A DNA stretch of 64,000 nucleotides, from positions 62,001-126,000 of the forward strand of contig NZ_JAUQOP010000009.1 of assembly GCF_030580855.1 (NCBI RefSeq), in the 5' to 3' direction. The stretch comes from Pseudomonas citrullilanati. GTDB lineage: Bacteria; Pseudomonadota; Gammaproteobacteria; Pseudomonadales; Pseudomonadaceae. A program made the translations under genes and the position numbers. The notes beneath the pieces were generated by a model. The model did not search any database and was not told the DNA's origin. It was given only the letters and a program-made list of their open reading frames with translations. Each line of letters opens with the position of its first letter. Position 1 is the first letter of the stretch. Of the stretch, positions 1 through 64,000 are shown one piece after another.

Positions 1-138
1 CTGGCCAGCGCCGGCGAGCTGGCCCGGCAACTGGCCGACGTGGTGCTGTTCCAGGGCATGGGCGTCAGCTTCGGCTACCGCCTCGACAGCAAAGGCGACA
101 ACAGCAACAGATCCAACACTCCTGCAACAGGTAACTGA
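1..138 (+). CDS. 3' end of an unidentified gene at the head of the EPS operon (partial)
   Basis: An open frame enters from the left edge and stops at a TGA two bases before the next start codon. Only 45 residues are visible. They include a stretch ending GVSFGYRL that could be a final outer-membrane beta strand, followed by a polar Asn/Ser/Thr-rich tail. That is too little to assign a family. The two-base spacing to the chain-length gene says it is part of the same transcript, so an export or surface function is likely but not shown. Confidence 0.6.
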   Translation: MASAGELARQLADVVLFQGMGVSFGYRLDSKGDNSNRSNTPATGN

Positions 139-140
139 TC

Positions 141-1733
141 ATGAATCCCAAGGAAAATTATCTGCATGAGTTCTTCCGGATCTTCTTCGCCAACAAGCAG
201 TGGGTGAAGCGTGTCTTCCTGGTTTTCGCCGTGATTGCCCTGGTGCTGCCGCTGATGCTCAAGCAGAGCTTCGATATCACCGCCCAGGTGATCGTGCAGT
301 CGAAGAAAATCTCCCAGGGCGACGCGACCACGTCGCTGAACCAGGAAAACGCCACGTTCATTCCACCGTCCCTGGCGGACATGGAAACCGAAAGCAATAT
401 CCTGCGTTCGCCGGCCTTGATCCGGCAGACCATCAGCACCTTGCGCGACCAGGGCGAATACACCCCCAGCCCCGGCATCTTCAACAAATGGGTGAGCGAT
501 CCGTTCAAGCGCTACGTCACCACGCCACTGCGCGCGTACGTGATCAATCCGCTGCGTGACGCGCTGGGGCTGGAGGTGGATCCGGTGCGCGACACCGTGC
601 TCGATACCCTCACCGACGAGGCCGTCGCCAACCTCAAGATCGAGACCCTGCCGGGCTCCAACGTCATCTCCATCATCTACAGCTTCGGCGATCCGGCCCA
701 GGGCACGCGATTCGTCGCACAGCTGCTGCAGAACTACCTCTCGAGCCGCCAGGACCTGCAATCGATCGAGCTGCCGCAAACCTTCTACGAGCAAAAGAAA
801 AGCCAGTACCAGCATCGCCTCGATGGGCTGGAAGGCACGCGCCTGGCCTTGCTCGAAGGGGTTGGCTCGGCGGATCCGAAGGAGGAAATCACTTTCCGCC
901 TGAACGCCATCAACACCGAGGAACAAGCCCTGAACCTGTTCCAGGATCGCCTGCTGCAAAGCCAACGCTGGCTCGACTACCTCAAGACCAGCCTGGCATC
1001 GGCGAACAGCTCGCGGTTCAACGACTACACCTTCCCGTTCACCTTCACCACCACCGTGGACAACATCGCCTTCGAAGACCGGGAAATCAAACAGCTGGGC
1101 GAGCAACTGACCGGGCAAGTCAGCCGCTACATGAACGACCTGGCGATCTTCCAACCTGGCAGCGAACCGATGCTGCTGGCCCGGGACCAGATCGTGCGCA
1201 CCCGCCAGCAATTCCTGAAGGTGGTGAACAACCGGATCCAGGAACGCACCACCGACCTGGCCGTGGTCACCTCGGTGATCAACCAGAAGCTCGAGCGCAT
1301 CGCCGCGTTCAAGGAGCGGATCCACCAATTGCAGGAAACCCAGAGCAAACTGCGGCAGATGGACACCGAGATCGACGCGCTGCATGCGGCGTTCTCCACC
1401 TATGCCCAACGCTTCGCCGAAGCCAGCACTGCCCGCTCGCTGGACAGCGACCTGTCCAACGCCCGGGTCCTGAGCCCGCCCTTCGAACCGACCGCCCCGG
1501 CGTTCCCCAAGCCGATGCTGATCGTTGCGTTCGGCCTGTTCAGCGGCCTGTTGCTGGCGATTGCCCTGGTCTACGTGCGTGAGTTCTTCGACCATCGCTT
1601 CAAGCATCCGGCACAGATCAGCCAGCAACTGGACGTACCGGTGCTGCTGGTGATCAACGAGCAGTCCCCCGACCAGGTCAACCCGCACCGCAACTGGAGC
1701 CTGCCCAGCCTGGTCCATTGGGTGCGCAATTGA
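141..1733 (+). CDS. GumC/Wzz-type polysaccharide chain-length and export protein
   Basis: A 530-residue inner-membrane protein of the polysaccharide co-polymerase family. It has a short cytoplasmic N-terminus, a first membrane segment at about residues 25-42, a long periplasmic region rich in predicted coiled coil (about 200-430), and a second membrane segment at about 455-478 followed by a short cytoplasmic tail. No Walker motifs or Tyr-rich tail are present, so it lacks the fused BY-kinase of some relatives. Proteins of this family set polymer length and couple polymerisation to the outer-membrane exporter in Wzx/Wzy pathways. Its 3' end overlaps the next gene by 16 bases, which supports translational coupling. 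The function class is secure; the exact polymer is unknown. Confidence 0.88.
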   Translation: MNPKENYLHEFFRIFFANKQWVKRVFLVFAVIALVLPLMLKQSFDITAQVIVQSKKISQGDATTSLNQENATFIPPSLADMETESNILRSPALIRQTISTLRDQGEYTPSPGIFNKWVSDPFKRYVTTPLRAYVINPLRDALGLEVDPVRDTVLDTLTDEAVANLKIETLPGSNVISIIYSFGDPAQGTRFVAQLLQNYLSSRQDLQSIELPQTFYEQKKSQYQHRLDGLEGTRLALLEGVGSADPKEEITFRLNAINTEEQALNLFQDRLLQSQRWLDYLKTSLASANSSRFNDYTFPFTFTTTVDNIAFEDREIKQLGEQLTGQVSRYMNDLAIFQPGSEPMLLARDQIVRTRQQFLKVVNNRIQERTTDLAVVTSVINQKLERIAAFKERIHQLQETQSKLRQMDTEIDALHAAFSTYAQRFAEASTARSLDSDLSNARVLSPPFEPTAPAFPKPMLIVAFGLFSGLLLAIALVYVREFFDHRFKHPAQISQQLDVPVLLVINEQSPDQVNPHRNWSLPSLVHWVRN

Positions 1734-2833
1734 ACGCGCCGTTTGGCCCGGCCCGCCACGAAAGCCCCCTGTCGATCATTCACCTGCTCGACAGCGGCGG
1801 CTTCTACGGCGCCGAGCGGATGTTGCTCGATCATTGCCTGGCCACGCCCGGACAGCACCAGGTGCTGTTCCTGGCGGCGCCGCCAACCTTGATCACGCGC
1901 TTTCGCCAGGCCGGCGTCGACTGCCGTCACTGCGCCACTTGGGCCGAGCTGGTGCAGCACCTGCGCCAGCGCCGCGACGAACGTCCGCTGATCAACACCC
2001 ACAACTTCAAGGGCCTGTTGTTCGGTTGGTCCGCCGCCACGTTGCTGCGCCTGCCACTGGTGATCACCCAGCACGGCTTCACCCCGCGCAGCCCCAAGCA
2101 GCGTTTCTATACCTGGTTGAGCTTGCAGCTGTGCCGCACCGGCTCGGTCAAGCGGGTGGTCTGCGTGGCCGAGAGCATCGCCGCCCTGCACCGCCAGGCC
2201 AGCGTGCGTGCGGAAAAACTCGACGTGATCCCCAACGGCCTGCCGGCGGTTGCCGCGCCGCCAGCCCATCGGGCCGATGAGCAGCGCTGGCGGGTTGGCT
2301 ACGTCGGTCGCTTGAGCAGCGAGAAAGGCCCGGACCTGTTCCTCGACGCGATGATCCCCCTATGCCAGCGACACACGTCGCTGCATGCGGTGATGCTCGG
2401 CGACGGCCCGGAACGCCAGGCCCTGCTCAAGCGCATCAACGACGCAGGGCTACAGACGCGCATCGAGCTGCCGGGCTACCAGACCGACATGAACGCCTGG
2501 TGGAGTCGCCTCGACGCCCTGGTGATCAGCTCGCGCACCGAGGGCACGCCGATGATCCTGCTCGAAGCCATGCAGGCCGGTGTACCAGTGGTGGCGTTCG
2601 GCGTCGGCGGCATCCCCGATGTCCTGCAAGACCGGCACAACGGCCTGCTTGCGACACCGGCCGACAGCCAGGCACTGGCCCAGCAGATCGAAACCCTGTT
2701 CAGCGAACCGCCCCTGGCGCGGATCCTCGCCGACAACGCCCGGCGCACCCAACAGGACCGCTACGACCTGCGCACGCTGGCCGAGCGCTGGTCACAGCTG
2801 TACATCCGCACGGCACAGGAGGCCCGCCCATGA
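1718..2833 (+). CDS. GT4-type glycosyltransferase
   Basis: A 371-residue GT-B fold enzyme. The N-terminal acceptor half has a Gly-rich loop (HLLDSGGFYGAER, about 21-33). The C-terminal nucleotide-sugar half carries VIPNGLP (about 170), the VGRLSSEKG block (about 191-200) and the EGTPMILLEAMQAGVPVV signature near 270-287 with the E-x7-E pair typical of retaining GT4 enzymes. It should add a sugar to a lipid-linked EPS repeat unit at the cytoplasmic membrane face. It starts inside the preceding gene and ends in an overlap with the polymerase gene. Donor and acceptor cannot be read from the sequence. Confidence 0.9.
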   Translation: MGAQLNAPFGPARHESPLSIIHLLDSGGFYGAERMLLDHCLATPGQHQVLFLAAPPTLITRFRQAGVDCRHCATWAELVQHLRQRRDERPLINTHNFKGLLFGWSAATLLRLPLVITQHGFTPRSPKQRFYTWLSLQLCRTGSVKRVVCVAESIAALHRQASVRAEKLDVIPNGLPAVAAPPAHRADEQRWRVGYVGRLSSEKGPDLFLDAMIPLCQRHTSLHAVMLGDGPERQALLKRINDAGLQTRIELPGYQTDMNAWWSRLDALVISSRTEGTPMILLEAMQAGVPVVAFGVGGIPDVLQDRHNGLLATPADSQALAQQIETLFSEPPLARILADNARRTQQDRYDLRTLAERWSQLYIRTAQEARP

Positions 2834-4200
2834 TCGTCCCGCTCTCGATCATCAGCCTGCTGGGCCTGGTCTGCCTGGCATTGCTGGCCAGCACTTATCC
2901 GTTCCTGGCCCCCGGCGCGGTGCTGGGCCTGGTCGGTGTCGCCGTGCTGTACCGCAAGCCCGGGTGGGGGCTGCTGGGCATCGCCGCCCTGGTGCCGTTC
3001 GAAGGCCTATTCAAGGACAACGCGTTCTCCGGCACCAAGTTCTTCGGCCTGGCCCTGGCACTGATCCTGATGTTGCAACTGGCCGTGCACCAACTGCCCG
3101 CCACGCGCCTGCGCAGCAACATCTGGCGGCCGCTGCTCGGCTTCCTGGCGTTGTATGGGCTGAGCATGCTGCTGTCGGAAAACATGGACCTGTCCATGAC
3201 CCATTTTCGCGAACTGAGCGTCGGCTTGATCCTGTTCGGCATCACGCTGCTGATCGGCCGCGAACTGGACCTGGAGATGTTCAGCCGCCTGGTGACGTTG
3301 AGCGTGACCACCACCTGCGTGCTCGCGATGTTCTCGGCCAAATACCAGGACCAGGGACGCGCGTCCGGCCTGTTGGAAGACCCGAACGCCTTCGCCCTGC
3401 TGATCGCCTTCACCATGCCGCTGACCTTGTTGCTGATCGTACGGGGCCCGTACCTGTTGTACCGGTTGTTCTGGGCTGGCTGTTTCGTCCTGCTGCTGGG
3501 CGGCATGACCAAGACCGAGTCACGCTCGGGGCTGGTGGTGCTGCTGCTCAGCCTGATCATCGGCCTGTACCACTACCGTGCGCAGCTGCCGCGGATCCGT
3601 CCGCGACACCTGGGGTTCGCGATGCTCGGCCTGGCGCTGATGATCCCGCTGGCGATCGCGGTGATGCCGGCCGGCTATGTGGAACGCATCCAGTCGTTGA
3701 GCATCCTCAGCGCCGGCGCCAGTGCCCACAAGGACGAGTCCCTCGGGCGACGCGCTTCGTACATCGTGGTCGGCAGCCAGATGATCCGCGAGAACCCGGT
3801 GCTGGGCTCGGGCCCGGGGACCTTCCCCCTGCACTACGCGCCCACCGGTTATGCCAAGGCGTTCTCGGCCAATCGCAAGTTGGGGGACCTGTATCGCCGG
3901 GCCCACAACACCTACCTGGAAATCTTCAGCGAGATCGGCATCCCGGGCGGCCTGATGTTCGTCGGCATGCTCGGCCTTGGCCTGTACAACCTGCTGCGCG
4001 CCCGTCAACTCTGGCTGCAGCGGCGGGACTGGGCCCAGGCCGACCTGCTGACGCACCTGGGCATGAGCTTCCTGTCACTGACGCTGTTCCTGATGTTCCT
4101 CAGCGCACCGAACCACAAGCTGCTGTGGATCATGCTCGCCCTCACCAGCGTGTTGCGCCACGAAGCCGAACAGGCCGGGCCACGGGAGGCTCACCCATGA
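2830..4200 (+). CDS. O-antigen ligase/polymerase-like membrane protein (Wzy type)
   Basis: A 456-residue polytopic membrane protein with about ten to twelve hydrophobic segments. A large periplasmic loop near residues 295-375 ends in the Wzy_C/WaaL hallmark RAHNTYLEIFSEIGIPGG. Such proteins either polymerise undecaprenyl-linked repeats (Wzy) or ligate them (WaaL). In an EPS operon with a flippase and chain-length protein, polymerase is the more likely role. The ATG overlaps the end of the upstream gene (ATGA-type coupling), and the stop overlaps the next ATG. Confidence 0.86.
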   Translation: MIVPLSIISLLGLVCLALLASTYPFLAPGAVLGLVGVAVLYRKPGWGLLGIAALVPFEGLFKDNAFSGTKFFGLALALILMLQLAVHQLPATRLRSNIWRPLLGFLALYGLSMLLSENMDLSMTHFRELSVGLILFGITLLIGRELDLEMFSRLVTLSVTTTCVLAMFSAKYQDQGRASGLLEDPNAFALLIAFTMPLTLLLIVRGPYLLYRLFWAGCFVLLLGGMTKTESRSGLVVLLLSLIIGLYHYRAQLPRIRPRHLGFAMLGLALMIPLAIAVMPAGYVERIQSLSILSAGASAHKDESLGRRASYIVVGSQMIRENPVLGSGPGTFPLHYAPTGYAKAFSANRKLGDLYRRAHNTYLEIFSEIGIPGGLMFVGMLGLGLYNLLRARQLWLQRRDWAQADLLTHLGMSFLSLTLFLMFLSAPNHKLLWIMLALTSVLRHEAEQAGPREAHP

Positions 4201-5156
4201 ACCGGATCAGCATTGTCATCCCGATGTACAACGAGGCCCGGCACATTGGTCGCACCCTGCTGGCGGCCCGGGAAGCCGCGCGCCAAGCGCAACTGGAATG
4301 CGAGCTGATCGTGGTGGACAACGGCTCCGACGACCACGGCCCGCGCATCGCCAGCGAGCTGGGCGCACGGGTGCTGATCGTGCCCGGCGTGCACATCGGC
4401 GCGCTGCGCAATCGCGGCGCGGCGGTGGCCCACGGCAACTGGCTGGCCTTCATCGACGCCGACATCGAGATGCCGGCCAACTGGCTCAAGCTGCTGCTGG
4501 AACTCGAAGGCCACCAGGGCGATGTGCTTGGCCTGGATCTGGACACACCGCGCCACGCCCCCTGGTTCGCCGAGGCCTGGCAGCGCCGCAGCCAGCGGCC
4601 GGGGACCCATCGCCTGCACCGGGTGCAGTGGCTACCCAGCGCCAACCTGTTGATGCGGCGCAACTGGTTCGCCCAGGTCGGTGGCTTCGACGAAACCCTG
4701 CGCACCGGCGAAGACAAGGATTTTTCCTTGCGCCTGCGCCAGGCCGGCGCCCAGTTGTTGCTGGTCAACGAAAGCGTGGCCCTGCACTGGGGCTACGAGG
4801 GCAGTTGGCGCGAATGGATGAGCAAGGAGTTGTGGCGCCAGGGCAGCCACCTGCAACTGCTGCGCAGCCACGGCCCGAGCCTGCGGTTATTGCGCTTTCC
4901 GGCGTTGTCCGTGGGCGCCTGGGCGCTGGATGCCCTGGCCCTGCTCGCCGCGCTCCAGGGCCAATGGCGCCTGGCCTTGCTGCTGTTGCTGGTCACCGCA
5001 CTGCCACCGCTGCTGCTCAGCCTGCGCCAGAGCCGGCGTGACCCGCGCCTGACCCTGCAACTGTGGGCCTTGCATGGGGTGCGCCTGCGCCTGACCGGTG
5101 CCGCGCTGTTGCTCAACCTTTGTCATTGGAACGTCAGGAGACCCGCCCGTGGCTGA
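4197..5156 (+). CDS. GT2-type glycosyltransferase
   Basis: A 319-residue GT-A enzyme. It opens with the family motif SIVIPMYNEARHI, has a nucleotide-binding VDNGSDD at about residues 39-45, the metal-binding DAD (about 86-88) and an ED pair in the TGEDKDFSLRLRQAG block. The last 70 residues form two hydrophobic helices that probably anchor it to the membrane. It starts within the ATGA overlap at the end of the polymerase gene, so it is translationally coupled. It probably transfers one sugar to the growing EPS repeat; the sugar is unknown. Confidence 0.88.
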   Translation: MNRISIVIPMYNEARHIGRTLLAAREAARQAQLECELIVVDNGSDDHGPRIASELGARVLIVPGVHIGALRNRGAAVAHGNWLAFIDADIEMPANWLKLLLELEGHQGDVLGLDLDTPRHAPWFAEAWQRRSQRPGTHRLHRVQWLPSANLLMRRNWFAQVGGFDETLRTGEDKDFSLRLRQAGAQLLLVNESVALHWGYEGSWREWMSKELWRQGSHLQLLRSHGPSLRLLRFPALSVGAWALDALALLAALQGQWRLALLLLLVTALPPLLLSLRQSRRDPRLTLQLWALHGVRLRLTGAALLLNLCHWNVRRPARG

Positions 5157-6285
5157 ATTCATCTACTGGTTGTGCCTGTTACTGCCGGTGTACGCTTACC
5201 TCGGCTACCCCGTGATATTGAGCCTGCTGGCGCCGCTGTTTCCGGTCCGCTACTACGGCAAGGCGTTGCCGATGGACGTCAGCATCGTGATCGCCGCGCA
5301 CAACGAGGCGCGGCATATCGAAGAAAAGTTGCGCACCCTGCTGGCCCAGGACTACCGGGCCCATTCGCTGCAGATCATCCTGGCCAGCGACGGCTCCACC
5401 GACGACACCGTGGCCTGCGCCCGCCAGGTGGCGGACCCGCGCATCACCGTGCTCGACCTGCCCCGCCAGGGCAAGGCCGCCGCCCTCAATACCGGGGTCG
5501 CCCATAGCCGCGGTGCGATCCTGGTGTTCACCGATGCCGACAACCAATGGGCCACCGACACCCTCGGCCACTTGCTGGCGCCACTGGGCGATCCGGAAGT
5601 CGGCGCTTGTGCCGGGCACATGGAAATCCCCGTGCCCGGCAAGGGCCTGAGCCTGGGCGACAGCCTGTATCGCCACTACGAAGGCTGGCTGCGCCGGGTG
5701 GAAAGTCGCACCGGCTGCATGGTCTCGGCCGACGGTGCGCTGTTGGCCCTGCGGCGCGAACTGTTCGAACCGATACCGGCGCAGGTCAACGATGACTTCT
5801 TCCTCAGTACCTGCGCACCGGCCGCCGGCAAGAGCATCGTCTACGCGCCGCGGGCCCGGGTGCTCGACCAGGGCGTGGACGAGGCCGACAAGCAATTGCG
5901 TCGCCGCCAGCGGGTCACTGTCGGCGGCCTGCAGAGCCTGGCCCAGCGGCGGGCACTGCTCAACCCGCTGCGCCATGGGCTCTACGCCATCGGCTTGATC
6001 AGCCACAAGCTGATCCGCCGCCTGGCGCCGGTGTTGCTGCTGCCGTTGTTGCTGAGCAACGCCTGGCTGTGGGACGCACACCCGTTCTATCGCCTGACCC
6101 TGCTGGCGCAGGTGCTGGGCTACGGCATGGCGCTGCTCGGGCTGGTGGACTCCCAGCACCGCCTGCCCCGGCCCTTTCGCCTGGCCGCGTTCGTGCTGGT
6201 GACGCTGGTGGGCATGAGCATCGGGCTGTGGAAGTTTCTGCGGGGCCAGCGCTACAGCCAATGGAACCCCGAGCAGAACCGCTGA
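5149..6285 (+). CDS. Processive-type GT2 glycosyltransferase, membrane-anchored
   Basis: A 378-residue enzyme starting at GTG with a clear AGGAG eight bases upstream; the longer ATG-initiated frame would run back into the preceding gene. It has an N-terminal membrane helix, then the GT2 motifs SIVIAAHNEA, LASDGSTDDT and TDADN. A downstream D-D block (NDDFFLST) and a RRRQR motif resemble the Q-x-x-RW region of synthase-type GT2 enzymes. Three C-terminal hydrophobic segments follow. It could be the initiating or a chain-forming transferase. It overlaps the upstream gene by eight bases. Confidence 0.86.
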   Translation: MAEFIYWLCLLLPVYAYLGYPVILSLLAPLFPVRYYGKALPMDVSIVIAAHNEARHIEEKLRTLLAQDYRAHSLQIILASDGSTDDTVACARQVADPRITVLDLPRQGKAAALNTGVAHSRGAILVFTDADNQWATDTLGHLLAPLGDPEVGACAGHMEIPVPGKGLSLGDSLYRHYEGWLRRVESRTGCMVSADGALLALRRELFEPIPAQVNDDFFLSTCAPAAGKSIVYAPRARVLDQGVDEADKQLRRRQRVTVGGLQSLAQRRALLNPLRHGLYAIGLISHKLIRRLAPVLLLPLLLSNAWLWDAHPFYRLTLLAQVLGYGMALLGLVDSQHRLPRPFRLAAFVLVTLVGMSIGLWKFLRGQRYSQWNPEQNR

Positions 6286-6300
6286 AAAGGAGAATGGCCG

Positions 6301-7305
6301 ATGTCGATCAAACACATTCTCAAGCGCACCGGCGGCTGGCTGTACCTGAACACCGCCCTGGGTCGCGGTCCGTTGCGCGGCGCCGGGGTGATCCTGATGC
6401 TGCACCGGGTCCTGAGCAACGACCGCGCCGCCGAACTGCCCCACCGCAACGAACTGTGTGTCGGCCCGGAAGCCTTCGAGCACTTGCTGGTCTGGTTGCA
6501 AGAGCATTTCGAATGCGTGCCCTTGATGACCCTGCTGCTGGCCGACCCGGAACACGTGCCCAACCGTCCACGGGTGGCCCTGACCTTCGACGACGGCTGG
6601 CGCGACAACGCCATGAACGCCTTTCCCCTGCTGCGCCAATACCAGGTGCCGGCGAGCATTTTCCTGTCCACCGACTTCATCGGCAGCCGTCAACACTTCT
6701 GGTGGGAAACCCTCGGCGAAACCCTCTGGGGCAGCCACGGCCAAGTGGCCCGGCACACGTTGATCGAACACTTGCACCAGGCCGGCCGGCCGCTGCCGGT
6801 GATGCTCGATGACGTGGACGACGACCGCCGCAGCCTGGCGCTCGCGCACTTTCTGCAAAGCCTCAAGAGCCTCGACCCGCACGTGCTGAGCGACCTCACC
6901 GAAGCCTGCCCCCAGGGTACCCAGCCCCAGGCCCTGGACTGGTCCCAGGTGCGCATGCTGGAAGACTCCGGGCTGATCCGTTTCGGCCCCCATGGCGCCA
7001 GCCACGCGATCCTCACCGGGCTGGACGACCAGCGCCTGCATGAAGAGCTGTCCCGCAGCCGCATCGCCCTGGAAAACGGCTGCGCCCAACCGCTGCCGGT
7101 GTATTGCTACCCCAACGGCAACCACGACGCGCGCGTGCGCCAGCAGGTGGCCGCCCACGGTTATCCGTTTGCCCTGGGCACCGAGACCGGCCTGTACCGC
7201 CCCGACGGCGATCCCTTGAACCTGCCGCGCTTCGGCGTCAGCCAGCGCAACGCCCGTCACCCCGAACTGCTCGCCTGGCGAATTCGCCGAGGGACACGCT
7301 CATGA
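6301..7305 (+). CDS. Polysaccharide deacetylase (NodB/CE4 family)
   Basis: A 334-residue protein with the CE4 motif 1 TFDDGW (about residues 94-99) and a histidine pair in HGASH near 231-235 that matches the metal-binding motif 2. These enzymes use a divalent metal to remove N- or O-acetyl groups from sugars. There is no convincing signal peptide, so it may act on lipid-linked intermediates in the cytoplasm. A strong AAGGAG lies eight bases before the ATG. The next gene begins in the ATGA overlap at its stop codon. Confidence 0.85.
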   Translation: MSIKHILKRTGGWLYLNTALGRGPLRGAGVILMLHRVLSNDRAAELPHRNELCVGPEAFEHLLVWLQEHFECVPLMTLLLADPEHVPNRPRVALTFDDGWRDNAMNAFPLLRQYQVPASIFLSTDFIGSRQHFWWETLGETLWGSHGQVARHTLIEHLHQAGRPLPVMLDDVDDDRRSLALAHFLQSLKSLDPHVLSDLTEACPQGTQPQALDWSQVRMLEDSGLIRFGPHGASHAILTGLDDQRLHEELSRSRIALENGCAQPLPVYCYPNGNHDARVRQQVAAHGYPFALGTETGLYRPDGDPLNLPRFGVSQRNARHPELLAWRIRRGTRS

Positions 7306-8606
7306 GCCGTGGTCATTACATCAAGCATCTGTTTCTGAGCATGGGCACGCGCCTGGCGATGATTGGCCTGCGTTTGCTGCGCAACGTGCTGCTGGCACGG
7401 ATTCTCGGCCCCAGCGAGCGGGGCCTGTTCGCCTTGCTCAGCACCCTGCCGGACCTCATCAGCGCCGCCACCAGTGGCGGCTTGAACACCGCTGTCGGCT
7501 ACCAGGCGGCGCAGCAACGGTCGATGGGGCTGTTGCTCAGCCAGGTGTTGGTGTTCGGCTGCCTGCTGGCCGGCTTGTTGACCTTGCTGGTGGTGGCGCT
7601 GGTGCGCGAATTCGGCGCCGACCTCGACGTCACCACCCAGTTGGGCCTGCTGGCCTGGCTGCTGTTGCTCGCCGTGCCATTGACCGTGCTCAAGAGTGGC
7701 CTGCTGACCCTGCACAACGCGTCCGGTGGCGTCGGCGCCTTCAATGCCTTGCGCCTGATGGAATCCCTGGTGCCGCTGGTGTTGTTCGTGGCGTTGTTCT
7801 GGCTGTGGAAAGAGGCGGCCCTGGAAGCGGCGCTCATCAGTTGGCTGGCCGGCCTGAGCCTGGTGGTGCTGGCCGGCTGGGTCTGGCTGCGCCGGGACCA
7901 GGACGTCACCCTGCAATGGGATCGCAACGGCCAGAACGAGCTGCTGCGCTACGGTGCCCGCAGTCACCCGGACCTGCTGTTCCAGCAAGTGATATTGCGT
8001 TCCGACTACCTGTTCATCGGCGCCCTGCTGGGCAGCACCGCCCTGGGACACTACGCCATGGCCAGCGCCGCCGCCGAACTGCTGCTGATCGTGCCGGAAG
8101 CGGTCACTACCCCGCTGATGAAACGCCTGTTGCAACAGGACCGCGACATGCAGCGCCTGACGCCCCTGGCCTTGCGCCTGACCGCCACGGTGATGCTGGG
8201 GGCCTGCCTGAGCATGGCCCTGATCGGCGAATGGCTGATCGTCACCTTGTTCGGCGCCGCCTACCGGCCGGCGTATCCGGCCCTGCTGGCGCTGCTGCCG
8301 GGGCTGTTCGGGCTGTGCTACGCGAGCATCCTGCGCCTGGACCTGCTGGGAAAGGACCGGCCCGGCGCCGTCTCGCTGTGGATGGGCCTGGGTGCCCTGT
8401 TGAACCTGGCGCTGAATGTGCTGCTGATCCCAGGCTACGGCATCGTCGGTGCCGCGGCCGCCTCATCCATCGCCTACCTGGGCGTGACCCTGGCGCTGCT
8501 GGCGATGTATTGCCGCCTCAGCGGCGTGGGGTTGTGGCAGACGCTGATCATCCTGCCCAGCGACTTGCTGCCGATGCGCCAGATGCTGACAGGGAAATCG
8601 GCATGA
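7302..8606 (+). CDS. Wzx-like oligosaccharide flippase (MOP superfamily)
   Basis: A 434-residue protein with twelve or more hydrophobic segments spread over its whole length and the N-terminal arrangement of polysaccharide_synt/Wzx flippases (RNVLLARILGPSERGLFA near residue 25-42). The role is to move the undecaprenyl-linked repeat unit to the periplasm before polymerisation. It sits between the deacetylase and the secreted glycosidase-like gene, coupled to both by four-base ATGA overlaps. The family is clear; substrate specificity is not. Confidence 0.87.
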   Translation: MSRGHYIKHLFLSMGTRLAMIGLRLLRNVLLARILGPSERGLFALLSTLPDLISAATSGGLNTAVGYQAAQQRSMGLLLSQVLVFGCLLAGLLTLLVVALVREFGADLDVTTQLGLLAWLLLLAVPLTVLKSGLLTLHNASGGVGAFNALRLMESLVPLVLFVALFWLWKEAALEAALISWLAGLSLVVLAGWVWLRRDQDVTLQWDRNGQNELLRYGARSHPDLLFQQVILRSDYLFIGALLGSTALGHYAMASAAAELLLIVPEAVTTPLMKRLLQQDRDMQRLTPLALRLTATVMLGACLSMALIGEWLIVTLFGAAYRPAYPALLALLPGLFGLCYASILRLDLLGKDRPGAVSLWMGLGALLNLALNVLLIPGYGIVGAAAASSIAYLGVTLALLAMYCRLSGVGLWQTLIILPSDLLPMRQMLTGKSA

Positions 8607-10663
8607 GGTTTTCAATGGCCTGGCCGTTCGCTTTCGCGAGCAGGCTCGCTCCCACGAGGACATCATTGCCCCCTGTGGGAGCGAGCCTGCTCGGGAAGGG
8701 ACCAACCCGGTGCCGGGCATTGGCCGCCTGCCTATGGGCCCTGGCCTTCTCAGCCCAGGGCGGCTCCATGGCCTGGACCGGCATCCGCGATGGCAGCCTG
8801 TACTTACAGACCGATCGGCCGGACACGGTGACCGTGCGCTGGGTGCCGGCCTGGCAGGCCAACGCCAACGCCGAGCACATCTACCTGCTGGACGGCCAGG
8901 GTCGCCTGGCGGGGCAGCGCCTGATCAAGCCCGACCAGGAACGCGGCGAGCAGCCATGGCCGTTGCTGCCCGGCCCGGCCAGCTACCGGCTGGAAATCCC
9001 CGGCTACAGTTTCCGGCGCTACACCCTTGAACACGATGCGCGCACCCAGGCGCTGTTCGCCCCGGCCAAGGTGCATTTCAGCCTGGAGGCCCATGACGGC
9101 GACGAGCTGTATTTCAAGGTCGCCGCTGGCGAGCGTGCGGTGCTGGCGGGCAAGTTCCACGGCGGCGTGCACGGCCTGCAAGCCCGGCGCGTGGCCGACG
9201 GCAAGCAACTGCAACTGAACCTCAAGCCGTACCGCGCCTATTGGCAGTTCGACCAAGTGGCCCTGCCCGTCGCCGACGTCGAGCAGACCTGGCGCCTGCA
9301 CCTGCTGGGCAACGGCAAGGCGGCATTCTGGCTGGACGGCACCGCCAACCTGTTCGCCCAGGCGCCGGCGCAACTGCAACCGCTTCGCCAAGACCCGGGG
9401 CACGTGCAGCTGACGGTGCATGCCGAAGCGCTGGGCAACACGCCGAGGCTGGGAGTATCCCTGCCCTACGTCATGCCGCCGCCCTCCGCCTACGCGGTCA
9501 TCGACGCGCTCAAGCCCCAGGCGGCCAGCTACTACAGCATCGTCGACATCACCGCCGCCAACCCCGCCTATGAAGATCGGTTCCGGCGCCTGTACCAGGA
9601 CCGCTTCGGCATCGACCTGGACATCACCCTGCTCGCCGGCAGCGGACGCAAGGCCGACCTGCAGGCCGACCGGACCAGCAACAACGGCTTGCAGGCGTGG
9701 CTCGACGCGACCCGCGCCCTGGGCGGCAAAGGCGTGCACTACCTCGGCTTCGCCGATGAGCCCAACCTCAACTACCCCGACTTCGCCAGCTACCAGGCCT
9801 TGTTCGAGAGCATGGCCAGGGAGGCTCGCGCCCTGCCCGCCAACGTCCGTGCCGGCGTGCGCCTCGCGATCCCCGCCAGCTCCCGCTTCACCAACGGTCC
9901 GCTGGCCGAGAACGCCGCCGAGAAACGCGGCATCGACTGGGCACGGCGCCTGCTGGCCCGGTACGGCGACCAGGTCGATGCCCTGGCCTGGCACGAATGG
10001 ATGATCCGCGACCTGCTGGCCACAAGGGTGTACCGCCACAGCGTGCGGCAGGCCGCCGAGCTGGTGGGGCTGGACAACGCCGGCCGGCCACGCAAGGCGC
10101 TGCTGCTGGACCAGACCAACATGTCCAGCGGTTCGAGCCTGAGCCCCTACGACCAGGAAACCCACTACGCGGCCCTGTGGTGGACATCCGTGGTGATCAA
10201 CGCTTCCGCCGATGGCCTGCTCGACATGCTCAACTGGTTCCAGGCCGCCGACGAACCGGAGTACCCCAAGGGCATGGTGCGGGTGCTGGGCGACGGTCGC
10301 TTCGAACTCAAGCCGGTGGGCCTGGCCCAGCAATTCATCCAGCAGCACTGGCTCGGCCAGGTGCTGCGCCTGGACAACGACGCCTTTGAGGTGGACGCCC
10401 TGGCGATGGCCACCGGCAGACAGCGCAGCCTGCTGGGCGTGAACAAGACCACACGCATGCAGCAGGTCGGCATCGCGGGCGTGCCCTGCCCTGAGGCACA
10501 GGCGGCCCTGGTGTACTTCGGCCCGGACAACCGCAGCCGCAACGCGGCGTTCACCTGCGAAGCCGGGCGGATCCACTTCCCCCTGCCCAGCGAAACCCTG
10601 TTTGCCCTGGCCTGGACCAGCGCGTCCCTTCCCCCACCCGCCCCCCGTCAGGAGGCACCATGA
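8603..10663 (+). CDS. Secreted glycosidase-like protein with a REP pair read into its N-terminus
   Basis: A 686-residue protein if started at the ATG overlapping the flippase stop. Residues 10-32 are encoded by an inverted REP pair, in frame. A hydrophobic stretch AACLWALAFSAQGG at about 40-53 looks like the core of a signal peptide, so the mature protein should be periplasmic or exported. The middle and C-terminal parts (from about residue 280) resemble a clan-A TIM-barrel glycosidase: FADEPNLNYPD (about 387-397) could hold the acid/base glutamate and LLLDQTN (about 500) lies where the nucleophile would be, but no glutamate is there. It may be an EPS-modifying hydrolase or a non-catalytic relative. 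Alternative starts at an internal GTG or TTG after the REP would leave a shorter leader. Confidence 0.7.
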   Translation: MRFSMAWPFAFASRLAPTRTSLPPVGASLLGKGPTRCRALAACLWALAFSAQGGSMAWTGIRDGSLYLQTDRPDTVTVRWVPAWQANANAEHIYLLDGQGRLAGQRLIKPDQERGEQPWPLLPGPASYRLEIPGYSFRRYTLEHDARTQALFAPAKVHFSLEAHDGDELYFKVAAGERAVLAGKFHGGVHGLQARRVADGKQLQLNLKPYRAYWQFDQVALPVADVEQTWRLHLLGNGKAAFWLDGTANLFAQAPAQLQPLRQDPGHVQLTVHAEALGNTPRLGVSLPYVMPPPSAYAVIDALKPQAASYYSIVDITAANPAYEDRFRRLYQDRFGIDLDITLLAGSGRKADLQADRTSNNGLQAWLDATRALGGKGVHYLGFADEPNLNYPDFASYQALFESMAREARALPANVRAGVRLAIPASSRFTNGPLAENAAEKRGIDWARRLLARYGDQVDALAWHEWMIRDLLATRVYRHSVRQAAELVGLDNAGRPRKALLLDQTNMSSGSSLSPYDQETHYAALWWTSVVINASADGLLDMLNWFQAADEPEYPKGMVRVLGDGRFELKPVGLAQQFIQQHWLGQVLRLDNDAFEVDALAMATGRQRSLLGVNKTTRMQQVGIAGVPCPEAQAALVYFGPDNRSRNAAFTCEAGRIHFPLPSETLFALAWTSASLPPPAPRQEAP
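8630..8697. repeat. REP pair (REPIN) inside a coding sequence
   Basis: Two inverted copies, TTCGCGAGCAGGCTCGCTCC and GGGAGCGAGCCTGCTCGGGA, are separated by about 22 bases. They belong to the same family as the intergenic copies elsewhere in the window. Here they lie between the ATG coupled to the flippase gene and the hydrophobic signal core of the next gene, and leave the frame open. Confidence 0.9.
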
Positions 10664-11349
10664 ACGTACTGCAGAAACTTCGCGACCGTATCCAGAAGAA
10701 AGGCCTGCGTGCCGTGTTCAAGCAGGTGATACGCCACTTCGTGTTTTCCCATGCGCAGTTGGTGTGGCTGGAGCACGATTTGCGAGTCCCCATTCCGCCG
10801 AACAACCTCAAGCCCTACCGGCCGGTGCGCCTGGAATTCATCACCGTCAGCAATGCCGACGCGTTCGCCAAGTATTTCGGCGACCGCATCGAAACCGTGC
10901 GCGAACTGGCGGTCGAGGGCTACACCGGCCTGATGTACCTGGACGACCAGGGCGACGCGGTGGGGTTCGCCTGGGGCAGCACCCGCGACTATTACGATCG
11001 CCACTTCTATCGCTGCCTGTTCCCGATCGGGCCCGGCGAGTACTTCCAGTTCAACGGGGAGATCGCCCGTGCGTATTGGGGAACCCAGATGTCGGCGGAC
11101 GTCCAGCAGCAAATGTGGAAGGTCATGGAGGGAAAAGGCTGCACCAAGATGGTCGATGTCTGCGACTTGCAGAACATCCCGGCGATCAAGATGCACATCC
11201 GCATGGACTTCAAGGAGCGCGGCCAGATCACCCACGTGTACTGCCTGTTCGGGCGCTGGCGCTTCTCCCGCGATACGTTCTACACCGGTTCGGTGCTGGA
11301 TCCTTTCCGCAAACCGGGCCGCCCCGCCACCACGGCGGCGGCCGCCTGA
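10660..11349 (+). CDS. GNAT-like protein of the EPS operon
   Basis: A 229-residue soluble protein with a good GGAGG ribosome site and an ATGA overlap with the upstream gene. The central region (about 65-185), with GYTGLMYLDDQGDAVGFAWGS followed by a DVCDLQNIPAIKMHIRMDF block, has the beta-strand order of a GNAT acetyltransferase, in which the segment near IPAIK would be motif B. The acetyl-CoA loop is not clear, so the assignment is tentative. If correct it would add acetyl or another acyl group to an EPS sugar. Confidence 0.6.
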   Translation: MNVLQKLRDRIQKKGLRAVFKQVIRHFVFSHAQLVWLEHDLRVPIPPNNLKPYRPVRLEFITVSNADAFAKYFGDRIETVRELAVEGYTGLMYLDDQGDAVGFAWGSTRDYYDRHFYRCLFPIGPGEYFQFNGEIARAYWGTQMSADVQQQMWKVMEGKGCTKMVDVCDLQNIPAIKMHIRMDFKERGQITHVYCLFGRWRFSRDTFYTGSVLDPFRKPGRPATTAAAA

Positions 11350-12527
11350 TGGCAATCCGCTTCGAATGGCAGCGCTCGCTGCTCGCCACGGACTTCCCCG
11401 CTACGGCTTACGACCAGCTGCGAACCCGGGTGCCCGACTACACACCGTTCAACAACCTGGCCTGGTTGCAAGCGGCGGAACTGGCGCTGCAACCCGACCA
11501 GGAGCTGCACGTACTGTTGGGGTGGCAAGACCAGGTGTTGAGCCTGTGCCTGCCGCTGGTCAGCGCGCGCGAGCGCATCGGCGGGCTGCGGTTTCGGGTG
11601 TTGCGTCACCTGGGTTTTCCGTTGGCGGACCGGATCGCGCTGCTGGTCGACGTCGACGCTGACAGCATGGGCCAGGCGCTGATGCAAATCCGCCAGCAAC
11701 TGCCCCACGCCTTGCTGCAATTGAACGAAGTGGTCGAGGCGGTGGGCGAGCAAAGCGTGCTGAGTGCCTGGATGGCATTGAGCTCCACTGGCGAGCGGCG
11801 CTTGAGCTGCCGGGTGCCGGTGCACCTGATCAGCGACAGCGACCGTCAGGAAATCTCCGGCGATCCCCGCTATAAATTACGCAGGGCCCGCAAGCGCATC
11901 GCCGCGTGTGGCGCGCAGATCCGCCGGCTCACCCCCAATGCCATCGACATGGGCCTGCTGTTGCAGGAACTCGCCGAGGTCGAGGCGGCCAGTTGGAAGG
12001 GTGACGAAGGTGTCGGCATCTTTTCCGACCCGATGCGCCGGCAATGGATGAAACATGCCTTCACGGCCCTCGCCGACCAAGGCCTGGTACGCGTGGTGGT
12101 ACTGGAGCTGGACGGGCGCTGCATCAGTTACCGCCTGGGCCTGCTGGAACAGGGCCGGCTGTACGACTACAACCTGGCATTCCTGCCGGAGCATGCCGAT
12201 CTGGGCAGCGGCCGGGTACTGCTGGAGGAGTGGATTCGTTGGGGGCTGGATGACAACTGGCGCTGGATCGATGCGTCCCGGGTCAGCCTGGAAAATTCCA
12301 GCCATCAACTGCATGAACGCATGACCGGACAATTGGAACACTTGCGTTGGAGTTTTTATTCATGGCAACCCGGCGGGCTGGTCCTGGGGTTCGCCTTGCG
12401 ACTATGGAAAAGTCTCAAGCCATGGCTCCGCAAGCGCCCCGCCGGATCATCCCCGACAACCCCTTGCCCCCCTCTTATCAAGCACCAGGAGAATGTGAAT
12501 GCCTCAACAAGTGATCGTCAACGCTGA
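11349..12527 (+). CDS. FemAB/BioF2-like acyltransferase (Acetyltransf_6 type)
   Basis: A 392-residue protein starting at the ATG that shares one base with the upstream TGA. An Arg/Lys-rich helix (KLRRARKRI, about 176-184) precedes a C-terminal GNAT-like half with VVLELDGRCISYRLG and YNLAFLPEHADLGSGRVLLEEWIRWG (about 255-300). That spacing is typical of the BioF2-like/FemAB families found in polysaccharide and exosortase clusters. It probably acylates an EPS component. The 3' end overlaps the ChbG-like gene by 29 bases. Confidence 0.72.
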   Translation: MAIRFEWQRSLLATDFPATAYDQLRTRVPDYTPFNNLAWLQAAELALQPDQELHVLLGWQDQVLSLCLPLVSARERIGGLRFRVLRHLGFPLADRIALLVDVDADSMGQALMQIRQQLPHALLQLNEVVEAVGEQSVLSAWMALSSTGERRLSCRVPVHLISDSDRQEISGDPRYKLRRARKRIAACGAQIRRLTPNAIDMGLLLQELAEVEAASWKGDEGVGIFSDPMRRQWMKHAFTALADQGLVRVVVLELDGRCISYRLGLLEQGRLYDYNLAFLPEHADLGSGRVLLEEWIRWGLDDNWRWIDASRVSLENSSHQLHERMTGQLEHLRWSFYSWQPGGLVLGFALRLWKSLKPWLRKRPAGSSPTTPCPPLIKHQENVNASTSDRQR

Positions 12528-13293
12528 CGACTTCGGGCTCAGCCTCAGTGAAAACGCGATCATCCTGCGAGCCTTCGAAGCCGGCGTCATCAGCTCCGCC
12601 ACGGCCATGGCCAACATGCCGGCGTTCGAACAGGCCTGTGCACTGGCACGGCAGCCGCTGCTCAAGGGTCGAATCGGCCTGCACTTCAACCTCAGCCATG
12701 GTGCGCCGTTAAGCCAGGCGATCGCCTCACGGCCCGTGTTTTGCGGCGTCAATGGCGAATTCGACCTCAACCTGTCGCGCTACTGCCTGCGCCTGGGCGC
12801 AAAAGACCTCGCGGCGGTGCAAGACGAACTCGAGGCGCAATGGCAACGCTGCCTGGATCATGGCCTGCACCCCAGCCACCTCGATTCCCACCAACACGTG
12901 CACAACATCTGGCCCATCGGCGAACTGGTGGCCCGTTTCGCCAAACGCCATGGCGTGCCCATCCGCCTGGCCCGCAACCTGGGAGCGAACCTGAACCTGC
13001 CCAAGCGCCTCTTCAAGCACCTGCTCAACCGACGCATGCGCACCCTCAGTGGCGCGACGGCCGACTACGTCTGCACCCCGGCCGACCTGCACCACGCGGC
13101 CCCGCCCGCCCATGGCATCCTCGAAGTGATCGTCCATCCCCTGGACCTCGACGGGGATTTCGGCGACGCCTACCTGGCGCCCGGCGAATCACTGACCCAA
13201 GTGCTGCACAAGCGCCTGGCAGGCGTGCCGAAAGTGCCCTATCGCGGGAAGCGACGACCGCCGATGCGGGTCGAGTATGGGGATGCGCGTTGA
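12499..13293 (+). CDS. ChbG/HpnK-family carbohydrate deacetylase
   Basis: A 264-residue YdjC/ChbG-type enzyme. It has NADDFG at residues 8-13 (metal Asp), HFNLSHG near 55-61 and DSHQHVH near 130-136, the metal-binding His cluster, plus HPLDLDGDF near the C-terminus. Family members remove N-acetyl groups from oligosaccharides or lipid-linked sugars. AGGAG lies just before the ATG, inside the 3' end of the preceding gene. It closes the EPS operon and gives it a second deacetylase besides the NodB-type one. Confidence 0.88.
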   Translation: MPQQVIVNADDFGLSLSENAIILRAFEAGVISSATAMANMPAFEQACALARQPLLKGRIGLHFNLSHGAPLSQAIASRPVFCGVNGEFDLNLSRYCLRLGAKDLAAVQDELEAQWQRCLDHGLHPSHLDSHQHVHNIWPIGELVARFAKRHGVPIRLARNLGANLNLPKRLFKHLLNRRMRTLSGATADYVCTPADLHHAAPPAHGILEVIVHPLDLDGDFGDAYLAPGESLTQVLHKRLAGVPKVPYRGKRRPPMRVEYGDAR

Positions 13294-13310
13294 GGGGCCG
13301 TATTGCCTGG

Positions 13311-13547
13311 TCACCGATCGAGCTTCTTCTCCACCTGCCCGACCTTTTCCTGGAGCTTCTCGGCGTCCTGCTCCCGGCTCTTGATCGAGGTGGGCGTGAT
13401 CGCCTTGTCCACCTTGTCGGTGGCCGGGTCCGGCTGGTGGATGTCACGCTCCACCACCGGGACCGGCTCGCCACTGGCGTCCTTCGCCGGCATGCTCCCG
13501 GCCTTTTCACTCGCCCGGGCCTGGCCTCTGGAATCCTGAGTCGTCAT
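13311..13547 (-). CDS. Small charged conserved protein, unknown function
   Basis: A 78-residue hydrophilic protein without membrane segments or Cys. It is rich in Asp/Glu/Lys/Pro, with a C-terminal heptad-like stretch (REQDAEKLQEKVGQVEKKL) that suggests a short coiled coil. I chose the ATG preceded by GAGG eight bases upstream; an ATG eight codons earlier (13571) lacks a ribosome site. It converges on the end of the EPS operon. Small proteins of this composition are common in Pseudomonas, but no function can be named. Confidence 0.65.
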   Translation of the reverse strand: MTTQDSRGQARASEKAGSMPAKDASGEPVPVVERDIHQPDPATDKVDKAITPTSIKSREQDAEKLQEKVGQVEKKLDR

Positions 13548-13669
13548 GGCATCGTCCTCGTTGTTTTTCATGGCTGTCGAGTGTTCGAGTAGGGCGGGAC
13601 GGGGGAGTTCGATCGGGTTGGGTGGTTACATCATGACAAGCAAACGTTGAAGGACTGATTGCCGGCCAA

Positions 13670-13685
13670 GTATCCACTTGGATAC
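13670..13685. promoter_or_regulatory. Palindromic operator of the HigBA-like pair
   Basis: GTATCC-ACTT-GGATAC is a perfect inverted repeat ending nine bases before the toxin ATG. Toxin-antitoxin operons of this class are repressed by their antitoxin at such palindromes, so this is the probable autoregulatory site. Confidence 0.65.
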
Positions 13686-13694
13686 ATTCGCTGA

Positions 13695-13994
13695 ATGAAC
13701 TATCTTATCCAGCAGACTTCGACCTTCGTCAAATGGCACGCGTCGCTACGTGACTTACGGGCAAGGATCGCAATCGCACGACGTATCGATCGAGTTTCGG
13801 CGGGCAACCTGGGTGATTACAAGTCACTGGGCGATGGTGTTTCGGAACTGCGCGTAGACACGGGTGCTGGCTATCGTATTTATTTCACCCAACGCCAGGG
13901 GGTGATTATCGTTTTGCTGGCCGGCGGCGATAAATCGTCCCAAAGCGCAGACATCAGGCAGGCAAAGAAAATCGCAAAGGAGGTACAGGTATGA
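13695..13994 (+). CDS. HigB/RelE-superfamily toxin (addiction module killer protein)
   Basis: A 99-residue basic protein of the phage-derived Gp49/HigB branch of the RelE fold. It contains the conserved ISVLR-equivalent block LGDGVSELRVDTGAGYRIYFTQ (about 47-68) and a C-terminal LLAGGDKSSQSADIRQAKKIA, the usual end of this family. Toxins of this group cleave mRNA on the ribosome. Toxin precedes antitoxin, the HigBA order, and overlaps it by four bases. Confidence 0.87.
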   Translation: MNYLIQQTSTFVKWHASLRDLRARIAIARRIDRVSAGNLGDYKSLGDGVSELRVDTGAGYRIYFTQRQGVIIVLLAGGDKSSQSADIRQAKKIAKEVQV

Positions 13995-14299
13995 GCCAGG
14001 CTCTGATTGCATTCGATCTGGCCACGCTGCTTGACAGTGACGAAGCCATCAGCGAGTACCTTTCCCAAGTACTGGCCGACGGAGATAACGAAGAGTTTCT
14101 GCGCGCCATTGGCTACATCGCAAAGGCCAGGGGCATGTCACAGATAGCCAGGGACTCCGGCATGGGCCGTGAAAGCCTTTACAAGGCTTTTGCACCCGGG
14201 TCGAAGCCACGCTTCGATACGGTACTCAAGGTGGTCCACGCACTGGGCATCGATTTATGCGCGCGCCCCAACCCATTGCAGGGCCCCACAGGCGCATGA
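13991..14299 (+). CDS. HigA-like antitoxin
   Basis: A 102-residue protein. The first 40 residues contain a linker typical of addiction-module antidote proteins (SEYLSQVLADGDNEEFLRAIGYIAKARG). A helix-turn-helix follows at about 45-85 (MSQIARDSGMGRESLYKAFAP). It should neutralise the upstream toxin and repress the shared promoter through the palindrome before the toxin gene. ATGA overlap with the toxin gives coupled translation. Confidence 0.87.
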   Translation: MSQALIAFDLATLLDSDEAISEYLSQVLADGDNEEFLRAIGYIAKARGMSQIARDSGMGRESLYKAFAPGSKPRFDTVLKVVHALGIDLCARPNPLQGPTGA

Positions 14300-14388
14300 G
14301 CGTCGGTCAGCAGCCGTCTGAAATTGCGCCATCCTTGCGGCGAATCTGTTAAAAACGCACCTTGGGTCCTGAGTAGCGAAACCTTTCG

Positions 14389-15330
14389 ATGCGTTCTTTT
14401 TTTCTTCCCCGTACCGGGCGACGCTGGCTGGCGATGCTCTGCATGGCAGCGATGGTGGTCGGGCTGCCAGTGGGCTGCGCCGTGTTGCAGCACAAGGAGC
14501 GCGAGCTGGTATTCCGGATCGAGCCCGGGACGGCCAGTTGGTTCAGTGGTTTGCCGAGTGGCGTGCAAGAGTTCGATCTCAAGCCGAAACAGTTCAAGGC
14601 CGGGGAGAATATCCATGGCTGGTGGTGGCCGGCCGAGCGCAAGAATGCCCCGGCGATCCTGTATCTGCATGGTGTGCGCTGGAACCTGACCGGGCAGCTG
14701 TTTCGCATCCAGCAATTGCGGGACCTGGGCTTTTCGGTGCTGGCGATCGATTATCGCGGCTTTGGTAAAAGCCAGGGCGAGCTGCCGTCGGAAGCCAGCG
14801 TCTACGAAGACGCCCGGATCGCCTGGGCACGTCTGGAAGCCCTGCAACCCGACCCGGCGCAAAGGCTGATCTATGGGCACTCCCTGGGCGGAGCCGTCGC
14901 GGTGGACCTCGCGGCGGAACTGGGCCAGAAAGCGGCACGGAACGGCAGCGTCGCGCCGGCCCGGGGGTTGGTCATCGAATCCACGTTCACCTCCCTGGGC
15001 GATGTCGCCACGGCCATGGCGAACACCTCGCTGCCGGTGCGCTGGTTGCTGTCGCAGAAATTCGACTCCATCGACAAGATCCACGAGATCAACATGCCCC
15101 TGCTGGTGGTGCATGGCGCCGCCGATCGCTACGTACCGCCGCGTTTCAGCGAGCAACTGTTCAACGCCGCCCAGGAACCCAAGCGCCTGCTCCTGGTGCC
15201 TGGCGCCACCCACAACAACAGCATGAGCCTGGCTGGCCGGCAGTATCGCCAGGCCCTGGACGACTTGATGAAACCCCGCCCCACCCCCGTGGCCGGAGCG
15301 TCGCAGGTCAATAGCGCCAAGGCCGGCTGA
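14389..15330 (+). CDS. Alpha/beta hydrolase, probable lipoprotein
   Basis: A 313-residue protein. An N-terminal Arg-rich and hydrophobic leader ends in GLPVGC at about residue 27, a passable lipobox. The hydrolase core has the nucleophile elbow GHSLGGA (about 163-169, Ser165), an Asp in HGAADRY and a C-terminal His in GATHNN (about 280). The YRGFGKSQG block is typical of the YqkD/Bem46-like group. Substrate unknown. It stands alone, between the TA pair and the REP array. Confidence 0.82.
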   Translation: MRSFFLPRTGRRWLAMLCMAAMVVGLPVGCAVLQHKERELVFRIEPGTASWFSGLPSGVQEFDLKPKQFKAGENIHGWWWPAERKNAPAILYLHGVRWNLTGQLFRIQQLRDLGFSVLAIDYRGFGKSQGELPSEASVYEDARIAWARLEALQPDPAQRLIYGHSLGGAVAVDLAAELGQKAARNGSVAPARGLVIESTFTSLGDVATAMANTSLPVRWLLSQKFDSIDKIHEINMPLLVVHGAADRYVPPRFSEQLFNAAQEPKRLLLVPGATHNNSMSLAGRQYRQALDDLMKPRPTPVAGASQVNSAKAG

Positions 15331-15355
15331 CCGAACCCACCGTAGAAGATTCCCC

Positions 15356-15858
15356 TGTGGGAGCGAGCCTGCTCGCGAAGGCGGTGGGTCAGCTTGAATG
15401 GATTCTGGATGTACTGCCGTCATCGCGAGCAAGCTCGCTCCCACAGGGGTTTCGGGTGATTTCAGGATTTGTGTGCGCCACCGACCTTTTGTGGGAGCGA
15501 GCCTGCTCGCGAAGGCGGTGGGTCAGCTTGAATGGATTTTGGATGTGCTGCCGTCATCGCGAGCAAGCTCGCTCCCACAGGGGTTTCGGGTGATTTCAGG
15601 ATTTGTGTGCGCCGCCGACCTTTTGTGGGAGCGAGCCTGCTCGCGAAGGCGGTGGGTCAGCTTGAATAGATTTTGGATGTGCTGCCGTCATCGCGAGCAA
15701 GCTCGCTCCCACAGGGGTTTCGGGTGATTTCAGGATTAGTATGCGCCACCAACCTTTTGTGGGAGCGAGCCTGCTCGCGAAGGCGGTGTATCCGTTGATG
15801 AGATGTCGGCTGGCCTGACGCTATCGCGAGCAGGCTCGCTCCCACAGGGGATCTTCAG
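15356..15858. repeat. Tandem array of REP pairs with a 134-bp period
   Basis: Forward REP copies start at 15357, 15491, 15625 and 15759, exactly 134 bases apart, each followed by an inverted copy. The unit also includes non-REP spacer (GGTTTCGGGTGATTTCAGGA), repeated almost without change in the first three units. The fourth unit keeps the REP ends but has a different inner spacer. The pattern indicates recent tandem duplication of a REPIN plus flank rather than independent insertions. Confidence 0.93.
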
Positions 15859-15900
15859 CGCACTGGAGAAACTCGGCTTTATTCTCGCGCCTACAAATAG

Positions 15901-15930
15901 AAACGGCACCTTCCGGTGCCGTTTCTTTCC
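15901..15930 (-). terminator. Terminator of the ABC transporter operon
   Basis: Inverted repeat AAACGGCACC-TTCC-GGTGCCGTTT just downstream of the substrate-binding protein gene on the minus strand. The T-tract is short, so it could work in both directions. Confidence 0.7.
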
Positions 15931-15942
15931 ATCAGGAACCGC

Positions 15943-17685
15943 TTATTTACGAGCCGCTTCCCACGATTTCAACAGTTCGCTATAGCTCACCGTCTCACCT
16001 TTAGGCTTCTCGTTCGCCAGCTTCGGCTTCGGTGCGCCCGGTTGGTCGAACCAGTATTGCGCGTCGCGCTCGGGGTTCATTTTCGGGGCGCAGGTGGCCT
16101 GGGCCTTGGAACGTTCCAGGCGCGTCATGATCGCGTCCTGGTCCTTGGCCAAACCGTCGAGGGCCTGTTGCGGGGTCTTCTCGCCACTGGCCGCTTCGGC
16201 GATGTGGCTCCACCACAGTTGCGCCAGGCGTGGATAGTCCGGCACGTTGGTCCCGGTCGGGGTCCATTGCACGCGGGCCGGGCTGCGGTAGAACTCCACC
16301 AGGCCACCGAGTTTCGGCGCCAGGTCGGTCATCGCCTGGGAGTTGATGTCCGACTCACGAATCGGCGTCAGGCCGACGATGGTCTTCTTCAACGACACGG
16401 TTTTCGACGTCACGAACTGCGCGTAGAGCCAGGCAGCGAGGCGCTGTTTCTCAGGCGTGGACTTCATGAAGGTCCAGGAACCCACGTCCTGATAACCCAG
16501 CTTCATGCCCTCTTCCCAGTACGGACCGCGCGGCGAAGGTGCCATGCGCCACTTCGGCGTGCCGTCCGCATTGACCACCGGCAAGCCCGGCTTGGTCATG
16601 TCGGCGGTGAACGCGGTGTACCAGAAGATCTGCTGGGCGATGTTGCCCTGGGATGGCACCGGGCCGGACTCGGAGAAGGTCATGCCCGCCGCTTCCGGCG
16701 GCGCGTATTTCTTCAGCCAGTCCACGTACTTGGTGGTCGCGAACACAGCGGCCGGGCCGTTGGTGTCGCCCCCACGGGTCACGCTGGAACCCACCGGATG
16801 GCAGTCCTCGACACGGATGCCCCACTCGTCCACCGGTAAACCGTTGGGCAAGCCCTTGTCGCCGCCCCCGGCCATGGAGAACCAGGCATCGGTGAAGCGC
16901 CAGCCCAGGGACGGGTCTTTCTTGCCGTAGTCCATGTGGCCGTAGACGCGCTTGCCGTCGATTTCCTTGACGTCCTCGCTGAAGAACTTGGCGATGTCTT
17001 CATAGGCCGACCAGTTCACCGGTACGCCCAGCTCGTAGCCGTACTTCTCCTTGAACTTGGCCTTCAGGTCCGCACGCTCGAACCAGTCGGCGCGGAACCA
17101 GTACAGGTTGGCGAATTGCTGGTCGGGCAACTGGTAGAGCTTGCCGTCCGGCGCGGTGGTGAAGGACGTCCCGATGAAGTCCTTGAGGTCCAGGGTCGGC
17201 GAGGTGAAGTCCTTGCCTTCGTTGGCCATCAGGTCGGTGATCGATTCGGTCTTGCCATAGCGAAAGTGCGTGCCGATCAGGTCCGAGTCGTTGACCCAGC
17301 CGTCGTAGATGTTCTTGTCCGACTGCATCTGGGTCTGCAGTTTTTCCACCACGTCGCCTTCCTGCAGCAAATCGTGGGTGATCTGGATCCCGGTGATCTC
17401 GGTGAAAGCCTTGGCCAGCACCTTGGATTCGTACTGGTGGGTGGTCAGGGTTTCCGACACCACGTTGATCTTCATGCCGCGAAACGGCTCGGCGGCCTTG
17501 GTGAACCACTTGAGCTCTTCGAGCTGCTGCTCCGTCGTCAGGGTGGACGGCTTGAATTCACTGCCGACCCATTTTTTCGCGGCGTCTTCATAGGCGTCGG
17601 CCCAGGCCACAGCGCTCAACCCGCTGAGCGCCAGTGCGGCTGCCAATGAAACGCTATGTCGCAGCTTATTGTTTTTATCGAACAT
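15943..17685 (-). CDS. Periplasmic substrate-binding protein of a glycerol-type ABC transporter (GlpV-like)
   Basis: A 580-residue protein with a Sec signal peptide (KLRHSVSLAAALALSGLSAVAWA, residues 7-29, cleavage near AWA-DA). It is larger than most sugar-binding proteins, as in the GlpV group. Conserved features include an aromatic-rich binding region (QQFANLYWFRADWF, about 178-191) and a C-terminal DUF-like extension with paired Cys. AGGAGG precedes the ATG by five bases. It is the last gene of an operon with two ATPases, two permeases and a DUF2160 protein, the order of the rhizobial glycerol transporter glpSTPQUV. Glycerol is therefore the best substrate guess; another polyol is possible. 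Confidence 0.82.
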   Translation of the reverse strand: MFDKNNKLRHSVSLAAALALSGLSAVAWADAYEDAAKKWVGSEFKPSTLTTEQQLEELKWFTKAAEPFRGMKINVVSETLTTHQYESKVLAKAFTEITGIQITHDLLQEGDVVEKLQTQMQSDKNIYDGWVNDSDLIGTHFRYGKTESITDLMANEGKDFTSPTLDLKDFIGTSFTTAPDGKLYQLPDQQFANLYWFRADWFERADLKAKFKEKYGYELGVPVNWSAYEDIAKFFSEDVKEIDGKRVYGHMDYGKKDPSLGWRFTDAWFSMAGGGDKGLPNGLPVDEWGIRVEDCHPVGSSVTRGGDTNGPAAVFATTKYVDWLKKYAPPEAAGMTFSESGPVPSQGNIAQQIFWYTAFTADMTKPGLPVVNADGTPKWRMAPSPRGPYWEEGMKLGYQDVGSWTFMKSTPEKQRLAAWLYAQFVTSKTVSLKKTIVGLTPIRESDINSQAMTDLAPKLGGLVEFYRSPARVQWTPTGTNVPDYPRLAQLWWSHIAEAASGEKTPQQALDGLAKDQDAIMTRLERSKAQATCAPKMNPERDAQYWFDQPGAPKPKLANEKPKGETVSYSELLKSWEAARK

Positions 17686-17726
17686 AGAGACCTCCTGTTT
17701 GGGTTTAAGAGCCTTCGAACTTTCGA

Positions 17727-18002
17727 CTAGCCCCACCGCATCACTGCCAACAGCCACACCAGAGACAGCGCGAACGCTATCCAGATGCTCCAGTCGGTCA
17801 CGCCAATCACCAGCAGATGCAGGTAGGCGCTCCCGAGAAGACCGATAAACAACCGATCGCCACGGGTCGTGGCAATCGGCAGGAAACCACGCCGGGGAAT
17901 ACTCGGCGAACGCAGTTCCCAAGTGGTCATGCCTGCCAGCAGCAAGGCGATGACCCCAAAAAAAGCCGCCGTCGGGACGGTCCAATTCATCCATTCCATC
18001 AT
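17727..18002 (-). CDS. DUF2160 small membrane protein (GlpU-like)
   Basis: A 91-residue protein with three hydrophobic segments (about residues 9-27, 49-67 and 70-88) and the conserved ELRSPSIPRRGFLP loop and GDRLF motif of DUF2160. Two adjacent ATGs follow GAGGAG; the second (90 residues) has the better spacing. It lies between permease and binding-protein genes of the glycerol-type ABC operon, where a DUF2160 gene is usual. It probably belongs to the transporter complex, though its job is not known. Confidence 0.83.
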   Translation of the reverse strand: MMEWMNWTVPTAAFFGVIALLLAGMTTWELRSPSIPRRGFLPIATTRGDRLFIGLLGSAYLHLLVIGVTDWSIWIAFALSLVWLLAVMRWG

Positions 18003-18009
18003 CGACTCC

Positions 18010-18810
<801 letters not shown>

Positions 18811-18820
18811 CGTGCGGGCC

Positions 18821-19683
<863 letters not shown>

Positions 19684-19687
<4 letters not shown>

Positions 19688-20793
19688 GGCTGCACCTCGC
19701 TCAACGGTTCCAGCAGGTATTCATCGGCATAGACCATCAGCCACTGGGCCGGAAAACTGATGTACGCGGTGCCTTCCGGCACTGGCTTGTCTTCGGCCAG
19801 GCGCACCTTCAGCGGCGCGCCATCGAGGTTGAGGGTCAGGATCTTGTAGGTGCCCAGGTCCTCGACGTGGACCACGTCGGCTCGCATCGCGTCGTCGTAG
19901 GGGCCGTCCCAGACATGCACGAACTCAGGACGAATACCGACCTTCAGGGTCTTGCCCTGGGCCTGGGCAACGCGCTGCTGCAGGGTTTCGGACAGGGGCA
20001 AGTGGGTCGAGCCGAAGCCGACGCCACCGGGCTGCGCCGTGACGTCGATGAGGTTCATCCCCGGGCTGCCGATGAAATAGCCAACGAAGGTGTGGCTCGG
20101 GCGCTCGAACAGGTCGCGGGGCGTGCCGAACTGTACGATCTGGCCGCCGTACATCACGGCGATCTTGTCGGCGAAGGTGGACGCTTCCAACTGGTCGTGG
20201 GTGACGTAGACCATGGTGATGTTGAACTGCTCGTGGATCTGCTTGAGCTTGCGCCGCAGCTTCCATTTCAGGTGCGGGTCGATCACCGTCAGCGGTTCGT
20301 CGAAGAGGATCGCCGAGACGTCGTCGCGCACCAGGCCGCGGCCCATGGAGACTTTCTGCTTCTCGTCGGCGGTGAGGTTGCGGGCCTTCTTGTCCAGCAG
20401 GTTCTGCAGGTCGAGGACCTCGGCGATCTCCTGCACCTTGGTGTGGATCCTCGCCTCGGCCAGGCCTTGGTTGCGCAGCGGGAACGCCAGGTTGTCGAAC
20501 ACCGTCATGGTGTCGTAGACCACCGGGAACTGGAACACCTGGGCAATGTTGCGTTTCTCCGGGCTCAGCTCGTTGACGACCTGGCTGTCGAACAGCACCT
20601 GCCCCTCGGAAGGGCTGAGCAGGCCGGAAATGATGTTGAGCAAGGTGGACTTGCCACAGCCCGAAGGCCCGAGCAAGGCGTAGGCGCCGCCCTGTTCCCA
20701 GATGTGGTTCATCTCGCGGATCGCGTAGTCTTCGGGGCTCGCCGGGGTGCTGGTGTAACTGTGGGCGAGGTTCTGCAAACGTATTTCGGCCAT
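19684..20793 (-). CDS. ABC transporter ATPase with degenerate signature motif (GlpT-like)
   Basis: A 369-residue MalK/UgpC-type ATPase: Walker A GPSGCGKST (42-50), Q-loop FQF (about 87-89), Walker B ILFDE (162-166), H-loop His199 (VTHD), and a C-terminal OB-type regulatory domain from about 240. The signature motif is not LSGGQ but LTADEKQK (140-147). The paired ATPase encoded upstream has a normal signature but lacks the switch histidine. It energises uptake with the two permeases. The start overlaps the stop of the upstream ATPase gene by one base. Confidence 0.86.
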
Positions 20794-21887
20794 CAGGCAA
20801 CCCTCGCAATACGCAGGCCCGGGGCCTGGACCAGTTTGCCCTGGGCATCGAAGACAAACAGTTTATGGGTCGGGATGTAGATGCGGATCGGCGCATCCAC
20901 GTCGTATTCGTGGACGCCGGGCAAGTGCAGCACCAGCAGGAAATGTTCGTTGCGCACATGCAGGAACGTTTCCGAACCGCTGATCTCGGCCACCTCGACG
21001 GTCACCGCCAGTTCCAGGTCGTCGTCGTTGCTCGGCACCAGGGAAATATGGCTGGGGCGCACGCCAAAACGGAACTCGCCCTCGCCCACCGGCCGCAGGT
21101 CGACGTTCAGCGGGAAATGCACGAAATTGGCGAAGCTCACCTCGTTGCCGGCGATACGACCGGGCATGAGGTTGATCGGTGGTTCGGAAAACAGCTCGGC
21201 GGCCAGCACGGTCTGCGGCTGGTGATACACCGAGGACGACTTGCCGCTCTGGATCACCCGCCCTTCATGGAGGATGGTGGTGGTCCCGCCCAGGGCCAAG
21301 GCCTCGTTGGGCTCCGTGGTGGCGTAGACGGCGATGGTGTGCCGGGCCTGGAACAATTCGCGCATTTCCTGGCGCAGTTCCTCACGCAGCTTGTAGTCCA
21401 GGTTCACCAGCGGCTCGTCGAACAGAATCAGTTCGGCGTCCTTGACCAGCGCCCGGGCCATGGCCGTGCGTTGCTGCTGGCCACCGGACAACTCCAGCGG
21501 ATGACGCTTCAGGAACTTCTCGATGCGCAACATCCTGGCGGTGGCCAGCACCTTGTCCTGGACGACGTCGTTGGACACACCGGCCTGGCGCAGTGGCGAG
21601 GCGATGTTTTCGAAAACGGTCATGGTCGGGTAGTTGATGAACTGCTGGTAGACCATCGACACGTTGCGCAGCCGCACCGGCTTGTTCGTGACGTCGACGC
21701 CGTTCATCAGGACGCGGCCGCTGTCGGGTTTGTCCAGCCCGGCCATCAGGCGCATGAGGCTGGTCTTGCCGGACAAGGTGCGGCCCAGCAACACGTTGAA
21801 GGATCCGGGTTCGAAACTCAGGTTGGCATCGTCGATCCAGGTCTGGCCTTCGACGGTGCGACAGATGTGCTCAAGCTGTAGTGACAT
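20793..21887 (-). CDS. ABC transporter ATPase lacking the H-loop histidine (GlpS-like)
   Basis: A 364-residue MalK-type ATPase and first gene of the operon. Walker A is GRTLSGKTS (35-43), Q-loop YQQ (80-82), signature LSGGQQQR (133-140), Walker B LILFDE (153-158). The switch region reads ATTEPNEA, so the usual His is Thr191. A C-terminal regulatory domain follows from about 235. It lies 46 bases downstream of a strong sigma-54 promoter. With the second ATPase it should form an asymmetric heterodimer with one canonical and one degenerate ATP site. Confidence 0.86.
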   Translation of the reverse strand: MSLQLEHICRTVEGQTWIDDANLSFEPGSFNVLLGRTLSGKTSLMRLMAGLDKPDSGRVLMNGVDVTNKPVRLRNVSMVYQQFINYPTMTVFENIASPLRQAGVSNDVVQDKVLATARMLRIEKFLKRHPLELSGGQQQRTAMARALVKDAELILFDEPLVNLDYKLREELRQEMRELFQARHTIAVYATTEPNEALALGGTTTILHEGRVIQSGKSSSVYHQPQTVLAAELFSEPPINLMPGRIAGNEVSFANFVHFPLNVDLRPVGEGEFRFGVRPSHISLVPSNDDDLELAVTVEVAEISGSETFLHVRNEHFLLVLHLPGVHEYDVDAPIRIYIPTHKLFVFDAQGKLVQAPGLRIARVA

Positions 21888-21932
21888 GGCTCGGCCTTTT
21901 TATTATTTGGAGTCAAGCGACCGAAGCGTCAA

Positions 21933-21949
21933 AGCGAAAGCCGTGCCAG
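21933..21949 (-). promoter_or_regulatory. Sigma-54 promoter of the ABC operon
   Basis: On the minus strand this reads CTGGCACGGCTTTCGCT, which fits YTGGCACGrNNNTTGCW except for one base in the -12 element. The GG and GC dinucleotides have the required spacing. Start of transcription would fall about 35 bases before the first ATPase ATG. The gene on the other side encodes a sigma-54 activator. Confidence 0.82.
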
Positions 21950-22012
21950 AAATTGCAAGCCCTTGAAGCAGCGCGCTTTTTGAATAATCCGGCAGGAAAA
22001 TGCGTTCGTTGA

Positions 22013-22096
22013 TGAACACAAGTGAACAGTCAGGACTGAACAATTGAACAATCGGCCGGTTGACAATGAACAATTCTGAACAACACTGAATGAACG
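22013..22096. promoter_or_regulatory. TGAACA repeat array, probable activator-binding (UAS) region
   Basis: TGAACA occurs at 22013, 22023, 22037, 22045, 22067 and 22077, with TGAATG/TGAACG at 22087/22091. Most spacings are 10 or 22 bases, i.e. whole helical turns. The array lies about 65-160 bases upstream of the sigma-54 promoter, the usual enhancer distance, and next to the regulator gene. Confidence 0.6.
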
Positions 22097-22122
22097 TTTC
22101 CGGCTGGCCTGGCCATCCCCCC

Positions 22123-22211
22123 TGTGGGAGCGAGCTTGCTCGCGATAGCGGTGGATCGGTTGCATTGATGTGACTGACACACCGCTATCGCGAGCAGGCT
22201 CGCTCCCACAA
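22123..22211. repeat. REP pair (REPIN)
   Basis: Inverted copies TGTGGGAGCGAGCTTGCTCG and CGCGAGCAGGCTCGCTCCCA flank a spacer that also pairs partly (GATAGCGGTG / CACCGCTATC). It sits between the TGAACA array and the regulator gene. Confidence 0.9.
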
Positions 22212-22310
22212 GGGGCTGGTGTATTAAGTGCCATTCAGGCCTGCCCCAGCACAAGGAGTCTGTGCGAAACTCACCACCACAATAAAAAACAGCTCCTGCG
22301 AGAGTGCCCC

Positions 22311-24161
<1,851 letters not shown>

Positions 24162-24187
24162 TGCGACAGGACGGTCAAGGACAAAAC

Positions 24188-24280
24188 GGTAGGAGCGAGC
24201 CTGCTCGCGAAAACGCTGGATCAGCCAACATCGATGTTGAATGACGCACCGCTTTCGCGAGCAGGCTCGCTCCCACGAGG
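24188..24280. repeat. REP pair (REPIN)
   Basis: AGGAGCGAGCCTGCTCGCGA and its inverted partner TCGCGAGCAGGCTCGCTCCC flank about 45 bases. It separates the regulator gene from the convergent CigR-like gene. Confidence 0.88.
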
Positions 24281-24306
24281 ATTCGCTTGACCAGACGGCC
24301 ATCGGC

Positions 24307-24813
24307 TCAGTCGAACGCGCCGTTGAGCACCTCATAAATGATGCCGCTGGCGATCGCCACCAGGATCAGATCAGTGCCGACCTGCTGCCACTCATAACCG
24401 TCATAGTGCGGCAGCCGTCCCAGCAACCGACCGTCCAGCTTCTTGGCGATGCCGGGTGGCAACGGCTTGCCCCGGGCCAGGTTTTTCTGGATGCCCGGCG
24501 GCAAGGCCGGGCCAGGGCTCCAGTAATCGCGATACCCGCCAATCACCCCCAGGACACCGCCACGGTCGATGCTTGGGCCGTTATGCCAATCGCTACCGCC
24601 CGGATTGCCCTTGCCGCCCTGGTTGCCCTTGTTTCCGGGGTTGCCTTGCCCCCCCTTGTTGCCCTGCCCGCCCTTGCCGCCTTGGCCGTGACCCGGGCCT
24701 TGATCGAATGAAGCGTTACCCTTGCCGTTGCCCGGGTCCGCGACAACGATGACGGGGCTCGCCGCCAAAGCGAAACAGGTCATCACAGCAATCAACGAGG
24801 GCGATTTGAACAT
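24307..24813 (-). CDS. CigR-family secreted protein
   Basis: A 168-residue protein with a signal peptide (to about residue 25, AVMTCFALAASPVIVVA). A low-complexity Gly/Lys/Asn/Gln-rich section of GGKG, GNKG and QGN repeats spans about 28-75. The C-terminal domain has LPPGIQKNLARGKPLPPGIA (about 105-124) and YEWQQVGTDLILVAIASGIIYEVL, which match the RcnB/CigR-like family (anti-virulence regulator CigR of Salmonella). The C-terminal hydrophobic helix may sit in the membrane. Function in Pseudomonas is not established. Confidence 0.78.
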   Translation of the reverse strand: MFKSPSLIAVMTCFALAASPVIVVADPGNGKGNASFDQGPGHGQGGKGGQGNKGGQGNPGNKGNQGGKGNPGGSDWHNGPSIDRGGVLGVIGGYRDYWSPGPALPPGIQKNLARGKPLPPGIAKKLDGRLLGRLPHYDGYEWQQVGTDLILVAIASGIIYEVLNGAFD

Positions 24814-25205
24814 GGCAGTTCTCTCAAGAAGGGGGAATGAACCCTGTAAAGTATAGAGACCTGCGGTGATATTAGTTCCACATCACACTGCACGCCGCGG
24901 GCGCTTCCCACCGAGCTGCCCTGGGCTTCATACGCCAGGGTTTCCATGCAGGCAGCGCGAATGACTCGGTTTGTATTATCAATGACTTATTGTTCGGGCA
25001 TGGTGGGCACGTCGCGGTGTCGGTACGCGTCTGCCAGGAGACTTCCTCACGCAAGCCCACCACTCGTCGCCAGTCCAATGGCAAGATCAACCGGCGACAA
25101 TGTCTGGCTCACGGTTTGCTTCGGTTTGTTCCAGCAGCCAAGAACGACGTAACTCTGACGCGGCGGCAAACTCATCAAGGCTTGGTCAGCAAACGGAGAT
25201 GTACC
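24814..25205. other. Intergenic region with no supported gene
   Basis: About 390 bases between the CigR-like gene and a small ORF. Short frames exist on both strands, but none has a ribosome site and family-like content. No REP, terminator or tRNA is visible. Confidence 0.5.
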
Positions 25206-25412
25206 GTGTCAACTCTCAATGAAATCGCAGCGAACCACGCGAGAATGGCAAAGGCAAAGGAAGAGGAGTCGATACGGCTGAATGCGCTTCACGGGCAGGT
25301 AGTCGGTGGCTTTGAGATTGCGCCGATCGAGACGAAACAACCGCTGCCGCTGCACTTCATGGCTGGCGTACCGGAACATGCGTTTGCAGAGGCCGCTGCA
25401 CTGGGTTTCTGA
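25206..25412 (+). CDS. Small protein of unknown function
   Basis: A 68-residue ORF starting at GTG with GGAG seven bases upstream. The longer frame that begins about 70 codons earlier has no ribosome site there and poor composition. The product is Ala/Glu-rich with an N-terminal helix (LNEIAANHARMAKAKEEESI), no membrane segment and no Cys. I do not recognise it. It stands alone. Confidence 0.5.
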   Translation: MSTLNEIAANHARMAKAKEEESIRLNALHGQVVGGFEIAPIETKQPLPLHFMAGVPEHAFAEAAALGF

Positions 25413-25620
25413 CAGCCGAGACGATTGTTATTTCTCGTGGCGAGCCCTGCTCCTCGCCACGGATTCATTCCCGCCCCCTCCTGCGACAGTGACGCCCGTC
25501 ACAGATTGAGTGGCTGCTTCAGCGACCACGGGCATTTTCCAATCCGAACGATTATAAAGCCGAGCACAGGACTTCTCGGAAGAACAACGTCGTTTCATGG
25601 AACATCAGGAGCAGCAAACA

Positions 25621-26049
25621 ATGAGCACAAGCGAACACGTGCAAAGCAGCGGGAAATACAGCGCCAAGTGGCAGGAACGCTTCAACTTCTTTGAAACCCA
25701 TGGCGCGCCGTCCGACCCGCGCTACAAGGAAGCCCTCAAGCAGCTGCCTGGCTTCAAGAAAAAGATCCTCATCAACGCCAACGTCATCGCGTTCTTCTTC
25801 GGCCCCATCTACCTGTTCGTGTTGGGCCTATGGAAAAAGAACCTGGCCTTGCTCGGCATCATCTTCCTGGTCAACATCGTACTGAGTGTGATCTTCGCAG
25901 CCCTGGGCATGGACTTTCCCAAGCCGCTGAATGCCGGCCTCAACGGTGCCGCGTCGGTGATGTACGCGATCACGACCAACTACGCCTATTACTTGAAAGA
26001 AGTCAAAGGCGAGCAAGGCTGGAACCCGTTCCAGGGCATGCGCTTCTGA
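25621..26049 (+). CDS. DUF2628 membrane protein
   Basis: A 142-residue protein. A soluble N-terminal section contains the conserved YSAKWQERFNFFE and a GAPSDPRYKEA motif, followed by three hydrophobic segments (about 50-70, 72-92 and 105-125) and a short tail. AGGAG eight bases before the chosen ATG favours it over the in-frame ATG eight codons upstream. DUF2628 proteins are small inner-membrane proteins of unknown role. A GC-rich hairpin at 26067-26095 may end transcription from both sides. Confidence 0.8.
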   Translation: MSTSEHVQSSGKYSAKWQERFNFFETHGAPSDPRYKEALKQLPGFKKKILINANVIAFFFGPIYLFVLGLWKKNLALLGIIFLVNIVLSVIFAALGMDFPKPLNAGLNGAASVMYAITTNYAYYLKEVKGEQGWNPFQGMRF

Positions 26050-26108
26050 TTGCGAGCCAGTAAAGGGCCCGCAGCGCTCGGGGAGCGCGCGGGCGCTTGC
26101 TTGGAAAG

Positions 26109-26858
26109 CTACTGCGGCCCGCGGAACTGGTGATTCGTCCTACCGTTTACGACAGATTCGAAGTAATTCTTGAAGGCCTCTTCGAATAAGATTGAAGCGG
26201 GAAACACGCTGACAGACCGCTCGACAAAACTGAACTGATAGATCCTGTTCAATACATCACAGATTTTTATCATGTATTTTGCCGGGTGGTCTTCATCCAG
26301 ACCGCTAGGCGTGTAGCCATCCAGATAAATCTGATGGCAGCTGTTTCGCAAAGTACGCATCTGCATGCTGCCCGCCAAGTGCATGGCGGTAATGACCCAG
26401 CGCTGGATGCCGATCGATTCCTTATACCCGCCATGGGAAAAATTGCCCAAGGCGTTATAGGTACTCTCCCAAGCACGCAGACATTCACCGGTGCCGACGA
26501 TGGAAAACGGCTTGGTCAAGTCCCTGTTGTGCGGAAAAATATCATCGTAGAGCTTTGCGCCATTGTAGAAAACCACTTCGAGATCCCGTTCCACTTGCTG
26601 GAGGAGCTCATCGAAATGTTTTTTGTGAGAGGTCAGCTCATTGAACCGGGTGGCGTTGCGGCTTTGAATGGCCGCTTCTTTCGAAATTTTCGCACTCTGC
26701 CAAGCAGCCACTGCCGCTGCAAATGTTCCGACGGCGGACACCATCGCGACAAAGTCCGTCATGCTCAGGCTACCGGGGACAACCTTAAAGAAAACTCCCC
26801 CGCTTACGAACAGCCCCAAACTCACGCACCACACTACCCAATCAGGTCCCCTGCGCAT
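26109..26858 (-). CDS. Unknown protein with two N-terminal membrane helices, foreign-looking
   Basis: A 249-residue product. Two hydrophobic helices at about residues 5-24 and 30-53 are followed by a coiled-coil-prone segment (KISKEAAIQSRNATRFNELTS), then a soluble domain of about 170 residues with no motif I recognise. The ATG follows AAGGA by nine bases; the longer version would need a TTG. Codon use is clearly AT-richer than the flanks, which suggests acquisition by transfer. The membrane-plus-soluble-domain layout resembles some phage-defence effectors, but no partner gene is present, so this is only an idea. Confidence 0.65.
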   Translation of the reverse strand: MRRGPDWVVWCVSLGLFVSGGVFFKVVPGSLSMTDFVAMVSAVGTFAAAVAAWQSAKISKEAAIQSRNATRFNELTSHKKHFDELLQQVERDLEVVFYNGAKLYDDIFPHNRDLTKPFSIVGTGECLRAWESTYNALGNFSHGGYKESIGIQRWVITAMHLAGSMQMRTLRNSCHQIYLDGYTPSGLDEDHPAKYMIKICDVLNRIYQFSFVERSVSVFPASILFEEAFKNYFESVVNGRTNHQFRGPQ

Positions 26859-26986
26859 CAACTTACATCCTTCCAAAAATCATTCAAGACCCGCGATATT
26901 GAGCCAGCGGAACGATCCGCACTCTACCCTATGCCCTATGTAAGCGGCTAAGGTCGGCAACTGCCTCAACAAAATCTCGGCAAATG

Positions 26987-27014
26987 AAAAGCCCGGCTCA
27001 AATGGCCGGGCTTC
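26987..27014 (-). terminator. Terminator of the small acidic protein gene
   Basis: Stem AAGCCCGGC / GCCGGGCTT with a seven-base loop, followed on the minus strand by TTTTC, just after the stop of the gene at 27031-27231. Confidence 0.75.
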
Positions 27015-27030
27015 ATGGGCAGGAGGTTAA

Positions 27031-27231
27031 TTACCGAGGATCGGGATGCTCAGTCGTCACCGAGTCGGCGGCACTCACATCGGACATGTCCTCTTCGAGA
27101 GGCGCCTCATCGTCCGGTGGCAGGGGGACTTCAGGCCCGTCCTTCTTGGGATCGTGGCCTGTTTCGTTATCCGTACCGCGTGTGACTTCCTGCTGCGACC
27201 GGTTTCCTGGCGCGTTTTCGTCGATTTCCAT
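27031..27231 (-). CDS. Small acidic protein, unknown function
   Basis: A 66-residue, very acidic and Pro-rich hydrophilic protein (PEVPLPPDDEAPLEED in the middle) without membrane segments. GGAG precedes the ATG by eight bases and a good terminator follows the stop, so it is likely a real single-gene unit. Probably intrinsically disordered. No family assigned. Confidence 0.6.
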   Translation of the reverse strand: MEIDENAPGNRSQQEVTRGTDNETGHDPKKDGPEVPLPPDDEAPLEEDMSDVSAADSVTTEHPDPR

Positions 27232-27411
27232 GCTGGCTCTCCGTTCTGGCGCGCGGATCAGCCGCGCTTAAGCATAAGAGGCAATGCAACGGCGCAAGTG
27301 CGGGGCAATGGATGAACGGCGCGAGACAGCGCAATCATATTGCGCAAACACACTGCGCCGATGGTCTATGGGAGGTCGCCTGGCGATTTCAGGCCCTACA
27401 CAGGAAATTCG

Positions 27412-27591
27412 ATGATGGCAGATGACCTGAGCAACCGCGGACCACAAGACCGGAACCGCATCAGCACGACCGAAGCCTGGGAATTGAAGTACTGGGCCAA
27501 CGAATTCGGGGTATCGGAAGAAACGCTGAAAGCTGCGGTAAAAGCGGTCGGTCCGATGGCCGCCGATGTGCGCAAGCACCTTGGGAAATGA
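27412..27591 (+). CDS. DUF3606 protein
   Basis: A 59-residue protein with the DUF3606 pattern: DRNRISTTEAWELKYWANEFGVSEETLKAAV, then VGPMAADVRKHL. It looks like a short helix-turn-helix-like fold. Two adjacent ATGs follow AGGAA; the second gives the better spacing. Genes of this family are often general-stress small proteins. A hairpin with short tail follows the stop. Confidence 0.8.
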   Translation: MMADDLSNRGPQDRNRISTTEAWELKYWANEFGVSEETLKAAVKAVGPMAADVRKHLGK

Positions 27592-27598
27592 TGCACCG

Positions 27599-27620
27599 GC
27601 CCTACGGCGTACCGTAGGGC
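27599..27620 (+). terminator. Hairpin after the DUF3606 gene
   Basis: Perfect stem GCCCTACGG-CGTA-CCGTAGGGC starting seven bases after the stop codon. The T-run after it is poor, so termination strength is uncertain. Confidence 0.5.
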
Positions 27621-27646
27621 TCGCGTCTTGCCGCTCAAATGCGTCA

Positions 27647-27787
27647 CTAGCGCGATTGTTGTTTTTTTACTACTTTTCCAGTCTTTCGCTCGTAGTAGGA
27701 ATGAAGGAACCAGACCACCAGCAGTAACCCAGCCGACCCGAAAATGAACAGCAACACCTCTAACGCGACACCTTCATGGGAAAACAT
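27647..27787 (-). CDS. Single-pass small membrane protein, unknown
   Basis: A 46-residue ORF with one strong hydrophobic helix (about residues 8-27, VALEVLLFIFGSAGLLLVVW) and a basic C-terminal tail (ERKTGKVVKKQQ), an inside-positive topology with the tail in the cytoplasm. The ATG follows GGTGGAG at good spacing. In-frame starts upstream lack a ribosome site. Function unknown. Confidence 0.5.
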   Translation of the reverse strand: MFSHEGVALEVLLFIFGSAGLLLVVWFLHSYYERKTGKVVKKQQSR

Positions 27788-28026
27788 ATTCTCCACCTCA
27801 TCCATAAGCGGAGCGACTTGTGATCGTCGCCCCTGAAAATATTTGTAACATTCCAAACATTTCCAGGGTAATCCCCATGATGCCTGCTGACAACCCTTGG
27901 AACGGCTCAAACCCGCGCTCCAGACGTTTCGCCGACCAATGACCGCGGTGCCGGCGACTCCCTCCTGCGCTGGAACATAGGTAGTATCCTGGCTTCCTAG
28001 ACATCGACCACGCCCAAGGAGTGAAT

Positions 28027-28830
28027 GTGAACAGCAAGGACGAGCAACCAGCCCTTCTCCCCAACCTTCCAGACGCCTGGCGAGCGCGTTTCAAGCATTA
28101 CCGCATTCACCAGATCACCACCGGCTGTTCGGACGCGGCAGTCTTTCGCCTTGAGGCTACCGGCGCCCCCACCCTGTTTATCAAGACCGAACCCGCTGGG
28201 CCACTCGGCGAGCTACGGGACGAAGCGACAAAACTGCGCTGGCTGGCAACGACCGGCATCCCGTGCGCCAGGGTCATGGAGGAAATCCGGGGGCTTCACA
28301 GGGACTGGCTGCTATTGAGCGCGGTACCAGGGACGGACTTGCTGTCGGCCCCGGTTGATGCGGCAGCCAAGGTGAGCCTCATGGCCGACGCCCTGCGCCA
28401 GCTCCATCGACTCGATCCCGCCGGTTGCCCCTTCGACCACAGCCCCTCCCGCCGCCTGGCCACGGCCCGCGCCCGCATGGAAGCAGGCCTGGTCGACCCG
28501 GAAGATTTCGACGACGAGCACCAAGGGTTGACGCCTGCGGCGCTGCTTGAGCGATTGGCCAGCGGCTTGCCTGCCGGGCACGACCGGGTGGTGACCCACG
28601 GCGACGCCTGCCTGCCGAATTTCATCGTCGAGCAGGGCCGCTTTTGCGGCTTCATCGACTGCGGCCGATTGGGCGTCGCCGATCGATACCAGGACCTGGC
28701 CTTGGCCACCCGGGACATTGCCGAGGAATTGGGGGCGGACTGGGTCGTACCTTTCCTGCGGCAGTATGGGATCAGCGAGGTCGACCAGGACCGGATTTAT
28801 TTCTATCGCCTGCTGGATGAATTTTTCTAG
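28027..28830 (+). CDS. APH(3')-family aminoglycoside phosphotransferase-like kinase
   Basis: A 267-residue kinase-fold protein. It has the catalytic loop HGDACLPN (about 195-202; Asp and Asn of the HGD-x4-N motif) and the metal-binding segment [18 protein letters not shown] (about 209-226), both as in APH(3') enzymes. The lysine of the N-lobe is in LFIKTEP. The GTG chosen is five bases after AAGGAG; a GTG two codons earlier overlaps that site. It could phosphorylate kanamycin-type aminoglycosides, but many chromosomal relatives have other or unknown substrates. No mobile element flanks it. Confidence 0.83.
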
Positions 28831-28865
28831 GAAGCGGATTCAAACAGCGATTCAACAGCCGCCCT

Positions 28866-28985
28866 TCAAGAAGATCCGGGCGGAATGCCGTCCTTGTTGA
28901 AATCCTTCAAACGCTCGCGCTCTTGCTCCGTGGCGTGAGCAGGTGGGTCGTTCTTGGGTGGTTGCTTGTCTTTTTCGTCAGCCAT
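28866..28985 (-). CDS. 39-residue charged protein
   Basis: An ORF of 39 residues preceded by GGAGGG at about eight bases. The product is hydrophilic (begins MADEKDKQPPKND, ends FNKDGIPPGSS) and has no membrane helix. Strong ribosome site and Pseudomonas-like codon use support it. It may be a small stress or disordered protein; function unknown. The gene converges on the kinase gene. Confidence 0.6.
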   Translation of the reverse strand: MADEKDKQPPKNDPPAHATEQERERLKDFNKDGIPPGSS

Positions 28986-29036
28986 GGCACTGCCCTCCGA
29001 GTGATATCCCATTCGGCTACCCATGTGCCCCGCAGT

Positions 29037-29480
29037 TCAATCCGTTTCGAAAGGCTGAGCGGGCTGCGCTGAAAGTGGAACATCGAAGACCCGATCAAAC
29101 AGCCACTGGAACATCAGGGCATAAAAAAAGAAAAACACGAACAACCCCAGATTGGTCACCAGCGCCAGCCACAGGCTGATGCCAAGCCACGCCCCGATCA
29201 CCGGCGTCAGGATCAGGGTCAAGCCGCCTTCGAATCCCAGGGAGTGGAGCAGGCGGCGCCGCCAGTTGCGACGACGGTCATGCTGGCGGCGCTCCCACCA
29301 CTCGAACAGGCCGTTGAACAGCATGTTCCAGGCCAGCGCGACAGCGCAAATCACCAGCGACAGCAGGGTCGAGTAGCCCATGCCCTGGCCGTAGACCAGC
29401 GCCAGCGCCGGCGCCACGAACAGCACGCCGCCCGCTTCATAGAGTACGGCCTGGAGGATTTTACGGGCGGCGCCTTGCAT
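29037..29480 (-). CDS. PACE-family efflux transporter
   Basis: A 147-residue inner-membrane protein with four helices arranged as two bacterial transmembrane pair domains. Family landmarks are the early Glu in LQAVLYEAGG (about residue 15), the WNMLFNGLFEWWERR motif (about 51-65) and FEGGLTLILTPVIGAWLGI. PACE proteins export biocides such as chlorhexidine, and natural amines. The ATG, preceded by AGGAG, was chosen over an upstream in-frame start. It is divergent from a LysR regulator, the usual regulatory pairing for this family. Confidence 0.88.
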   Translation of the reverse strand: MQGAARKILQAVLYEAGGVLFVAPALALVYGQGMGYSTLLSLVICAVALAWNMLFNGLFEWWERRQHDRRRNWRRRLLHSLGFEGGLTLILTPVIGAWLGISLWLALVTNLGLFVFFFFYALMFQWLFDRVFDVPLSAQPAQPFETD

Positions 29481-29585
29481 GGGGGATCTCCTGTGGACAG
29501 TGCGAGGCCACAGCCTGGCAAGTTGAGCCCGTGCGTACAAATGAGCTAAATTGAGCCACGCTCAACCCGAGTCACCCACCCGCCC

Positions 29586-30497
29586 ATGTTCGCCAAACTG
29601 CCCCTCACCGCCTTGCGCGGCTTCGAGTCCGCCGCACGGTTGGGCAGCTTCAAGGCGGCAGCCCAGGAGCTGCATGTCAGTCCGGCGGCGATATCCCACC
29701 AAGTCAAGAGCCTTGAGGCGTTCCTGGGCGTACGACTGTTCGAACGCTCCAGCCAGAACGTGCGCCTGAGCGCCGCCGGCGAGCGTCTCCACCCGCAACT
29801 GCACCGTGCCCTGCTGGATATCCAGCACGGCTTGCAGGCATTGTCGCCGCCCTGCGCCGCGCAGTCCCTGGTGGTGAGCACCACCCCGGCGTTCGCCAGC
29901 CTGTGGTTGATTCCTCGGCTTGGGGATTTTCACCGGTTGCACCCGGACATCGAGGTGAGGCTGCACAGCAGCAACCACGTGGTCGACCTGCACCGTGACG
30001 CCAGCATCGACCTGGCGATCCGCGCCCAATTCACCCCCGATCCGCAACTGTTCCAACAGCCCTTGCTGGACGAAGTCTTCGGCGTCTATTGCCGCCCCGA
30101 TTGGCAACCACCCGCGACAGGCGCACCCGTGGAACTGATCGATGTGCCGTGGCTGAGCCATTCGAGCGTAGCGGTCGACTGGCCGACCTGGTGTGCCAAG
30201 GCCGGCACCCTGGGCTGGCTGGAGAACGCGCGCTTGCGGCGTTATGACGAGGAACAGCATGCGCTGCAGGCAGCCATCGCCGGACATGGATGGGTGCTGG
30301 CCAGCAATGTACTGGCAGCCGAAGCGGTCGCCCGCGGACAACTGGTCGGCTATCGACCCGAGGTGCGCCTGGCGGGCGCGCGCTATACCGTGGTGTGCGT
30401 GCCGGGGCGGGAGAGGCAATCGGCGGCAAGGGTGTTCAGCGAGTGGCTACGGGGGCAAGCAACAGTCCCTTCCATGGCTCTGCACGAAAAGCCTTGA
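29586..30497 (+). CDS. LysR-family regulator (GcvA-like), probably of the PACE gene
   Basis: A 303-residue LysR protein. The N-terminal winged helix-turn-helix is RGFESAARLGSFKAAAQELHVSPAAISHQVKSLE (about 11-44), and the C-terminal effector domain starts near 90. The helix sequence is of the GcvA/AmpR type. It starts 105 bases from the divergent PACE efflux gene, so control of that gene is the simplest reading. Confidence 0.88.
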   Translation: MFAKLPLTALRGFESAARLGSFKAAAQELHVSPAAISHQVKSLEAFLGVRLFERSSQNVRLSAAGERLHPQLHRALLDIQHGLQALSPPCAAQSLVVSTTPAFASLWLIPRLGDFHRLHPDIEVRLHSSNHVVDLHRDASIDLAIRAQFTPDPQLFQQPLLDEVFGVYCRPDWQPPATGAPVELIDVPWLSHSSVAVDWPTWCAKAGTLGWLENARLRRYDEEQHALQAAIAGHGWVLASNVLAAEAVARGQLVGYRPEVRLAGARYTVVCVPGRERQSAARVFSEWLRGQATVPSMALHEKP

Positions 30498-30614
30498 GAC
30501 TCGTTCATGCTGCGTTGAAAACAGCCTCGCCATGCCCATGTACTCCAGTACACTGCGCTGGCTGGGCTGTTGTCGCCTTGCCTGACCTTCGTCTCAAAAT
30601 TTTTCATACAGGGC

Positions 30615-30815
30615 CTAATGAAGCACCCTGCGGCTCTCGCCAATCCTGATTCGATCGAGGGCCCTGTTCAAGGCATCCAGGGCACCCAGCAGCGCTTTCG
30701 CCTCAGCCTCCCGCCCGTCGCCCCAAAGACGCTCAGCCATCTTGTTCAGTGCCTGGATCGAGCGTTCAATGTCGGCGGCCGTTGCTGTCTTGCTGTCCTG
30801 ATGTTTGTCGGGCAT
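30615..30815 (-). CDS. Small helical protein, unknown
   Basis: A 66-residue hydrophilic protein, Ala/Asp/Arg-rich, likely two amphipathic helices (AADIERSIQALNKMAERLWG and EAEAKALLGALDALNRALDRI). No membrane part. The ribosome site is weak (AGAGAG), but composition is that of a real helical protein. No family recognised. Confidence 0.5.
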   Translation of the reverse strand: MPDKHQDSKTATAADIERSIQALNKMAERLWGDGREAEAKALLGALDALNRALDRIRIGESRRVLH

Positions 30816-30976
30816 TGGCTCACTCTCTTTGGATCACGGTTTTAACCGCTTCAAATAGAAAACGCATTGTTACATCCCTCCAATATACTTGCGCGGTACT
30901 TCTTCGGCGCCTACCCGTGCAGTGTTGACCACAAGAAGCGATGGCGCCTGGGACAGACCAAAACGGAGAATGGGCA

Positions 30977-31405
30977 ATGAGTACGCTTGAAAAGGCCATA
31001 TCGATTTCCGCGCTGGCCCATGAAGGACAAGCCGACAAGGGTGGCGCGCCGTATATCCTGCACCCCTTGAAGGTCATGTTGCGGCTGTCCCATGACGAAG
31101 AACGCATTGTCGCGGTGCTGCACGACGTGGTCGAAGACACCACCGTTACCCTTGCGGACCTGCGCCGTGCAGGCTTCAGCAACGCGGTCCTGGACGCGAT
31201 CGACTCCCTCACCAAACGCGAAGGCGAAACCTACCAGGCCTTCATCGAGCGAGCAGCGCTCAACCCCTTGGCGCGCCGGGTGAAACTGGCGGACCTCGCG
31301 GAGAACAGCGACTTGTCCCGGCTAGGCACGCCCAACGCAAAAGACCTGGAGCGCATTGAAAAATACCGCATGGCGATCGATTACCTGACGACGCTGGAGC
31401 GATAG
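30977..31405 (+). CDS. Short HD-domain hydrolase (SpoT/MESH1-like)
   Basis: A 142-residue single-domain protein. Metal ligands are visible: His in AHEGQADKGGAPYILHPLKV (residues 13-32) and the HD pair in VLHDVVEDT (about 48-56), with Asp in KLADLAENSD (about 106-115). This is the pattern of the (p)ppGpp hydrolase-like HD_4 family, without a synthetase or regulatory domain. It could hydrolyse (p)ppGpp or another nucleotide. GGAG lies eight bases before the ATG. Confidence 0.83.
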   Translation: MSTLEKAISISALAHEGQADKGGAPYILHPLKVMLRLSHDEERIVAVLHDVVEDTTVTLADLRRAGFSNAVLDAIDSLTKREGETYQAFIERAALNPLARRVKLADLAENSDLSRLGTPNAKDLERIEKYRMAIDYLTTLER

Positions 31406-31495
31406 GCACCAGCCAGCCATTCAACCGGACGGGGCGATGACGAATGCGCATCCTGCCTCGACTACACTTCACATCTTTCGAAAGGAGTCGACTCA

Positions 31496-31834
31496 ATGAA
31501 TGCCAGATGGATGCTGTTGATGCTCGCGACCGCTTCAGCTTCGGGATGCGGCACGATCAATACAACCTTTCGAGACGATGTCGTGGCCAGCAACAAACTG
31601 GCTCGCTGGCACTCCCACTGCGACGCGGTGCCGCGAATCTACAGCGGCGCGGTCTTCGACTACTGCACCCTGGACGCGGAACCACGCCAGAGCAGCGGTT
31701 TTGATGGACACCCTACCCCCACCCTGATCGTTCTGGACATGGGCGTCTCGGCGGCAACGGATACGCTTTTATTGCCCTACACCCTCTATTTGCAGAACAA
31801 ACATGGCGATATCAAGAAAGCCAGGTTCGAATAA
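31496..31834 (+). CDS. YceK/YidQ-family lipoprotein
   Basis: A 112-residue protein with a short signal peptide and lipobox ASGC (Cys18). It continues with YSGAVFDYCTLD and a C-terminal section LDMGVSAATDTLLLPYTLYLQ, the hallmark of DUF1375 (YceK/YidQ). It should be anchored to a periplasm-facing membrane leaflet. Function not known. An AAAGGAG site precedes the ATG. Confidence 0.86.
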   Translation: MNARWMLLMLATASASGCGTINTTFRDDVVASNKLARWHSHCDAVPRIYSGAVFDYCTLDAEPRQSSGFDGHPTPTLIVLDMGVSAATDTLLLPYTLYLQNKHGDIKKARFE

Positions 31835-31842
31835 TCGGGCGC

Positions 31843-32004
31843 CTACGGACAGGCAACCGCCTGTCGAGACTGCTTCTTGGTCCACAGAACGCGACCATTG
31901 ATCCTTCCGTCAGACCATGACTCGGTCACCAGCGCGCAATGGCCGCCCAGGTTCTCGACAAACGTCCTCGGGTAGCCTTCAGGTGCCTCTCCACCCAGAC
32001 GCAT
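31843..32004 (-). CDS. Possible 3' remnant of an unknown gene
   Basis: A 53-residue frame from an internal ATG, with coding-like content (GYPRTFVENLGGHCALVTES). The same frame stays open for about 25 codons further upstream, with several Cys, before a stop, and has no good start there. It looks like the end of a truncated or frameshifted gene at the edge of the decayed region. No family recognised. Confidence 0.4.
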   Translation of the reverse strand: MRLGGEAPEGYPRTFVENLGGHCALVTESWSDGRINGRVLWTKKQSRQAVACP

Positions 32005-32092
32005 CCAGTTTGGGTCTGGCGAGGTGCATCGACAGCGGGCACACCCGGGCAGACGCTGTACAAATGTTGTCGCTCAACGTTACAGCGCGCGA

Positions 32093-32987
32093 ATGAATGC
32101 GACACGGTCACCGGCGGGCTTGAGCACGCCGGAAGGCAGCACTTGCGTCGTTTAAACCAGATCCCAATGCAGGCAGAGCGGCGCGTGAGACGGATTTGAT
32201 CCCGCTCAGGGACGAACAGCTGCGCACCTACAACGATGAGTATCACACAGCCGTTGACATGCAACGCGATGGTCTCTGGGAGTGGGAGTTCATAGAAATC
32301 GGGAAAGAAATGCTCGCCCCTCTCCCGATTGAAGACAGCGCCGAGGATGTGGGGTATTTCAATCGATGCAAACCGATGATGGGGCGTAAATCTCGGGAGC
32401 TGGTCCCGGCGATGATCAAGCTGATGAGAGAACAGGAGCCGTTCGGTTCGTGGTCCTCTGCGGACAGCCATCGAGCAAAATTCAAATGCGGCAGCTCCGA
32501 AGTACACCTGGGCCGTCCCGCGATCCCGATAAGGTTCTTTGACGATAAGCCCTGGGTACGCCAACTGCTCCTGATACCTCACATCAGCGCCAGGGGACCT
32601 AATGGCGCCTGGGTTATCCGTCGCGGACCAGAGCACCCGGACCGCAAAGCCCTTGAAGGCAAACACGCTTACTACCTAATGACTTCGGGACAGCCCGATA
32701 CCATCACCTACTTTGGTCGCTCTATCTATTGGCCTCTAACCGGCATTGAGCTGCTTGGGTCCCGCGATGAGGCTCAAGAGCTAGCAGCTGAGTTTACCGA
32801 TGAGGATGACTTCGAAGCCCCAGAGACAGGTCGAGCCGAAGGAGTCGATTTATTCTCTCTGTTGGGGTTGGTGGACATCGTGGAGGTGAGGGGTTATCAG
32901 CTAGCTTTGACATACTCTGGATCTTCTTATCTGGAAACAGACATTACCTCCCTCGATGAACTGATCGCCCTCCTCCCATCATCCTGA
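32093..32987 (+). pseudogene. Unknown gene interrupted by a single-base insertion
   Basis: An open frame of 264 codons ends at 32987 but has only a TTG as start. Its coding-like content continues upstream as KPDPNAGRAARETDL. In another frame an ATG at 32093 reads MNATRSPAGLSTPEGSTCVV and then stops. Removing one T from the TTT at 32151-32153 joins both into one protein of about 297 residues. The product is acidic at the C-terminus, has no membrane helix and matches no family I know. Composition is AT-richer than core genes. It could be a live gene if the extra T is a base-calling error. Confidence 0.55.
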
Positions 32988-33082
32988 ACAAAAACGTCCG
33001 GCGCCGAGCTCCGTCCAACCTTTGGACGGGGATTGGAACGCTGAACACTTGCCTACACAGCAACAAAAGACCAGAATAACGA

Positions 33083-33092
33083 CCTATATAGG
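33083..33092. promoter_or_regulatory. Palindrome at the Phd/RelE promoter
   Basis: CCTATATAGG is a perfect palindrome that overlaps the start of the AGGAG ribosome site of the antitoxin gene. Phd-type antitoxins bind short palindromes in their own promoter, so this is a candidate operator half or site. Confidence 0.4.
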
Positions 33093-33102
33093 AGTCTTAT
33101 CT

Positions 33103-33390
33103 ATGCAAAATATTCTGGCCGATGTGGCCGTCAGCGTTTCCGAACTCAAAAAGAACCCCTCTTCCGTCCTGAGCGGCGCCAACGGCTTGCCCGTGGCCGT
33201 GCTGAATCACAACCGCGTTATGGGCTACATGGTCCCTGCCAACGTGTACGAGGCGATGGTTGAGCGCCTGGACGAGCTGGAACTGGTTCACCTGGTCAAG
33301 GCACGGCTCGACGCCAACGAAACACCTGTTCGAGTATCTATCGACGAGCTCATTGACGAGGCCGAGGCAAATATCGCCAATGGCCGCTGA
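33103..33390 (+). CDS. Phd/YefM-family antitoxin (StbD-like)
   Basis: A 95-residue protein. The N-terminal part, VAVSVSELKKNPSSVLSGANGLPVAVLNHN (about 8-37), is the Phd/YefM DNA-binding fold in its StbD form; the acidic C-terminal tail would wrap the toxin. AGGAG is eight bases before the chosen ATG. The toxin gene begins inside its 3' end. Both genes are intact in a region where most neighbours are broken. Confidence 0.87.
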   Translation: MQNILADVAVSVSELKKNPSSVLSGANGLPVAVLNHNRVMGYMVPANVYEAMVERLDELELVHLVKARLDANETPVRVSIDELIDEAEANIANGR

Positions 33391-33667
33391 GTACGGAGTC
33401 GAGTGGGATCCGAAAGCTCTCAAAGAACTGCGGAAGCTGGACGGCACCATCCGTCTCCAGTTCTTGAGAAAGCTCCAAGAACGGCAGGCCGCGCCACGAG
33501 TGCCAGGAGATGCGCTTCACGGCATGAAAGATTGCTACAAGATCAAATTGCGCGGCGCCGGCTACCGACTCGTGTACCGCGTTGAGGATGAACGAATTGT
33601 CATCTTGGTGCTGGCCATAGGTAAGCGGGAACGAAGCAGCGTCTACGATTCGGCCAAGAGCAGATAG
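33380..33667 (+). CDS. RelE/ParE-family toxin (StbE-like)
   Basis: A 95-residue basic protein with the RelE pattern: VEWDPKALKELRKLDGTIRLQFLRKL at the N-terminus, then CYKIKLRGAGYRLVYRVEDERIVILVLAIGKRERSSVY (about 53-90), which holds the Arg and Tyr expected for ribosome-dependent mRNA cleavage. It overlaps the antitoxin by eleven bases. A terminator follows. Confidence 0.88.
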   Translation: MAAEYGVEWDPKALKELRKLDGTIRLQFLRKLQERQAAPRVPGDALHGMKDCYKIKLRGAGYRLVYRVEDERIVILVLAIGKRERSSVYDSAKSR

Positions 33668-33677
33668 GCAGATACAG

Positions 33678-33702
33678 GAAGCCCGGCGCTGGGCCGGGCT
33701 TC
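33678..33702 (+). terminator. Terminator of the Phd/RelE operon
   Basis: Stem GAAGCCCGGC / GCCGGGCTTC around a short loop, eleven bases after the toxin stop codon, followed by an AT-rich stretch. The poor U-tract lowers certainty. Confidence 0.7.
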
Positions 33703-33769
33703 GATTAAAATGCCGCGATGGCGGGAACTGGGGGACCACGATCGAGATGACTGCCGTTCATACACAATA

Positions 33770-33975
33770 TTAGTCGTCGATCATCTTCTGAACGGTAATG
33801 AATACGGGTTCCATTTTCTTGGTTTTCGCTGACATCCGGAATTTGACGTTGACGTCTGCACGGACCTTGAATTTCCCCGCTAAGCTTTGCGGATCTACAC
33901 CCTCCTCCAGAATCAATTTCACTCGTCGATCAACCAAACCTCTAATGATCGCCGCCCAACCCTTGCCGCCTTCAT
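33770..33975 (-). pseudogene. Small element gene with a single-base deletion
   Basis: The minus strand carries a clearly coding-like frame (GWAAIIRGLVDRRVKLILEE ... VFITVQKMIDD) that ends at 33770 but has no start of its own. The ATG at 33975 is one base out of frame; adding one G after it would give a 68-residue product. It follows the next gene by 21 bases. Function unknown; probably a control or accessory gene of the integrative element. Confidence 0.45.
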
Positions 33976-33996
33976 ATCGTCCGCAAACCCCGTGCT

Positions 33997-34293
33997 TTAC
34001 AGCAAAGAGTCGAGTTCGAGTGCTGCGGCCTCAGCGCGACGATCCTCCTCACGGACACTGGATACGTCTATGCCGGACCGCTCCGCAAGCCTTAATTGGT
34101 ACTCCCAAGGGAGCATGAATTGCAGTCTAGCCTGGCGCTCCAACGCTTTCCGGACGCGCACATCAAGGTATTCAGCGCGGCTCATCCCACATAACTCGGC
34201 CTCAGAGGCCTTCTCGACCTCTGCCACCAAGGTAGGATTGGCGTCGATGATTATGGCGACGGCATTCTGATGAATCTGATTTCTAAGCTCCAA
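33997..34293 (-). CDS. Unknown small protein of the integrative element
   Basis: A 98-residue, mostly helical, acidic protein. It contains MSRAEYLDVRVRKALERQARLQFMLPWEYQLRLAERSG in its middle, with no DNA-binding motif that I can name. It seems intact, unlike its neighbours. It is read away from the AT-rich control region and toward the small frameshifted gene. Confidence 0.5.
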   Translation of the reverse strand: MELRNQIHQNAVAIIIDANPTLVAEVEKASEAELCGMSRAEYLDVRVRKALERQARLQFMLPWEYQLRLAERSGIDVSSVREEDRRAEAAALELDSLL

Positions 34294-34366
34294 AGTTGAG
34301 GTCCTTGCGTGCCGCCCTAAGGGCCGTTACAAGCGCCCATGCCAGATGACGGGCGCGATTAATGAG

Positions 34367-34490
34367 CAGAATTTAGCACCATTAATTCGCCACTACGAGC
34401 CTGAAGGTAGCCCCTATCTTCTGAGCCAGAATTAGCAATCAGGCATTTAGCAAAATGTATTGATTTTGTTATTTAGCTTTTGCTAATTCA
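34367..34490. promoter_or_regulatory. AT-rich control region with TTAGC repeats
   Basis: This stretch lies between divergently read element genes. TTAGCA occurs at 34373, 34432 and 34447, and TTAGC-TTTT-GCTAA forms a perfect palindrome at 34473-34486. TTAGCAAAA (34447) also pairs with TTTTGCTAA (34478). Repeats of this kind suit repressor operators of a phage-like element. No protein is encoded in the surrounding 290 bases. Confidence 0.5.
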
Positions 34491-34585
34491 TCTCCACTCC
34501 CTCACCGCCCAGATGAGCGAGACACCATTCCATTTTCTCAAACGCCTATTACGCGGCCGGGGAGTCGTTCGGCCCGGAGAAAGTA

Positions 34586-34801
34586 ATGACTCAGAAACAT
34601 CTACCAGCGAAGCGCTTGTTTGAGGTGCTGATGTTCATGTTCGTCTACGTCGCGCTCACGGTCGCCTGGTTTGGATTTGCTGCGCCGGAAATGGTAAGCA
34701 GCCCGTTCACCAGCGCCATCCTTGTAGGGCGCGCGGGCTCGGTCCTGTGGCTCATCTGCCCCCCCCGCATCGCCGTTCACATCATCAACAAATGGAACTA
34801 A
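34586..34801 (+). CDS. Small two-helix membrane protein of the element
   Basis: A 71-residue protein with two hydrophobic stretches (about 11-33 and 40-62) and a short polar tail. The gene contains a run of eight C residues near its end, a place prone to length change, but the frame reads through to a sensible stop. A GGAGAAAG site precedes the ATG. Function unknown; small membrane proteins like this occur in prophage-type modules. Confidence 0.5.
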   Translation: MTQKHLPAKRLFEVLMFMFVYVALTVAWFGFAAPEMVSSPFTSAILVGRAGSVLWLICPPRIAVHIINKWN

Positions 34802-34824
34802 GGCAAAACCACGGAGAGGCAACC

Positions 34825-35146
34825 ATGAAGCGGTACGACTCCCGCACGGCCGATAATTCGTGGTGCGCCTACAAACGACATGCGAGCGGATGTCGAGGCC
34901 CTTGCTGTCTTCGAAGATCGCAGCATGAACAGCGTGATTGTCCAGGCGATCCGAAACCACATCGACTGCAACCGATGCCAAAGATTGATGCTAGACGCCC
35001 TGGCTGACGCACTTGAGCAGGCCGTTCCAGAACAGGAAAGGAACAACCCCGGCGCAGATCCGCGCGGCCTACTCATTAAGGCCAACCCTGTCGGCTCCTC
35101 GTCGAACAAACGGAGGCGCAACCATGACAACCACAACGCCCAGTGA
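34825..35146 (+). pseudogene. Arc-family ribbon-helix-helix repressor gene, frameshifted
   Basis: The ATG with GGAG eight bases before it begins MKRYDSRTAD, the usual start of phage Arc-like proteins, then loses frame. A second frame from about 34880 reads MRADVEALAVFEDRSMNSVIVQAIRNHI, the helix pair of the same fold. Adding one A (AA to AAA near 34857) and one C (near 34872) would restore an uninterrupted ADKFVVRLPNDMRAD junction. The rest (to 35146) is polar, with three Cys. As it stands, no full-length repressor can be made, unless an internal ATG yields a fragment without the beta strand. Confidence 0.65.
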
Positions 35147-35323
35147 CGGCCGAATTGCTCTCCAGACAAGTTCAGCCAGCTCGGCACTCGCTTGGTTAGG
35201 TTCGGTCAGGCCATGCAGGATCCCAGCACCACGGTCAGCGGACTGATGCAGTTGACCCAGGCCTGCGGGATCAACCTCAAGCTGCGCATGGCGGCTGAAT
35301 CGGAGGGGCGCTCAGATGGCTAA
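35124..35323 (+). pseudogene. Short element gene with a one-base deletion
   Basis: A strong GGAGG precedes an ATG at 35124 that reads MTTTTPSDGRIALQ before leaving frame. The following bases in the -1 frame read DKFSQLGTRLVRFGQAMQDP and continue to a TAA at 35321. Adding one C in the CC at about 35163 joins them (IALPDKFSQLG) to give 66 residues. Function unknown. It overlaps the preceding and following genes. Confidence 0.5.
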
Positions 35324-35645
35324 AACCGTCCTGCGTGTCCGATTGGACGCCATATCGTTTTACCTGAACACCGAATCCTCTTCCCCAGGTATCGGACACA
35401 GAAACCGGTACCGCTTGTTCAAGACTGATAACTACGGGCGGGACAAACTCGGGTGGATTCAGGTCGGCTCGATGGCGGGCCAGGAACTGGTCGCACTCGA
35501 TACCGATCGGGCCAGATTCAAGGCATGCGAGAAACTGTTTTTGAGCAAGAAACCTCATCAGTACGGGCAGTACGGCGATATACGCGGTCAGCCGGGCAAA
35601 TGTGAAGGTGAGGCGTTCCCGCTACGCGTGATGAGCAGGCCGTGA
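35316..35645 (+). CDS. Unknown protein of the integrative element
   Basis: A 109-residue soluble protein. It begins MAKTVLRVRLDAISFYL and contains YRLFKTDNYGRDKLGWIQVG, with an evident beta-rich N-terminal half and a basic C-terminus. Its ATG overlaps the stop of the short frameshifted gene upstream (ATGGCTAA). It seems intact. No family named; the position between repressor-like and excisionase-like genes suggests a phage-type accessory protein. Confidence 0.5.
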   Translation: MAKTVLRVRLDAISFYLNTESSSPGIGHRNRYRLFKTDNYGRDKLGWIQVGSMAGQELVALDTDRARFKACEKLFLSKKPHQYGQYGDIRGQPGKCEGEAFPLRVMSRP

Positions 35646-35725
35646 CGCGACACAAATCGCGAATACCGAAAACGTGTCGCAAGACAAAATTCGAAGTGGA
35701 GCCGAGCACGGCCCGGAGCATCATC

Positions 35726-35958
35726 ATGGCAAAAGTCATTGCCCAGATTACAGTAAAGCTCCCACGCCTCATGGAGGTGAGCGAGTATCGGAAGCTGCGA
35801 TACGCCGGCGGCAAGCCCAGCGTGCAGCAGCTCAAAAAGTGGATTGAAGAAGGCGAAGTTGTGGGGAGGTAAAAGGCGGGATGTACTTTGTTGACCTGCA
35901 GGCAGCAGTGATGGGTTCAAGCGACCCGCTCCTGGCCAAGATGATGGAGATAAGCTGA
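35726..35958 (+). pseudogene. Excisionase-like gene with a one-base deletion
   Basis: From an ATG with GGAG eight bases upstream the frame reads a small winged-helix-like protein (LPRLMEVSEYRKLRYAGGKP, then VQQLKKWIEEGEVVG) and stops early. The next frame continues GGMYFVDLQAAVMGSSDPLL to a TGA that overlaps the integrase ATG. Adding one G to the GGG run at about 35865-35868 restores a 77-residue product. Size, motif and ATGA coupling to the integrase fit a recombination directionality factor. Confidence 0.65.
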
Positions 35959-37097
35959 TGGCGCCGCCACGGGCTCGCACGACGAAGAATAAGGGACTGC
36001 CCGAAAATCTGTACCCTAACGGGAAGTACTTCATTTATCGCAACCCGATTACCGGAAAACGAACAAGCATCAACAAGTCGCTGACCGAAGCAATCCGCCT
36101 GGCTAAATCGGCCAACGCCAAGCTTGCCCCGCTGATGGTCGAGGATGGCGCTCTGCTCACAACGTTGACCGGCGAAAAGGCGCCCACCCTCTCATCATTG
36201 CTTGAGAGGTTCGAAGATGAGTGGCTGCCGACGAGGGGCTATGCGCAAAGCTCGCTGGATGAAATCGGGTTCAAAATCGCCAGGTACAAGAAAGAGCTCG
36301 GGCATCGGATGGTTGGTCAGCTCGACGTGTTGGCTATTGCAGAGTATCTCGACAAATTTGAGAACAACGCCTACACAAACACCGGGGACTCCTGGTCCAT
36401 GTATTTGCGTTTGCTGTTGCAAAAGGCCTGGCCGAGCGAAACGTAGCCGAAATGACTCTACTCAAAAAGGAAGGGGAGAAAGTCCGGCAAAGACACACGC
36501 TGGAAGGACTCATGAAGGTGGTGAATAGCCCTAAGACACCGGAGTGGTTGTCGCGAGCGATCCGGCTAGCATTACTGAGCCTCCAGCGCCGGGAAGACAT
36601 CTTGACCTGGCCGCGCTCTGCGGTCGATATCGAACGGAATACCATCAAGATATCCCCCGGGCAAAACCCAGGACTATGACACGCCTGTGCACCTCGAGAT
36701 CGTGATGGGTGAAGCGCTACGGACTGTTGTGCAGGAATGCCTCCGCTCACCAATCGCATCACCGTTCCTCATTCACTACAAGCCACGGGCTCGGAGGCGC
36801 GAACAGATCGAGGCTAAGGCACACTGGACGGCCGTCACCCCTGACTATCTTTCCAAAGAGTTCACGAAGGCCAGAGACGCCGCGCACGCCTATGATCATA
36901 TGCCGCCAAAGCAACGCCCGACGTTCCATGAAATCCGGGCACTTGGCTCATGGTTTTATGAACAGCAGAAATTCGAAGAGAGTTACGTTCAGGCATTGCT
37001 GGGCCACGCGGACCCAAAAATGACGCGTCATTATCAAGACGGTCATGGCGAGAAGGTCATCGAATACCAAGTGGTAAGCGCCGAGCTAAGAATTTGA
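35958..37097 (+). pseudogene. Tyrosine recombinase (integrase) gene with two frameshifts
   Basis: Three frames together encode a phage-type tyrosine integrase of about 378 residues. The first (to 36446) holds the N-terminal arm-binding and SAM-like core-binding parts (TLSSLLERFEDEWLPTRGY). The second, from about 36416 to 36679, holds the catalytic start with the first Arg in LSLQRREDILTW. The third, to 37097, has the HEIRALGSWFYEQ box, LLGHADPKMTRHYQD with the last His and catalytic Tyr. One T is missing near 36415 and one G is extra near 36659-36661. It reads toward the 3' end of tRNA-Val, the normal place for such a gene. As written it is inactive. Confidence 0.8.
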
Positions 37098-37154
37098 AAT
37101 TGGTGGGCATTTTTCCAAAATATTTCCAAAGTTTTTCCAAACGCCCACAGCAAA

Positions 37155-37182
37155 AAGGGGTAACCATTTCTGGTTACCCCTT
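37155..37182. terminator. Strong hairpin between integrase and tRNA-Val
   Basis: AAGGGGTAACCA-TTTC-TGGTTACCCCTT, a twelve-pair stem. It could stop transcription from the integrase side and from the tRNA-Val side. Confidence 0.75.
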
Positions 37183-37211
37183 CTAGACCGCCCAGCAGAG
37201 CGGATTTTGTT

Positions 37212-37288
37212 TGGTAGGCGCGATTGGACTCGAACCAACGACCCCCACCATGTCAAGGTGGTGCTCTAACCAACTGAGCTACGTGCCT
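37212..37288 (-). tRNA. tRNA-Val (GAC)
   Basis: A cloverleaf of 77 bases with encoded CCA. The anticodon arm is CCACC-TTGACAT-GGTGG, giving anticodon GAC; the T arm contains GGTTCGAGTCC. The acceptor stem pairs except for one A-C. Its 3' end faces the integrase gene, as for an element integrated in a tRNA gene. Confidence 0.93.
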
Positions 37289-37301
37289 GCTGTGAGGCGG
37301 C

Positions 37302-37329
37302 ATTCTACGGAATTCCAAAGGGGTGTCAA
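37302..37329 (-). promoter_or_regulatory. Sigma-70 promoter of tRNA-Val (GAC)
   Basis: On the minus strand a perfect -35 TTGACA and a -10 TAGAAT are separated by 16 bases, ending 13 bases upstream of the tRNA. Confidence 0.8.
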
Positions 37330-37472
37330 CACCTTTTTTTCACCTAACCCTATGAATATGCAAAATATTTAATTTCGCCAATGCGACGAAGATTTTGCGG
37401 TGGCTGGCGGCCGATTTTTATCTCGGGTAGGATCGGCGCATTCGTAAAAAATATAAAACAGAGGGTTGCAGA

Positions 37473-38756
37473 ATGGCGAACACATCCTACCCAGCGTCCT
37501 ATTATGCCGCGTCGGCCAACCCGGCTCCGTCGCGCCCGGCCCTGCAGGCCGAGGTCGAGACCGATGTGTGCGTGATCGGCGCGGGTTATACCGGCCTGTC
37601 CTCTGCGCTATTCCTGCTGGAAAACGGCTTCAAGGTCACCGTCCTTGAAGCGGCCAAAGTGGGCTTTGGCGCGTCGGGTCGCAACGGCGGTCAGATCGTC
37701 AACAGCTACAGCCGTGACATCGATGTGATCGAGCGCAGCGTCGGCCCCCAGCAGGCTCAGTTGCTCGGCAATATGGCGTTCGAGGGCGGTCGAATCATTC
37801 GGGAGCGGGTGGCGAAGTACCAGATTCAATGCGACTTGAAGGACGGCGGCGTGTTCGCCGCCCTGACGGCCAAGCAGATGGGCCACCTGGAGGCGCAGAA
37901 GCGCCTTTGGGAGCGTTTTGGGCATACCCAGCTGGAGTTGCTGGATCAGCGCCGCATTCGCGAGGTGGTGGCTTGTGACGGGTATGTCGGTGGCATGCTG
38001 GACATGAGCGGCGGGCATATCCATCCGCTCAATCTGGCACTGGGTGAAGCCGCGGCCGTCGAGTCGCTCGGCGGGACGATCTACGAGCAGTCCCCGGCAG
38101 TGCGCATCGAGCGCGGCGCCAGCCCTGTCGTGTATACCCCTCAAGGCAAGGTCAGGGCCAAGTTCATTATCGTGGCCGGCAATGCCTACCTGGGCAACCT
38201 GGTGCCGGAGCTGGCGGCCAAGTCCATGCCGTGTGGCACCCAGGTGATCGCCACGGAGCCCTTGGGAGACGAATTGGCTCATAGCCTGCTGCCTCAGGAT
38301 TACTGCGTCGAAGACTGCAACTACCTGCTCGATTACTACCGGTTGACCGGCGACAAGCGCCTGATCTTCGGCGGTGGCGTGGTGTATGGCGCGAGGGATC
38401 CGGCGAATATCGAGGCGATCATCCGGCCGAAGATGCTCAAGGCGTTTGCGCAGCTCAAGAATGTGAAGATCGACTACGCCTGGACCGGAAACTTCCTGCT
38501 GACGTTGTCGCGTCTTCCGCAGGTTGGTCGCCTGGGGGACAACATCTACTACTCCCAGGGCTGTAGCGGCCATGGCGTGACGTACACCCACCTGGCGGGC
38601 AAGGTGCTGGCCGAGGCGCTGCGCGGCCAGGCCGAGCGTTTTGATGCGTTTGCCGACCTGCCCCACTATCCATTCCCGGGCGGCCAGCTACTGCGTACGC
38701 CGTTCGCGGCGATGGGGGCCTGGTATTACGGGTTGCGGGATAAATTGGGATTCTGA
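37473..38756 (+). CDS. puuB: PuuB/PauB-type FAD-dependent oxidoreductase
   Basis: A 427-residue flavoprotein of the DAO family. The FAD-binding GxGxxG is in VCVIGAGYTGLSSALFLLENG (about 32-52). GFGASGRNGGQIV (about 65-77), typical of gamma-glutamylputrescine oxidase and the pseudomonad PauB enzymes, follows. A C-terminal GCSGHGVTYTHLAGK closes the flavin site. Such enzymes oxidise gamma-glutamylated polyamines to aldehydes with release of ammonia and hydrogen peroxide. It stands alone downstream of tRNA-Val. Pseudomonads have several paralogues, so its exact polyamine is uncertain. Confidence 0.82.
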   Translation: MANTSYPASYYAASANPAPSRPALQAEVETDVCVIGAGYTGLSSALFLLENGFKVTVLEAAKVGFGASGRNGGQIVNSYSRDIDVIERSVGPQQAQLLGNMAFEGGRIIRERVAKYQIQCDLKDGGVFAALTAKQMGHLEAQKRLWERFGHTQLELLDQRRIREVVACDGYVGGMLDMSGGHIHPLNLALGEAAAVESLGGTIYEQSPAVRIERGASPVVYTPQGKVRAKFIIVAGNAYLGNLVPELAAKSMPCGTQVIATEPLGDELAHSLLPQDYCVEDCNYLLDYYRLTGDKRLIFGGGVVYGARDPANIEAIIRPKMLKAFAQLKNVKIDYAWTGNFLLTLSRLPQVGRLGDNIYYSQGCSGHGVTYTHLAGKVLAEALRGQAERFDAFADLPHYPFPGGQLLRTPFAAMGAWYYGLRDKLGF

Positions 38757-38824
38757 AGCACTCCCCATAAGGGCTGCTTTGCAGCCCAGCGGGAGCAAGC
38801 TCCCTCGCCAGGGGTTCAGTACGC

Positions 38825-38862
38825 CAAAAACAAAAAACCCCGGTCTTTCGACCAGGGTCTTT
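38825..38862 (-). terminator. Terminator of the tRNA Val-Asp-Asp cluster
   Basis: On the minus strand a stem ACCCTGGTC / GACCGGGGT with a four-base loop is followed by TTTTTTG. It lies 72 bases after the last tRNA-Asp. Confidence 0.8.
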
Positions 38863-38933
38863 GCTATCGATCAGAAGAGGCTTTTCGGCTTTCTTCCTGG
38901 CTTCAAGGCGTTCAGTGGGCCTCGAAGCAGATA

Positions 38934-39010
38934 TGGCGCAGCGGACGGGACTCGAACCCGCGACCCCCGGCGTGACAGGCCGGTATTCTAACCGACTGAA
39001 CTACCGCTGC
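38934..39010 (-). tRNA. tRNA-Asp (GUC), copy 2
   Basis: 77 bases, perfect acceptor stem GCAGCGG/CCGCTGC and encoded CCA; anticodon loop TGTCACG gives GTC. Identical to the copy at 39100-39176. Confidence 0.95.
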
Positions 39011-39099
39011 GTATCGCTGTGGACTTGCGTCCAGTTAACTCGTCTGACCCAACCCCTTGAGGCTCGATCTCGAACCAGGCAAGCCTGCCTCGGAAAATA

Positions 39100-39176
39100 T
39101 GGCGCAGCGGACGGGACTCGAACCCGCGACCCCCGGCGTGACAGGCCGGTATTCTAACCGACTGAACTACCGCTGC
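39100..39176 (-). tRNA. tRNA-Asp (GUC), copy 1
   Basis: Same 77-base sequence as the downstream copy, with anticodon GTC and encoded CCA. Cotranscribed from the promoter before tRNA-Val. Confidence 0.95.
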
Positions 39177-39234
39177 GCGTCGGTGGAGGCTTTTGACAGC
39201 TTCCATCTTGCTTTCGCAAGACTCTCTTGGAACA

Positions 39235-39310
39235 TGGTGGGTGATGACGGGATCGAACCGCCGACATTCTGCTTGTAAGGCAGACGCTCTCCCGGCTGAG
39301 CTAATCACCC
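39235..39310 (-). tRNA. tRNA-Val (UAC)
   Basis: 76 bases with acceptor stem GGGTGAT/ATCACCC and encoded CCA. The anticodon arm CTGCC-TTACAAG-GCAG gives anticodon TAC. First gene of the Val-Asp-Asp cluster. Confidence 0.95.
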
Positions 39311-39331
39311 TTTGCTTCGCTGAGGCCGCGA

Positions 39332-39360
39332 AATTTACGCAGGTACCGCAGCTAAGTCAA
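39332..39360 (-). promoter_or_regulatory. Sigma-70 promoter of the tRNA cluster
   Basis: On the minus strand TTGACT and TAAATT are separated by 17 bases, followed by a GC-rich discriminator, 21 bases upstream of tRNA-Val. This arrangement is typical of stringently controlled stable RNA promoters. Confidence 0.78.
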
Positions 39361-39382
39361 TAGCGGGGTTGGAGTTTTTTTA

Positions 39383-39460
39383 GAAAGCGGCTTCAAGCGG
39401 CTAGCTTCAAGCTGAAAGTTAAAAGCACTGCCCTTCTTGTAGCTTGAAGCTTTCCGCTTG
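39383..39460. repeat. Imperfect inverted repeat (AGCTTCAAGCT type)
   Basis: TAGCTTCAAGCTGAAAG is matched about 40 bases later by TAGCTTGAAGCTTTCC, and flanked by AAGCGG / CCGCTT. This is a different family from the GGGAGCGAGC REPs. It lies between the tRNA cluster and the SDR gene. Confidence 0.6.
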
Positions 39461-39470
39461 CAACTGCCCC

Positions 39471-40244
39471 TCACTCATAAATCATCTTCTTGGTCATGCC
39501 GCCGTCCACCACGAACTCCTGGCCCGTGACGAAACCGGCATTGCGCGACAACAGCCACGCCACCATCGCTGCCACATCCTCCACGGTCCCTACCCGGCCC
39601 GCTGGGTGCTGGGCATGGTCGGCATCGGTCAGCGGCTGTGCACGGCGCTGGGAGGGGTCGCGCGCATCGATCCAGCCAGGGCTGACGGCATTGACGCGGA
39701 TTTCTGGCCCCAGGCTGATCGCCAGGGCGTGGGTCAGGGCCAGCAAGCCGCCCTTGCTCGCCGCATAGGCTTCGGTGTCCGGCTCCGATTGCGCGGCGCG
39801 GGTCGAGGCCAGGTTGACGATGGCGCCGTTGTGGGCACGCAGGTAAGGCGCGCAATGCTTGGCCAGCAGCATCGGCCCGCCCAGGTTCACCGCCAGGACT
39901 CGATTCCAATAGGCCAGGTCGAGGCTTTCCAGCGTGATGTTGTGCGGATCGGCAATGGCCGCGTTGCACACCAGCGCATCGAGACGCCCGAACTGGCCGA
40001 GCACCTCGGCGATACCGGTGGCGACCTGCGCCTCGTCCGCCACATCCATGGCAATGAACCAGGCGTTGTCGCCCAGGGTCTTCGCCACCTTGGAACCGCG
40101 CTCGCGATCCAGGTCGGTCAGCACCACCTGCCAGCCTTCGCAGATCAGCCAGGCGGCAATGCCCAGGCCGATGCCCCGTGCGGCCCCCGTAACCAGTGCA
40201 ACCCGGCCATGAGTGCCGCTCGGCGGCGTTGCCAACTCGATCAC
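39471..40244 (-). CDS. Short-chain dehydrogenase/reductase
   Basis: A 257-residue classical SDR. The NAD(P) motif is [12 protein letters not shown] (about 19-30), a NAAIA structural motif follows near 92, the active-site pair is YAASK (about 154-158) with Ser in [12 protein letters not shown] is suggested by the Asp in LTDLDRE at the end of beta-2. It starts in a four-base overlap with the metZ stop, so both genes are cotranscribed; this SDR regularly follows metZ in pseudomonads. Substrate not known. Confidence 0.86.
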
Positions 40245-41452
40245 AAGGCCGCCAACCCGCGGGCCAGGTCGGCTTGCAGGTCGGCCACGTCTTCCAGGCC
40301 GACCGCAACGCGGATCAGGCTGTCACGAATGCCCGCCGCTTCACGTTCCTGGGGCGACAGGCGACCGTGAGACGTGGTGCTCGGGTGGGTGATGGTGGTC
40401 TTGCTGTCACCCAGGTTGGCGGTGATGGAGATCAACCGGGTCGCATCGATGAAGCGCCAGGCGCCCTCCTTGCCCCCCTTGACCTCGAAGCTCACCACCG
40501 CGCCAAAACCGCGCTGCTGACGCTGGGCCAGATCATGTTGCGGATGACTCTTGAGACCGGCGTAATGCACCTTCTCGATACCGTCCTGCTGCTCCAGCCA
40601 CTCGGCCAGGGCCTGGGCGTTGGCGCAATGCGCCTTCATGCGCAGGCCCAGTGTTTCCAGGCCCTTGAGGAAGATCCAGGCGTTGAACGGGCTGAGGGTC
40701 GGCCCGGCCGTACGCAGGAAACCCACCACTTCCTTCATCTGCTCGCCGCGACCGGCCACCACGCCGCCCATGCAGCGGCCCTGGCCGTCGATGAACTTGG
40801 TCGCCGAATGCACCACCACGTCAGCCCCCAGTTTCAGCGGCTGTTGCAGCGCCGGGGTGCAGAAGCAGTTGTCGACCACCAGCATGGCTCCCTTGGCGTG
40901 GGCGACTTCCGCCAGCGCGGCGATGTCCACCAGTTCAGCCAGGGGGTTGGACGGCGACTCGACGAACAACAGCCTGGTATTGGCCTTGATCGCCGCATCC
41001 CAGCCGGACAGGTCCGCCAGGGGCACGTAATCGACTTTCACGCCAAAGCGCTTGAAGTATTTTTCGAACAGGCTGATGGTCGAGCCGAAGACACTGCGCG
41101 AAACCAGCACATGGTCGCCAGCGCTGCACAGGCTCATGACCACGGCCATGATCGCCGCCATGCCGGTGGCGGTGGCGACGGCCTGCTCGGCGCCTTCCAG
41201 GGCGGCGATGCGCTCCTCGAAAGCCCGTACGGTGGGGTTGGTGTAGCGCGAGTAGACGTTGCCCGGCACTTCGCCGGCGAACCGGGCCGCTGCGTCGGCA
41301 GCCGTGCGGAACACGTAGCTGGAGGTGAAGAACATCGGATCGCCGTGCTCGGCTTCCGGTGTGCGGTGCTGACCCGCGCGCACCGCCAGGGTGTCGAACG
41401 CTACGCCTTCAAGGTCGCTGTCCAGCCGACCGGCATCCCAATCCTGACTCAT
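40241..41452 (-). CDS. metZ: O-succinylhomoserine sulfhydrylase
   Basis: A 403-residue PLP enzyme of the Cys/Met metabolism family. The PLP lysine lies in [18 protein letters not shown] (about 203-220), with [19 protein letters not shown] near 73-91. It joins O-succinylhomoserine with sulfide to give homocysteine, a step of methionine synthesis. The operon position directly after purF and before the SDR gene is the standard one in Pseudomonas, which distinguishes it from MetB/MetY paralogues. Confidence 0.93.
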
Positions 41453-41473
41453 GCTGCCACTCCTTCAATCGCA

Positions 41474-41495
41474 AACCGGCCCCTCGGGGCCGGTT
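41474..41495 (-). terminator. Hairpin between purF and metZ
   Basis: Perfect stem AACCGGCCCC / GGGGCCGGTT with a two-base loop, directly after the purF stop on the minus strand. The tail has few Ts, so some read-through into metZ is likely. Confidence 0.7.
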
Positions 41496-41501
41496 CGTTA
41501 C

Positions 41502-43007
41502 TCAGTTGTTGTACAGGTCGATGATCGCACTGACCGCCTGGGTCTTGGCCTTGGACGCGTCGTTACGTGCGTTCTCGATCCGGTTCAGGTAGGCCTCGTC
41601 GATGTCGCCGGTGACGTACTTGCCGTCGAACACCGCGCAATCGAACTGCTCGATCTTGATCTTGCCGCCGCCCACCGCTTCGATCAGGTCCGGCAGGTCC
41701 TGGTAGATCAACCAGTCGGCGCCGATGAGGTCGGCCACGTCCTGGGTGCTGCGGTTATGGGCGATCAGCTCATGGGCACTCGGCATGTCGATGCCGTAGA
41801 CGTTCGGGTAGCGCACCGCCGGGGCGGCCGAGCAGAAATACACGTTCTTGGCGCCGGCTTCGCGGGCCATCTGGATGATCTGCTTGCACGTGGTGCCGCG
41901 CACGATGGAGTCATCCACCAGCATCACGTTCTTGCCGCGGAACTCCAGCTCGATGGCGTTGAGCTTCTGGCGCACGGATTTTTTCCGTGCGGCCTGGCCC
42001 GGCATGATGAAGGTACGGCCGATGTAGCGGTTCTTCACGAAGCCTTCGCGGAACTTGACGCCCAGGTGGTTCGCCAGCTCCAGCGCCGCCGTGCGGCTGG
42101 TGTCCGGGATCGGGATGACCACGTCGATGTCATGGTCCGGACGTTCGCGCAGGATCTTCTCGGCCAGCTTCTCGCCCATGCGCAGGCGGGCCTTGTAGAC
42201 CGAGATGCCGTCGATGATCGAGTCCGGGCGCGCCAGGTAGACGTGCTCGAAGATGCAGGGGGTCAGGCTCGGGTTGGTCGCGCACTGGCGGGTGTGCAGC
42301 TTGCCGTCTTCGGTGATGTAGACCGCCTCGCCCGGGGCCAGGTCGCGAATGAGGGTGAAACCGAGCACGTCCAGGGACACGCTTTCGGAGGCGATCATGT
42401 ACTCGACGCCTTCGTCGGTGTGACGCTGGCCGAACACGATCGGGCGGATGCCGTGGGGGTCGCGGAAACCGACGATGCCGTAGCCAGTGATCATCGCCAC
42501 CACCGAGTAGCCACCGACGCAACGGTTGTGCACGTCGGTCACTGCCGCGAACACGTCTTCCTCGGTCGGCTGCAGCTTGCCGCGCTGGGCCAGTTCATGG
42601 GCGAACACGTTGAGCATCACTTCCGAGTCGGAACTGGTGTTGACGTGGCGCAGGTCCGATTCGTAGATTTCCTTGGCCAGCTGCTCGACGTTGGTCAAGT
42701 TGCCGTTGTGCGCCAGGGTGATGCCGTACGGCGAGTTGACGTAGAACGGCTGGGCTTCAGCCGACGTCGAGCTGCCCGCCGTCGGGTAGCGCACGTGGCC
42801 GATCCCCATGTGGCCGACCAGGCGCTGCATGTGGCGCTGGTGGAACACGTCACGCACCAGGCCATTGTCCTTGCGCAGGAATAACCGGCCGTCATGGCTG
42901 GTCACGATACCGGCAGCGTCCTGGCCGCGGTGCTGGAGCACGGTTAGCGCGTCATACAGCGCCTGATTGACGTTCGACTTACCGACGATACCGACGATGC
43001 CACACAT
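41502..43007 (-). CDS. purF: Amidophosphoribosyltransferase
   Basis: A 501-residue enzyme that converts PRPP and glutamine to phosphoribosylamine, the first step of purine synthesis. The chosen ATG places Cys as residue 2 (MCGIVGIVG), the N-terminal nucleophile of the glutaminase domain after Met removal; a start three codons earlier would block this. The C-terminal phosphoribosyltransferase domain has the PRPP loop [13 protein letters not shown] (about 363-375). It lies downstream of cvpA as usual. Confidence 0.97.
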
Positions 43008-43048
43008 GCGACGCAACCCCTACTTAATGGATCTGTACTGAACGACAC

Positions 43049-43609
43049 TCACTGCGGCGTTTTGGCCGACGGCAAGAGCTGTTCCTTGAACGGTATTTCA
43101 GCGGGTACGCTGATACCGCTGGCAAGCCACTGACTGCTCCAACCCAGGATCAGGTTCTTGGACCAATCTGCGACCAATAGAAATTGTGGCACGAGCCGGG
43201 ACTCCTGCCACCACGTATCCTGTTGTACCGGCCCCAGGCTCAGCAGCCCGACGGCCACGACCACCAGCAACGCGCCACGCGCCGCGCCGAAGGCCATGCC
43301 CAGGAACCGGTCCGTCCCGGAGAGCCCGGTGACGCGAATCAGTTCGCCAATCAGATAATTGATCATGGCGCCGACCAGCAAGGTGGCGATAAACAAGATG
43401 GCACAGCCCGCGATGACGCGAGCCGATGGAGTTTCGATGTATCCGGCGAGGTACTGGGACAGCGAGCCACCAAACATCCAGGCCACGACCCCCGCGATGA
43501 TCCAGGTCAGCAACGAGAGGGCTTCCTTGACGAAGCCTCGGCTCAGACTGATCAATGCGGAGATGGCGACGATCGCAACGATCGCCCAGTCAACCCAGGT
43601 AAATGGCAC
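43049..43609 (-). CDS. cvpA: CvpA family inner-membrane protein
   Basis: A 186-residue protein with four hydrophobic helices (about 5-22, 28-48, 65-88 and 100-125) and the family motifs WVDWAIVAIVAISALISLSRGFVKEALSLL at the N-terminus and FLGMAFGAARG near residue 105. Known to be needed for colicin V production and envelope stress resistance in E. coli. It precedes purF in the conserved gene order. Confidence 0.93.
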   Translation of the reverse strand: MPFTWVDWAIVAIVAISALISLSRGFVKEALSLLTWIIAGVVAWMFGGSLSQYLAGYIETPSARVIAGCAILFIATLLVGAMINYLIGELIRVTGLSGTDRFLGMAFGAARGALLVVVAVGLLSLGPVQQDTWWQESRLVPQFLLVADWSKNLILGWSSQWLASGISVPAEIPFKEQLLPSAKTPQ

Positions 43610-43699
43610 GGTGCAGCCTACAGACGGATAAGGCGGCGCATTTTAGCAGAGCCCAGGGCTGTCGGTAAGCTGCGTGATTCAAATCAGCTAAATCGCCGC

Positions 43700-44362
43700 T
43701 CAACCGCGCTCTGGCTGGAAACGCACCACGAAACCCTTGAGGTTCTGCTGGCGGCCGAGCAGGTCCCGCAGGCGGTCGGCCTCGGCACGCTCGATCAGCG
43801 GGCCGACGAAGACCCGGTTCTTGCCATCCGCCGAGCGGATATAGGCGTTGTAGCCCTGGCTACGCAGGTTTTTCTGCAGGCTTTCAGCGCTTTCGCGGCT
43901 GGTCAGGCTGGCCAGTTGCACCGACCAACTGACCGACAGGCCGTTGGCGTCCACGCGGCTTTGCGTGGTGTCCGGCTTGGCCGGCGCGGCGGTAATCGGC
44001 TGGGTCGGGGCCGGCTTGACGGCCGGTGCCGCCGGAGCAGGCGTGGGCGCGACGACCGGCTTGCCCGACACTGGAGCGGCGGGTGCGGGCGCGATCGGCG
44101 TCGACGGCGCGGCAGGCTGCTGAGCCAGTTCCTCGTCACTCGGGACCGGCTCCTGGGGCAGCGCCTGCGGCTCGGGGACCGCCACCGGCTCGACCTGCAC
44201 GGGCGGCAGCGAAGGCGCCTGGGGCGCAGCCGGTGCGTCCACCGTGACCTGGCGTTGCTCGTCCTGGCGGGAAAACAGCATCGGCAGGAAGATCACCGCC
44301 AGGGCCACCAGCACCAGCGCCCCGACCATGCGCTGCTTGTACGCCTTATCCAGCATTGCCAT
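43700..44362 (-). CDS. SPOR-domain protein (DedD-like)
   Basis: A 220-residue protein. A cytoplasmic start [14 protein letters not shown] is followed by one membrane helix (about 15-31), a periplasmic linker very rich in Pro/Ala (about 40-135), and a C-terminal SPOR domain (about 145-218) that starts SVQLASLTSRESAESL. SPOR domains bind denuded septal peptidoglycan, so a role at the division site is expected. The start lies 17 bases inside folC. Confidence 0.88.
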   Translation of the reverse strand: MAMLDKAYKQRMVGALVLVALAVIFLPMLFSRQDEQRQVTVDAPAAPQAPSLPPVQVEPVAVPEPQALPQEPVPSDEELAQQPAAPSTPIAPAPAAPVSGKPVVAPTPAPAAPAVKPAPTQPITAAPAKPDTTQSRVDANGLSVSWSVQLASLTSRESAESLQKNLRSQGYNAYIRSADGKNRVFVGPLIERAEADRLRDLLGRQQNLKGFVVRFQPERG

Positions 44363-45653
44363 GTGCCGCGTCCTCCGTGGAGCGCCGGGCCAACCATTGA
44401 AGGGCCTCGGCAACACAAAAAAATGATCCGAACAACAGGATCTCGTCATCGGCTGTCGCCACCGCGCACTGCCCTTCCAGCGCGGCAGCCACGCTGCCAT
44501 AGCTTCGCACAGCGGCACCACGACGCTGCAAAGCGGCCTGCAGCTCGGTCGCCGGGCGCGAACGTGGCGAATCCAGCGGTGCCACCGCCCAGTGCTGGAC
44601 ACTAGCACCCAACGCCTCGACAACGCCATCCAGGTCCTTGTCCGACAGCAGCCCGAATACCGCCAGTCGCCGCCCCGCAACCGGCCGCCGGGCCAGGCGC
44701 TCGGCCAGGTACTGCGCGGCATGGGGATTGTGACCGACGTCCAGCAACAGGTTCAGGCGCTTGCCTTGCCATTGGAACTGACGACGATCCAGCCGCCCGA
44801 CAACGCGCGTCGCCTGCAACGCCGCGGCGATCTGCCCCGCATCCCACGGCAAGCCGAGCAACAGGTAGGCCTGGAGCGCCAGCGCGGCGTTCTCCATCGG
44901 CAGGTCCAGCAGGGGCAGGTCTTGCAGCTCTATCGGCTGGCCCTGGGCGTCGCTGCCGCGCCATTGCCAGTGCCGCTCGGTCATTGCCAGGTCGAAATCC
45001 CGCCCGCGCAGGAAGAACGGGCAACCCAGCTCGCGAACCTTGTCCAGCAGCGGCTGGGGTGGATCGAGGTCGCCACAGAGCGCGGGCGCGCCACGACGGA
45101 AGATGCCGGCCTTCTCGAATGCCACGGATTCGCGGGTATCGCCCAGGTAATCGGCATGGTCCACGCCAATGCTGGTGACCAATGCGATGTCCGCATCCAC
45201 CAGGTTGACCGCATCCAGGCGCCCGCCCAACCCGACTTCCAGCACCACGGCATCGAGGCCGGCCCGGGCGAACAGCCAGAACGCCGCCAGGGTGCCCATC
45301 TCGAAATAGGTCAGGGACGTCTCGCCCCGCCCGGCTTCCACCGCGGCGAAGGCTTCGCACAGCTCGTCGTCAGTGGCTTCGACGCCATTGACCTGCACCC
45401 GCTCGTTGTAGCGCAGCAGGTGCGGTGAACTGTAGACACCGACACTCAACCCCTGGGCACGCAACAGCGAGGCCAGGAAGGCGCAGGTCGAACCCTTGCC
45501 GTTGGTACCGGTCACGGTGATGACCCGGGGCGCCGGCTTGGCCAGTCCCATGCGGGACGCTACCGCTTGCGAGCGCTCCAGCCCCATGTCGATGGCCGAC
45601 GGATGCAACTGCTCGAGGTAGGCAAGCCAGTCGCCCAGGGTACGTTGGCTCAT
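44346..45653 (-). CDS. folC: Bifunctional dihydrofolate synthase/folylpolyglutamate synthase
   Basis: A 435-residue Mur-ligase-family enzyme. The P-loop is [14 protein letters not shown] (about 42-55), the dihydropteroate/folate part includes [36 protein letters not shown] (about 114-150), and a C-terminal Rossmann-like domain contains [12 protein letters not shown]. It adds glutamate to dihydropteroate and then to folates. Coupled to accD by a four-base overlap. Confidence 0.95.
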
Positions 45654-46570
45654 AGGCCTGCAGGCACCGGCGGAACCACGATCGGCTCGACAGGGGCGGC
45701 GACGAATTTCGGCGTCGGCAGGCCCATCAGTTGTGCCAGCAGGTTGCCCAGGCGCGGACGCAGTTCCTGGCGATGGACGATCATGTCGATGGCACCGTGC
45801 TCCAGCAGGAACTCACTGCGCTGGAAACCTTCCGGCAGTTTTTCGCGCACGGTCTGCTCGATCACGCGCGGGCCGGCAAAGCCGATCAGCGCCTTGGGCT
45901 CGCCGACGATCACGTCGCCGAGCATCGCCAGGCTGGCGGAGACGCCGCCGTAGACCGGGTCGGTCAGTACCGAGATGAATGGAATGCCTTCCTCGCGCAG
46001 GCGCGCCAGCACCGCGGAGGTCTTGGCCATCTGCATCAGGGAAATCAGCGCTTCCTGCATCCGCGCACCACCGGAAGCGGCGAAGCAGATCATCGGGCAA
46101 CGGTTTTCCAGGGCATGGTTGGCGGCACGCACGAAACGCTCGCCGACGATGGCACCCATGGAACCGCCCATGAAGGAGAATTCGAACGCCGAGACCACCA
46201 CCGGCATGCCCAGCAGGGTGCCGCTCATGGACACCAGGGCGTCTTTTTCACCGGTCTGCTTCTGGGCAGCGGTCAGGCGATCCTTGTACTTCTTGCCGTC
46301 ACGGAACTTCAGGCGGTCCACCGGCTCCAGGTCGGCGCCCAGCTCCTCGCGGCCTTCGGCGTCCAGGAAGATATCGATGCGGGCACGCGCGCCAATGCGC
46401 ATGTGGTGGTTGCACTTGGGGCAAACGTCCAGGGTCTTTTCCAGCTCGGGACGGTACAGCACCGCTTCGCAGGAGGGACATTTGTGCCACAGACCTTCGG
46501 GCACCGAGCTTTTCTTCACCTCGGAACGCATGATCGAAGGGATCAGTTTGTCTACCAACCAGTTGCTCAT
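45650..46570 (-). CDS. accD: Acetyl-CoA carboxylase carboxyltransferase subunit beta
   Basis: A 306-residue protein. The N-terminal zinc ribbon is C-x2-C ... C-x2-C (CPSC about 31-34, CPKC about 50-53). The crotonase-like core contains [23 protein letters not shown] (oxyanion-hole region) and [12 protein letters not shown]. With AccA it transfers carboxyl from biotin to acetyl-CoA for fatty acid synthesis. I used the ATG giving MSNWLVDKL, the normal family start. Confidence 0.97.
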
Positions 46571-46827
46571 GCTTTCTTTCTCCAGTACCGGCGGCCCGAA
46601 CGCTCTGGTTCGCGGCCCCGCGTATGCCCTTGAGCTAAATTCATTGTGCGGCGGGGGCCGAAGGGCCGCCACGGTCAGCGCGAAACATGACCTGCGTGCG
46701 ACCCCACCTTCCCCAGCCATCCCGGCAACCGCTACATCGTGGTTGCCACTACGCTATCGGCCCGCCCGGAGGCGGTGCCTGCCTGCTGTGTACAGTGCAG
46801 GTATGGACGGCGGCAGCCTGCCAGCCG

Positions 46828-47460
46828 TCACATTGGCGTCTGGCTGCTGCGTACAGCCGCCATGAACGCGCGAATCCTTGCCGGATCCTTGATCCCCTTG
46901 CCCTGCTCCACGCCGCCGCTCACATCGACCGCATAGGGACGCACCTGGCGAATGGCCTCGGCCACGTTCTGCGCCGTCAGGCCACCGGCCAGGATGATCG
47001 GCTTGCTCAGCCCCTGGGGCACCAGCGACCAATCGAACGCCTCGCCGGTACCGCCGGGGACGCCTTCGACATAGGTGTCCAGCAGAATGCCGCTGGCGCC
47101 GGCGAACGCCTTGCAGCCAGCAGCGATGTCATCACCCGCCTTGACCCGCAGCGCCTTGATGTACGGACGGTGCCAGCCCTCGCAATCGGCCGGGGTTTCG
47201 TCGCCATGGAACTGCAACAACGCCAGCGGCACCGCGTCGAGGATCTCCCCCAGCTCGCAACGACTGGCGTTGACGAACAGGCCGACCGGCGTCACGAACG
47301 GCGGCAAGGCCTGGATGATGGCCCGCGCCTGCTGCACCGTCACCGCCCGCGGGCTCCGGTTATAGAACACCAGCCCGATGGCATCGGCTCCGGCCTCGAC
47401 CGCCGCCAACGCGTCCTCGACGCGGGTGATCCCGCAAATCTTGCTGCGAACGGCCGACAT
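46828..47460 (-). CDS. trpF: Phosphoribosylanthranilate isomerase
   Basis: A 210-residue TIM barrel. The catalytic Cys is in [11 protein letters not shown] (about 8-18), and the general acid Asp in [19 protein letters not shown] (about 126-144). The phosphate-binding end is [15 protein letters not shown] and DVSGGVE. It isomerises phosphoribosylanthranilate in tryptophan synthesis. In Pseudomonas trpF is away from other trp genes and beside truA and accD, as here. Confidence 0.96.
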
Positions 47461-47523
47461 GTCGTGAAAACTCCAAGGCAAATCCGTGAAAGTCCCGGAT
47501 GGTAGCAAATGCTGCGGGAAGCG

Positions 47524-48348
47524 TCAGCCGTCGAGTTCCGAGAAGCCCGTGAGGAAATGTGGCCCGATGTAACGCTCCGGCAGCTCGAATTCATCGCGAT
47601 ATTCCACCTGCACCAGGTACAAGCCGAACGGATGGGCCGTGACCCCGCCGGAGCGGCGGACGCGGCTGTCGAGCACTTCCTTGATCCATTCCACCGGGCG
47701 TTCGCCGGCACCGATGGTCATCAACACACCGGCAATGTTGCGCACCATGTGATGCAGGAAGGCGCTGGCGCGAATGTCGAGCACGATCATCTTGCCGTGT
47801 CGCGTCACGCGCAGGTGATGCAGCTCCTTGATCGGTGACTTGGCCTGGCACTGGCCGGCGCGAAACGCACTGAAATCATGCACGCCGACCAGGTACTGGG
47901 CCGCCTCGGCCATGCGCTCGACATCCAGCGGCCGGTGGTTCCAGGTGATTTCTTCGTTCAGGTGCGCCGGGCGGATCTGATCGTTGTAGATGACGTAGCG
48001 GTAACGCCGGGCGATGGCCTTGAAGCGCGCGTGAAAATGCGCGGGCATCACCTTGGCCCAACTGACGCTGACGTCGTGCGGCAGGTTGATGTTGGCACCC
48101 ATCACCCAGGCTTTCATCGAACGCTCGACCTGGGTGTCGAAATGCACCACTTGACCACAGGCATGCACGCCGGCGTCGGTACGGCCAGCGCAATGCAGCG
48201 ACACCGGCGAGTCGGCGACTTTGGACAGCGCATTCTCAAGGGTTTCCTGCACGGTCAGTACACCGGAGGCCTGGCGCTGCCAGCCGCGGTAGCGCGAGCC
48301 TTTGTATTCCACGCCCAGGGCGATCCGGAAAAAGCCTTCGGCGGCCAT
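47524..48348 (-). CDS. truA: tRNA pseudouridine(38-40) synthase
   Basis: A 274-residue pseudouridine synthase. The catalytic Asp is in CAGRTDAGVHACGQVVHFD (about 53-71, Asp58); other family blocks are the opening EYKGSRYRGWQRQ and FLHHMVRNIAG (about 200-210). It modifies U38-40 in the anticodon arm of many tRNAs. The start MAAEGFFRIALGVEYKG is the usual family start; an upstream in-frame ATG would add 19 unlikely residues. Confidence 0.96.
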   Translation of the reverse strand: MAAEGFFRIALGVEYKGSRYRGWQRQASGVLTVQETLENALSKVADSPVSLHCAGRTDAGVHACGQVVHFDTQVERSMKAWVMGANINLPHDVSVSWAKVMPAHFHARFKAIARRYRYVIYNDQIRPAHLNEEITWNHRPLDVERMAEAAQYLVGVHDFSAFRAGQCQAKSPIKELHHLRVTRHGKMIVLDIRASAFLHHMVRNIAGVLMTIGAGERPVEWIKEVLDSRVRRSGGVTAHPFGLYLVQVEYRDEFELPERYIGPHFLTGFSELDG

Positions 48349-48478
48349 TTCAGCCGCCGGGTTGTCTATGTTTGCCAAGGAATTACAGCCTGCTGAGGTA
48401 CGCAAAGGCGGGCATTATAAGGCCGGCGGGATGGGATGCCAGTGCCACCCGTTGATCCTGTGTCGGATCGGTTGTCGC

Positions 48479-48584
48479 CATCGCGAGCAGGCTCGCCCCC
48501 ACCTCGCACTCCAGTGACCGCAAGGCCGGCGGGAGCAAGCATCCGCTCACCCCGAAAGCTGTGGGAGCGAGCCTGCTCGCGATA
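48479..48584. repeat. Degenerate REP pair between fimV and truA
   Basis: TCGCGAGCAGGCTCGCCCCC and GTGGGAGCGAGCCTGCTCGC in inverted orientation, about 60 bases apart, with a partial third copy (GGCGGGAGCAAGC) in between. Confidence 0.85.
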
Positions 48585-48614
48585 GGGCCAGCCCAGGCCC
48601 CATCGATCCCCCGC

Positions 48615-48647
48615 AAACAAAAACGGCAGCCCCATGGGCTGCCGCTC
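48615..48647 (-). terminator. Terminator of fimV
   Basis: On the minus strand CGGCAGCCC-ATG-GGGCTGCCG is followed by TTTTTG, 17 bases after the fimV stop. Confidence 0.88.
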
Positions 48648-48663
48648 TTGTCCAATCACTGAT

Positions 48664-51279
48664 TCACACCAGGCGCGACAACATCTCCTGCGCTTCGCTC
48701 TTCTGGGTCGCATCGCCTTCGTTGAGGACTTCGCCGAGGATGTCCCGGGCGCCGTCGTTGTCGCCCATGTCCATGTAGGCCTGCGCCAGGTCGAGTTTGG
48801 TCGCTACCTCGTCGGTGCCACCGAGGAAGTCGAAATCCGGTTCATCCTCGGCGCCGGCCAGCGCATCGTCAGCGGTGAAGGTCGGCTGGCCCAGGGTATC
48901 GGAGAGACGGTCCAGCTCGGCGTTGACGTCGTCCAGCTCGGACTCGAAAGCGTCCTTCGGTGCGTCCGGGGCGCCCATTTCGTCGGCCAGGGACAGGTCG
49001 AAATCCGCTGGCAGCTCGAGATCGTCGGCCGGCGTGTCGAGCAAGGCAGGCGCATCGGCCGGCGGCAGGTCGAAGCCCTTGAGGTCGTCGCCCAGGTCCA
49101 GCAGGAAGTCCTCGTCATCGAGGGCGGCGGTCGGGGCCGGCGCATCCGCGCCCAGGTCCAGGTCGAATTCGGACAGGTCATCCAGGCTCTGGTTGGCTTC
49201 GGTCTGCTGCTTGAGCACCGATTCGAAGCTCAGGTCGTCGTCCTGCGGGAATGCGTCCAGCTCGGCGACGGGCTCGGCCGCCGGTGCCGTTGGCGTCGCT
49301 TCCAGGTCATCCAGGCTCAGGTCGAAGGCGTTGTCCAGTTCCTCGTCGGTCAACGGCTTGTCTTCCAGCAGGTCCTTGACGTACTGGGCATCCAGCTCGG
49401 CAGCCACTGCCGCCGCAGCCAGGCCGGCGCCAGTCGCCACGACCATGGCGGGGAAACGACTCTTGAGCTGCTCGACCTGGGCGTAGTTGTCGCCGTTGGC
49501 CACGAGCTGGCGCTCCTGGGCGACGAAGGCATCGCGGTCACCCTGCTGGCCGTAGACTTCCATGAGCTTGAGGCGCAGGTCGCTGCGCTGGGGCTCGGCC
49601 TTGATGCCCTGTTCGAGCAGGTCGGCGGCCTGGTTCAGGCGACCGCGGTCGATGTGGGACTGGGCCAGGGGCAGCACGTCGTCGGAAGGCTCGGCGGCCG
49701 GCGCCACCAGTGGCGCGGCGATCGGCGGCGAGACAATCACCGGCGCCACCAGCGGGGCCGGCTTGGGCACAGGCGCAGGCGCCGGTTTTGGCTCGAGTTT
49801 TACGCTGGGAGGTGGAACTTCAATGCCCTCGAAGCTGCTCGGGGGCAGATCGAGCTCCGGGGAGAAGTCGGCCTCCTCCTCGAGGGCTCGGGCCATGCGC
49901 AAATGCTTCTCGGCTTCCTGCTGCGCCTTGCGGCGACGGGCAAGCAACAACAGCAGCAACAAGAGGATCAACACGCCGCCGCCCACCAGCCCCAGCAGGA
50001 CCGGGTTGGTCAGCAGATCGTTGTATTTCTGCTCGTTGGAGGCCGCTGGCACGGGCTCGACCGGCGCGACGGGTGGCGTCGCTTGTGGAGTCGCCGCCGG
50101 CGCGGGAGCCGCAGGCTCGGGCGCGGTGGTCGGGGCTTGTGCCGACGGAGCCGGCGCCGTCGGTGCGGGAGTCAGCTGTGCGGACATCGCCGGGGCCGCT
50201 TCACCGGCAGGCGGGACCGCCGCACCTTCGGCCTGCATCTTGGCCAGCTGGTTGTTCTTCAATTCGATCAGGCGCTGCAGCTTGTCCAGCTGGCTCTGCA
50301 GGTCCGCCATGCGGCTCTTCAGCTCTTCGTTGTCCCGGCGAGCCGAATCGAGGCTCTCCTGGGTCACGGCCAGCTTGTTGCTCAGCGCCTGGGCATCACC
50401 GGCAGCCCCCTTGCCCTTGCCGGCCTTCGCCGCTTCGGCCGAGACCAGGCTCAGGTTATCGCGACCGGGCGCCTGGGCCGGAGCGCCTTCGCCACCGCCA
50501 CGCCGGGTCGCATCCAGCTGTTGCTGGCCGGCCCCCGCCACGCCCCGACGCCCCGAACGCCACGCGGCGTTCTGCGCAGCGACTTCGGCGATGGCCTGGG
50601 GCTGCGGCAGCGCGGTGCTCTGCACGGCGTCCGGCAGGCGCAGCACCTGGCCGGTCTTGAGCAGGTTGATGTTGCCGTTGATGAAGGCATTCGGGTTCAA
50701 CGCCTGGATCGCCAGCATGGTTTGCTGGACCGACCCGCCGTTGCGCACCTTGGCGGCGATTTCCCACAGGGTATCGCGCGGCGTGGTGGTGTACTGGGAA
50801 GGCTTGGTGGCGCCGGTGACCGGCGTGGACACCGCCTGCGACGGCTTCGCCCGGGCGGCATCCGCAGCCTGCGGCGAGAACTTGGACGGGTCGAGCAACA
50901 CGCTGTAGTCACGCAACAAGCGACCGTTGGGCCACATCACCTGCACCAGGAACTTGACCATCGGCTCGGACAGCGGCCGGCTGGACGTTACCCGCAGGAC
51001 GCTCTTGCCATTGGCGTTGATCACCGGGGTGAAGGTCAGGTCGTTGAGGAAGGCTTGGCGGTCGACCCCGGCCTTGGCGAAGTCTTCGGGCGAGGCCAGG
51101 CTCGGCACGACTTCGGCGGCGGTCAACTGCTGGACGTCGAGCAGCTCGATCTCGGCGACCAGGGGCTGGTTCGGCGTCGACTTCAGGGTCAATTCCCCGA
51201 GCCCGAGCGCCTGCGCCATACCGGAGGACAGCGCCGAGGCGGCCGCTATTGCTAACACCAGTTTGCGAACTTGAACCAT
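48664..51279 (-). CDS. fimV: FimV, LysM-containing polar hub protein
   Basis: An 871-residue protein. Signal peptide to about residue 25 (LVLAIAAASALSSGMAQA). The FimV N-terminal domain LGLGELTLKSTPNQPLVAEI follows, then a periplasmic LysM at about 160-215 (DTLWEIAAKVRNGGSVQQTML), a coiled coil (about 300-350), a Pro/Ala linker, one membrane helix (about 420-440, ending LARRRK) and a very acidic cytoplasmic part with TPR-like helices and the C-terminal FimV motif (NLAQAYMDMGD-type). In P. aeruginosa FimV organises the pole, type IV pili and cAMP signalling. Confidence 0.94.
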   Translation of the reverse strand: MVQVRKLVLAIAAASALSSGMAQALGLGELTLKSTPNQPLVAEIELLDVQQLTAAEVVPSLASPEDFAKAGVDRQAFLNDLTFTPVINANGKSVLRVTSSRPLSEPMVKFLVQVMWPNGRLLRDYSVLLDPSKFSPQAADAARAKPSQAVSTPVTGATKPSQYTTTPRDTLWEIAAKVRNGGSVQQTMLAIQALNPNAFINGNINLLKTGQVLRLPDAVQSTALPQPQAIAEVAAQNAAWRSGRRGVAGAGQQQLDATRRGGGEGAPAQAPGRDNLSLVSAEAAKAGKGKGAAGDAQALSNKLAVTQESLDSARRDNEELKSRMADLQSQLDKLQRLIELKNNQLAKMQAEGAAVPPAGEAAPAMSAQLTPAPTAPAPSAQAPTTAPEPAAPAPAATPQATPPVAPVEPVPAASNEQKYNDLLTNPVLLGLVGGGVLILLLLLLLLARRRKAQQEAEKHLRMARALEEEADFSPELDLPPSSFEGIEVPPPSVKLEPKPAPAPVPKPAPLVAPVIVSPPIAAPLVAPAAEPSDDVLPLAQSHIDRGRLNQAADLLEQGIKAEPQRSDLRLKLMEVYGQQGDRDAFVAQERQLVANGDNYAQVEQLKSRFPAMVVATGAGLAAAAVAAELDAQYVKDLLEDKPLTDEELDNAFDLSLDDLEATPTAPAAEPVAELDAFPQDDDLSFESVLKQQTEANQSLDDLSEFDLDLGADAPAPTAALDDEDFLLDLGDDLKGFDLPPADAPALLDTPADDLELPADFDLSLADEMGAPDAPKDAFESELDDVNAELDRLSDTLGQPTFTADDALAGAEDEPDFDFLGGTDEVATKLDLAQAYMDMGDNDGARDILGEVLNEGDATQKSEAQEMLSRLV

Positions 51280-51487
51280 AGCCTCTTCCTTTGTTTGAAC
51301 ATTCCTCGGCCAGCGAGAAGGTATTGATGCCGCTGCCGTAAGGCATTGCGCGCAGCCCCGAAGCGACGGTACGCGCGATCGTTTCACTCATGTCCCGGGA
51401 AGCCCCCGGAGGGAGGTTCGCCTTCAGCTCTCTGGCCAAGCATAGCGCCCAGCTAGAACCATTCGACAAATTGACGCCAAGTATCTT

Positions 51488-52498
51488 TTACAGCAAGTCT
51501 TTTATCAACAACTCAGCGACCTGCACCGCATTGAGCGCGGCGCCTTTGCGTACGTTATCTGACGTCAGCCACATATTTAGTTCCGCCGGATCGTCGATGC
51601 CCAGGCGCACACGCCCGACGTAGACCTCATCCTGCCCCACCGCATCGCCCACCGGCGTCGGGTAGTCGCCCGCCTCCACCAGCTCGATGCCCGGCGCGGC
51701 TTCCAGGGCCGCGTTGACCTTCGCCAGGTCGACGGCATGGGCGGACTGCACGGTCACGCTAAAGCTATCGCCGAAAAACACCGGGGCTTGAATGCAAGTG
51801 CCTGAAATTTTTAACAAAGGTTGATCCAGCACCTGGCGCAACTCGCGCACCAGGCGCTTTTCCAGCAGCGTGTGCCCCTGCTCGTCCGGTGCACCGACCT
51901 GGGCCAGCAGGTTGAACGCCATCTGCCGGTCGAAGAAGGTCGGCTCCAAGGGACGGGCGTTGAGCAGTTCGGCGGTCTGGCGCGCCAGTTCGCTCACGGC
52001 GACACGGCCCTGGGTGGAGACGGCGAGGCTGGCGGTCACGCTGATGCGCTGCATGGCCAGGCATTCGCGCAGCGGCGCCAGGGCCATGGCCAATACGGTG
52101 GCCGGGGCGCTCGGGCTGCTGACTTGAAAAGGTCTTGCCAGGCCGTCCAGCAACTGGGCGTTGGCTTCCGGCACGATCTGCGGCGCCTGTTCCGGCGGCA
52201 GCGCGCCGGACAGGTCGACCAGCGCGCACCCGGCCGCCGTCGCACGCGGGGCGAAGCTCAGGGTCACCGCGGGGCCTGCGGCGAAGAACGCCAGCTGGAC
52301 TTTGCCGAAATCGAATTCGGCGACCTCCCGTACCCGCACGTTCTTGCCCCGGAACAACACCGAGCTGCCGGCCGACTCGCTGCTGGCCAGCAGGTGCAGG
52401 TTGCCGATCGGGAAATCCCGCTCTTCGAGAATCTGGACAAGGGTTTCGCCGACAGTACCGGTGGCGCCGATCACGGCTATATCAAAGGACTGGCTCAT
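51488..52498 (-). CDS. USG-1-like aspartate-semialdehyde dehydrogenase homologue without catalytic Cys
   Basis: A 336-residue protein with the NADP-binding start IAVIGATGTVGETLV and the two-domain layout of aspartate-semialdehyde dehydrogenases. Where active enzymes have N-C-(S/T), this protein reads SSPSAPATV, with Ala131 at the Cys position. It therefore cannot form the thioacyl intermediate and is presumably not a dehydrogenase. The true Asd is encoded next door. This non-catalytic paralogue between asd and fimV is common in Pseudomonas; its role is unknown. Confidence 0.86.
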   Translation of the reverse strand: MSQSFDIAVIGATGTVGETLVQILEERDFPIGNLHLLASSESAGSSVLFRGKNVRVREVAEFDFGKVQLAFFAAGPAVTLSFAPRATAAGCALVDLSGALPPEQAPQIVPEANAQLLDGLARPFQVSSPSAPATVLAMALAPLRECLAMQRISVTASLAVSTQGRVAVSELARQTAELLNARPLEPTFFDRQMAFNLLAQVGAPDEQGHTLLEKRLVRELRQVLDQPLLKISGTCIQAPVFFGDSFSVTVQSAHAVDLAKVNAALEAAPGIELVEAGDYPTPVGDAVGQDEVYVGRVRLGIDDPAELNMWLTSDNVRKGAALNAVQVAELLIKDLL

Positions 52499-52591
52499 GG
52501 GTCTACCTCAGGTAAAACGGGGGGAGCGGCACTTTACCGGGTGGTGGGTAGGCAGGCAATTGGCCGGAGGGTTTATGGTGCCTGGGCGGGC

Positions 52592-52675
52592 CTCATCGCG
52601 AGCAAGCTCGCTCCCACATGGGATCTTCAGTGACCAAAAAAAAAACCTGTGGGAGCGAGCTTGCTCGCGATGAGG
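52592..52675. repeat. REP pair between asd and its paralogue
   Basis: CATCGCGAGCAAGCTCGCTC and GGGAGCGAGCTTGCTCGCGA flank a short spacer with a run of ten As. Confidence 0.9.
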
Positions 52676-52689
52676 TCAGCTCCATCAAC

Positions 52690-52725
52690 AAAAAACCCGC
52701 GCCTTTCAGAAGGCGCGGGTTCTTT
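52690..52725 (-). terminator. Terminator of asd
   Basis: On the minus strand ACCCGCGCCTT-CTGA-AAGGCGCGGGT is followed by TTTTTTG, about 15 bases after the stop. Confidence 0.9.
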
Positions 52726-52740
52726 CACCACCACGATCGA

Positions 52741-53853
52741 TCAACGCTCGAGCAGGATCCGCAGCATGCGGCGCAGCGGTTCGGCCGCGCCCCACAGCAA
52801 CTGGTCGCCGACGGTGAAGGCGCCGACGAATTGCGAGCCCATGTTCAGCTTGCGCAAACGCCCCACCGGCACGTTCAGGGTGCCGGTGACCTTGGTCGGG
52901 CTCAGCTCCTGCATGCTGATGTCGCGGTTGTTCGGCACCAGCTTGACCCAAGGGTTGTGCTGGCTGATCAGCCCCTCGATGTCGGCGATCGGCACGTCCT
53001 TGTTCAGCTTGATGGTCAGCGCCTGGCTGTGGCAGCGCATGGCGCCGATGCGCACGCAGATACCGTCCACCGGGATCGGGCTCTTGAAGCGACCCAGGAT
53101 CTTGTTGGTTTCGGCCTGGGCCTTCCACTCTTCGCGGCTCTGGCCGTTAGGCAGTTCCTTGTCGATCCACGGGATCAGGCTGCCGGCCAGCGGCACGCCG
53201 AAGTTCTCGGTCGGGTAGGCATCGCTGCGCATCGCCTCGGCGACCTTGCGGTCGATGTCCAGGATGGCGCTGGCCGGGTTGGCCAGGTCATCGGCGACGG
53301 CGGCGTGGGTCGCGCCCATCTGCTTGATCAGCTCGCGCATGTTCTGCGCACCGGCACCGGACGCTGCCTGGTAGGTCATGGCGCTCATCCACTCCACCAG
53401 GCCGGCTTCGAACAGGCCGCCCAGGCCCATCAGCATCAGGCTGACGGTGCAATTGCCACCGATGTAGTTCTTGGTGCCGGCGTCCAGTTGCTGGTCGATG
53501 ACCTTGCGGTTCACCGGATCGAGAATGATCACCGCGTCGTCCTGCATGCGCAGGCTGGAAGCGGCGTCGATCCAGTAGCCCTGCCAGCCGGCTTCACGCA
53601 GCTTGGGGAAGACTTCGCTGGTGTAGTCGCCGCCCTGGCAGGTCAGGATCACGTCGAGGGTCTTGAGCTCTTCGATGCTGTAGGCATCCTTGAGCGCACC
53701 GGTATCCTTGCCCACGGACGGGCCCTGGCCACCCACGTTGGAGGTGGTGAAAAACACCGGTTCAATGAGATCGAAATCCTGCTCTTCCAGCATTCGCTGC
53801 ATGAGCACGGAACCGACCATGCCGCGCCAACCGATCAGACCTACACGTTTCAT
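52741..53853 (-). CDS. asd: Aspartate-semialdehyde dehydrogenase
   Basis: A 370-residue enzyme of the E. coli-type Asd family. It starts [15 protein letters not shown] with the NADP-binding loop. The catalytic Cys lies in [17 protein letters not shown] (about 132-148), and a conserved His appears in [13 protein letters not shown]. It makes aspartate semialdehyde for lysine, threonine and methionine synthesis. An earlier in-frame ATG was rejected because the family starts at MKRVG. Confidence 0.97.
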
Positions 53854-53907
53854 CGCAACTACACCTATACAAAAGTGGGCCACCGTCGAAGCAGTGGGCC
53901 CGAAAGA

Positions 53908-54990
<1,083 letters not shown>

Positions 54991-55052
54991 GCTTTCCTCG
55001 TTTGCTTTGTCGGCGTGCCGGGTTTTCTACCGTGGGCACGCCAGGAAAAATG

Positions 55053-55817
55053 CTATCGCTCGGCCCACAGCACCAGTACATCCGTACTGAACGAACCATC
55101 GGCCTCAATCTCGAAATATTCACGCACTTCATCGCCCATCGCACGCTGCAGCTCAAGGATCGCACCGCGCATCACCTCGGGCGTGCGCATGCGCTCGACC
55201 CAGGACTGGTATTCCAGCCGCAGGCGCTGGCGCGCAAGGCTACGGGTGTACAACCCCGCCTCGCTGACCTGGCGCAACCACTCGTCGGCCGAATAATCGC
55301 GCACATGGCTGGTGTCGCGCAGCACTTCGATGCTTTGCAGGTAGGTGTCCAGCAACGGCGTGCCCGGCGACAGGATATCGATGAACGCCATCACCCCACC
55401 CGGCTTGAGCACCCGGCGCACTTCGCGCAACGCCTGGCCCAGGTCGCTCCAATGATGCGCCGAATAGCGACTGAACACGAAATCGAACTCGCCATCGGCG
55501 AACGGCAGGCGCTCGGCGGCACCGCGCACCGTGGTGATGTTGCCCAGGCCACGCTCAGCCGCTGCGGCGCCCACCACATCCAACATCTGTTGGGACAGAT
55601 CGTAAGCCACCACTTCGCCGGCCAGCGGGGCCACGTGGAAACTCACGTGGCCGGCGCCGCACCCCAGGTCCAGCACGCGGGCCTGGTCATGGCCAGCCAG
55701 CGCAGCCTGTAGCAATGCAAACTCGGCGCCCTGGGCGTGCACGGCACTGCTCAGGTAGGCCGAGGCCTGTTCACCAAATTGTTTTTGTACAACCTGACTG
55801 TGGGCGGTGCTGGTCAT
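55053..55817 (-). CDS. SAM-dependent methyltransferase (UbiE/BioC-like)
   Basis: A 254-residue class I methyltransferase. Motif I is VLDLGCGAGHVSFH (about 50-63), motif II AYDLSQQML, then FDFVFSRYSAHHW and a post-motif LKPGGVMAFID. AAGGAC precedes the ATG; a longer frame starts within the REP pair. Substrate not evident. It occupies the gap between leuD and leuB, as in other pseudomonads, without a known link to leucine synthesis. Confidence 0.85.
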   Translation of the reverse strand: MTSTAHSQVVQKQFGEQASAYLSSAVHAQGAEFALLQAALAGHDQARVLDLGCGAGHVSFHVAPLAGEVVAYDLSQQMLDVVGAAAAERGLGNITTVRGAAERLPFADGEFDFVFSRYSAHHWSDLGQALREVRRVLKPGGVMAFIDILSPGTPLLDTYLQSIEVLRDTSHVRDYSADEWLRQVSEAGLYTRSLARQRLRLEYQSWVERMRTPEVMRGAILELQRAMGDEVREYFEIEADGSFSTDVLVLWAER

Positions 55818-55855
55818 GGGATGTCCTTGTGGTTTTGTATTGCCTGGGCGGTCCC

Positions 55856-55932
55856 CATCGCGAGCAAGCTCGCTCCTACAGGGGGTTTGTGAACTGCCCA
55901 AATCCAATGTGGGAGCGAGCTTGCTCGCGATG
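55856..55932. repeat. REP pair between leuD and the methyltransferase gene
   Basis: CATCGCGAGCAAGCTCGCTC and GGGAGCGAGCTTGCTCGCGA in inverted orientation. The second copy ends about 25 bases from the leuD stop. Confidence 0.9.
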
Positions 55933-55955
55933 GCGTCTTTACGCCTTACGCAAGA

Positions 55956-56600
55956 TCAAGCATCGCGAAACAACCAAGGCTGGCTGGCCCGGTGCCTGGC
56001 CTCGAACGCGGCGATCGCATCGCTGTCCTGCAAGGTCAGGCCGATGTCGTCCAGGCCGTTGAGCAGGCAATGCTTGCGGAACGCATCGATCTCGAAGCCC
56101 AGCACCTTGCCGTCGGGACGGGTCACGGTCTGGGCCGCCAGGTCGATCTGCAACTGGTAGCCCGGGTTGGCCTCGACCTGCTGGAACAGTTCATCCACTT
56201 CAGCATCGCTGAGGATGATCGGCAGCAAGCCGTTCTTGAAGCTGTTGTTGAAGAAGATGTCGGCGTAGCTCGGCGCGATGATGCTGCGGAAACCGTACTC
56301 TTCCAGCGCCCACGGCGCGTGCTCGCGGCTCGAACCGCAGCCGAAGTTCTCCCGGGCCAGCAACACGCTGGCGCCTTGGTAGCGCTCGGCGTTGAGCACG
56401 AAATCCTGGTTCAACGGCCGCTTGGAGTTGTCCTGGTACGGCTGGCCAACATCCAGGTAGCGCCACTCGTCGAACAGGTTCGGGCCGAAGCCGGTACGCT
56501 TGATGGATTTCAAGAACTGCTTGGGGATGATCTGGTCGGTGTCGACGTTGGCACGATCCAAAGGCGCGACAAGACCGGTGTGCTGGGTAAAAGCTTTCAT
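55956..56600 (-). CDS. leuD: 3-isopropylmalate dehydratase small subunit
   Basis: A 214-residue aconitase swivel-domain protein. It has [17 protein letters not shown] near the start and the [13 protein letters not shown] substrate-binding motif (about 86-98). With LeuC it isomerises 2-isopropylmalate to 3-isopropylmalate. Its gene lies eleven bases after leuC. Confidence 0.96.
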
Positions 56601-56611
56601 GCTGCGCTCCT

Positions 56612-58030
56612 TCAGATCAATTCGCGGACGTCGACGAAACGGCCGTTGACAGCCGCCGCCGCGGCCATGGCCGGGCTCACCAGGTGGGTACGGCCACCGG
56701 CGCCCTGGCGACCTTCGAAGTTACGGTTGGAGGTGGAGGCGCAATGCTCGCCCGACTCCAGCCGATCCGGGTTCATCGCCAGGCACATCGAGCAGCCCGG
56801 CTCGCGCCATTCGAAACCGGCTTCGAGGAACACCTTGTCCAGCCCTTCCGCTTCGGCCTGTGCCTTCACCAGGCCCGAGCCCGGCACCACGATGGCCTGC
56901 TTGATGGTCGAGGCGACCTTGCGCCCCTTGGCAATCACCGCGGCAGCGCGCAGGTCTTCTATCCGCGAGTTGGTGCAGGAACCGATGAACACGCGGTCGA
57001 GCTGAATGTCGGTGATCGCCTGGTTGGCCTTCAGGCCCATGTACTTCAAGGCGCGGACGATGGAGTCGCGCTTGACCAGGTCCATTTCCCGGGCCGGATC
57101 CGGGACGTTCTGGTCCACGGCCAGGACCATCTCGGGCGAAGTGCCCCAGCTGACCTGCGGCTTGATCTGGGCGGCGTCGAGCTCGACCACGGTGTCGAAC
57201 CTGGCATCGGCATCCGAGACCAGGTCCTTCCAGGCTTCGACCGCCATGTCCCATTGCGCGCCTTTTGGGGCGAACGGACGGCCCTTGACGTACTCAACGG
57301 TCTTTTCATCGGCGGCCACCAGACCCACCCGGGCACCGGCCTCGATGGACATGTTGCAGATGGTCATGCGGCCTTCGACCGACAAGTCGCGAATCGCGCT
57401 GCCGGCGAACTCGATGGCATGGCCGTTACCGCCGGCGGTGCCGATCTTGCCGATCACGGCGAGGACGATGTCCTTGGCGGTCACGCCGAACGGCAGGGTG
57501 CCTTCGACACGCACCAGCATGTTCTTCATTTTCTTGGCGACCAGGCACTGGGTGGCGAGCACATGCTCGACCTCGGACGTACCGATGCCATGGGCCAGGG
57601 CCCCGAATGCGCCGTGGGTCGAGGTGTGCGAGTCGCCGCAGACCACGGTCATGCCGGGCAAGGTCGCGCCCTGCTCCGGGCCGATGACGTGGACGATGCC
57701 CTGGCGCACGTCGTTCATCTTGAATTCGACGATGCCGTACTCGTCACAGTTATCGTCGAGGGTCTGGACCTGCAGGCGCGAGACCTGGTCGGCAATGGCC
57801 GCGATGCCGCCCTTGCGCTCCGGGGTGGTCGGTACGTTGTGGTCCGGGGTGGCGATGTTGGCATCGATGCGCCACGGCTTGCGCCCGGCCAGGCGCAGGC
57901 CTTCGAAAGCTTGCGGCGAGGTCACTTCGTGGATGATGTGACGATCGATGTAGATCAGCGCCGAGCCATCGTCGCGCTGCTTGACCAAATGCGAATCCCA
58001 GAGCTTGTCGTAGAGCGTTTTGCCGGCCAT
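56612..58030 (-). CDS. leuC: 3-isopropylmalate dehydratase large subunit
   Basis: A 472-residue aconitase-family subunit. The 4Fe-4S cysteines are in [16 protein letters not shown] (about 345-360) and [10 protein letters not shown] (about 407-416). It begins [14 protein letters not shown], the standard start; an ATG five codons upstream is unlikely. First gene of the leuCD unit, divergent from a LysR regulator 156 bases away. Confidence 0.97.
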
Positions 58031-58186
58031 CAGACGGTTCCTCATCAGCTTGTTTCTATGCCCCGGGCCTTGAACGATTCAATAACCCCTTGGCTTGTGA
58101 GGCTGATGCTATGGGGTTACATTGAATAACTCAAATTCATATTTTTTATACTTTGCATAACCAACTGGAATTCGAACTCGACCACC

Positions 58187-59071
58187 ATGGATCTCGCCAA
58201 CCTCAACGCCTTCATTGCCATCGCCGAGACGGGCAGTTTCTCCGGCGCCGGTGAACGCCTGCACCTGACTCAACCGGCCATCAGCAAGCGGATCGCCGGC
58301 CTGGAACAGCAGCTCAACGTGCGCCTGTTCGACCGCCTGGGTCGCGAGGTGGGCCTGACCGAGGCCGGCCGCGCGCTGCTGCCACGGGCCTATCAGATCC
58401 TCAATGTGCTGGATGACACCCGTCGCGCCCTGACCAACCTGACCGGCGAAGTGACCGGGCGGCTGACGCTCGCCACCAGCCACCACATCGGGCTGCACCG
58501 CTTGCCGCCGCTGTTGCGGGCCTTCACCCGACGCTACCCGCAAGTGGCGCTGGATATTCAGTTCCTGGATTCGGAAGTGGCCTACGAAGAAATCCTCCAC
58601 GGCCGGGCGGAGCTGGCAGTGATCACCCTCGCCCCCGAGCCCCACACACTGGTACGTGCCACGCCGGTCTGGGACGACCCGCTGGATTTCGTGGTGGCGC
58701 CGGAACATGCGCTGCTGGAAAACGGCGCGGTCAGCCTCGCCGACATCGCCCGGCACCCAGCCGTGTTTCCCGGCGGCAATACGTTCACCCATCACATCGT
58801 GCACAAGCTGTTCGAGGCCCAGGGCCTGACGCCGAACATCGCCATGAGCACGAATTATCTGGAAACCATAAAAATGATGGTCTCCATCGGCCTGGCCTGG
58901 AGCGTCCTGCCGCGCACCATGCTCGACGAACAGGTCGCGCGCATTCCTCTGCCGGGCATACAGCTCAGTCGCCAGCTAGGCTATATCTTGCATACCGAAC
59001 GGACGCTGTCGAACGCGGCACGGGCCTTCATGGCGCTATTGGACGCACAAATCGATCTGCCAGGGACTTGA
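58187..59071 (+). CDS. LysR-family regulator, probably of leuCD
   Basis: A 294-residue LysR protein. The helix-turn-helix is FIAIAETGSFSGAGERLHLTQPAISKRIAGLE (about 9-40), and the effector domain starts near residue 90 (GRLTLATSHHIGLHRLP). It is of the CysB/CbbR-like sub-type. It is divergent from leuC; the 156-base gap is AT-rich and includes TTCATATTTTTTATACTTTG, which could hold LysR sites and both promoters. LysR control of leuCD is an inference from position. Confidence 0.87.
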   Translation: MDLANLNAFIAIAETGSFSGAGERLHLTQPAISKRIAGLEQQLNVRLFDRLGREVGLTEAGRALLPRAYQILNVLDDTRRALTNLTGEVTGRLTLATSHHIGLHRLPPLLRAFTRRYPQVALDIQFLDSEVAYEEILHGRAELAVITLAPEPHTLVRATPVWDDPLDFVVAPEHALLENGAVSLADIARHPAVFPGGNTFTHHIVHKLFEAQGLTPNIAMSTNYLETIKMMVSIGLAWSVLPRTMLDEQVARIPLPGIQLSRQLGYILHTERTLSNAARAFMALLDAQIDLPGT

Positions 59072-59147
59072 GGCATGGGTTGTGCGACGCCTGTAGCGCC
59101 ACGACGCCTGCGCTCAAGTCCCAAACCTGCCCAAGGCTCGCCAGAGA

Positions 59148-62100
59148 ATGCCCAAACCCGTAGACCCGCTACCGCCCTTGCCGCGCATCCAGGCGCTTGA
59201 CCCGAAGCGGTCCGAGCAAAGCTGGGACAGCGCCCCCCAGTTGCTGGCCGCCCTCAACGGTGCGCGGCTGGGCGCCTGGTCGTGGGACATCGAGACGGGC
59301 CAGATCAGCTGGTCCCGTGGCACGCAGGCGCTGTTCGGCTTCGACCCGCGCCAGCCGCTGCCGGCGGACATGGACTACCTGGACCTGCTGCTGCCCGAAG
59401 ACCGCGCCCGCGCCATCCGGGCCTTTCGCGCCGCCGTGGCCGGCGCGCCAGTGGAACAGGCGATGCACCACCGCATCGTCTGGCCCGACGGCAGCGTGCA
59501 CTGGCTGGAAATCAACGGCAGCGTCCTGCCCGACAAACACGGCCGCCCGCGCATGATCGGGGTGATCCGTGAGATCACCCACCAGCGCCAGCGCGAGCAG
59601 GCCTTGCGCAGCTCGGAGAAACGCTTCGCCACGCTGTTCCACCTGTGCCCGAACATGGTGCTGCTGACCCGCCAGGAAGACGGCTTGATCAGCGAGGTCA
59701 ACCAGTATTTCGAAAGCCTGTTCGGCTGGCCGGTGCATGCCGTGATCGGCCGCACGACCCTGGAACTGGGCTTGTGGGTCGACCCCAGCCAGCGGGCGAA
59801 ACTGGTGGAGGCGACCAAGGCCAAGGGCGAACTGGTCAGCATGGAAGTGGAGTTCCGCGCCAGTAACGGCCAGATCCACAACGGCATCCTCAGCGCGCAA
59901 AAGGTCGAGCTCGAAGGCCAGCCCTACCTGCTGAGCACGTTTCTCGACACCACCGAGCGCAAACTGGCCGAACAAGCCCTCAAGGACAGCCAGGAACGCC
60001 TCGACCTGGCGCTCGACTCGGCGCAACTGGGCACCTGGGACTGGCACATTCCCAGCGGCATGCTCTACGGCTCCGCCCGTGCCGCGCAATTGCACGGCCT
60101 GGAGCCCAAGGCCTTCCACGAATCGTTCGACGCGTTTTTCGAAGGGGTGCCCGATGAAGAACGCAACAATATGCGCAACGCCTATCGCAGCCTGCGCGAA
60201 GGCCCGGCGGGCAATTACCAGCTGACCTACCGGGTGCAGTTGCCGGACGGCAGCTCCCGCTACCTGGAAAGTCGTGCACGCCTGTACCGCAACGAAGACG
60301 GCAGCCCCTTGCGCATGGCCGGCACCCTGCTGGACATCACCGACCAGGTCGAACGCGAACAGAGCCTGGCGGCGTCGGAAGAGAAATTCGCCACGTTGTT
60401 CCAGGTCAGCCCCGACCCGATCTGCGTGACCCACCAGGACAGCGGCCGGTTCCTCGAAATCAACTCCAGCTTCACCCAGACCTTCGGCTGGAGTGCCAAG
60501 GACGTGATCGGCCTCAGCGCCGACGAAATCGGCCTCTGGGAAGCTTCGGGTGGCAGCCTGCAGCGCATCGAACGGGTCATCCGCGAGCAATCGCTGAGCA
60601 ACGTCGCCATCGTCGTCCACCACAAGGACGGCCAACCGCTGACCTGCGTGATCTCCAGCCGCCAGATCAACGTCGGCAACCAGCCCTGCATCGTCACCAC
60701 CCTGCGGGACATCACCCATCAACAGCGTTCGGAAGCGGCCCTGAAGGCCAGCGAGGAGAAATTCGCCAAGGCGTTCCATTCCAGCCCCGACGCCATCACC
60801 ATCACCGAGCGCGAAAGCGGTCGCTACCTGGAAATCAATGACGGGTTCTGCCGCCTGACCGGCTACCGCGCCGATGAGGTGCTCGGCCGCACGGTCTATG
60901 AAGTGGGCATCTGGGCCGAGGAAAAACAGCGCACGGCGCTGCTGGCCGAACTGCAACTCAAGGGCCGCGTGCACCACCAGGAAATGCTCGGGCGCAACAA
61001 ACGCGGGGAAATCCTCACGGTGGAGGTGTCCGTCGAGCCGATCACCCTGAACGAAACCGCTTGCCTGCTGCTCACCGCCCGGGACGTCAGCCTGTTGCGC
61101 AATGCCGAGGCCCAGATCCGCCACCTGGCCTACCACGACCCGCTGACCAACCTGCCCAACCGCGCCCTGTTGATGGACCGGCTCAGCCAGCAGATCGCCC
61201 TGCTCAAGCGCCATAACCTGCGCGGCGCCCTGCTGTTTCTCGACCTGGACCACTTCAAGCACATCAACGACTCCCTCGGCCACCCGGTGGGCGACACCGT
61301 GTTGAAGATCATCACCGCGCGGCTGGAGGCAAGCGTGCGCCTGGAAGACACCGTGGCGCGGCTCGGCGGCGACGAGTTCGTGGTGCTCCTCAGCGGCCTG
61401 GAAGGCAGCCGCGCCGCGGTCAGCGAGCAAGTACAGAAACTCGCCGACACCCTGCGCGAACTGCTCTCGGAGCCGATGTTCCTCGACGGCCAGCGACTGC
61501 AGGTCACGCCGAGCATCGGCATGGCGCTGATTCCCGACCACGGTTCCACCCCCGCCGACCTGCTCAAGCGCGCCGACATCGCGCTGTACCGCGCCAAGGA
61601 TTCGGGGCGCAACACCTCGCAGATGTTCCAAGCCACCATGCAGAAAGCCGCGAGCGAACGCCTGCGCATGGAGACCGACCTGCGCCAGGCCCTGGCCCGG
61701 GGCGAGTTCAGCCTGCACTTCCAGCCCCAGGTCGACGCCCGGGACAACCGCATCGTCGGTGCCGAAGCCCTGGTGCGCTGGCATCACCCGGAACTGGGTG
61801 CACAGTCGCCCAACGAATTCATCAAGGTGCTGGAGGACAGCGGCCTGATCCTTGAAGTCGGGACCTGGATCCTCGATGAAGCCTGCGTCGGCTTCAAGGC
61901 GTTGATCGCCAAGGGCAAGGTCGACCCGCGGCGGTTCAGCCTGTGCGTGAACATCAGCCCCCGGCAGTTCCGCCAGAGCGACTTCGTCGAACGCATCGAA
62001 AGCAGCCTGGTCACCCATGGCCTACCCTTCTCCATGCTGAAACTGGAGATCACCGAGGGCATCGTGATCCACAACCTGGATGACACCATCGGCAAGATGC

Positions 62101-62426
62101 GCCGCCTGAAAAAACTCGGCGTGAGCTTCGCCATGGACGACTTCGGCACCGGCTATTCGTCGCTGACCTACCTCAAGCGCTTGCCGGTGGACACGCTGAA
62201 AATCGACCAGTCATTCGTGCGTGACGCCACCAGCGACCCGAACGACGCTGAAATCATCCGCGCCATCGTCGCCATGGCTCGCAGCCTGAACCTGGAAATG
62301 ATCGCCGAAGGCGTGGAAACCCTGGAGCAACTGCAATTCCTGCAAGGGCTTGATTGCCATTTGTACCAAGGCTACCTGCACAGCCGGCCGCTGCCGCTGG
62401 AGGCGTTCGAGCGGTTGCTGCCGTGA
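59148..62426 (+). CDS. Five-PAS GGDEF-EAL cyclic-di-GMP protein
   Basis: A 1092-residue soluble protein with no membrane helix. Five PAS/PAC units lie at about 30-155, 160-285, 290-410, 415-535 and 540-660; the third has the PAS_3-type VQLPDGSSRYLESRARLYRNEDG. A GGDEF domain (about 665-825) has intact GGDEF at 740-744 and the inhibitory I-site RLED five residues before it. A C-terminal EAL domain (about 840-1085) has intact EAL at 873-875 and DDFGTGYSSL. Both activities may thus be present. The multiple PAS units suggest redox or ligand sensing. It follows the LysR gene, probably with its own promoter. Confidence 0.92.
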   Translation: MPKPVDPLPPLPRIQALDPKRSEQSWDSAPQLLAALNGARLGAWSWDIETGQISWSRGTQALFGFDPRQPLPADMDYLDLLLPEDRARAIRAFRAAVAGAPVEQAMHHRIVWPDGSVHWLEINGSVLPDKHGRPRMIGVIREITHQRQREQALRSSEKRFATLFHLCPNMVLLTRQEDGLISEVNQYFESLFGWPVHAVIGRTTLELGLWVDPSQRAKLVEATKAKGELVSMEVEFRASNGQIHNGILSAQKVELEGQPYLLSTFLDTTERKLAEQALKDSQERLDLALDSAQLGTWDWHIPSGMLYGSARAAQLHGLEPKAFHESFDAFFEGVPDEERNNMRNAYRSLREGPAGNYQLTYRVQLPDGSSRYLESRARLYRNEDGSPLRMAGTLLDITDQVEREQSLAASEEKFATLFQVSPDPICVTHQDSGRFLEINSSFTQTFGWSAKDVIGLSADEIGLWEASGGSLQRIERVIREQSLSNVAIVVHHKDGQPLTCVISSRQINVGNQPCIVTTLRDITHQQRSEAALKASEEKFAKAFHSSPDAITITERESGRYLEINDGFCRLTGYRADEVLGRTVYEVGIWAEEKQRTALLAELQLKGRVHHQEMLGRNKRGEILTVEVSVEPITLNETACLLLTARDVSLLRNAEAQIRHLAYHDPLTNLPNRALLMDRLSQQIALLKRHNLRGALLFLDLDHFKHINDSLGHPVGDTVLKIITARLEASVRLEDTVARLGGDEFVVLLSGLEGSRAAVSEQVQKLADTLRELLSEPMFLDGQRLQVTPSIGMALIPDHGSTPADLLKRADIALYRAKDSGRNTSQMFQATMQKAASERLRMETDLRQALARGEFSLHFQPQVDARDNRIVGAEALVRWHHPELGAQSPNEFIKVLEDSGLILEVGTWILDEACVGFKALIAKGKVDPRRFSLCVNISPRQFRQSDFVERIESSLVTHGLPFSMLKLEITEGIVIHNLDDTIGKMRRLKKLGVSFAMDDFGTGYSSLTYLKRLPVDTLKIDQSFVRDATSDPNDAEIIRAIVAMARSLNLEMIAEGVETLEQLQFLQGLDCHLYQGYLHSRPLPLEAFERLLP

Positions 62427-62454
62427 TGCAAGCTCACAATTCGCAGCAAAGCCC

Positions 62455-62580
62455 GTGGCGAGGGGATTTATCCCCGTTGGGCGGTGAAACAGCCCCAAGC
62501 AGACCGGGCAACACCGTTCAGCCTGACACACCCTTTTAGGACTGCCGCGCAGCCCAGCGGGGATAAATCCCCTCGCCACA
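62455..62580. repeat. Long inverted repeat of a second REP-like family
   Basis: GTGGCGAGGGGATTTATCCC and GGGATAAATCCCCTCGCCAC form nearly perfect ends about 80 bases apart, with CCGTTGGGC / GCCCAGCGG continuing inward. The core differs from the GGGAGCGAGC family. It lies between the GGDEF-EAL gene and ibpA. Confidence 0.85.
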
Positions 62581-62610
62581 ATGGGGTTCCACAACTGCAT
62601 CACCTGCAAT

Positions 62611-62640
62611 GAAAAAGGGCGCCTTTCGGCGCCCTTTTTC
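62611..62640. terminator. Bidirectional terminator between the GGDEF-EAL gene and ibpA
   Basis: GAAAAAGGGCGCC-TTTC-GGCGCCCTTTTTC, a perfect stem with T-runs on both strands; it starts 13 bases after the ibpA stop. Confidence 0.92.
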
Positions 62641-62652
62641 AGTGGCGATGCA

Positions 62653-63105
62653 TCAGTTCTGCAACGCAGGTTGTTGCTGCGCCCCGTTGATCGGAATGCG
62701 CTTGGCTTTCGCCTCTTCCGGGATGACCCGCAACAGGTCGATACTCAACAGACCGTTGCTCAGGCCAGCGGACTTGATCTCGATATGGTCCGCCAACCGG
62801 AAGGACAGCTTGAATGCACGCTGGGCGATGCCCTGGTGCAGGTAGGTCACGCTGTCGTTGCTGGCCTCGCGCTTACCGCCGCTGATGGTCAGCACACCTT
62901 TTTCCACCTGCAGGTCCAGGTCTTCTTCCCGGAAACCCGCGGCGGCGACAACAATACGGTATTGATCATCACCGTATTTTTCCACGTTGTAGGGTGGATA
63001 GCTGCTGCCCGGTTCGTTGCGCAGGGCGGTTTCGAACAAGTCATTGAAACGGTCGAAACCTACCGAGGAACGGAACAGTGGGGCCAGCGAAAATGCAGTA
63101 CTCAT
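62653..63105 (-). CDS. ibpA: Small heat-shock protein IbpA
   Basis: A 150-residue Hsp20. The alpha-crystallin domain covers about 38-128 (VEKYGDDQYRIVVAAAGF near 40, GLLSIDLLRVIP near 118), and the C-terminal tail has the I-x-I motif in KRIPI, needed for oligomer contacts. It holds unfolding proteins for refolding by DnaK/ClpB. A sigma-32 promoter and a thermosensing leader lie upstream. Confidence 0.95.
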   Translation of the reverse strand: MSTAFSLAPLFRSSVGFDRFNDLFETALRNEPGSSYPPYNVEKYGDDQYRIVVAAAGFREEDLDLQVEKGVLTISGGKREASNDSVTYLHQGIAQRAFKLSFRLADHIEIKSAGLSNGLLSIDLLRVIPEEAKAKRIPINGAQQQPALQN

Positions 63106-63171
63106 GATTCAAATCTCCTGAAAAATTCAGCAAGGTTTTTTGTCTCCACGACCCGAATTCGGCATCGCGTA
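63106..63171 (-). ncRNA. ROSE-like RNA thermometer in the ibpA leader
   Basis: The last part of the leader reads TTGCTGAATTTTTCAGGAG six to eight bases before the ATG. TTGCTGAA pairs with TTCAGGA, so the ribosome site is held in a weak hairpin with an unpaired G opposite it. This is the U(U/C)GCU-anti-SD arrangement of ROSE elements. Upstream bases (GATGCCGAATTCGGGTC) can form a further hairpin. Heat would open the last stem. Confidence 0.8.
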
Positions 63172-63177
63172 ACCCCT

Positions 63178-63205
63178 ATCTAGGGGCCGCCAACTACTTT
63201 TCAAG
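63178..63205 (-). promoter_or_regulatory. Sigma-32 promoter of ibpA
   Basis: On the minus strand CTTGAAA and CCCCTAGAT are separated by 12 bases, close to the heat-shock consensus CTTGAA-(13-15)-CCCCATNT. The start would lie about 65 bases before the ibpA ATG. Confidence 0.85.
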
Positions 63206-63224
63206 AGGTTTTTCGAAATTTTTT

Positions 63225-64000
63225 TCAGGCCGCTTCAGTGCGCTTCACGCCCAGCAGATGCCCCACCGCGTCGAGCTCGGTTTCGCGCCGCAACGCGCTG
63301 AACAACGTCGCCGCCTCGGGGTAATTGCGGGTCAGCATCGCCAGCCACTGCTTCAGGCGACCGGGGGCCTGGCGGGGCGTCAGTTGTTCGACCACTTGCC
63401 GCCAGAAGTCCTGCAGCATCGGTTGCAGGTCGGCCCAGGACATCGGCAGCACGTCCTCTCCGGCCCGGGCCGCGGCGATCTGCCGGGCCAGGTCCGGGCG
63501 GGAAACCAGGCCGCGACCGAGCATGATGTCCTCGACACCGCTGATTTCGCGGCAACGGCGCCAATCCTCGACGCTCCAGATATCGCCGTTGGCGAACACC
63601 GGGACCTTGACCACGTCCTGGACCCGGGGGATCCACTCCCAGTGGGCCGGCGGCTTGTAGCCATCGGTCTTGGTCCGCGCATGCACCACGATGTGCTCCG
63701 CGCCCCCCTCGGCCAACGCCGTGGCGCACACCAGCGCGCCGTCCGGGCTGTCGAACCCCAGGCGCATCTTGGCGGTCACCGGGATGTGCCGGGGCACTGC
63801 GCGACGCACATGCTCGACGATCTGGTTGAGCAGCTCCGGCTCCTTGAGCAACACCGCCCCGCCCCGGGACTTGTTCACGGTCTTGGCTGGGCAACCGAAG
63901 TTCAGGTCGATCACCTCCGAGCCCAGCTCGCAGGCCAACGCGGCGTTTTCCGCCAGGCATACCGGGTCGGAACCCAGCAATTGCACGCGCAACGGCACGC
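63225..64000 (-). CDS. dusC: tRNA-dihydrouridine(16) synthase (5' end outside the window)
   Basis: The last about 257 residues of a Dus enzyme are visible. They include the catalytic Cys in [22 protein letters not shown] and the [10 protein letters not shown] and NGDIWS FMN-binding segments, followed by a C-terminal helical tRNA-binding domain. The [14 protein letters not shown] context and short C-terminus fit the DusC group, which reduces U16 in tRNA. The start lies beyond the right edge. Confidence 0.92.

What the first reader, a model, noticed from the sequence alone, without database searches (positions are those of the whole stretch)
21888..22310. Phased TGAACA array between a sigma-54 promoter and its divergent activator gene
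Seen in sequence: six TGAACA copies plus near matches in about 84 bases, mostly 10 or 22 bases apart, upstream of a near-consensus sigma-54 promoter. Known: AcoR-type activators bind enhancer sites upstream of such promoters. Direct-repeat arrays rather than a pair of palindromes would be an unusual enhancer layout.
Basis: partly seen in the sequence, partly recalled or inferred. Interest (0 to 1): 0.52.

Follow-up and report, generated by a model that had tools for sequence, protein, structure and literature searches.

The report
Helically phased TGAACA enhancer array
A run of six short identical DNA words between an uptake-transporter operon and its regulator gene is conserved across much of the bacterial genus Pseudomonas, and when evolution changes its distance to the operon's promoter it usually does so by whole turns of the DNA helix, which marks it as the regulator's likely landing site for switching the operon on.

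Summary
Six exact TGAACA copies lie at 22013-22082 (start spacing 10, 14, 8, 22, 10), between a near-consensus sigma-54 promoter (21933-21948, minus strand) of an ABC transporter operon and a divergent sigma-54 activator gene (22311-24161). All 138 Pseudomonas regions that could be read hold four or more copies; 65 keep the exact spacing. The right half of the array occurs once per genome in 108 of 199 genomes, all with the regulator. Orientation is nearly uniform (738 TGAACA, 28 TGTTCA).

New here: helical phase. Of 23 path-disjoint species pairs differing in promoter-to-array distance, 20 differ by whole turns (chance 0.29); two control distances give 10 of 48 and 2 of 13. In 80 further species, 80 fit a prediction written beforehand. 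A conserved TTGACW-N16-[AG]ACACT inside the array is probably the regulator's own promoter. IHF-like sites lie in 80 of 136 promoter-array gaps.

Best reading: a direct-repeat enhancer for the divergent DhaR/AcoR-like activator, working through a short loop. Binding is inferred; substrate and inducer are unknown. Against it: the probable P. putida counterpart is still induced 6- to 8-fold in an rpoN mutant. New variant of a known kind.

The parts
22311..24161 (+). Divergent sigma-54 activator gene (616 aa): DhaR-like N-terminus, AAA+ domain with GAFTGA, Fis-type HTH
   Evidence: Sigma54_activat E 1.4e-66, HTH_8 E 7.7e-10; residues 13-243 match DhaR 4lrx E 2.3e-7
20793..21887 (-). First operon gene, ABC transporter ATPase
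19684..20793 (-). Second ATPase gene
18821..19687 (-). Permease gene
18010..18810 (-). Permease gene
17727..18029 (-). Small membrane protein, DUF2160
   Evidence: E 9.7e-38
15943..17694 (-). Solute-binding protein gene
   Evidence: SBP_bac_8 E 1.5e-9; the start codon is my choice within a longer open frame
21933..21948 (-). Sigma-54 promoter TGGCACG-N4-TCGCT of the operon; T of the -24 box at 21948
   Evidence: candidate within 130 nt of the ATPase start scores 9-12 of 12 in 137 of 138 orthologous regions; L093 has one only at 165 nt
21956..21968 (.). Degenerate IHF-like site (2 mismatches here); sites with 0-1 mismatch in 80 of 136 orthologous gaps, 50 of the 80 at this same offset from -24
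22005..22007 (-). Conserved TTC (core of an inverted half-site), 10 bp left of S1 counted half-site to half-site
   Evidence: 72-78% per base among 112 regions
22013..22018 (+). TGAACA copy S1
22023..22028 (+). TGAACA copy S2
22037..22042 (+). TGAACA copy S3
22045..22050 (+). TGAACA copy S4
22060..22065 (+). TTGACA, probable -35 box of the regulator gene's sigma-70 promoter
   Evidence: TTGAC 97-99% per base in 112 regions anchored on S3-S4
22067..22072 (+). TGAACA copy S5, inside the probable sigma-70 promoter
22077..22082 (+). TGAACA copy S6, overlaps the probable -10 box by one base
22082..22087 (+). AACACT, probable -10 box (16-bp spacer)
   Evidence: exact NACACT kept in 19 of 27 regions whose S6 is not exact
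22091..22096 (+). TGAACG, weakly conserved seventh copy
   Evidence: 50-63% per base

Best explanation
The array is the enhancer of the divergently encoded sigma-54 activator. Several activator subunits bind same-orientation TGAACA half-sites that lie 65 to 134 bp upstream of the -24 box in the window. The bound activator forms its AAA+ ring and, through a short DNA loop (in many species probably helped by IHF), contacts sigma-54 polymerase at the promoter of the ABC transporter operon. Because the loop is short, the array must keep its rotational position, so evolution mostly tolerates spacing changes of one or two whole helical turns. The two right-hand copies lie within the regulator's own probable sigma-70 promoter, so the same binding probably limits regulator synthesis. 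Shown: the array, its conservation, its link to regulator and operon, the phase. Inferred: binding, ring assembly, looping, IHF, sigma-54 dependence, autoregulation, inducer.
For: All 138 orthologous regions with a divergent ATPase gene carry four or more TGAACA between the genes; 65 contain the exact 10-14-8-22-10 series. TTGAC-N2-TGAACA-N4-TGAACA is found once in each of 108 of 199 genomes, all among the 140 with the regulator, none among the 59 without; 106 of the 108 lie in the intergenic regions I read, the other two on contigs that break there. Of ten orthologues outside the genus, 9 have three or more TGAACA or TGTTCA between the genes. Thirty less related regulators (30-41% identity) have no TGAACA in 450 bp upstream. 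Phase: 22 of 25 inferred spacing changes of 4 bp or more between -24 and TTGAC lie within 1.5 bp of a multiple of 10.7 (chance 0.29, p 1e-9; 23 of 25 with 10.5), controls 9 of 70 and 4 of 15; path-disjoint pairs 20 of 23 versus 10 of 48 and 2 of 13; 80 of 80 new species in phase (prediction). IHF-like sites in 80 of 136 gaps versus 5.3 in shuffles.
Against: No binding data. In P. putida, PP_2260-2263 (same gene order by name; sequence not read here) rise 9.8- to 39.9-fold under nitrogen limitation in wild type but still 6.3- to 8.0-fold in an rpoN mutant (PMC7801951, passages); the urt genes that the paper assigns to NtrB/NtrC also still rise there, so the mutant data do not separate the cases, but they do not show sigma-54 dependence. 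In the first set 122 of 137 regions, not all, are within 1.5 bp of the common phase; eight of the 15 others share one distance, 125. Three of 25 changes (7, 8 and 9 bp) are out of phase. The window's own IHF-like site has two mismatches; sites with 0-1 mismatch are found in 0 of 11 regions of the 85-88 gap class and 7 of 16 of the 75-78 class. Species are related and tree support is moderate (93 of 134 nodes at 0.8 or more). Outside the genus spacing differs and orientation is mixed.
Confidence: 0.82

Rival explanations
1. The copies form conventional palindromic dimer sites; TGAACA and TGTTCA differ only in the middle two bases, so a 10-bp direct pair is a degenerate TGTTCA-N4-TGAACA dyad. 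(A rival about subunit order, not about the enhancer itself.)
For: A conserved TTC lies left of S1 as an inverted half-site; several species have exact TGTTCA there; relatives outside the genus mix both orientations.
Against: In 137 regions the array segments hold 738 TGAACA and 28 TGTTCA, and the middle AA of S2 is 83% and 99% conserved, so orientation seems selected.
Confidence: 0.3
2. The operon is not, or not only, sigma-54-dependent: a second, RpoN-independent promoter carries the induction, and the array serves that promoter or another protein.
For: PP_2260-2263 are still induced 6.3- to 8.0-fold in a P. putida rpoN mutant (PMC7801951, passages).
Against: A sigma-54 box scoring 9-12 of 12 is kept in 137 of 138 regions and the array keeps phase with it; in the same table genes assigned to NtrB/NtrC also still rise in the rpoN mutant. 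Orthology of the P. putida operon is inferred from names.
Confidence: 0.1
3. The array is mainly an operator for autoregulation over the regulator's own sigma-70 promoter.
For: TTGACW-N16-[AG]ACACT brackets S5 and S6 and is mostly kept where S6 is not exact.
Against: S1 to S4 lie 5' of the -35 box and keep phase with the sigma-54 promoter, while the distance to the regulator start is free (88 distinct values in 137 regions).
Confidence: 0.07
4. Whole-turn spacing changes are a by-product of slippage or recombination between copies, not selection for phase.
For: S2 and S4 are 22 bp apart, and one group of species has lost 22 bp there.
Against: The gap between -24 and S1 holds no copies, yet 9 of 11 changes there are whole turns at 10.7 bp (10 of 11 at 10.5), 8 of 10 path-disjoint pairs; 11-bp losses inside the array match no pair of copies in the common layout.
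Confidence: 0.07
5. A different DNA-binding protein, such as a global regulator, uses the array.
For: Not excluded by sequence alone.
Against: The right-half pattern occurs once per genome and only in regulator-bearing genomes.
Confidence: 0.04

Closest known systems
GcsR enhancer of the glycine cleavage operon, Pseudomonas aeruginosa (PMC4894688, abstract and passages)
   Same: Sigma-54 activator gene next to its operon; three tandem sites upstream of the sigma-54 promoter, discussed there as sites for three dimers that form a hexamer
   Different: Each GcsR site is an 18-bp element with two palindromic arms; here the units are same-orientation hexamers at 8, 10, 14 and 22 bp, the last two within a probable sigma-70 promoter
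XylR/DmpR upstream activating sequences (recalled, no call)
   Same: Regulator promoter overlapping the enhancer and IHF-aided looping; S3-S4 with flanks resembles the recalled palindrome of that family
   Different: Those sites are palindromes, usually two; not compared here by any tool
NtrC activation loops (review PMC7408454, passages)
   Same: A system with two NtrC sites is described as face-of-the-helix dependent
   Different: Here the dependence is read from natural variation across a genus, not from reporter data
GlpSTPQUV glycerol ABC transporter of Rhizobium leguminosarum (as described in PMC7912956, passages)
   Same: Resembling six-gene set in that paper: periplasmic protein, small membrane protein, two permeases, two ATPases
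   Different: There control is by the GlpR repressor beside glpD and glpK; here a divergent sigma-54 activator; substrate not tested

Membership tests
Sigma-54 activator (bacterial enhancer-binding protein) | AAA+ sigma-54 interaction domain with GAFTGA | tested here: met
   PF00158 E 1.4e-66; GAFTGA read in the translation
Sigma-54 activator (bacterial enhancer-binding protein) | C-terminal Fis-type HTH | tested here: met
   PF02954 E 7.7e-10, residues 584-613
Sigma-54 activator (bacterial enhancer-binding protein) | Sigma-54 promoter at the target operon | tested here: met
   Score 9-12 of 12 within 130 nt of the ATPase start in 137 of 138 regions
Sigma-54 activator (bacterial enhancer-binding protein) | Binding to the enhancer and sigma-54-dependent activation | not testable with these tools
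   Needs footprint and mutants; published rpoN-mutant data on the probable P. putida counterpart are unclear
DhaR (E. coli dihydroxyacetone kinase operon regulator) | NCBIfam equivalog cut-off NF008485 | tested here: not met
   264.9 bits, cut-off 551
DhaR (E. coli dihydroxyacetone kinase operon regulator) | N-terminal sensor region similarity | tested here: met
   Residues 13-243 to 4lrx, E 2.3e-7
AcoR (acetoin regulator) | AcoR-specific sequence model | not tested
   No AcoR model appeared among the 25 of 26 NCBIfam rows shown
Palindromic-site enhancer (GcsR type) | Sites are inverted repeats | tested here: not met
   738 TGAACA versus 28 TGTTCA in 137 array segments; one inverted half-site core remains at the left end
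GlpSTPQUV-type ABC transporter | Two ATPases, two permeases, DUF2160 protein, binding protein in one operon | tested here: met
   (gene order and domains; co-transcription not tested)
GlpSTPQUV-type ABC transporter | Glycerol uptake | not testable with these tools
   No substrate data; comparison with GlpV not made

The most novel reading that the evidence does not exclude
Each TGAACA holds one activator subunit in head-to-tail order, so that six phased direct half-sites template one hexameric ring on DNA, instead of three palindromes holding three dimers. The genus then contains a natural series of promoters in which the whole ring has been moved along the DNA by whole helical turns.
Probability: 0.22. 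Interest if true: 0.75.

Novelty: new variant of a known kind. Interest (0 to 1): 0.52.

Why it matters
Sigma-54 enhancers are usually described as two or three palindromic sites (recalled), and helical-phase dependence is usually studied with engineered spacers (recalled). Here one regulator-promoter pair, found in 140 of 199 Pseudomonas genomes searched, offers many natural spacing changes with built-in controls (the two freely varying distances beside it), so loop geometry and subunit order can be tested directly. It also gives a specific motif for an uncharacterised regulator, with one site per genome for the right-half pattern.

Tried and rejected
Rejected: chance repeat; general repeat element (right-half pattern once per genome); a wider regulon in the own genome at these spacings (no second chained cluster; other spacings not searched). 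The minus-strand ORF 21929-22234 over the array was taken as spurious without a test. The hairpin 22118-22215 is a separate REP-like element. IHF as a universal part: supported in many species, weak in the window and in long-gap species, so kept as probable only. Face alignment of the six copies alone is marginal against random placement (0.048) and is not used as main evidence. Literature searches showed no description of this array, but the lists were capped (20 of 269 papers shown, 12 of 164) and only open-licence papers are held, so absence from print is not claimed.

Dropped rows and choices: L009 and L030 end at contig edges, so 138 of 140 regions were read. L093 was left out of distance counts (no promoter candidate within 130 bases of the ATPase start), leaving 137; for L088 the equal-scoring candidate nearer the ATPase gene was used. 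In 23 of 137 the left landmark TTC-N5-TGAACA was not found, leaving 114 for the split distances. One region with a short gap was left out of the IHF count (136). The 10.7-bp period was chosen after seeing the clusters; 10.5 gives the same result. The 80 held-out regions were picked by an exact right-half match from the capped list; in the first set regions with exact S6 are in phase in 100 of 110 and the others in 22 of 27. One search printed some loci in the wrong orientation and was redone. After checking, confidence in the best explanation was lowered from 0.88 to 0.82 because of the rpoN-mutant data seen.

Full report
Observation. The intergenic region 21888-22310 separates a minus-strand operon from a plus-strand regulator gene. 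It holds six exact TGAACA copies at 22013, 22023, 22037, 22045, 22067 and 22077. TGAACA-N4-TGAACA is found twice in the 5.84-Mb genome, both here, with no match for the reversed control. Pairs with 2 to 8 bases between copies are found 26 times genome-wide; 4 are here and chained, the other 22 are single.

Genes. The regulator (616 aa) has the sigma-54 interaction domain and a Fis-type HTH, the GAFTGA motif, and an N-terminus related to E. coli DhaR (4lrx, residues 13-243, E 2.3e-7). None of the 25 NCBIfam rows shown (of 26) reached its cut-off. The operon encodes two ATPases, two permeases, a DUF2160 protein and a solute-binding protein, a composition like that described for glycerol ABC transporters (PMC7912956, passages). 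Glycerol as substrate is not tested.

Conservation. Of 199 Pseudomonas genomes searched, 140 have the regulator at E 1e-150 or better. Upstream DNA was taken for all 140; two end at contig edges, and in the other 138 the ATPase gene is divergent. All 138 have four or more TGAACA between the genes (27 have 4, 36 have 5, 68 have 6, 7 have more); within the array segment itself one region (L096) has 3. Sixty-five contain the exact 10-14-8-22-10 series. An alignment of 112 regions anchored on a single S3-S4 pair shows slots at -24, -14, 0, 8, 30 and 40, a conserved inverted TTC at -32, TTGAC at 23-27 (97-99% per base) and ACACT at 46-50 (87-98%). S3 and S4 are 100% there by construction. The other 26 regions lack a unique S3-S4 pair: 24 have none and 2 have two; 17 regions show the shortened 10-22-10 or 10-23-10 form. 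In 137 regions the array segments hold 738 TGAACA and 28 TGTTCA; the rest of the DNA up to the regulator start (15,281 bp) holds 2 and 9.

Link to the regulator. TTGAC-N2-TGAACA-N4-TGAACA matches once in each of 108 of 199 genomes, all among the 140 with the regulator and none among the 59 without; the reversed control is 0. One hundred and six of these lie in the regions I read; the other two, in G035 and G167, lie on other contigs than the regulator, whose contigs break there. In a draw of 398 genomes, 219 match. Outside the genus, 10 genomes of a 194-genome order-level draw have an orthologue. Nine of these 10 have the divergent ATPase gene and three or more TGAACA or TGTTCA between the genes; the tenth (L157) shows neither in the DNA held. 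Orientation there is mixed and the spacing differs. In the named-genome set, L163-L165 (Pseudomonas) carry the array, L167 (Natronospirillum, 50% identity) has seven copies, six of them TGTTCA, and L166 (Psychromonas, 53%) has none. Thirty less related regulators (30-41% identity, L168-L200 without three that have little upstream DNA) have no TGAACA in 450 bp upstream; five have one TGTTCA. For some of these the match starts inside the gene, so part of the 450 bp is coding.

Helical phase. A sigma-54 candidate within 130 nt of the ATPase start scores 9 to 12 of 12 in 137 of 138 regions. In these 137 the distance from the -24 T to TTGAC is 89-91 (28), 101-102 (27), 112-113 (38), 120-127 (28), 132-135 (15), with one at 78. 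Taking 112 as reference and 10.7 as period, 122 of 137 lie within 1.5 bp of phase; of the 15 others eight lie at 125. On a FastTree of the ATPase gene, 25 inferred changes of 4 bp or more occur; 22 lie within 1.5 bp of a multiple of 10.7 (chance 0.29, p 1e-9; with 10.5, 23 of 25, p 1.5e-9; with 11.0, 18 of 25). Controls: TTGAC to regulator start 9 of 70; operon start to -24, 4 of 15. Split: -24 to S1 9 of 11; S1 to TTGAC 13 of 14. Path-disjoint pairs: 20 of 23, against 10 of 48 and 2 of 13. A prediction was written, then 80 regions from new genomes were fetched out of the capped list: 80 of 80 are in phase, and only 1 has an array identical to an earlier one. These 80 are related species chosen by an exact right-half match, so they confirm the classes but are not 80 independent events, and the group at 125 is not sampled in them.

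IHF. An IHF-like site with at most one mismatch lies in 80 of 136 gaps, against 5.3 on average and at most 11 in 50 shuffles; 50 of the 80 start 8 bp from the -24 T, 45 of these in the 65-bp gap class. Related sequences are counted singly, so the excess is partly shared ancestry. The window's own site has two mismatches; the 85-88 gap class has none with 0-1 mismatch in 11 regions.

Regulator promoter. TTGACA (111) or TTGACT (26) with a 16-bp spacer to AACACT (97), GACACT (16) or a close form brackets S5-S6 in 137 regions; TTGAC served as the landmark there, so its own constancy is taken instead. In 27 of 137 regions S6 is not exact; 19 of these keep NACACT exactly. Of the 110 with exact S6, 94 do. 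This fits a sigma-70 promoter for the regulator and so autoregulation, by inference.

Published expression. In P. putida, PP_2260-2263, which the paper assigns to PP_2259, rise under nitrogen limitation 9.75- to 39.87-fold in wild type, 4.18- to 7.93-fold in a relA/spoT mutant and 6.29- to 8.01-fold in an rpoN mutant; PP_2259 itself does not change significantly (PMC7801951, passages including Table 2). Induction left in the rpoN mutant counts against simple sigma-54 dependence. In the same table urtA, assigned to NtrB/NtrC, rises 11.12-fold in the rpoN mutant, so the mutant does not discriminate well. I did not read the KT2440 sequence, so the orthology is inferred from gene names and order.

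Mechanism and status. Shown: array, conservation, co-occurrence with regulator and operon, direct orientation, phase. Inferred: the regulator binds the copies, assembles there and activates sigma-54 polymerase by a short loop; and it limits its own synthesis.

Novelty. Tandem enhancers are known (GcsR, three 18-bp palindromic sites, PMC4894688, passages), and so is face-of-helix dependence (PMC7408454, passages). The direct-repeat layout, its overlap with a probable sigma-70 promoter, and phase read from natural variation make this a new variant of a known kind. The searches listed under Tried and rejected showed no description of it, within capped lists of an open-licence library.

Noticed in passing
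22118-22215: REP-like imperfect hairpin (48-nt arms, 85% complementary) between the array and the regulator gene; a similar element lies at about 24180-24283 after the regulator gene (read by eye). Such insertions could explain the freely varying array-to-regulator distance.
   Followed up: partly
21897-21908 (-): Crc/Hfq-type CA motif (AANAANAA) just before the first operon gene; within 40 nt of the start in 126 of 138 orthologous regions, against 1 of 360 control windows on the same strand and 73 of 360 on the other. PMC12533007 (passages) mentions a CA motif for PP_2264.
   Followed up: partly
22280-22292 (+): An A-rich stretch before the regulator gene may be a second CA-type motif; the 73 of 360 plus-strand control windows with AANAANAA lie between the array and the regulator start.
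   Followed up: no
L167 upstream of the match: Natronospirillum orthologue has the array mostly as TGTTCA (six TGTTCA, one TGAACA), nearly uniform but flipped relative to Pseudomonas.
   Followed up: no
L097, L104-L108, L110-L113, L120, L123, L128: Thirteen regions have an additional TGAACA 9 bp after S4 (spacing 9 and 13 replacing 22).
   Followed up: no
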